Positions 1 through 23,669 of a DNA stretch of 23,669 nucleotides are shown here, piece after piece. The position numbers and the translations under genes were made by a program. The stretch lies in IMG/VR virus record IMGVR_UViG_3300031784_000201, positions 1-23,669 of that record. One strand, written 5' to 3'. The notes under the pieces are model-generated. The model was not told the origin of the DNA. It saw only the letters and a program-made list of their open reading frames with translations, and ran no database searches. The first letter of the stretch is position 1. Each line of letters opens with the position of its first letter. The DNA is from a virus.

Positions 1-683
1 GTGCCGGTATCACCAGTCGTGACCACCGTGCCAGTGGTATCCGGCAGGGTAATGGTGCGGTCAGCAGTGGGGTCAGTTACCGCAATCGTGGTTTCAAATG
101 CGTCGGCGGTGGCGCCCTCAAAACTCAAACTGCCGGTGGTGCCGATCTCCAGGTTGCCGGTAACGGTGCCGCCGGATTTGGGCAGAGCAGCATTAGCCAA
201 GTCATAGGCCGACTTGACTGCCGTGCTCGAAGCAATAGTGGTGGAGCTGGTGGTGCTGGTGCTATCGCTGACTTTGGACTGCAGACCGGCGGGAGTTACA
301 GCGCGGTCGGGGTCAGTACCAGTCTGAGTTTCGGCGTTGGTGGCAAGCTCCAGCAGACCTTGAACGGTGGTGCTGCCAATGGGGGTGGCGTTGACAAAGG
401 CGCTGCCGTTCCAGATTTTGACGCCGACGGGGGTCAGACTGGTGTCAAGCCAGATCTCGCCAACGCTGTTGCCGGCACTGCCGCCGGCTGCCGGACTGGC
501 ATTAGGTGCAGTCGTGCCAACGTGAACCGGGCCGACTTTGATGATGGTGGCACCAGTGCTGTCCTTGAAGAACAGGCCGGGACTGGTGGTATTGGTGTTA
601 AGGGCAATTTGGCCGTCGGCAATCGAAGTCGTCGGGCGCTTATTTGCAGTGCCGCTGCGAAGAGACTTATGCGTCGAGGCCAT
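1..683 (-). CDS. Tail fibre protein, N-terminal part (runs off left edge)
   Basis: The frame opens with ATG at 683-681 (MASTHKSLRSG...) and stays open to base 1, giving 227 visible residues. GGAG lies about 8 bases before the start. The N-terminus (ANKRPTTSIADGQIALN) and the block TTVQGLLELATNAETQTG...AVTPAGL are typical of fibre and fibre-like proteins of cyanophages and other tailed phages. After about residue 175 it continues with the fibre repeat type GGTVTGNLEIG and ITLPDTTGTVV. This is known family character; the receptor-binding end lies outside the window. It is the last visible gene of the minus-strand tail cluster, 37 bases after a small gene, so it probably forms part of the host-recognition apparatus. 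A competing minus frame (434-697, TTG start) has poorer codon character and was not chosen. Confidence 0.88.
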   Translation of the reverse strand, partial: MASTHKSLRSGTANKRPTTSIADGQIALNTNTTSPGLFFKDSTGATIIKVGPVHVGTTAPNASPAAGGSAGNSVGEIWLDTSLTPVGVKIWNGSAFVNATPIGSTTVQGLLELATNAETQTGTDPDRAVTPAGLQSKVSDSTSTTSSTTIASSTAVKSAYDLANAALPKSGGTVTGNLEIGTTGSLSFEGATADAFETTIAVTDPTADRTITLPDTTGTVVTTGDTG

Positions 684-717
684 TCCCTTAACTCCAATAG
701 GACGGGATTACTGGAGC

Positions 718-723
718 AGTCTA
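718..723 (-). promoter_or_regulatory. Weak -10-like element (TAGACT) before fibre gene
   Basis: The minus strand reads TAGACTGCT over the stop codon of the 56-residue gene, 34 bases before the fibre start. It resembles the TAAACTGCT element before the 740-residue fibre gene. It is a weaker variant of the element found at several other junctions and has no visible -35. Confidence 0.25.
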
Positions 724-891
724 GTATTCGCCGTCGTCAAGTACCACGTCGTAGGTCTCAAAAACGTAGGTGAAGTCGCGCCAGGCGGTGTAGTAGTTGG
801 CGTTTTGCAGTTTTATCAGGACGTCGCCGGGTCGCCCGCCGATGGGGACGTTCTCGGCGCTATAGACAAAACTTTCTGTGCGGTGTGACAT
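721..891 (-). CDS. Small protein of unknown function between two fibre genes (56 aa)
   Basis: ATG at 891-889 overlaps the TGA of the upstream fibre gene by one base (TGATG), a typical coupling arrangement. The product (MSHRTESFVYSAENVPIGG...) is 56 residues, aromatic-rich (many Tyr, Phe and Trp), with no signal peptide or membrane segment. It ends in VVLDDGEY, close to the C-termini of the neighbouring 740-residue fibre (VVDDGTF) and the collagen-like protein (EFDDGTY). I do not recognise the family. Position and coupling suggest a fibre accessory role, such as a chaperone, adaptor or small structural subunit. It is likely real because the overlap is exact and the gap it fills is otherwise empty. 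Confidence 0.7.
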   Translation of the reverse strand: MSHRTESFVYSAENVPIGGRPGDVLIKLQNANYYTAWRDFTYVFETYDVVLDDGEY

Positions 892-3113
892 CAGAAGGTG
901 CCATCGTCAACCACACCGATTGTCATTTCACCCGTAGTGTTGTCGACCAGCACTTCAGCAGATTCAAGTACCACGCCGATTTGAGATGTGGTGGCGATTT
1001 GCGTGCGGCCCCACAGCAAGACAAGTGCATCTCGGACGTCCGTCACACCGGTCATGTCCGGGGTGAAGTAAGTACCGTCCGACAAAATGTCGTAGTCGTT
1101 GAAGGTGCCAGTAGCACCAGAGACAACAGCGATCTTGGTCCAGTTGGCTGTGGTGCCCTGGCTGAGAACCCAGTCGCCGACTGCCAGTGATGCAATAGGA
1201 GCCGGCGTGGTGCCGGTGCCGGCCACCGTTGTAATCAGATAAATACCGTTGTTTTGTGGGTTGGGTGCGCCAAGCGCTTGGCCCACAGTCAAACCAGCTT
1301 CGGTGCCGTACTGGTTGAGGGTGGCAACGGTGTTGGTACTGGCGTTGTAAGTGCCACCGAAACGGATGTTGAGCTGGGTGGGGCTGCCGTAACCGACAAG
1401 CAGCCAGTAGCCGTTGGGAGTTGGGCTGACTGTGCCGACCCAGATGTAGGCCGAGCGGTCGGATGGGTTGATCCACCACTGACCGGCAAATTCCGGCGTT
1501 GGAGCACTTTCGCTGACTTGGGCGATGCCGTAATCAGCCAGCTGGGCAGCAGTAACGCTGTTGTTAGCAAGGAACGCACTGCTGAAAGTACCAGTCGTGA
1601 TCTTGCTGGCATCCAGGTTGGGGATATCGGTTGAGGCCAGGACGTCGCCGGTGACGATGTGACCCTGGGCGTCAATCGAAACCTTGGTGTAAATACCAGC
1701 GGTGGCGGCGTTGCTGTGGTTGAGGACGCCGCCTGCCGTTACGGTCAGACCAGTGCCAGGCTGGATTGCGCCAGTTGCACCAGCAGTGGCGACTGGTAGA
1801 TCCGCGGGGACAAGAGCGCGGAAGGTGGGGGTGGCGTTGGAGCCGGTGGTGGGGCCAGCAAAAACGCGGTTGGCGGCTTGGGTGTCAAGGCCGGTCGTGA
1901 TTGTGGCAACGCCGGCTGCACTGACAGATGCACTAAACGTGAGGGGCGTGGAGTCCGAAAAGACAAAGCTCTGGACGCCGGCTTGTTGGATCCAGGCCGT
2001 GCCATCCCAGGCGTAGGCAAGTCCGGTATTGGTGTTGAACCACTGCTGACCTTGGAACGCGCCGCTGCCGCTGGGCGTGTTGCCGGAGATGATTGTGCTG
2101 GAATCGGCGGCAAGTTTGGCGCCAGTTACAGCTGCTGCGCCGATTTTTGCGGTGGTGACGGCGCCGCTCGCGATCTTGGTGGCGGTTACGGCGTCGGTGG
2201 CAATCGTGGCGGCAAAACTGCCGGTGCCCGAGCCGGTTACATCACCGGTCAGCGTGATGGTCTGGTCGCCGGTGTTCGTGCCGCTGGTGGTGCCGGAGTG
2301 GGTGCCGCTGAACGTGCCAGATTGAGTAGCGAGGGTGCCGAGACCCAGCGTGGTGCGTTGGGCGGCAGCATCGGCATCATCTAGGAGTGCCCGGCCGGCA
2401 GCGGTGCAGGCGATTTCTTCGACGTTGCCGGCGCCAGCAGTGGAACGCCCCAGCAGTACGTCGGTGCCGCTGGTGTTCTGGATCTTGGCGTAGGTAACGG
2501 CGTCGTTAGCCAGCCCGGCGGTTTCGACTGCGCCGGCAGCGATGGCGTCTGCGGTGACCGAGCCCGTGGCGAGTTGGGCTGCGGTAACGGCGTCGCTGGC
2601 AAGCTTGGCGGTGGTTACTGCGTCGTTGGCAAGAGCGGCGGTGCCCAGGCCGGCGGAATCAATTTTTGCGGTGGTGACTGCGTTTGCGGCGAGTTTTGCG
2701 GTGGTGACCGCCGAATCTTCAATGCCAGCCGTAGGCGCAATGACCTGTTGGTAGGCGCTGCCGTCGTAGACCTTCAGGTATTTGCTGGTGCTGTTGACGT
2801 AACCACGACCTTCAAAGTTGTCCGAGGCGGGCTCAACACTGTCGTAGGCAATGCTCGAATCGTTGGCGAGCTTGGCCGCAGTTACAGCGTCATCGGCAAG
2901 CGCAGTGGTGCCAAGTTTGGTGGCACTGGCCTGATCGATTTTGGAAATATCAATACTGGAAGCGTCCGCAAGGGTTGCTCCAGCCTCAAACAGATCTTTG
3001 GCGGTGACTTTTTTGGTCTCGCTTGCCGAAATGTCGACGATAGGCAGTACGTCGGTGGCCGCGACGTTGGCCTCGGGAAGCTGGTTTAATTGTGTAATGC
3101 GTTGATCGGCCAC
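891..3113 (-). CDS. Tail fibre-like protein with decapeptide repeats (740 aa)
   Basis: GTG start at 3113-3111 (MADQRITQLNQLPEANVAAT...), TGA at 893-891. The first 45 residues (ADQRITQLNQLPEANVAATD, then a KVTAKDLF segment) match the attachment-type N-terminus I know from cyanophage fibre and structural proteins. Residues 132-211 are eight consecutive ten-residue repeats of the AVTTAKLAxD type, and three more lie at 305-334. Residues 278-304 hold the GTNTGDQTITLTGDVTGSG block common in phage fibres. The two middle stretches with QQWFNTNTGLAYAWDGTAW and QWWINPSDRSAYIWVGT resemble beta-rich modules seen in fibres. The C-terminus reads TGEMTIGVVDDGTF. It probably trimerises as an elongated fibre at the tail tip, which is inference. 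It is coupled to the 56-residue gene downstream. Confidence 0.85.
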   Translation of the reverse strand: MADQRITQLNQLPEANVAATDVLPIVDISASETKKVTAKDLFEAGATLADASSIDISKIDQASATKLGTTALADDAVTAAKLANDSSIAYDSVEPASDNFEGRGYVNSTSKYLKVYDGSAYQQVIAPTAGIEDSAVTTAKLAANAVTTAKIDSAGLGTAALANDAVTTAKLASDAVTAAQLATGSVTADAIAAGAVETAGLANDAVTYAKIQNTSGTDVLLGRSTAGAGNVEEIACTAAGRALLDDADAAAQRTTLGLGTLATQSGTFSGTHSGTTSGTNTGDQTITLTGDVTGSGTGSFAATIATDAVTATKIASGAVTTAKIGAAAVTGAKLAADSSTIISGNTPSGSGAFQGQQWFNTNTGLAYAWDGTAWIQQAGVQSFVFSDSTPLTFSASVSAAGVATITTGLDTQAANRVFAGPTTGSNATPTFRALVPADLPVATAGATGAIQPGTGLTVTAGGVLNHSNAATAGIYTKVSIDAQGHIVTGDVLASTDIPNLDASKITTGTFSSAFLANNSVTAAQLADYGIAQVSESAPTPEFAGQWWINPSDRSAYIWVGTVSPTPNGYWLLVGYGSPTQLNIRFGGTYNASTNTVATLNQYGTEAGLTVGQALGAPNPQNNGIYLITTVAGTGTTPAPIASLAVGDWVLSQGTTANWTKIAVVSGATGTFNDYDILSDGTYFTPDMTGVTDVRDALVLLWGRTQIATTSQIGVVLESAEVLVDNTTGEMTIGVVDDGTF
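2481..2720 (-). repeat. Eight in-frame 30-base repeats in fibre gene
   Basis: This encodes residues 132-211 of the 740-residue fibre as eight ten-residue units in exact register (EDSAVTTAKL, AANAVTTAKI, DSAGLGTAAL, ANDAVTTAKL, ASDAVTAAQL, ATGSVTADAI, AAGAVETAGL, ANDAVTYAKI). Three related units recur at residues 305-334. Such 30-base repeats can expand or contract by recombination and so alter fibre length. Confidence 0.85.
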
Positions 3114-3145
3114 GCGCCAGCTCCGGTTACGGCGAGTCTCCTAGC

Positions 3146-3151
3146 AGTTTA
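3146..3151 (-). promoter_or_regulatory. -10-like element TAAACT before 740-aa fibre gene
   Basis: The minus strand reads GACTAAACTGCTAGGAG. TAAACT overlaps the stop codon of the upstream gene and sits 32 bases before the GTG start. TAGGAG follows but lies far from the start. The same hexamer precedes four other genes here. No -35 is visible. The role as promoter is inferred. Confidence 0.45.
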
Positions 3152-4021
3152 GTCCGTCACCTCGGTCATGAGGAAGTCAAGGTTTTGCTGCAGACGCAGG
3201 CGATCCGTGTCTTCCTTGAGGATGTAGCCCGATGGCTCACCAATCAGCAGTTTGATTTCGCCTGTAGTTACAAAATCAATAGCGCAGTTAATAGTTTGAT
3301 CAGGCCGCACTTCTACTCCAGTGCGTGTAATCATTGCATCAAATTCGTAATACACATCCGACGAATTTGAATACACAGCATCTTCAGTAAGTTGTAAAAA
3401 GCAACTGAACTCGCTGCCGATATCGGTGCGGTTAATTAGTTGCAGCATCAACAATGAGTTCTCCACCAGGCCGCTGTTGCTGGTGTTGAAGATGCAGTCG
3501 ATGGAGCCTGACCCGCTGATGAGACCGGCGGAATACATTTTTTTGAAGCGGTCGGACATTGTGGTGGTGTCCAGCGCTTCGCGGTCGGTGTTAAACGTGA
3601 AGCCGGTTACGTCGCCAAGAACGCGCTCCACGGAACCGTAGACGCTGACGTTGATGTCAATCGGGTTGCCGGTAAATGACTCCAGTGGGTATTCAACAGT
3701 GCGGTTGTTGTTGATGGCGTTCGAGAAGTCGTTAAAGAGGCGGATGCCGCCGATCGCGTTGATATTTGAATAAGCAACTACTTCATTCAAAGTTGCTCCA
3801 CCGCCGTCGGGCCAGGTGGATGGCGGCAAAAAGTCCAGGCCCCGTGGGTCGTCCGTAAAAATGCGGAGTTGATCTCCAGTCAGTAGGTTTTCAACGGATC
3901 CATCGAAACCGAAACGGTTGAGGATTGTGTTGACGTCGGCTGGAGATACGGAACTGGAGAAGGTGGTCGCGCTTTTGCGGCGTAGTTTGACTTTTCCGTA
4001 GTGGCCTAGGAAATAGGTCAT
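3149..4021 (-). CDS. Tail-tube-like / minor tail protein (290 aa)
   Basis: ATG at 4021-4019 overlaps the previous stop by four bases (ATGA). The N-terminal half (MTYFLGHYGKVKLRRKS..., then NLLTGDQLRIFTDDPRGLDF) is a separate domain. The C-terminal half (about residues 125-260) carries the pattern also seen in the major tail tube protein and in the 164-residue neighbour: TGFTFNTDREALDTTTMSDRFKKMY, then GSGSIDC, then MITRTGVEVRPDQTINCAIDF. From this I infer a tail-tube fold. Placed after the J-like hub and next to the fibres, it could be a tail-tip ring, a fibre-attachment ring or a distal tail component. Base composition at 3150-3480 is more AT-rich than in neighbouring genes. The family is not named with certainty. 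Confidence 0.72.
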   Translation of the reverse strand: MTYFLGHYGKVKLRRKSATTFSSSVSPADVNTILNRFGFDGSVENLLTGDQLRIFTDDPRGLDFLPPSTWPDGGGATLNEVVAYSNINAIGGIRLFNDFSNAINNNRTVEYPLESFTGNPIDINVSVYGSVERVLGDVTGFTFNTDREALDTTTMSDRFKKMYSAGLISGSGSIDCIFNTSNSGLVENSLLMLQLINRTDIGSEFSCFLQLTEDAVYSNSSDVYYEFDAMITRTGVEVRPDQTINCAIDFVTTGEIKLLIGEPSGYILKEDTDRLRLQQNLDFLMTEVTD

Positions 4022-4512
4022 GCGTCAATCAGCTCGCGGAACGCTCCATCCACGGTGAACTGGATCGCAACGGAGGTTAGTTCACCAGTACTGACCTGCA
4101 GAGAGGCGTTGGTGATGTAGGCGTTGAAGGCGATGTCGTCTTTGATGTCGGCACCGCTGCCGGCAGTTTCGCCGACGCGCAGCACCATGCCAACGCGATC
4201 GTTTTCGGTGACGCCAGCGGTGGTGGTCTTCATGACCTTGGCCAAGAACTGGTCAAACTGCGTTCCAGGTTCGGTGCCCGTGGTGCCTTCGCGGCGGTAA
4301 TACAGCAGAGTGGCGCTGCCGGTAGCGCTCGATGCGCCGGGGGTATAGCTCTTTACGGCGGTGTCGACTGTGGTGGTTTCCAGCAGTTCGAGGGTGGTCT
4401 CCAGTGACCAGTCGCGCAGTTTTAGTGCCTTTTCGGAGGCGGTGGGATTGATTTCGCCGGTGCCAGCGCTGGTTAGGTACAGAGCCCCGGTGCGTCCGGT
4501 GTAGAAGGCCAT
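4018..4512 (-). CDS. Tail-tube-like protein, short paralogue (164 aa)
   Basis: ATG at 4512-4510 (MAFYTGRTGALYLTSAG...). It shares order and motifs with the 257-residue major tail tube: an N-terminal TGALY strand, RDWSLE at 33-38 (RDWTFE in the tube), ETTTVDTAVKSYTPG...GSATLLYY at 45-72, and a C-terminal ITNASLQVSTGELTSVAIQF at 133-152 (LTSASMNVNPDDAQSVTVNF in the tube). It lacks the roughly 75-residue N-terminal insertion of that protein and so resembles a minimal tube subunit. That is read from the sequence. A second ring or tip tube role is inferred from its place after the J-like hub protein. It lies 28 bases after the J gene, with a -10-like TAAAGT in the gap. Confidence 0.75.
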   Translation of the reverse strand: MAFYTGRTGALYLTSAGTGEINPTASEKALKLRDWSLETTLELLETTTVDTAVKSYTPGASSATGSATLLYYRREGTTGTEPGTQFDQFLAKVMKTTTAGVTENDRVGMVLRVGETAGSGADIKDDIAFNAYITNASLQVSTGELTSVAIQFTVDGAFRELIDA

Positions 4513-4537
4513 TGCGGCAATCCCGTTTTCTTATGCC

Positions 4538-4543
4538 ACTTTA
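4538..4543 (-). promoter_or_regulatory. -10-like element TAAAGT before 164-aa tail gene
   Basis: The minus strand reads CCGCTAAAGTGGC. It overlaps the stop of the J-like gene and ends 25 bases before the ATG at 4512. It is a one-base variant of the recurring TAAACT element, with the same GC preceding it as at several other sites. No -35 is visible. Confidence 0.35.
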
Positions 4544-7500
4544 GCGGCGGATGGTAAACAGATTATCGCTGAAGTCGGCGATAAGGGACTGGCCGTCAGT
4601 GGTGCAGGGATAGATGGTTGCCCGAACCGTAATTTCACCTTCCTCGTCCATTTGAACTTCGCTGACGCGGAATATGCGGCGGGTTGTGGTCTCCACGCCA
4701 AGCACAAACAGGAAGTTTTCGTAGTCGGCTAGTTGGGGTGCCACGCCGTTGGTGACGGTTACGGAGTTGACGTCGATCAGGCCGCGATCACTGCGGTACA
4801 GGCGGAAGTTGTAGGTGCCTGATACCAGGTTGTTATCCAGTGGCATGTTGAGTGCTCCGCCGACGCCGACCATGCCGGTGCGGATGGCGTCCCAGCTGTT
4901 TTGGCCGATATCTACGTACACAAAAGCGCCGGGTGATATGGGATCCAGCGTGGGATAAGTTTTGAACTCAACGGCCTGGCGAACGTAACGGCGAAGATTA
5001 CAGATCAGCTTTCCAAACAAAATAGCTTGCTCGGGATTTGTTACGTACAACGACAGATCAAACGTTTGCCGGATTGCATCTACTTCAAGCGTGTCGGCAA
5101 GTTGGACTTCCAGCGATTTTTTCTTGGAGAAAACGGCGTCTGCAGGAATATCGGTGTAAATGATGGAGGCGATGATGTCCTGGACGTTGGAGCCGAAGTC
5201 CATGTACTCCTCTTTGTAGGAGTCTTCGATGATGTTGCCTTGGTTGAAGATGGCGCTTACGTTGATGGTGCGGGTGATTTGTCCGGTGTTGGGGTCGTAG
5301 GGCACTGCAGGCACCAGTGTTTCTCGGCCACCGATACGGGCAAACTCCAGCAGATTGAACGGAGCGACCTCAACCCAGAACTCGCGCCAGCTGCGGGGGC
5401 TGGCGATCACGCAGTCCATAAATAGGTTGTTGGCTTGGCAAAAACGCTTGGTTAGTGCCAGCTGGCGCAGGTCGATGGCGTTAACTTCGGCGTAATTACC
5501 GATGCCATCAGTGCTATCAAGCACGGTGTCCAAGAAAATGTCGGGCGCCAGGCTGCTTGCACCGTCAGGATCAGACGGGTAGTACACATAGCCCTCGTCC
5601 CCCCAAGCAGTCCCAAACTGATCGACGCCGCTGGTGCGGATTCTGCGGACGCGGCGGCCTTGGGTTGCAAAGACGCTGAACGAGCGCAGGTCTTGGATTG
5701 TTTTGCCCGAGTAGGCATTGAAGCCGTACAAAGCAAGGTTGTTGTACAGCTGGCTGGTTATTGCACCGCTGGCGTTTAAGGTCGTGTAATCAGAAAAAGG
5801 CTGGATGAGTTGTTCGGTAACTGCAGTAAGGGTTATTTCCGGCCCTGCGTCAAAGGAAAACTGGAGTTGCGTATCGGAGTCGTAGTTAAACAAGTCCCAC
5901 TCGTTGAGGTCTGCAGGATTGTTGTTTTGAGGCGGGAAATTTCGGTCTGTGCCAGTAAGTGCCAGTCCCGTAAATTGAATCGAAGGCACCGTGGTGCTTC
6001 CGCTACGCAATCTGTAAGTTTCGAGCGTGTAGGTGACAGCGCTTCCAGTGTTTTCAAGGTAGAAATAGTTTGCGCCTACTTGGCGTTCGGCAAGTGGATC
6101 GCTAATAGGCTCCAGCTCAAATGCCCATTGTGTGGCTGCTGCGGGGTCGGTTAGGCCGCTGTTGAATTTGATGTAAACGTAGTTTTCGTTGTCGGCGGCG
6201 CGGCTGATTGCAAATATGCCGGGAATGATTGAATACTGCGTTTGTCCAACTTCCTTGTAACGCAGTTTGAACAGCGATACACGCGGCTTGATGCCGTTAT
6301 CGCTGGCTGGATAACCGCTGCGCCTACCGCTGCCGTATTCCATCTGACGGCCGCTGATGCGCTTGTAGACAACGGCTTTGAGCGCCAGGTCAACGATGTG
6401 GCACTGGGAAACTGTTTCGTAGCTGGCTGTTGCGATGCGTACTAGGGCTTTGGTATAAAAAACATCGTCAACGGCGCCAGACAAATTAACAACAATGCTG
6501 TCCAGATATTCGTACCGACGCAGCAGAGATATTTCTTCTGTGGTTAGTAACCTACTTCTGACATAACCATTAAACGACTGTGCTGTGTATGTAACAGTGC
6601 GTTCACAGTACTGGTTAGGGTACCCATAATCTTGAAGTCTCCAGCCTGGTGGACAACTTAACCAAGAGCCTCTGCCCCAGCCTTGGCGAGAGGGTGTGCT
6701 TCTTTCGTTCCGCGTAGCTTGATACGAGCTATAAGAAGCGACACGTATTTCACCAGAATCTGCAAGTTGTGTGGCAGTAGTAATATCAGGTCTTTGATCT
6801 TCATTAAGTAGAGCTAGAGCACTAGGGCGTAGGCGGTCGTACTCAGCTCTATCTTCGTCGGATACTGCTGGTGTGGTTGATGCGGGATCAAGGCTCGTGT
6901 AAGCAGCGGATGGTGCTCGGCCAGCTGAAATGCACTTGAGAGTTACTGCAGCATCGACGTTTTCAATGTCGGGATTTACCAGCTGTGTGACTTTGAATAA
7001 TGCTGTGCCAAGTTTGAAGATGCTGGCAATATCAAACGTGCTGACAATACTGCGGCGAGCATCTTCCGCTTCTTGGCCTGGGGCATCGGATGCTCCAGAT
7101 GTTTTGGTGACGCGGACTGTTAGTTCGGTATTTACAGGAATAGAAACGCCCGAGCCGGTTACCCATGGCGTCATTTGTGCATACACGCCAAGGTTGACGC
7201 TTTCTTTATCGCCAGTAGCGTTACGCAGATACAGCAACACGTTCAGCGGTACAACGCCGTAGATGCCGCAAGTATTTGATGTTGAGGGTGAATATGCCTG
7301 GCTAAAACCGTCGACACGAACGTTGGTTGATGCCGTCTGGATGCGGTAGGGGTTATCGGTTAGTTGGCCGTAACTCGTTGGGTCCGATGTTGACTGGTTG
7401 TTAAGTTCATTGTTCTGCGCGAGAAAACCGGTGGCCCCAGGATTGAAATACATCCAGAGGTTGTTGGTGATCAGGTCGCGGATAGGGGTTTGGCCGAAGG

Positions 7501-8023
7501 CGCTTTTTTCTGGGTCGATCGCGGTGATGGCGCCGCCGGAAAGAAGCAGCAGCATCTGGATGAACTGACTGGATCCATAGCTGCGGACGGCGGACCACAG
7601 CAGTGAACTGGTAACGCGAACGCCGCCGTTAGGGTTTGCGCCAGTGCCCGTGCCGCGGTTGGCGTAAACGAGGTTTACAGGGTCGCCGTAAGTGGCCAGC
7701 TCTTGAACGCTGTTAAAACCAAAACGCGGAGAAAAGCGTTCGTCGCGTGTTTGTTGTTGGCCGCCACCTTCCTGTTTTTGTATGCCAGGTAGTTCAGGAA
7801 TTTGCGGTTGCGGCGTTAATATCGCAGAAACAACTTGGGCAATAATGCCGACGATAGTGAGGACCAGAGCGACAACACCGACATCATTTCTGACATCTAA
7901 ATTCGTCCCTAATTTAATGTCGCTGTACTTTGCTTGAAGTGCAACAAACTCCAGGTATTCATCCTTGCTGATGTCAAGGATTTCAATTAGTTCGTGCTCG
8001 AATGGAAGGAGTTTTCGTGTCAT
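4541..8023 (-). CDS. Central tail tip / host specificity protein, gpJ-like with gpI-like N-terminus (1160 aa)
   Basis: ATG at 8023-8021 overlaps the K-like stop by four bases. Size and position (after L- and K-like genes) match the lambda gpJ family, which forms the trimeric hub at the tail tip and directs adsorption. The N-terminus is unusual: after about 45 polar residues come a hydrophobic segment (about 48-69, VGVVALVLTIVGIIAQVVSA), a LTPQPQIPELPG stretch, then SVQELATYGDPVNLVYANRG and a hydrophobic QFIQMLLLLSGG. This order resembles the C-terminal half of lambda gpI (membrane segment, APK-type linker, N..A..G...PV.YG), so an I-J fusion is inferred. Residues 457-473 carry a two-cysteine CPPGW...YC insertion in an AT-richer stretch. 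The C-terminal third (GGRETLVPAVPYDPNTG, then SLYVTNPEQAILFGKLICNLRRYV) is typical hub sequence. Confidence 0.82.
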   Translation of the reverse strand: MTRKLLPFEHELIEILDISKDEYLEFVALQAKYSDIKLGTNLDVRNDVGVVALVLTIVGIIAQVVSAILTPQPQIPELPGIQKQEGGGQQQTRDERFSPRFGFNSVQELATYGDPVNLVYANRGTGTGANPNGGVRVTSSLLWSAVRSYGSSQFIQMLLLLSGGAITAIDPEKSAFGQTPIRDLITNNLWMYFNPGATGFLAQNNELNNQSTSDPTSYGQLTDNPYRIQTASTNVRVDGFSQAYSPSTSNTCGIYGVVPLNVLLYLRNATGDKESVNLGVYAQMTPWVTGSGVSIPVNTELTVRVTKTSGASDAPGQEAEDARRSIVSTFDIASIFKLGTALFKVTQLVNPDIENVDAAVTLKCISAGRAPSAAYTSLDPASTTPAVSDEDRAEYDRLRPSALALLNEDQRPDITTATQLADSGEIRVASYSSYQATRNERSTPSRQGWGRGSWLSCPPGWRLQDYGYPNQYCERTVTYTAQSFNGYVRSRLLTTEEISLLRRYEYLDSIVVNLSGAVDDVFYTKALVRIATASYETVSQCHIVDLALKAVVYKRISGRQMEYGSGRRSGYPASDNGIKPRVSLFKLRYKEVGQTQYSIIPGIFAISRAADNENYVYIKFNSGLTDPAAATQWAFELEPISDPLAERQVGANYFYLENTGSAVTYTLETYRLRSGSTTVPSIQFTGLALTGTDRNFPPQNNNPADLNEWDLFNYDSDTQLQFSFDAGPEITLTAVTEQLIQPFSDYTTLNASGAITSQLYNNLALYGFNAYSGKTIQDLRSFSVFATQGRRVRRIRTSGVDQFGTAWGDEGYVYYPSDPDGASSLAPDIFLDTVLDSTDGIGNYAEVNAIDLRQLALTKRFCQANNLFMDCVIASPRSWREFWVEVAPFNLLEFARIGGRETLVPAVPYDPNTGQITRTINVSAIFNQGNIIEDSYKEEYMDFGSNVQDIIASIIYTDIPADAVFSKKKSLEVQLADTLEVDAIRQTFDLSLYVTNPEQAILFGKLICNLRRYVRQAVEFKTYPTLDPISPGAFVYVDIGQNSWDAIRTGMVGVGGALNMPLDNNLVSGTYNFRLYRSDRGLIDVNSVTVTNGVAPQLADYENFLFVLGVETTTRRIFRVSEVQMDEEGEITVRATIYPCTTDGQSLIADFSDNLFTIRR

Positions 8024-8397
8024 CGTTCCATCCAGAAGTAGTGGCCCATGCCTTTAGGGATAGGGCTGCGAACTACATTTTTACTTGGGGCGATAAATAG
8101 GAGGCCGTCGTCCAAAACGGTGGCTAGCGCCAGGCCGACGTTGGCTGGCAACAGAGCCACTGCGCCTGGCGTGGGCTCGGTGAGGCGTTTGCCGTTTTCG
8201 TTCAGCCAGCGAATAATCAGCCGGTAACGGAATGTGGTCTCGGTGTAATTCTGGTATACCCACTCAAATTGAGAACGATAATCGCCAAAGCCGAGACGCT
8301 CGTGGACTTCACACGCCAGCTGAAAGCAGTCGGTTTTGCCGGATCCATCGCGGGGTGAGTGGCCCCAGCCATATTGCAGACCGATGAGATCGTTCAC
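8020..8397 (-). CDS. Tail tip NlpC/P60-like protein, gpK type, probably catalytically altered (125 aa)
   Basis: GTG start at 8397-8395, overlapping the L-like stop by four bases (GTGA). The first 35 residues, with GLQYGWGHSPRDGSGKTDCFQLACEV around Cys24, match the start of the NlpC/P60 cysteine peptidase core (Y.WG....DC..L). PGAVALLPANVGLALATVLDDGLLFIAPS (78-106) aligns with the usual PGD.V.F....HVGI....G.FIH segment, but Asn86 stands where the catalytic His is expected. In lambda, gpK combines a Mov34/JAMM and an NlpC/P60 domain and acts in tail tip assembly; only the second is present here. It may be an inactive structural version or use a different second residue. It is coupled to the J-like gene by ATGA. 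Confidence 0.75.
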   Translation of the reverse strand: MNDLIGLQYGWGHSPRDGSGKTDCFQLACEVHERLGFGDYRSQFEWVYQNYTETTFRYRLIIRWLNENGKRLTEPTPGAVALLPANVGLALATVLDDGLLFIAPSKNVVRSPIPKGMGHYFWMER

Positions 8398-8870
8398 TGG
8401 AGGGATACGTTGGCGCTAACGGGGAGGGGGCCGACGAGCTGGCGTGTGATGACGCGGGCCGGGAAGTTGGAAATTACGCTGTCGATGGCTGAGCGGTAGC
8501 GCAACTCAATAGTAGTCTCGCTGATGCTGGAGCCAATGCCAACCAAGTATTCGACTTGGGTGGCGCCGTTGACCGCGATCTCGTTGGTGCTGGTTAGCCA
8601 TACCGTTGAGAGCACCAGGCGTCCCAGGCGGTTGCCGTTGCCGGCATCCAGCAGGCGGATCGCAAAATCGACGTTGGGAAACAGCACCTGCACGATGTTG
8701 TTGTCGCCGGTGTTGTTTGAAACTGTCCCTTCGGCGCGGAAGGGGGCGAACTCGTAGCGCTGGTTTAGGTAGGTGTAACTTTCGTTTACAAAGTAGTTTT
8801 GATAGCGGTGTGTGGTGCCATCAGTTGTAGTTAGGTTGAAAAATTGGGCGATGCGGACGTCGACAGCCAT
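8394..8870 (-). CDS. Minor tail protein, gpL-like tail tip component (158 aa)
   Basis: ATG at 8870-8868 overlaps the preceding stop by one base (TAATG). The N-terminal pattern FFNLTTTDGTTHRYQNYFVNESYTYLNQRYEFAPF with a following VSNNTGDNNIVQVLFPN is the type found in tail tip proteins between M and K in lambda-like modules (gpL / DUF1833-like). The middle (RLGRLVLSTVWLTS) and the ISETTIELRYRSAID segment fit a beta-rich tail tip domain. Lambda gpL carries an iron-sulphur cluster through C-terminal cysteines, but this protein has no cysteine, so that feature is absent. The assignment rests on gene order and on the motif pattern. Confidence 0.68.
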   Translation of the reverse strand: MAVDVRIAQFFNLTTTDGTTHRYQNYFVNESYTYLNQRYEFAPFRAEGTVSNNTGDNNIVQVLFPNVDFAIRLLDAGNGNRLGRLVLSTVWLTSTNEIAVNGATQVEYLVGIGSSISETTIELRYRSAIDSVISNFPARVITRQLVGPLPVSANVSLQ

Positions 8871-9286
8871 TACGTGTCATCCGTAGTCGTGTTGCGGATC
8901 TCTCCAAGCAGCGTGATGGTCACGGTGTAGATGCCGGGGCGCACGGACTGGACTTCGGGGGGTTTTTCGTATTCCCAGCGCAGGTTGCCGCGGTCGGCTG
9001 TGTAGCTGGTGACTTCGGCAGTCAGTGCGGAACTCATGCCGGCCGTGACGTTATCGGATAGGCGGAAGCGGCTGTTGCTGGCAGTTTGAGAATGATAATG
9101 ATTCAAGAAGGCGTCGACGGTTGCGTCGGGGATATTTTCGTATTGCAGTTCCAGTTGGGCGCCGTAAGGGCTGTTGCCGAAGGTGCGGCGGACGGTGACT
9201 CCAGACAGTGTGCGGAATGTTTTTTGCGGGTATACACCAGGGGTATACCGACGTGCGGTAGGTGTAAAGGAGGGAAAGTTAGCCAT
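8870..9286 (-). CDS. Minor tail protein, gpM-like (138 aa)
   Basis: ATG at 9286-9284, overlapping the tape measure stop by one base (TAATG). The product (MANFPSFTPTARRYTPGVYPQKTFRTLSGVTVRRTFGNSPYGAQLELQYENIP, cut here) has the short beta-rich character of the tail protein that follows the tape measure in lambda-type modules. gpM-type proteins cap the tape measure and join it to the tail tip. The FGNSPYGAQLELQYENI segment and the C-terminal VRPGIYTVTITLLGEI look like paired tail-tip strands. Function is inferred mainly from its place between the tape measure and the L-like gene. Confidence 0.68.
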   Translation of the reverse strand: MANFPSFTPTARRYTPGVYPQKTFRTLSGVTVRRTFGNSPYGAQLELQYENIPDATVDAFLNHYHSQTASNSRFRLSDNVTAGMSSALTAEVTSYTADRGNLRWEYEKPPEVQSVRPGIYTVTITLLGEIRNTTTDDT

Positions 9287-12200
9287 TAGAAGCCGACCCT
9301 TTTACGTGTGGAGGGTGACTGCTGGAGTTTGTCCAGTGTCATGGACATGCCGCGTTGGGCGCCGTCGCGGGCGGCTTGACGGCGGGTTTGAGCCATCGCA
9401 GCCTCCAGTTGATCCCGGCTGACGTATTCCACCCCGTTGATCGTGCTGGTCTCAAACGTCATGTTAAGGACAGGGCCGCCGCTGGCACCAGGGGCTGCGC
9501 CCATCGAGGCACGCAGGTCGCTGTTGGACATGACGCCGCCACTGGTACCAGGCACAAACAACTCGGGGCCGCGCTCGCCAACGAGGTAAGGGGTACCAGC
9601 GCGGGTTGGGCCGCCTCCTGCCAAACCGCCGCCATATTGGGCTGCGCCAAGGTTGAAGTTAGCTACAGAATCTGTAGCGCCTCCGCCGCCTCCGCCGAAG
9701 CTACCGCCACCCAATGCTTTGAGGACGGTTTGAAGAATGATCATCGTTAGCTGTTTGGCGATGATCTCGGATGCCATCTGAATAAAGGCATCGCCGACAG
9801 ATTGGAAGAAGCTGGCGAGGGCTTCTTGGGTGGTCATCGTGCCAGAGATGATGCCCTGGAACGCTTGGCTGAAGGCCGTGCCAATGCTGTCTGCCACCGA
9901 TACGGCAACGGTGCCGATGTTGGTCAGGTTATTTAGTTCGTCTTGCAGGGCGCCAATTCGTTTTTGGATGATTTCGCCGGCGGTTTCCGGGGCAGCAAGC
10001 TGTTTCTTGAGCGCCTCAATTTGCGGAAGCGCGTTTGCGTCAACTTGCCCGCCTTTTTTCAATGCCTCCATTTCATAAGCTATCCGCAAGCTATTGCGCT
10101 CTGCTTCTGTAGTTGCATTTTTCAGATTAAGCTCGTACTGCAGAGACTTAATGGTGTCTTCGGTAAACTCTTTACGCTCTGCGTAAATAGCGTTGAGCCG
10201 TATTTCATTTTCAATTTGTTGTTTTTTAACTGCGGCACGCCCTTCGCGTGTAATCGCAATCTGGGCTTCTAGGTTTTTCTCGTTTGCTAGTTCTTTAGCG
10301 TACTGGTACTGAATTGCCAGTATCCTTTCTTCACCTTGTAAACGAGCTACAAGAATAGGATCACGTTTGAGTTCCGCATCCGCAATTTTTTGCTGTAATC
10401 CGGACTGAATACGCAGTATCGAGGCTTCTGCATTGCGATCACGTACCACTTGAGCAACGCGCTGGCGTTCGCGCTCAGCATCCCTGGCAGCTCTATCTGC
10501 ACCTTTGTCTGGACGAAGAGATTCCACGCCTTGCGTGGCGGAACGTAGCTGCCTGAGTCCCTGTAAAGCGTTAGTAAATATCGAAGATGGCGGATTATTT
10601 CTACGGTTTTCTAATACGCGTTGTTGACCAAAAATAGCCGGATCAATAATTTGTCCTTGACCGCCGCCCATAAAGCTGGCAGCAGTGGCAAGACCGGCAA
10701 CAATACGATCTTGGATCGTTATTTGTTTTAGCCCCTCTTCTGTTTGTTTTATCCTTGCGTCAAGTAGAGCTTTTTGGAACGCAAGTTCCACGGCAGCCGA
10801 GTCGCCCAGTTTTATTTGATTTATTAGCTGAGTAGCTCTTTCAATTCCAATCTTCTCATACGCTCCAAGGATTACTTGGGCTAAATCAGCTTGATCTTTT
10901 GCTGCGGCTAGACCTCTGAGAATAGAAGCATCATCGCCGTACAAGAAAGCCAGCGATTTAGTTACGTTAGCGTCGCCAAAACCTGCAAAACTTTGCAGCA
11001 ATTTTATAGCTTCATCGTTGGCTATACCGAAAGTTTTAGCGAGATTACTTACATCTTTACTGGTTACTTTTGCGGCATTTCCGGTGCCGGAAACTTGGGT
11101 ATTTAAAACGGCTAGTTGTTTATTAAACGTATCAGCTTTTTCGGCAGCATCACCAAGAGCTGTACCAACGATGGACAGAGCAAAGCCGAAGCCTCCTCCT
11201 ACAAGACCGCCAGCTAAGCCGCCGACAGCACCGCCAGCTGCAGCTGCCGGACCTTGCCCAAACAGCAGCGGAAAACCGCCACCAATAAGTGCGCTACTTA
11301 TTGCACCGCCAGCTCTATTTGATAATCCACCTCCACGACCTATTTCTGCTGCAGTAGGAGTGGTTCCTGCTTCATAAGCCGCTCTTTCACGTAGTTTTGC
11401 GGCTCTTCTTTCTCGTGAGGCTTCAAGGCGATCTATTTCTCTTAGGCGAGTAACACTTTCCAGGCGTTCGTTATTTAGCCGATCTTCCGCAGTCTCTAAT
11501 TGTTTAATACCTCGTGCGGAAGCATTAAGCATTGCAGCATCGGGCAATGCTTTTACTTGCTGTAACTTTGCAGCTTGGCCGGCGATTCCAGCGTACAGAG
11601 CATCTATTTGACTGAGTGGGCGTACCTGTTCCTGCAAGGCTTGCGCGAAGCGCAAGGCCATTGCGGCTTCGTCTTCTGTGCGTGCGCCCCCAAGACGTTC
11701 TACTGCTCCTGTTATTCGGCGGCGAGCACCACCGCCCATTGCCGGTGCTCCGGGGGCAGCGGGAGCCAGCAAAAGCTGGGCCGCAGGCGAATTAGCCAGT
11801 GCCCGTGCCGTCCCAACGGCTACAGCGGCCATTCGGTTAAGTTCTCCTCTAGCTTGAAGTTGTTTATTAAGAGCTTCAGCACTTTTCTGTTCTAAACGTA
11901 AAAGACCGGCTTCTAGTTGTGCCTGTTCTTCTGTAGCGCGGATAATCCGTTTAATACGTTCTTCGACAGGAGATTTTTGACCTACAAGAGCGCCTACAGG
12001 CGATGCCGGTCCCGGACCAATAGGGCCTCCATATTGCGTTGTTTCGCGGATACCAGCTCGCGCCAAAGCAGCTCTACGCTCTTCATCAGCTACTTGTTTT
12101 AATAGCTGAGCACGTTCGCGCAGTCCGGCATTTAACTCGTTCGTAGCTATTACATACTTTCTAGCTGCGAGAGTAGCTTCTTCCGTATTTAATGCGGCTT

Positions 12201-12396
12201 TATTAAAAGCTGCAGCAGCATCTGCAACTACAGTTTTTAAATTACTTATGCTTCTTACAATACCACCTGAGCCGATATTTTCTAGATAATTGTTTAATCC
12301 GTCAACTAATTTAGATGTCGCAGAAATTTCACTTTGCAGGCGCTTGAGTTCTTGTGCGCCACGAACCGCAATTTCAATATCGGCTCTGTAGGCCAC
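9286..12396 (-). CDS. Tape measure protein (1036 aa)
   Basis: GTG start at 12396-12394 (MAYRADIEIAVRGAQELKRL). This is the longest helix-rich protein of the tail cluster after the J-like gene. Residues 1-350 and 590-800 are mostly charged coiled-coil sequence. A Gly/Ala-rich hydrophobic stretch around 365-425 (GGAISSALIGGGFPLLFGQG, GGAVGGLAGGLVGGGFGFAL) fits the membrane-interacting part of tape measures. Near residue 940 is GERGPELFVPGTSGGV, a hallmark near the C-terminus of many tape measure proteins. The protein sets tail length and travels ahead of the DNA. At the commonly used 0.15 nm per residue the tail would be about 155 nm. The first three quarters of the gene are AT-rich and the end is GC-rich, which suggests recombination. 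No lytic domain was seen. Confidence 0.93.
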   Translation of the reverse strand: MAYRADIEIAVRGAQELKRLQSEISATSKLVDGLNNYLENIGSGGIVRSISNLKTVVADAAAAFNKAALNTEEATLAARKYVIATNELNAGLRERAQLLKQVADEERRAALARAGIRETTQYGGPIGPGPASPVGALVGQKSPVEERIKRIIRATEEQAQLEAGLLRLEQKSAEALNKQLQARGELNRMAAVAVGTARALANSPAAQLLLAPAAPGAPAMGGGARRRITGAVERLGGARTEDEAAMALRFAQALQEQVRPLSQIDALYAGIAGQAAKLQQVKALPDAAMLNASARGIKQLETAEDRLNNERLESVTRLREIDRLEASRERRAAKLRERAAYEAGTTPTAAEIGRGGGLSNRAGGAISSALIGGGFPLLFGQGPAAAAGGAVGGLAGGLVGGGFGFALSIVGTALGDAAEKADTFNKQLAVLNTQVSGTGNAAKVTSKDVSNLAKTFGIANDEAIKLLQSFAGFGDANVTKSLAFLYGDDASILRGLAAAKDQADLAQVILGAYEKIGIERATQLINQIKLGDSAAVELAFQKALLDARIKQTEEGLKQITIQDRIVAGLATAASFMGGGQGQIIDPAIFGQQRVLENRRNNPPSSIFTNALQGLRQLRSATQGVESLRPDKGADRAARDAERERQRVAQVVRDRNAEASILRIQSGLQQKIADAELKRDPILVARLQGEERILAIQYQYAKELANEKNLEAQIAITREGRAAVKKQQIENEIRLNAIYAERKEFTEDTIKSLQYELNLKNATTEAERNSLRIAYEMEALKKGGQVDANALPQIEALKKQLAAPETAGEIIQKRIGALQDELNNLTNIGTVAVSVADSIGTAFSQAFQGIISGTMTTQEALASFFQSVGDAFIQMASEIIAKQLTMIILQTVLKALGGGSFGGGGGGATDSVANFNLGAAQYGGGLAGGGPTRAGTPYLVGERGPELFVPGTSGGVMSNSDLRASMGAAPGASGGPVLNMTFETSTINGVEYVSRDQLEAAMAQTRRQAARDGAQRGMSMTLDKLQQSPSTRKRVGF

Positions 12397-12422
12397 GGCG
12401 CCGCGTCACATTCTGGTACTTC

Positions 12423-12428
12423 AGTTTA
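12423..12428 (-). promoter_or_regulatory. -10-like element TAAACT before tape measure gene
   Basis: The minus strand reads GGCGTAAACTGAAG, 26 bases before the GTG start and 6 bases past the T-run of a terminator. The terminator-then-element order suggests a new transcript begins here. No -35 is visible, so the promoter role is inferred. Confidence 0.45.
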
Positions 12429-12434
12429 CGCCGT

Positions 12435-12460
12435 AAAAAGCCGCCGGGGTTAGCGGCGGC
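12435..12460 (-). terminator. Intrinsic terminator after tail chaperone
   Basis: On the minus strand GCCGCCG (12460-12454), a seven-base loop CTAACCC, CGGCGGC (12446-12440), then five T (12439-12435). The stem is a perfect 7-bp GC stem followed by a T-run, the standard intrinsic terminator form. It overlaps the stop codon of the frameshift extension (12452-12450), so it acts just after the chaperone and before the tape measure. Confidence 0.8.
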
Positions 12461-12641
12461 GTCGGGCTTTGTCGATCTCCTTTTGCTGGTCCTCGTTGAG
12501 GATGCTGAAGTAGGCGCTCCAGCCGATCAGCTCTTCGGCGGTCATGGTGGTGCTGACTTCGGAGAGGGTTTTGCCTAGCTCTTTGGCGACTCCGAATTGG
12601 AGCATGAGCCAGTTGTCTTTCCGAAGTTCGGCACTCAGGAT
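12450..12641 (-). CDS. Tail assembly chaperone, -1 frame extension (gpT-like part of G-T fusion)
   Basis: In the -1 frame after the slippery site, 63 codons read ILSAELRKDNWLMLQFGVAK... to EIDKARRRR and end at TAA 12452-12450. Joined to the first 114 residues of the zero-frame product this gives a 177-residue fusion. The frame contains the helical segment LRKDNWLMLQFGVAKELGKT and TAEELIGWSAYFSIL, a pattern common in phage tail chaperone C-terminal parts. There is no good independent start. In lambda the long form gpGT recruits tail tube subunits to the tape measure. The same role is inferred from the identical arrangement between tail tube and tape measure. Confidence 0.85.
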   Translation of the reverse strand: MLSAELRKDNWLMLQFGVAKELGKTLSEVSTTMTAEELIGWSAYFSILNEDQQKEIDKARRRR

Positions 12642-12982
12642 TTTGGGTCGATGGGCTCCGCGTCGTCGGTCAGGATCGCCAGCATCAGGGCTTGCAGGTC
12701 CTTGTCCTTGACTTCGTTCTTAAGCACGTCGATTTCGCCGGCGTTGAACAGGCGGGAGCCGGTATCGTCGAGGGCTTTGGCGATCAGCAGTTGGAGGGCG
12801 AAGGCGTTGGCGTCGTCGGACTTGGCTTGTTTTTGGGCGCGTTCGCGCTCGGCCATCGTCAGCGGTGCCACCCACATTTCAAATTTGGTGCCGTCGGAGA
12901 GTTCGACAATCTTTTTGACGGGCTCCAGGTTGGCGGCCTTGCGGAGGCGGTCAATGGCACGCAGTGAGCTGGGGGCAGGCAT
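12635..12982 (-). CDS. Tail assembly chaperone, short form (gpG-like, 115 aa)
   Basis: ATG at 12982-12980 (MPAPSSLRAIDRLRKAANLEPVKK, cut here), TGA at 12637-12635. The product is helical and charged, with VELSDGTKFEMWVAPLTMAERERA, a core typical of tail assembly chaperones placed directly upstream of tape measure genes. The C-terminus PIDPKS overlaps the CCCAAAA slippery sequence, so some ribosomes will continue into the -1 frame. The gene stands alone between two terminators (13023-13052 and 12435-12460), with a -10-like TACACT 23 bases before its start. It may thus form its own transcription unit, which would let its level be set apart from the tail tube and tape measure. Confidence 0.88.
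   Translation of the reverse strand: MPAPSSLRAIDRLRKAANLEPVKKIVELSDGTKFEMWVAPLTMAERERAQKQAKSDDANAFALQLLIAKALDDTGSRLFNAGEIDVLKNEVKDKDLQALMLAILTDDAEPIDPKS
12641..12647 (-). other. Programmed -1 ribosomal frameshift site CCCAAAA
   Basis: The minus strand reads GA C CCA AAA TCC TGA in the zero frame. C CCA AAA is a perfect X XXY YYZ heptamer. After a -1 slip the codons become CCC AAA ATC CTG, which enter the 63-codon extension. The zero-frame stop lies one codon past the slip. This is the classic phage G/GT chaperone arrangement. No downstream stimulatory structure was worked out. Confidence 0.87.
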
Positions 12983-13005
12983 AGAAGTCCTGATGGTCTC
13001 GGATT

Positions 13006-13011
13006 AGTGTA
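13006..13011 (-). promoter_or_regulatory. -10-like element TACACT before chaperone gene
   Basis: The minus strand reads CCGCTACACTAATCC, 23 bases before the ATG at 12982 and a short distance past the T-run of the terminator at 13023-13052. It is a one-base variant of the recurring TAAACT element. No -35 is visible. Confidence 0.38.
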
Positions 13012-13022
13012 GCGGAGTAGAG

Positions 13023-13052
13023 ACAAAAAACCCCGGCGGTGAGGCCGGGGTT
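13023..13052 (-). terminator. Intrinsic terminator after tail tube gene
   Basis: On the minus strand AACCCCGGC (13052-13044), a six-base loop CTCACC, GCCGGGGTT (13037-13029), then a run of T. The 9-bp stem has no mismatch and lies 26 bases past the tail tube stop. Reading the plus strand there is no T-run, so it works in the minus direction only. Confidence 0.88.
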
Positions 13053-13077
13053 AGGGTTTCGTCCGTTTTGCAGACTA

Positions 13078-13851
13078 TCAGGCGGAAGTGCTGAAGTCGA
13101 AGGTCGGGGTAGCAGCCGGGCGGAAGTTCACCGTCACGGACTGGGCGTCGTCAGGGTTGACGTTCATGCTGGCCGAGGTCAGCGTGGCGTCAAAGCTGAT
13201 CGAGCGGCTGAGGGTGTCGCTCACGTTGCCGCCGCTGTACACGCGGTCGATGTACAGCTTGAAGGCAGCACCGGTTTGCTGGCGCTGGAGCACGTCCTCG
13301 ATCATCCGGTTGGACATCGAAGCGTTCTCGTTGGTCATGTAGACCGTAGCAGTGCCAGTGCCGTCGCCGAAGCCGGCGATGTAGCTGCGGAAGGGGACGT
13401 ACTGACCTTGGGTTTGACCGATGGTGGTGACGTCGATTTCGGCACGGTTGATTTCGAAGGTCCAGTCGCGGACTTGGCCCACGGCCACGAAATCGGCGTA
13501 GGCGACCTGGAACTCGTTGGGGGCAACGGCGGTGCCGTCGTCGGTCAGGTCAACAGCGGTGCCACCAGCGGTCGTCGACACCTGCAGCGCACCAGTGGCG
13601 GCGGTGTAGGCGATCACGTAGTAAGTGGTGACGGCAGACAGCGGGGCGGGCAGGGTGCCCGTGCCAGCGCCGCCGGTTTGGCTGTTAATCACGCTGAATT
13701 TCACGGGGTCGCCCACCTTGAGGTTCAGGTAGGTCTCGACCGTGATGGTGTCGGTACCGGTATTCACGCCAGACTCACCGAACGAGCCGGTGGTGCCAGC
13801 GGGCTTGTAGTAAAGAGCGCCGGACGTGCCGGACAGAACGGTGGTGGCCAT
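13078..13851 (-). CDS. Major tail tube protein with inserted surface domain (257 aa)
   Basis: ATG at 13851-13849 (MATTVLSGTSGALYYKPAG), TGA at 13080-13078. Tube-type motifs are GALYY near the N-terminus, GQVRDWTFEINRAEIDVTTIG (125-145), GDGTGTATVYMTNE (162-175), and the C-terminal strand LTSASMNVNPDDAQSVTVNF (224-243). Position between tail terminator and chaperone/tape measure is the canonical place of the major tail protein. Residues about 32-107 form an insertion (TITVETYLNLKVGDPVKFSV, LPAPLSAVTTYYVIAY, GGTAVDLTDDG) of a beta domain type found in other phage tail proteins; it likely projects from the tube surface. The 164-residue paralogue lacks it. It is preceded by a 74-base leader with two palindromes and followed by a strong terminator. 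Confidence 0.9.
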   Translation of the reverse strand: MATTVLSGTSGALYYKPAGTTGSFGESGVNTGTDTITVETYLNLKVGDPVKFSVINSQTGGAGTGTLPAPLSAVTTYYVIAYTAATGALQVSTTAGGTAVDLTDDGTAVAPNEFQVAYADFVAVGQVRDWTFEINRAEIDVTTIGQTQGQYVPFRSYIAGFGDGTGTATVYMTNENASMSNRMIEDVLQRQQTGAAFKLYIDRVYSGGNVSDTLSRSISFDATLTSASMNVNPDDAQSVTVNFRPAATPTFDFSTSA

Positions 13852-13925
13852 TGGCGTACCAGGGGGTTGTTACAGGGCGGGCACTGCCCGGCTTATTACA
13901 GGTTAGCGCCTGTAATAGTTTCTTC
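13852..13925 (-). promoter_or_regulatory. Leader of tail tube gene with two palindromes and TTACAGG repeats
   Basis: A 9-bp perfect inverted repeat, TATTACAGG and CCTGTAATA with six bases between, occupies 13894-13917. CGGGCA C TGCCCG, a perfect palindrome, occupies 13878-13890. A further direct TTACAGG lies at 13870-13876, so there are three TTACAGG half-sites. No T-run follows on the minus strand, so it is not a standard terminator. It could be an operator or an mRNA structure at the 5' end of a highly expressed gene. The function is unknown. Confidence 0.5.
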
Positions 13926-14357
13926 CTACGACAGCACGGTAGCGACGTAGGAGGTGTCAATTCGCCCCACGAAATGGGGCGCATCTTCTGTAGCTGAAAA
14001 TGTAGGGCCGTTGATTTCACCAACCTTGAAATAAACGCCGGTGGTGCCCTTTGTTGAGTTGTTGAGGGTTTCCAGCACGTTGACTGCGGTGGTTAGCAGG
14101 GTTTGGTTGCGGGCGGGGCCGCGGCCTTTTTCAGTGAAAATGCGAATGACTATTGCTCCACGGGCGTTGTCGACGCTGGAAGTCAAGGTGGGTTCGTTGG
14201 TGATGCCGAAGGTGACGTTGACGCGGACGTATTCGGTGGTCGTGTTGGGTGGAACGGCAGTGATGTTGTCGAAGTAGACAGGGACCGCTGGCACAAGGGC
14301 GCCAAACGCTGTCAGCAGCGGGTTTTCGACGGCGGCTCGGATGGCTTGGTAGTTCAT
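13926..14357 (-). CDS. Tail terminator-like protein (143 aa)
   Basis: ATG at 14357-14355 overlaps the previous stop by four bases (ATGA). The sequence starts MNYQAIRAAVENPLLTAFGALVPAVPVYFDN, cut here, followed by TTTEYVRVNVTFG and GAIVIRIFTEKGRG. This is the pattern of the phage tail terminator family annotated as DUF4128 / gpU-like. The terminator forms the hexameric ring that stops tube growth and joins the tail to the head. Position between the tail completion gene and the tube gene agrees. The C-terminal IDTSYVATVLS is typical of a final strand. It is followed by the palindromic leader of the tube gene. Confidence 0.82.
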   Translation of the reverse strand: MNYQAIRAAVENPLLTAFGALVPAVPVYFDNITAVPPNTTTEYVRVNVTFGITNEPTLTSSVDNARGAIVIRIFTEKGRGPARNQTLLTTAVNVLETLNNSTKGTTGVYFKVGEINGPTFSATEDAPHFVGRIDTSYVATVLS

Positions 14358-14923
14358 CGGGCTGCCTTAAATGTCTTGTCCAACATTACTTGGATGGTGC
14401 GATCCATTTCTCCTCCTCCGGCATAAGTGGTGTACCAGTCAAGGGGCGCAGTGGAGCGATTACGGCCAGAACCACTGACGTCACCGCGCTTGGCGCCGGC
14501 GCTACGGAAACCGAATGTCGCTTGTCCCAGAGGTTCTCCTATCTTGCTGCGTTCTTCTTTTGAAGGCGGCGTGTAAGCCACAAGATCTCTAGCTTCATCT
14601 GCATAGGAGCAGAAGTTAGAGATGGTGTACACAACTTTGTCTGTAGTAAATACGGTTCTGAGCAAAGTTTGTGTAGCTTGACGCCCGCTAAACGGGGTTG
14701 TATTAAAACCTATAGCTTGAGGAGCACCAGCAGAGCCGGTGCCTCTTGCAATTTGGCCTTGTGGGCCTGTTATTTGCCAGGAATTTGCAAAGGTACCTGT
14801 CCACAGAGGTCCTTTATCTTGTAAATCCCGCACAATTTGTTCTGCCGCAAGCGTGGGGCCGACAAGGGCCAGAGAACCGCCGAGACGATCTAATTCTTTG
14901 ATTAGAGCGTTCAGCTTTGCCAT
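14354..14923 (-). CDS. Tail completion / neck protein, HK97 gp10-like (189 aa)
   Basis: ATG at 14923-14921 overlaps the stopper stop by one base (TAATG). The start MAKLNALIKELDRLG and the PLWTGTFANSWQITGP block (39-54) are typical of the neck / tail completion family, with a conserved tGtl.ns pattern that here reads WTGTFANSW. Position between the stopper and the terminator is the usual one. The middle, with the segments TTDKVVYTISNFCSYADEA and LVAYTPPSKEERSKIG, lies in an AT-richer stretch (14510-14920) than neighbouring genes. The C-terminal DRTIQVMLDKTFKAAR is helical. The exact name differs between phages. Confidence 0.75.
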   Translation of the reverse strand: MAKLNALIKELDRLGGSLALVGPTLAAEQIVRDLQDKGPLWTGTFANSWQITGPQGQIARGTGSAGAPQAIGFNTTPFSGRQATQTLLRTVFTTDKVVYTISNFCSYADEARDLVAYTPPSKEERSKIGEPLGQATFGFRSAGAKRGDVSGSGRNRSTAPLDWYTTYAGGGEMDRTIQVMLDKTFKAAR

Positions 14924-15300
14924 TACTGGGGCCTCGCTATGACGATGTGTAGGACGGGGGCGTCGCCGCGGTAGGTGTTGACGTTGAGGATTTTGGCTTC
15001 GCGGGTGACGCCGGCTTGGGTGTATTGGATGCGGTCGGCTTCGGTGGGGTAGTACGTTCCAAGCTCGTTGCTGCCGAAGATGAATTTGACGTCGGTGGCT
15101 TGGTACAGACCTTCGGATTCGCGGGGTGTGACGCGGGTGATGACGGCTTTGACCGTGACCGTGGTGTCGGCGCCGGTCACGTTGCCGGTGGTGGGGTCGT
15201 AGGTGCGGGGTGTGACGGTTTTGATGTACGTGATGTTTTGGCCCCAGTCCGCTAGGAGTGAGGTCGGGATTGGGGCAAATGTGTCGTCGATTAGGCCCAT
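14923..15300 (-). CDS. Head-tail joining protein / stopper (125 aa)
   Basis: ATG at 15300-15298, one base after the adaptor stop. It reads MGLIDDTFAPIPTSLLADWG, then NITYIKTVTPRTYDPTTGNV and VKAVITRVTPRESEGL. This short beta-barrel pattern with a YDP.TG turn and the C-terminal APVLHIVIARP is that of head-tail joining (stopper) proteins, SPP1 gp16 / HK97 gp7-like. It would cap the adaptor ring and hold the DNA before tail attachment. The neighbours, adaptor upstream and tail completion downstream, are those expected. Confidence 0.76.
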   Translation of the reverse strand: MGLIDDTFAPIPTSLLADWGQNITYIKTVTPRTYDPTTGNVTGADTTVTVKAVITRVTPRESEGLYQATDVKFIFGSNELGTYYPTEADRIQYTQAGVTREAKILNVNTYRGDAPVLHIVIARPQ

Positions 15301-15301
15301 G

Positions 15302-15832
15302 TCACCCTCGGAAGAGGCGGACGGCGTAGTTGGCGGCGCCGCCCATGCAGTAGGGGCCTAGGTAGGTCTGGAGCCAGGGATAGACGTCGAAGACGTTGTT
15401 GATGACGCCGCTGGTCTGGCTGGATTTGTTGTATTTGACCTTGAGTTCGCCAAGTTCCACTTGGTCGTAGATGCCGGTGGTGCCAGTGCTGCCGGTGATG
15501 GCGTCGGTGTCGTTGGCGAAGGCGCGTGCCAGCTCGTAGGTGGCGGTTTTGATGCCGTCTGGGATCAGGGTGCAGGCGAGGTCAACGCCGTCGATCGTGT
15601 AGTCCTCACGGGGCCACTTGAGGGCTTGGGTGTCGGTGCAGCGGTCGCCGTAGAAGCTGAGGGCGTCGATCCAGCGGGTGGCAGAGATTAGGGCGCGGTT
15701 CTTTTGGTCGTCGGTTTTGTCGGTCCAGGTGCTGCTGTTGGGGACCGTCTCGAAATAGGTGTTGGCTCCCGCCAGCGTCACGTACGAGTTGGCCGAGGCC
15801 CCGCTCAAGGTGGCATCAATAACTGCGGCCAC
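15302..15832 (-). CDS. Head-tail adaptor protein (176 aa)
   Basis: GTG at 15832-15830, two bases after the stop of the 64-residue gene. The N-terminus MAAVIDATLSGASANSYVTLAGANTYFETV is the hallmark of a phage adaptor family often annotated as DnaT-like or head-tail connector (gp6-like): the ASANSYVTLAeAn.YF motif is followed by helical ALISATRWIDALSFYG and the LAREFA-type helix AtYELARAFA. The helical bundle would dock under the portal ring. GTG fits the family start; no ATG with better context exists. A TAAACT element ends 21 bases before it, inside the upstream small gene. Confidence 0.83.
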   Translation of the reverse strand: MAAVIDATLSGASANSYVTLAGANTYFETVPNSSTWTDKTDDQKNRALISATRWIDALSFYGDRCTDTQALKWPREDYTIDGVDLACTLIPDGIKTATYELARAFANDTDAITGSTGTTGIYDQVELGELKVKYNKSSQTSGVINNVFDVYPWLQTYLGPYCMGGAANYAVRLFRG

Positions 15833-15834
15833 AG

Positions 15835-16029
15835 TCAGTACATCTTTTGTCTCAGTTTAGCCTCGCTCCAGCGCTGTCTTCGCTTGGGTGGGCTGCTGAG
15901 TAGAGCGGCGTGGTAAACATTGGCGCCTTGCATTTCAAGCTCGGCTTGCAATTCGGTGTGTTCGCCGTAGGGGACGTCAATAAACGAGCGGCAGTTATCC
16001 TGTAGTACGAAAAGCCGGACTACTTTCAT
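15835..16029 (-). CDS. Small protein of unknown function before adaptor (64 aa)
   Basis: ATG at 16029-16027 (MKVVRLFVLQDNCRSFIDVPYG), TGA at 15837-15835, two bases before the adaptor GTG. GGAG lies close before the ATG. An alternative TTG start at 16089 would add 20 residues with poor codon character and would overlap the plus-strand gene more deeply, so ATG is chosen. The product is basic at the C-terminus (SPPKRRQRWSEAKLRQKMY). I do not recognise the family. Its ATG shares two bases with the ATG of the opposite-strand gene at 16028, so the two genes are divergent with nested start codons. It may be co-expressed with the adaptor. Confidence 0.68.
   Translation of the reverse strand: MKVVRLFVLQDNCRSFIDVPYGEHTELQAELEMQGANVYHAALLSSPPKRRQRWSEAKLRQKMY
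15854..15859 (-). promoter_or_regulatory. -10-like element TAAACT before adaptor gene
   Basis: The minus strand reads GAGGCTAAACTGAGAC. It lies inside the last codons of the 64-residue gene (AAA CTG) and 21 bases before the adaptor GTG. The extended form GCTAAACTnAG is shared with the element before the small secreted protein gene. The coding role makes this the least certain of the exact matches. Confidence 0.35.
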
Positions 16030-16315
16030 GACTCCGCGTAAAGTTGCTGCAGAAGCCAGCCTAGAACCGCAAGAGGTCAAGGAGACCAAGGTTGCTGAGG
16101 CTTATGACTTCAGCAAAGTTCGTGACTGGGGCGTTGTTGCCAAAGAGATCAAGGCGCTCCAGGAGGCTGGGGTTAATGGCCTTGAGATTTGCGAGAAGTT
16201 GCAGGTCTCGTATGTGCTGGTGAATCAGGCGATTCTTCAGTCGTACAAGATGGTGATTGACTCGGTTGAGGGTTTTGCCCGACAAGAAAAGATGCGGTTG
16301 GGTATCGACGAGTAA
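16028..16315 (+). CDS. Small helix-turn-helix-like protein, opposite strand (95 aa)
   Basis: ATG at 16028-16030, TAA at 16313-16315. The first 30 residues (MTPRKVAAEASLEPQEVKET) are charged and probably flexible. Residues about 35-80 look like a helix-turn-helix domain: VAKEIKALQEAGVNGLEICEKLQ, cut here, where GLEICEKL, QVSY and VLVNQAILQ make the two helices and turn. It is one of only two genes on the plus strand. It diverges from the 64-residue gene with overlapping start codons (CATG) and converges with the capsid gene, sharing a bidirectional terminator. No clear Shine-Dalgarno precedes it. It could be a DNA-binding regulator of structural gene expression, but this is inference; the family is not named. 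Confidence 0.75.
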   Translation: MTPRKVAAEASLEPQEVKETKVAEAYDFSKVRDWGVVAKEIKALQEAGVNGLEICEKLQVSYVLVNQAILQSYKMVIDSVEGFARQEKMRLGIDE

Positions 16316-16316
16316 G

Positions 16317-16349
16317 AAAAAAGGGGCTCCGAAGAGCCCCTTTCCTTTT
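16317..16349. terminator. Bidirectional intrinsic terminator between capsid and plus-strand gene
   Basis: AAAGGGGCTC (16320-16329), loop CGAA, GAGCCCCTTT (16334-16343): a perfect 10-bp stem. Reading plus, TTTCCTTTT follows; reading minus, six T follow (16322-16317). It lies two bases past the plus-strand stop and 13 bases past the capsid stop, so it can end both transcripts. It would also separate capsid transcription from the connector genes that follow. Confidence 0.88.
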
Positions 16350-16361
16350 GGCCACTGCCTA

Positions 16362-17453
16362 TCAGTAGACGGTGACGTCGAAGGGGGTGTTGACCAGCAG
16401 ACGGGCCACAGGCACCTGCTTGGTGGTGGAGAACACCAGGTTCCAGTTGCCGACGGTGGTCAGCGTGGAGTTGGTGGGGTTGTCGGTGCCGCTGGCCCAC
16501 TTGGTACCGGTCACGTGGAAACCGTAGTGGTAATCCACGGCGATCACGTCCTGCATGGACAGGATGTTGCGGTCGGCGGCCAGGCGCAGGTCCTGTTGGA
16601 TGCCTTCCGAGATCACACCGGACTTGAACAGGTACACCGGGTACTTCACCAGGTGGGTGGCGGTGCCACCGGTCAGGTAGGTCAGCTGGTCGTCGATCAC
16701 CACGCGGAGACCGGCGAAGTAGGCGACTTCAGGCTGGGTGATACCCACGCCACCGCCACCCCAGGTCACGGCACCAGCGGCAGCCAGAGCGGAGGTGCTG
16801 AAGGTCAGCATCCCGACTTGCTGCAGGTAGTAAGCCACAGCGGAGTGCATGGCGATGGAGTCAAGCTCCTCGCCGCGCTCACCCAGCTTGTTCTTGGTTT
16901 TGATGACGTTGGCGACCGAGATGTAGTTCGCCTCGGTGGCGGTGGTGGTGCCGGTGGCGTCCACCTGGTTGGGGCCGAGCACGCCAGCAGCAGAAATACC
17001 ACCGAACAGACCCAGCAGTTGGGACTTCAGGGTGGAGGTCTTCAGCTTGTTGATGGCGGCGGTCAGCTGGTTGCGGACGTGAGCCAGCGGATCGGCGCCA
17101 GAGCCCAGCTTGCTGAGGTCGTCGGCGGCGTAGGCGAAACCACGATGCAGAATCGTCATGATCTGCTCGTCGGCGGTCGACTTCTGAGGGGTCAGATAGC
17201 CGAGACCGCTGGTGCCCCAGGCGGCCGAGGAGAGGATTTGCTCTTCGGTCGGGTTGATGGGATCGAAGAAGGGCACGCGCACCCGGGTGCCGCCGCTACG
17301 GGCGTCCAGGGCAGCGTTGCGTTGGATGATGCCGCTTTGGATCCACTTCGATTGCTCGAAGATGCCCTCGCTGGTGTAAGCGAGGAACTCGGGACGTGCG
17401 ACGAGATCCGACAGGAAAGTACCGCCGGAATAGTTTTCGAGAGAAGCAGCCAT
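16362..17453 (-). CDS. Major capsid protein (363 aa)
   Basis: ATG at 17453-17451 (MAASLENYSGGTFLSDLVARPEF, cut), stop at 16364-16362. TAGGAG precedes the start by 7 bases. The sequence FVAR-type opening, then GTRVRVPFFDPINPTEEQ, SAVAYYLQQVGML and GLRVVIDDQLTYL, followed by a C-terminal strand NWNLVFSTTKQVPVARLLVN, fits a HK97-fold major capsid protein of the N4-gp56 / phage capsid superfamily style (strong helical spine, then GLRVVVDD and a P-domain). Location after the scaffold gene agrees. A palindrome GCCCC ACA GGGGC sits between scaffold stop and this start. No capsid protease gene is visible, so any maturation cleavage would have to be done by something outside the window. Confidence 0.9.
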   Translation of the reverse strand: MAASLENYSGGTFLSDLVARPEFLAYTSEGIFEQSKWIQSGIIQRNAALDARSGGTRVRVPFFDPINPTEEQILSSAAWGTSGLGYLTPQKSTADEQIMTILHRGFAYAADDLSKLGSGADPLAHVRNQLTAAINKLKTSTLKSQLLGLFGGISAAGVLGPNQVDATGTTTATEANYISVANVIKTKNKLGERGEELDSIAMHSAVAYYLQQVGMLTFSTSALAAAGAVTWGGGGVGITQPEVAYFAGLRVVIDDQLTYLTGGTATHLVKYPVYLFKSGVISEGIQQDLRLAADRNILSMQDVIAVDYHYGFHVTGTKWASGTDNPTNSTLTTVGNWNLVFSTTKQVPVARLLVNTPFDVTVY

Positions 17454-17481
17454 TGTGGGCTCCTAGTGGTTTACGGGAGTT

Positions 17482-17494
17482 GCCCCACAGGGGC
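17482..17494 (-). other. Short hairpin between scaffold and capsid genes
   Basis: GCCCC ACA GGGGC on the plus strand (GCCCC TGT GGGGC on the minus) overlaps the scaffold stop codon by one base and lies 28 bases before the capsid start. The 5-bp GC stem has no T-run, so it is probably not a terminator. It could block translational read-in or stabilise the capsid mRNA 5' end. Confidence 0.4.
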
Positions 17495-18201
17495 TAGATG
17501 CCGGCTTCCGCTTTCAACAACCTGGCTTTGTCGGGATCCTTGCTAAGAAGGATCATTTGCTGGGTTACGTTCCAGCTGTCCTTAGACCAGGGGTTGGCTT
17601 GGCCGGGGAGGGCGGTGGCGCGGGCACTGCCCGTGACACCCATTCCAGCGCGGTTACTTGCAGCGAAATGATGCTCGTAACCACTGCCGGGATTTTTCAA
17701 GTTGGCGATATACTCGCCAACCGGAACTTCAATGCCTCCAACAACAGCCACAGGCTGACCGTCTTTGGCACGAAGGTTCTCTTGCAATAAACGATACAGC
17801 TGATCGGGTGCCAGCGCACCAGCGTGGGACAGTTGTGCGATGGCGGCCGATTTCACCTGTTCTTGTGTAAATCCTTGGCGGATTTCGTTGACTTCGGCTT
17901 CTTTGGCGGCCAACTGTTGCTTGAGGTCAGCAACAGTTTGCTGGGCTTCTTCCCAGAGGGTTTTGTACTCGCCAGACTCGGCCAATTTGGCGGTTTTGGC
18001 TTGTTCTTGGGCAGCCTTGATTTCTTCGAGCTGCTTCTGCAGGGTTTCGCGGTTTTCGCGGTCCTTACGGCGCTCGGCGATAAGCTCCGCGTTTTTGGCC
18101 TTGACAAGTTCCAGTTGGGTGGCCAGATCGGAGCTTTCAGCCACAGGCTGAGGCGCAACAGGCTCCACAGGAGTGGCTGCTGCTTGCTGTTCTTCAGGCA
18201 C
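17494..18201 (-). CDS. Scaffolding protein (235 aa)
   Basis: GTG start at 18201-18199 (MPEEQQAAATPVEPVAPQPV), stop TAG at 17496-17494. The acidic, Pro/Ala-rich N-terminus, the long coiled coil at about 25-110 (LELVKAKNAELIAERRKDRE, LQKQLEEIKAAQEQAKTAKL, DLKQQLAAKEAEVNEIRQGF) and the helical basic C-terminus are typical of phage scaffolds. Placement just upstream of the capsid gene is canonical. Scaffold guides procapsid assembly and is then lost. The C-terminal NPWSKDSWNVTQQMILLSKDP is a motif I have seen in scaffolds of siphoviruses, and it probably binds the capsid protein. A TAAACT element lies 25 bases before the start. Confidence 0.85.
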   Translation of the reverse strand: MPEEQQAAATPVEPVAPQPVAESSDLATQLELVKAKNAELIAERRKDRENRETLQKQLEEIKAAQEQAKTAKLAESGEYKTLWEEAQQTVADLKQQLAAKEAEVNEIRQGFTQEQVKSAAIAQLSHAGALAPDQLYRLLQENLRAKDGQPVAVVGGIEVPVGEYIANLKNPGSGYEHHFAASNRAGMGVTGSARATALPGQANPWSKDSWNVTQQMILLSKDPDKARLLKAEAGI

Positions 18202-18226
18202 GATTGTGTACTACTTGGACGGTCTT

Positions 18227-18232
18227 AGTTTA
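18227..18232 (-). promoter_or_regulatory. -10-like element TAAACT before scaffold gene
   Basis: The minus strand reads CTTGTAAACTAAGACC, 25 bases before the GTG at 18201. The core TAAACTAAG is identical to that before the secreted-protein gene at 23549-23554. No -35 with 15-19 base spacing was seen. This site could start a scaffold-capsid transcript ending at the terminator at 16317. Confidence 0.48.
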
Positions 18233-18243
18233 CAAGAAGAGAG

Positions 18244-19116
18244 TTAATACGTGCCATCGTCAAATTCGGCGGTGGACGACACTGAGACTTGCCCGTCTAC
18301 AACAGTGATGTTGGTGCCGGCGGTGACGGTTGCGTTGGTGCCTGGGTCGCCGCGGGGGATGGTGAAATTCAACGTGGCGGCTGTAGACGTGCCGCTGTTG
18401 GTGACGATGACGCCGGTGCCGGGGCTGCCGGTGTTGACGGCTCCAATCGTGATGGTGGCGGCAGTGCCCGGGTCGCCTTGGGGACCTTGGGCGCCAGTGG
18501 CTCCTGTGGGGCCGGCAGGACCTTGGGGACCGGTATCGCCCTGTTCGCCTTGGGGTCCTTCAGGACCAGTCGCGCCAGTTGGACCGGCGGGGCCGGTGTC
18601 GCCTTGTGGTCCGGCTGGTCCTTGAGGTCCGGTGGCGCCTTGGGGACCGGTTGCACCAGTAGGTCCTTGGGGGCCGGTGGCGCCTGTTGCACCAGTTGCT
18701 CCAGTTGGGCCGGTGGCGCCAACGTCGCCGCGGGGGATGGTGAAATTGAAGATTGCGGCACTTTCGGTGCCGGTGTTGGTGACGCTGGCGCTAGTGCCGG
18801 GGGCGCCAGTTGTTGTGGCACCAACGGTGATGGTGGCGCCGCTACCGCCTCCGCCGCCAGGCAATGCTCCGCCGATTGTCAGACCCGTCACTTGCGTGCG
18901 GGTGACAAGTTCCATGCCGTCGCCCCAGCCGGCTTCGGTTTTGGGGCCGTACAGCGTTAGTGGGTCGGTTTGGATGTACCAGTCGCCGAGTTTTCCGGTG
19001 GAGGCGGAAGGGGTGTCGGTGCCGGATTTGATGCTGTTGAGGCGGCTGACCTTTTTGGTGAGGCGCACCAGGGCGGTGACTTGAGCAAGGGTGAGTTGCT
19101 CGTTTTTGGTGGCCAT
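18244..19116 (-). CDS. Collagen-like phage structural protein (290 aa)
   Basis: ATG at 19116-19114 overlaps the portal stop by one base (TAATG). The N-terminus ([22 protein letters not shown]) is a helical anchor, then [20 protein letters not shown]. Residues 130-219 are 30 uninterrupted Gly-X-Y triplets of the GAT/GPQ/GPT type, which form a collagen-like triple helix. The triplets are flanked by two copies of a beta segment, at 94-131 and 220-257, each ending FNFTIPRGD. The C-terminus is [18 protein letters not shown]. Being between portal and scaffold, it is more likely a head fibre or decoration protein than a tail fibre. This placement is seen, the function inferred. No cysteine is present to lock the trimer. 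Confidence 0.83.
18346..18747 (-). repeat. Duplicated segment flanking the collagen repeat
   Basis: The two copies of the FNFTIPRGD-ending beta segment share a 24-base identical DNA stretch at 18346-18369 and 18724-18747. DNA identity at this level, with the surrounding protein segments only partly alike, suggests a duplication with gene conversion or selection on the DNA. The Gly-X-Y array lies between the copies. Confidence 0.75.
18460..18729 (-). repeat. Collagen-type Gly-X-Y array (30 triplets)
   Basis: This encodes residues 130-219 as [12 protein letters not shown] and so on to GDP GTA, with glycine at every third position and no break. Codons are near-repetitive, so length may vary among relatives by slippage or recombination. 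Confidence 0.9.
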
Positions 19117-20594
19117 TAGCGGGAGAGCAGCTCGATCAGGCGGTCAACACGGTCGGGATTCATTTCGGCACGCTCCTCCATGTCCTCTTCGCCGGTGTTT
19201 TCGTTGGCTTCCACCAGCTCGGTGGCGTCCATCTCGGCGGCTTCGGCCTCGTCTTCGATGTTGATGTTGTCCGGCAGGACTTCGCCGCGACGCAGGATCT
19301 CCAGCAGCATCGCGTCGCTGATCTTGCCCATCTGGTTGAGTTGGGTCAAAACAGAGACGTCTTGGCCGATCAGGCGGTAGTAGTCGAAGTCGCGGTCGAT
19401 CGTGATCTCGGGTGGCTCCATGCCCACGTACTCGGCGGCGAAACCGAACGCCTGGTTGAGGGCGCTTTCCAGTTCTTGGCTGATGATCGAGAGCACGCTG
19501 TTGGATTGGGCTTGGTCGATGCGCTTGGCCTCGGCAGACTCGGCCACAAACTTCTGGCCGAAGAGTTTGGTGACGCCCAGCGTCGACATTTGTTGCTCCA
19601 GGGACTGGAGTTCGGCCATTTGGGCGTCGAAACTGGTGGCGTCGGCTTGCACGTAGTACGCCTTGTTGCCCGGTTGCATGGCGATGGCGTAGTTGACGCC
19701 CATCGTTGCGCTGCCGGTGGTGTCGTCCCAGCCCTCAAGGACGAGGGTGGGCATTGCGGCGATATGCAGAGCGTGAATAAGGTCGGCTTGGCGTTGGTAG
19801 TGGGTGATGTTGAGGTTGGCGATGTCGAGCAGTGGCGGCTGAGAGCGCAACATGCCGCGGCGATTGCTGTAGATCGGCACCAGTGGGATAGCGTCGAGGC
19901 TGTAGCCGCCGGTTTCGCTGAACTCCACGACGTCTTGGCCCAGCGTGTACAGGTCGTATTTGCCGGGGTAGATCACCCGCATTTGCTCGATTTGCTCCTC
20001 GCCAAAGTCGTTGAGGGGGCGGGTTGTGTACTCGTGGATGCGGACTTGCACCAGGGGGGAGCCAGGCATCGTGCTCTCCTGGCGCCAACCCCAAATCTGG
20101 GGAGCGTCTACGTGAATGAAGTAAGGGCGGCGGCCTTGGGCGCGTTCCTCTGCCAAGTTACGGGCACCCATCGCTGCGGGATAGTCCACAAGGATGGCGC
20201 TATGGCCGAAGGTCAGGCTGCTTACCAACGCACGCCGTGCGTACTCGTTGATGTTGGAGCCCAAGCCGTCAATGTTTTGGGCGAGTTCCAGCCAGTAGGG
20301 GTCACCTTCGATGTGGATGGGTTTACGGAGGATGGCGCCAGCAGCGGTTTCGATTAGGCGGCTGGTGTAGGGGCTCAGGACGCTGCGGTCGACGCGGGTT
20401 TGGTAGGCGTCGTCGTCTTCGCGTGGTTCTTGCGGCAGATATGTTTCGCTCAGGTCGCGGATATAGTTCGTGCCGCGGGTGACGGCGGCCATCACCTGCC
20501 AATCCGGCATCATCGCAATTACGTCCAGGCTGCGGACGAACGGCGACTCGCTGACTACAGCTCCAGTCGGTGGGATGTTGGCGCTGTAGACCAC
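19116..20594 (-). CDS. Portal protein, DUF4055-type (492 aa)
   Basis: GTG start at 20594-20592 with GGAG nine bases before it, stop at 19118-19116. The product ([20 protein letters not shown]) has the length and pattern of the DUF4055 portal group: an N-terminal ANYLPQEP-type loop ([21 protein letters not shown]), [15 protein letters not shown], then long helical parts ([20 protein letters not shown], cut), a barrel region and an acidic C-terminus ([20 protein letters not shown]). The dodecameric portal forms the DNA channel and docks the terminase. Its neighbours are a small plus-strand gene upstream and the collagen-like gene downstream, to which it is coupled. There is no protease domain fused to it. 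Confidence 0.88.
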
Positions 20595-20646
20595 GGCTTG
20601 ACTCCTACTTTGTACCTATTTTGGCAGTGAACGCGGCAACCTTACC

Positions 20647-20835
20647 GTGCGTGAGTGGAATACGCCCGTACGAGAGCCGTGGAATCCGGTTATTCACCAG
20701 TGTTTGCGGGCTATTGATGAGCACATGCGCCAGTACATGAAGAGTGGGAATGTTTGGCACTTGGAGAAAGCTGATGGACTCAGAAAATATGTCAAAGAGT
20801 TGAAAATGTGGATTCATAAAGTTGAAGGTAGGTAG
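20647..20835 (+). CDS. Small helical protein on the plus strand (62 aa)
   Basis: GTG at 20647-20649 (MREWNTPVREPWNPVIHQCL), stop TAG at 20833-20835. No other start exists in the open frame and no clear ribosome site is seen. The middle and end (HMRQYMKSGNVWHLEKADGL, RKYVKELKMWIHKVEGR) form a charged, Trp-rich helical protein that resembles short conserved hypothetical proteins of cyanophages and cyanobacteria; I cannot name a family. Its stop directly abuts the stop of the minus-strand 91-residue gene, without a terminator between. It is divergent from the portal gene across a 52-base gap with no standard promoter. Codon use and the clean protein pattern support a real gene. Confidence 0.68.
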   Translation: MREWNTPVREPWNPVIHQCLRAIDEHMRQYMKSGNVWHLEKADGLRKYVKELKMWIHKVEGR

Positions 20836-21111
20836 TCACCATTTGACCTTGTTTGCCCAGTAAGCGGCGGACATTTTGCCTTTGGCGATATTTTGGGCGT
20901 GACGAGCTTTGAATGATGCCCTTCTGGCCTTGTCTGCTGCTGACTCTCCTTTTTGTGCTGGTGAGCCAGATACGCCTTGCTGGCCGAAACGGATAAGTTT
21001 CACCTGGTCGCCTTCTTTGGCGAGTACCACGTGGGATTTTTTCGGGTGGTTGGGCGTGCGCTTGGGTTTGTTGTAGCCGGCAAATTTCTCGCCGCGGTAT
21101 TCAATCGTCAT
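20836..21111 (-). CDS. Small basic phage protein (91 aa)
   Basis: ATG at 21111-21109 (MTIEYRGEKFAGYNKPKRTP) with GAGGA before it, overlapping the stop of the 66-residue gene by 11 bases. A longer frame from 21258 is rejected, because its first 49 residues are a shadow of that gene. The sequence holds HVVLAKEGDQVKLIRFGQQG, then GESAADKARRASFKARHAQN, ending MSAAYWANKVKW. The pattern KLIRFG...RR.SFkaRH......AYW..K.KW recurs in short proteins of many cyanophages and other aquatic phages. The role is unknown; possibly a virion or packaging accessory protein. Confidence 0.82.
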   Translation of the reverse strand: MTIEYRGEKFAGYNKPKRTPNHPKKSHVVLAKEGDQVKLIRFGQQGVSGSPAQKGESAADKARRASFKARHAQNIAKGKMSAAYWANKVKW

Positions 21112-21301
21112 CTTCGTCTTCCTCGTCGTCGGGGTCGGCGATTGGCACCAGGATTTCGATGCCGTGTGCCAGCATCGTAATGAAGCCGCCCAAAGTCTCG
21201 GGTTTGGAAGGCGTTTTGAAGACGAAGGTGGCGTTCGTGGTGCCCTCTTCGCCGTCAATTTCGATGTGAAGGCAGCTGCCAGTAATGGTTTGGATGGTCA
21301 T
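21101..21301 (-). CDS. Small protein with acidic tail (66 aa)
   Basis: ATG at 21301-21299 overlaps the 116-residue gene stop by one base (TGATG). It reads MTIQTITGSCLHIEIDGEEG, then ATFVFKTPSKPETLGGFITM, and ends in ADPDDEEDEDDD (ten of the last eleven residues acidic). The N-terminal part looks like a small beta fold. The acidic tail may bind the basic proteins encoded next door, an inference from charge only. The family is not recognised. It lies in the packed cluster between terminase and portal. Confidence 0.75.
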   Translation of the reverse strand: MTIQTITGSCLHIEIDGEEGTTNATFVFKTPSKPETLGGFITMLAHGIEILVPIADPDDEEDEDDD

Positions 21302-21651
21302 CAGCCGTGATAAGCGACGGCGATGTGGGGAACAACGCTGGGCGTTCCAGAGCTGATGGAGGCAATACGCATACGGATCTTGGCGGCAGGTTTGCCGTCG
21401 TAGAAGTAAACGTATTGACCGTTGGAGTTGATGGTTTTGCTGCTATCAATGGTGAACCAGTTGCCGTTGCCGTTGAAGCTGCATTCCAGGGCAAGTTGGA
21501 AGTTGGCGCCGCCGGTCACGGTTGCGGCGAAGGTATAGCTACTGGATTGGGCATGGACTTCCATCCACTGATCCACGGCGGTCATTGTGGCGCCAGTGAA
21601 CTCGACCACGTTTGTGAAGCGGTCGACGGCGGTGTTGGCAACGGCGGCCAT
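21301..21651 (-). CDS. Beta-rich small protein, possible decoration protein (116 aa)
   Basis: ATG at 21651-21649, two bases after the previous stop (TAGCCATGG). The sequence MAAVANTAVDRFTNVVEFTG, then QWMEVHAQSSSYTFAATVTG, ALECSFNGNGNWFTIDSSKT and the end VVPHIAVAYHG alternate strands and loops, suggesting a beta sandwich or jelly roll. Such proteins in the terminase-portal region are often head decoration or fibre-like subunits. No family is named. It is coupled to the next gene by TGATG. Confidence 0.74.
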   Translation of the reverse strand: MAAVANTAVDRFTNVVEFTGATMTAVDQWMEVHAQSSSYTFAATVTGGANFQLALECSFNGNGNWFTIDSSKTINSNGQYVYFYDGKPAAKIRMRIASISSGTPSVVPHIAVAYHG

Positions 21652-21653
21652 GG

Positions 21654-21809
21654 CTATTTGCTCCGTTTTTTGGCGGTTTTGGCCGCGGCTTTGAAGGCGG
21701 CGGCGGTTGGGGCACCCTTGGTTCCAGGCTTACGCATCTTTTCGCCGCTGCCGGCGGCGATGCGCTTGCGCTTGGCTTGGATGTTGCTGTAAAGACCGCG
21801 TTTGGCCAT
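21654..21809 (-). CDS. Very basic small protein (51 aa)
   Basis: ATG at 21809-21807 overlaps the previous stop by one base (TGATG); TAG at 21656-21654. The product MAKRGLYSNIQAKRKRIAAG continues GSGEKMRKPGTKGAPTAAAF and ends KKRSK. Of 51 residues 16 are Lys or Arg and one is acidic, about +15 net. The GLYSNI.AKR.RI..GSGE.MR.PG.KGAPT pattern recurs in short proteins of many aquatic phages, next to terminase or portal genes. It probably binds DNA or the acidic surface of head proteins; function is not established. It is too short for default gene finding but clear in context. Confidence 0.85.
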   Translation of the reverse strand: MAKRGLYSNIQAKRKRIAAGSGEKMRKPGTKGAPTAAAFKAAAKTAKKRSK

Positions 21810-21991
21810 CACTTCTTACCTTTTTTGGTGGGTTTTTTGCGTGCCATGCCGGCTTCGCTCATGGCGATGGCGATGGCTTGCTTGCGGCTCTTCACTTTTT
21901 GGCCCGAGCTCGACTTCAGTGCGCCTGATTTGTACTCAGACATCACTTTTTCCACCTTTTTCTGGGCTTTGGTGGGCTTTTTTGCGGCCAT
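21809..21991 (-). CDS. Basic DUF6496-type small protein (60 aa)
   Basis: ATG at 21991-21989, TGA at 21811-21809. It reads MAAKKPTKAQKKVEKVMSEY then KSGALKSSSGQKVKSRKQAI and AIAMSEAGMARKKPTKKGKK. The core VM.EYKSG.LKSSSG.KVKSRKQAIAIAMSEAG is the well-known pattern of the DUF6496 family, found in many phages and bacteria. Nineteen of 60 residues are Lys or Arg and three are acidic. Its function is unknown. It lies 18 bases after terminase, with a perfect palindrome in the gap. Confidence 0.88.
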   Translation of the reverse strand: MAAKKPTKAQKKVEKVMSEYKSGALKSSSGQKVKSRKQAIAIAMSEAGMARKKPTKKGKK

Positions 21992-21994
21992 CTT

Positions 21995-22009
21995 GTAGAT
22001 CCGATCTAC
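21995..22009. promoter_or_regulatory. 15-base palindrome between terminase and DUF6496 gene
   Basis: GTAGATC C GATCTAC is a perfect inverted repeat with 7-bp arms and a one-base centre, filling the gap between the terminase stop and the next start. A hairpin this tight would be weak, so a protein-binding site is as likely. No T-run follows. Confidence 0.4.
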
Positions 22010-23260
22010 TTACCACACACGATAGTTCGTCTTGCCCAGGTTCTCGGGCTTGGCCAAGTTGAAGGTTTGTAGGCATAAATACCCAAGGGCGTCGAAGGCG
22101 TGGTCGACGCCGAGATTCTTGTTGGGAAGGCCCGTTCCAGGGGCGTAAGTAAGGGTGCGGAGGGATTTGATTAGTTCTTTGCAGCGGGGGTGGATGAAGA
22201 GGCGGCGTGTTCCAGAGGCATCGAGGAGGGCGGTGTTGACGCAGGTGATTTTGTCGCGGATTTTCCAGGGGTTTCGGGGGCTGGAGACGGTAAAACCTGA
22301 TTTGCGGAGGATGTTGTGGTCGGTGGCGCCAACGCCGCTGGTTTTGCGGGCGCCGCCGGTGGGGTCCGGACAGGCGATGATGCGGCGCTCCACGCCGTAG
22401 CGGGATTGGACTTCTTCGCAGAGGTCCCAGGTGGTGGCGCCGCCGGTCATGATTATTTCGTCGAAGACCCAGAGCACGTCGCCTTTTTTGACGGCGCAGA
22501 TGGCGGACATAGGGTCCACGTTGAAGTCCACGCCGAGGAGTAGGGGCAAAACAGGCAGGTCTTGCACCACGCTGTCGATGTTGTCGTCGCTAAATGAGAC
22601 GGCGACAAGACCGCTGAGATTCTCGAAGCTGGCCTCAAATTCTTGGCGGAAGGTGCGGGCGTCGAGTTGGGCGCGAGCGGCTTCAATCTCCTCGGGTGGG
22701 ACGTTATCGCCGTCGATCGTCGTGAATTGCCACCGGCTCCAGTCCGGGTCGTCTTGCTCGCAGTAACACCAGAGGTCGTAGAACCAGCTGGCTGTGCCGT
22801 CGGGGGTGGAGATGAATAATGCCCAGCCTTGTTTGTCGGCGAGAGCGGGGCGGATCACCTCGAACCAGACGTCGCTGGACATGAAGGCGGCTTCGTCGAG
22901 CACCACGCCAGCCAGACTGCGGCCTCGCAGGGCCATGGCGTTTTCAGTGCCCTTCAGTTCGATGGTGGAGCCGTTCACCAGCTCGATTTTCAGGTCGGTC
23001 TCGTTTTTGGATTTGATCCAGGCTTTTGGGACGAGTTTTTTTAGTACCTTCCAGGCGATGTCTTTCGCCATGCGGTAGGTGGGGGCGGCGTAGAAAAAGG
23101 TTTCGCCGGGGCGTTCGATTGCCCCACGCAAGAGTTCGATGCAGGAGAGGTAGCTTTTGCCGAAACGGCGGCCGGCGACCAAGACACGGAAGCGTTTGCG
23201 GCTGGAGAAGACTTGCCCCTGGGCGTAGCGGAGCGAGAGGGTTCCAGCCGTGTCGGTCAC
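22010..23260 (-). CDS. Terminase large subunit (416 aa)
   Basis: GTG start at 23260-23258, stop TAA at 22012-22010. The ATPase domain has Walker A AGRRFGKS at 29-36, Walker B VVLDEAAF at 119-126 and a coupling motif ISTP at 150-153. The nuclease domain has acidic residues in GVDFN (Asp245), CPDP (Asp299) and VDHAFDAL (Asp387, Asp390), as in the RNase H-like terminase nuclease. It powers DNA translocation through the portal and makes the packaging cuts. No small terminase gene is seen in the window; it may lie to the right. The 55 bases before the start contain no strong ribosome site. Confidence 0.95.
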   Translation of the reverse strand: MTDTAGTLSLRYAQGQVFSSRKRFRVLVAGRRFGKSYLSCIELLRGAIERPGETFFYAAPTYRMAKDIAWKVLKKLVPKAWIKSKNETDLKIELVNGSTIELKGTENAMALRGRSLAGVVLDEAAFMSSDVWFEVIRPALADKQGWALFISTPDGTASWFYDLWCYCEQDDPDWSRWQFTTIDGDNVPPEEIEAARAQLDARTFRQEFEASFENLSGLVAVSFSDDNIDSVVQDLPVLPLLLGVDFNVDPMSAICAVKKGDVLWVFDEIIMTGGATTWDLCEEVQSRYGVERRIIACPDPTGGARKTSGVGATDHNILRKSGFTVSSPRNPWKIRDKITCVNTALLDASGTRRLFIHPRCKELIKSLRTLTYAPGTGLPNKNLGVDHAFDALGYLCLQTFNLAKPENLGKTNYRVW

Positions 23261-23315
23261 TTTTTCGGGTACGGGTACCTTCTAGGGTATTACAGGAATT
23301 GAACCCCTGCCCCCT

Positions 23316-23525
23316 TCAGCGTTTTGGGGTCCAGGTGCAGTAGTTGCCGGCGCTGTAGGTGCCGTACGGGCAGGGGCTGCTGGTTTGGGGGACAGCGCGA
23401 ACCGGCCTTTGCATTGCGGCGTTCGGGAGACAGTAACTGCCTTGGGAGTAGTAGCCGTAGGGGCAGGACGAGCCAACCTTCGTGATTGGGTAGGCGGTGG
23501 CGAGTACCAGAGCAAGGGAAAGCAT
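23316..23525 (-). CDS. Small secreted protein with two CPYGxY...YC repeats (69 aa)
   Basis: ATG at 23525-23523, TGA at 23318-23316. The N-terminus MLSLALVLATAYPITKVGSS is a likely signal peptide. The rest holds two repeats, CPYGYYSQGSYC (21-32) and CPYGTYSAGNYC (52-63), joined by a Pro-rich linker, each with a Cys-x10-Cys spacing suited to a small disulphide loop. The second reading frame in this place (77 residues) lacks this pattern. The function is unknown; it could act in the periplasm or on the surface. The J-like protein has a related CPPGW...YC segment. A TAAACT element lies 23 bases before the start. Confidence 0.75.
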   Translation of the reverse strand: MLSLALVLATAYPITKVGSSCPYGYYSQGSYCLPNAAMQRPVRAVPQTSSPCPYGTYSAGNYCTWTPKR

Positions 23526-23548
23526 GGGAATGTAGTACAGAAGAGCTT

Positions 23549-23554
23549 AGTTTA
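23549..23554 (-). promoter_or_regulatory. -10-like element TAAACT before small secreted protein gene
   Basis: The minus strand reads GTGCTAAACTAAGCTC, 23 bases before the ATG at 23525 and in a 55-base gap with no gene. This is the cleanest copy, since it is neither in a coding region nor at a stop codon. It could start a transcript that includes terminase. No -35 at standard spacing was seen. Confidence 0.5.
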
Positions 23555-23580
23555 GCACAGTAGAAGGAAAGTCAGTTATA

Positions 23581-23669
23581 TCAGTAGGTTCCCTGGGACC
23601 CGCACCCGCGCCGCCAGAACCCGAACCCCGCCCCCGTCAAGGGGTAGGGCCGGATCTGTTGCAGTTCTT
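23581..23669 (-). CDS. C-terminal fragment of an unidentified gene (right edge)
   Basis: A minus-strand frame open from the edge ends at TGA 23583-23581 and encodes 28 residues (ELQQIRPYPLTGAGFGFWRR, then GCGSQGTY). By hand count 25 of 28 third positions are G or C, more than in the other open minus frame, which agrees with nearby genes. It is too short to identify. If the order is standard it could be part of a small terminase or another early packaging gene, but nothing in the sequence shows this. Confidence 0.45.
   Translation of the reverse strand, partial: ELQQIRPYPLTGAGFGFWRRGCGSQGTY

Follow-up and report, generated by a model that had tools for sequence, protein, structure and literature searches.

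Extra rings of tail-tube fold at the tail tip and tube proteins bearing decorations are both already known from phages. The tube protein of lambda, gpV, has an outward-facing Ig domain at its C-terminus. In T4, gp54 and gp48 are extra tube-fold rings between the tube and the baseplate that start the tube and sheath of a contractile tail; to our knowledge, neither anchors fibres. In T5, p140 is a paralogue of the tail tube protein that lacks the decoration domain, and the side fibres are held by a collar that sits around its ring (PMC10038345). p140 is 9% identical to pb6, both proteins are trimeric and pseudo-hexameric, the p132 collar is its client, and p140 sits above Dit and the hub, not beyond them (PMC10038345).

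The window, by which we mean the whole 23.7-kb virus record that was analyzed, is occupied by a single long structural operon on the minus strand. Its order is terminase, portal, scaffold, major capsid protein, connectors, tail terminator, P1, chaperone, tape measure, three small tip proteins, hub, P2, P3, and fibre, with several head genes named from size and position alone. A collagen-like Gly-X-Y protein lies between the portal and scaffold genes (18244-19116). The tail genes begin with the tail terminator (143 amino acids [aa]; 13926..14357; PF13554, phrog_179) and P1 (257 aa; 13078..13851), followed by a tail assembly chaperone (115 aa; 12635..12982; phrog_20784 and the tail assembly chaperone family phrog_344) and the tape measure (1036 aa; 9286..12396), which was identified by size and position. 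The tip proteins are a minor tail protein (138 aa; 8870..9286; phrog_15525), a protein matching phrog_25799 (158 aa; 8394..8870), and a protein named by its lambda K position only (125 aa; 8020..8397), for which family searches gave no match. A J-like hub (1160 aa; 4541..8023; phrog_27845 tail protein, 2e-8) stands directly upstream of P2 (164 aa; 4018..4512), and the hubs of sister phages also match phrog_31, central tail fibre J. The end of the P2 gene overlaps the start of P3 (290 aa; 3149..4021) by 4 bases, and the tail fibre gene (740 aa; 891..3113; phrog_892 tail fibre, 7e-18) starts 36 bases past P3. All of these tail genes are on the minus strand.

Over its full length, P1 shares 69.7% identity with a protein of the cyanosiphovirus KBS-S-2A that is encoded between the tail terminator and the tape measure, and this counterpart matches the PHROG major tail protein families phrog_158 and phrog_1407. 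Judged by its homology to known major tail proteins and by its position between the tail terminator and the chaperone and tape measure, P1 is the major tail tube protein. On the strength of the same 69.7% identity, the window phage is most likely a cyanosiphovirus, and its hosts are probably aquatic cyanobacteria. When genome contigs were searched with P1, no relative came up, and hence no host link was obtained.

An earlier note on this DNA had proposed that P1, P2, and P3 share an ordered set of tail-tube motifs. The three ORFs were all present on the minus strand at the positions given above, and every motif block was found in P1, P2, and P3, respectively, in the order proposed: RDWTFE, RDWSLE, and TGFTFN; then DVTTIG, ETTTVD, and LDTTTM; then a glycine turn, GTGTATV, TGSATLL, and GSGSIDC; and finally a C-terminal strand pair, LTSASMNV...VTVNF, ITNASLQV...VAIQF, and ITRTGVEV...CAIDF. 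The tube relationship drawn from these blocks is supported by profiles and by a tree and, for P2 and P3, by predicted folds. The genes also lie as described, with P2 and P3 beyond the J-like hub and beside the fibre, not beside the tube.

A single-sequence phmmer search with the window tube retrieved members of the P2 family at E = 1.2e-10 and members of the P3 family at E = 1.5e-7, and the family HMMs cross-matched at 1e-6 to 1e-11. The P1 HMM matched 131 of 133 P2 and 127 of 129 P3 members, and the P3 HMM matched 108 of 109 P1 and 131 of 133 P2 members; the P2 HMM matched 103 of 109 P1 members but just 83 of 129 P3 members. Profile-profile comparison likewise related the three families far above control pairs. 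For the pure families, hhalign probabilities were 94.5% (P1-P2), 95.2% (P1-P3), and 88.8% (P2-P3), and broader alignments gave 99.0%, 96.3%, and 97.9% for the P1/P2/P3 pairs; in control comparisons with nine further virion families of the same phage (27 pairs), the probability was at most 2.4%. Because the HMMs cross-match and the profile pairs reach 89 to 99% against ≤2.4% for the controls, we regard P2 and P3 as genuinely homologous to P1, the major tail tube, far beyond chance.

Curated tail-tube families in Pfam and NCBIfam gave no match above cut-off for P1, P2, or P3, and the own matches of P2 and P3 to a PHROG major tail protein family (phrog_10528) were weak (3.4e-3 and 0.047). Pfam matches to AP205 coat, PM2 spike, and coatomer were weak and below cut-offs and were dismissed. 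When the window P2 and P3 and a distant P3 were used as tblastn queries against 50,697 phage records, there was no match at E ≤ 1, and therefore none of these records holds a recognizable window-type P2 or P3. A distant P2, used as a query against the same records, matched only tail proteins of other phages, most of them annotated as major tail protein.

The AlphaFold model of P2, built from 47 sequences, has tail-tube topology with two long strand pairs and a helix (mean pLDDT, 69.6). Against the PDB it gave 47 matches at E ≤ 1e-3, and all were tail tubes, tube-like baseplate, neck, or cap proteins, or Hcp, including 80alpha (3e-6) and lambda gpV (4.6e-6). A second structural comparison gave Z scores of up to 9.1 across 138 residues; middling Z scores are common with this tool, so the uniformity of the match list outweighs the Z value. 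The P2 profile also reached the solved tail tube protein of roseophage R4C (8GTB) by sequence alone (E = 8.8e-4, the sole match below 0.4). Together with the major tail proteins of alphaproteobacterial phages (phi3LM21, CRP, and RcCronus), this protein is closest to P2 by sequence and has the same single-domain fold, but these are the main tubes of their own phages and are encoded before the tape measure. The model and the profile make a strong case that P2 belongs to the phage tail-tube-fold superfamily.

For P3, the case for the same fold is moderate because of the mean pLDDT of its model (69.8). This model gave Foldseek E values of only 0.02 to 0.1, with probabilities of 0.97 to 0.99 to the gpV, R4C, and monocin tubes, and in the VIA comparison the top matches were Hcp and the R4C and monocin tubes (Z = 8.5 to R4C across 110 residues). 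The earlier note had read the C-terminal half of P3 as tube-like; the tube fold stands, but the division into halves does not, as the first strand (residues ∼5 to 14) is also part of the tube fold. According to the model, P3 has the complete tube fold, interrupted after strand 1 by an inserted domain. This insert of ∼110 residues (∼15 to 125) occupies the same site as an insert in P1 (residues ∼20 to 118). The by-eye reading that the two inserts are the same was rejected, as hhalign found no sequence relation between them (0.7%), and only P3 inserts from different subgroups were related to one another. The domain inserted in P1 is shared (hhalign, 97%) with a 194-aa protein (phrog_1084) encoded downstream of the fibre in other contigs (L080:14567-15151, L189:14538-15122, L210:15153, L226:13817, and L356:17634). 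The C-terminal tail of P3 (residues ∼262 to 290) was modelled with low confidence. It is rich in acidic residues and leucine in the window (3149-3236; LKEDTDRLRLQQNLDFLMTEVTD) and takes the form LLQETGDPIVLEQGGGYLLLEDSDV in group-2 phages, and a role as a docking peptide is conceivable.

In a tree of the tube core, P3 forms one clade (support, 99/95), the window-type and group-2 P2 proteins form another (96/89), and P1 is separate, with weak support at the deepest branching. The label P2 on a few truncated P1 proteins and on S-H1-type tubes in this tree is a fault of length-based labelling. Because P1, P2, and P3 separate, P2 and P3 are old paralogues, not recent copies. P2 lay directly upstream of P3 in all 116 distinct P3 genes that had enough upstream sequence, and the pair was retained even where tip modules differed and hubs had diverged. 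Where the ORF downstream of P3 was complete on its contig, it was a fibre starting right after P3, with ∼55 N-terminal residues conserved per clade and a length of 627 to >1100 residues. The phrog_15525 minor tail gene follows the tape measure in the window (8870-9286); in group-2 phages it follows the hub and precedes P2 or a spike gene (L210:9211-9573 and L226:5224-5595), a relocation that indicates a rearrangement of the tip module between the window and group-2 phages.

In six sister-phage contigs from six different metagenomes (L224, L226, L230, L354, L355, and L356), a second P2-type domain forms the N-terminus of an 885-aa beta-helix tailspike (for instance, L226:5598-8255 and L356:10001-12658). 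The fusion is complete in L224, L226, L230, and L356 and runs off the contig edge in L354 and L355. Its gene follows the phrog_15525 gene and is itself followed by free P2 and P3 where the contig is long enough. Residues 1 to 145 are a P2-type tube domain (HMM E value, ∼1e-17), which independently of the P2 HMM also matches PHROG major tail protein (1.1e-6 and 4.5e-8). The rest of the chain is a pectate-lyase-like right-handed beta-helix tailspike with PF12708 and PF13229 above cut-off and matches to PHROG tail spike families; in the sister phages, therefore, the tube domain stands in the place of a tailspike virion-anchor domain, N-terminal and in the same chain as the spike. The spike anchors nest within group-2 P2 and are 55 to 57% identical to free P2 in the two contigs compared, and we therefore interpret the anchor as a derived duplication of P2 that was then fused. 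L356 differs from L226 by ∼13 to 17% over the anchor and spike body and yet retains the fusion, so the fusion is not an assembly artefact.

Spike residues 216 to 884 are 64.5% identical to the tailspike of the T7-like Synechococcus podophage S-SRP01 (MW015080.1, 39418-42120; L357:17419-20121), where the body follows an N-terminal T7 tail-fibre domain, PF03906. As in T7-type anchors, a homologous spike body is thus mounted through an N-terminal domain, and the difference is that this domain is T7-like in the podophage and of tube fold in the siphophages. Since the S-SRP01 body sits on PF03906, the P2 domain takes the place of the virion anchor in the siphophage spike, and one receptor-binding body is carried by the T7-type anchor in a short-tailed phage and by the tube-fold domain in a long-tailed one. 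This is direct comparative evidence that host-recognition proteins can be anchored to the virion by a P2-type domain, and it supports reuse of the tube fold as an appendage mount. In the literature searched, we came across no tailspike described as having a tube-fold domain for its N-terminal anchor, which does not prove that there is none. Lambda gpV resembles the fusion in having a tube core with an extra outward domain at the C-terminus, the same end as the spike, but gpV makes up the tube proper, and what it carries is a small decoration instead of a receptor-binding spike. The fusions are limited to one sub-lineage.

In JBD30, a loop and a hairpin of the tube protein mediate the contacts from disc to disc (PMC11445458). 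In both P2 and the spike domain, the corresponding region is among the best conserved: it is identical at 24 of 24 positions between two diverged spike anchors and at 71% between their free P2 proteins, consistent with stacking contacts having been kept.

The fibre N-terminus in the window (MADxRIxQL...SETxKxTAxxL; gene at 891-3113) is also present on a KBS-S-2A fibre (L206:3324-4535), which is encoded directly after the hub. The HMMs found no P2 or P3 in the stretches searched of KBS-S-2A, S-2L, S-LBS1, and Mic1. With a similar fibre N-terminus and no P2 or P3 in its searched stretches, KBS-S-2A shows that a window-type fibre does not, as far as these genes tell, need P2 and P3 in general. 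For the same reason, we place less weight on P2 and P3 attaching the neighbouring fibre than on the ability of P2-type domains to anchor spikes.

We propose, with a probability of about 0.6, that P2 and P3 are ancient tail-tube paralogues that left the tube and became tip components mounting host-recognition appendages. P2, which lacks an outer decoration domain, would form a specialized, tube-compatible hexameric ring, as its fold and conserved loop suggest. This ring, alone or stacked on a P3 ring, would lie at or just above the hub and keep tube-like stacking to the tail, and P3 would form a second, decorated ring or be a partner of P2. The outer face of the ring and the C-termini would provide the mount, and its client would be the downstream fibre in the window phage and the covalently attached beta-helix spike in the sister phages. 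In favour of this proposal we counted the homology, the fold, the pairing in 116 of 116 cases, the spike fusions, the anchor swap with S-SRP01, the kept loop and hairpin, and the precedent of T5 p140; against it we counted the KBS-S-2A fibre, the confinement of the fusions to one sub-lineage, mean pLDDT values near 70, and the symmetry mismatch implied by a trimeric spike on a hexameric ring. The earlier note had suggested that tube-fold rings were reused for a distal tail or fibre-attachment platform. The appendage part of that suggestion is supported by the six spike fusions and the S-SRP01 body, but gene order beyond the hub is no proof of a distal place, as T5 p140 illustrates, and gene position should not be equated with physical position in the virion.

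Like p140, P2 and P3 are paralogues of their own phage's tail tube and are encoded in the tip module. The absence of a decoration domain applies to P2 only, as P3 carries an insert unrelated to that of P1. Moreover, in place of two fused tube domains in a trimeric protein, P2 and P3 have one tube domain each in the models. The window phage has two such paralogues, both encoded after the hub, and the client of the P2-type domain in sister phages is a covalent spike rather than a p132 collar. T4 gp54 and gp48, for their part, have no sequence-level relation to P2 and P3.

It is important to note that the fold alone says nothing about the function of P2 and P3. They might instead be transition or initiator rings, in the role of T4 gp48 and gp54 or of the T5 p140 ring, that adapt the tube to the tip and prime its polymerization and hold no appendage directly. 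The P2 fold is indeed shared with tube initiators and baseplate tube proteins (T4 [5iv5], E217, Pa193, and AFP), and p140 and gp54 are precedents for extra tube-like rings. However, the P2-spike fusion presents a P2-type domain as an appendage anchor, and the P2 and P3 genes travel with fibre genes, not with Dit or the tape measure, so that we consider a purely initiating role unlikely. We give still less credence to the idea that P2 and P3 are compact beta-sandwich adaptors that attach to the outside of the hub, at the foot of trimeric fibres or spikes, and no longer form tube-like rings. In favour of such adaptors, the spike fused to the P2-type domain is expected to be trimeric and P3 has a large inserted domain and a flexible tail; however, P2 retains the complete fold, and the hairpin and loop that stack rings are among the best-kept parts of P2 and the spike domain.

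Relatives of Synechococcus phage S-H1 (L208:12533-13374) and Prochlorococcus phage MED4-117 (L209:611-1030 and 38473-38805), among others including L294 and L343, carry two tandem tail-tube ORFs before the tape measure. Such arrangements lend some plausibility to P2 and P3 being minor components interspersed in the tube or located at its head-proximal end, which may be the situation in phages with two tandem tube genes. In this lineage, however, P2 and P3 are always paired beyond the hub and beside the fibre, in an order kept across diverged genomes, and we judge a place within the tube or at its head-proximal end to be very improbable.

Returning to P2 and P3 as mounts for host-recognition appendages, we tentatively entertain a broader version, to which we give somewhat less than even odds: a mount for receptor-binding proteins used throughout this lineage of cyanophage-like siphophages, in which an undecorated P2 ring and its P3 partner would serve for fibre docking, spikes would be grafted covalently at the C-terminus of a tube subunit, and spike bodies would move between podophages and siphophages by a swap of anchor domains.

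How siphophage tips gain or change receptor-binding proteins is still being resolved one phage at a time. A paralogue of the tube subunit that also serves as an anchor domain, as seen in the natural spike fusions, would offer a direct route from conduit to attachment device, and the presence of one spike body on two unrelated anchors suggests that anchor exchange lets host-recognition modules pass between tail types. Tube-paralogue anchors of this kind, visible from sequence alone, may provide a way to recognize appendage mounts in uncultured phages. What was a segment of the pipe seems, in these phages, to have become a bracket on which the parts that recognize the host are mounted.
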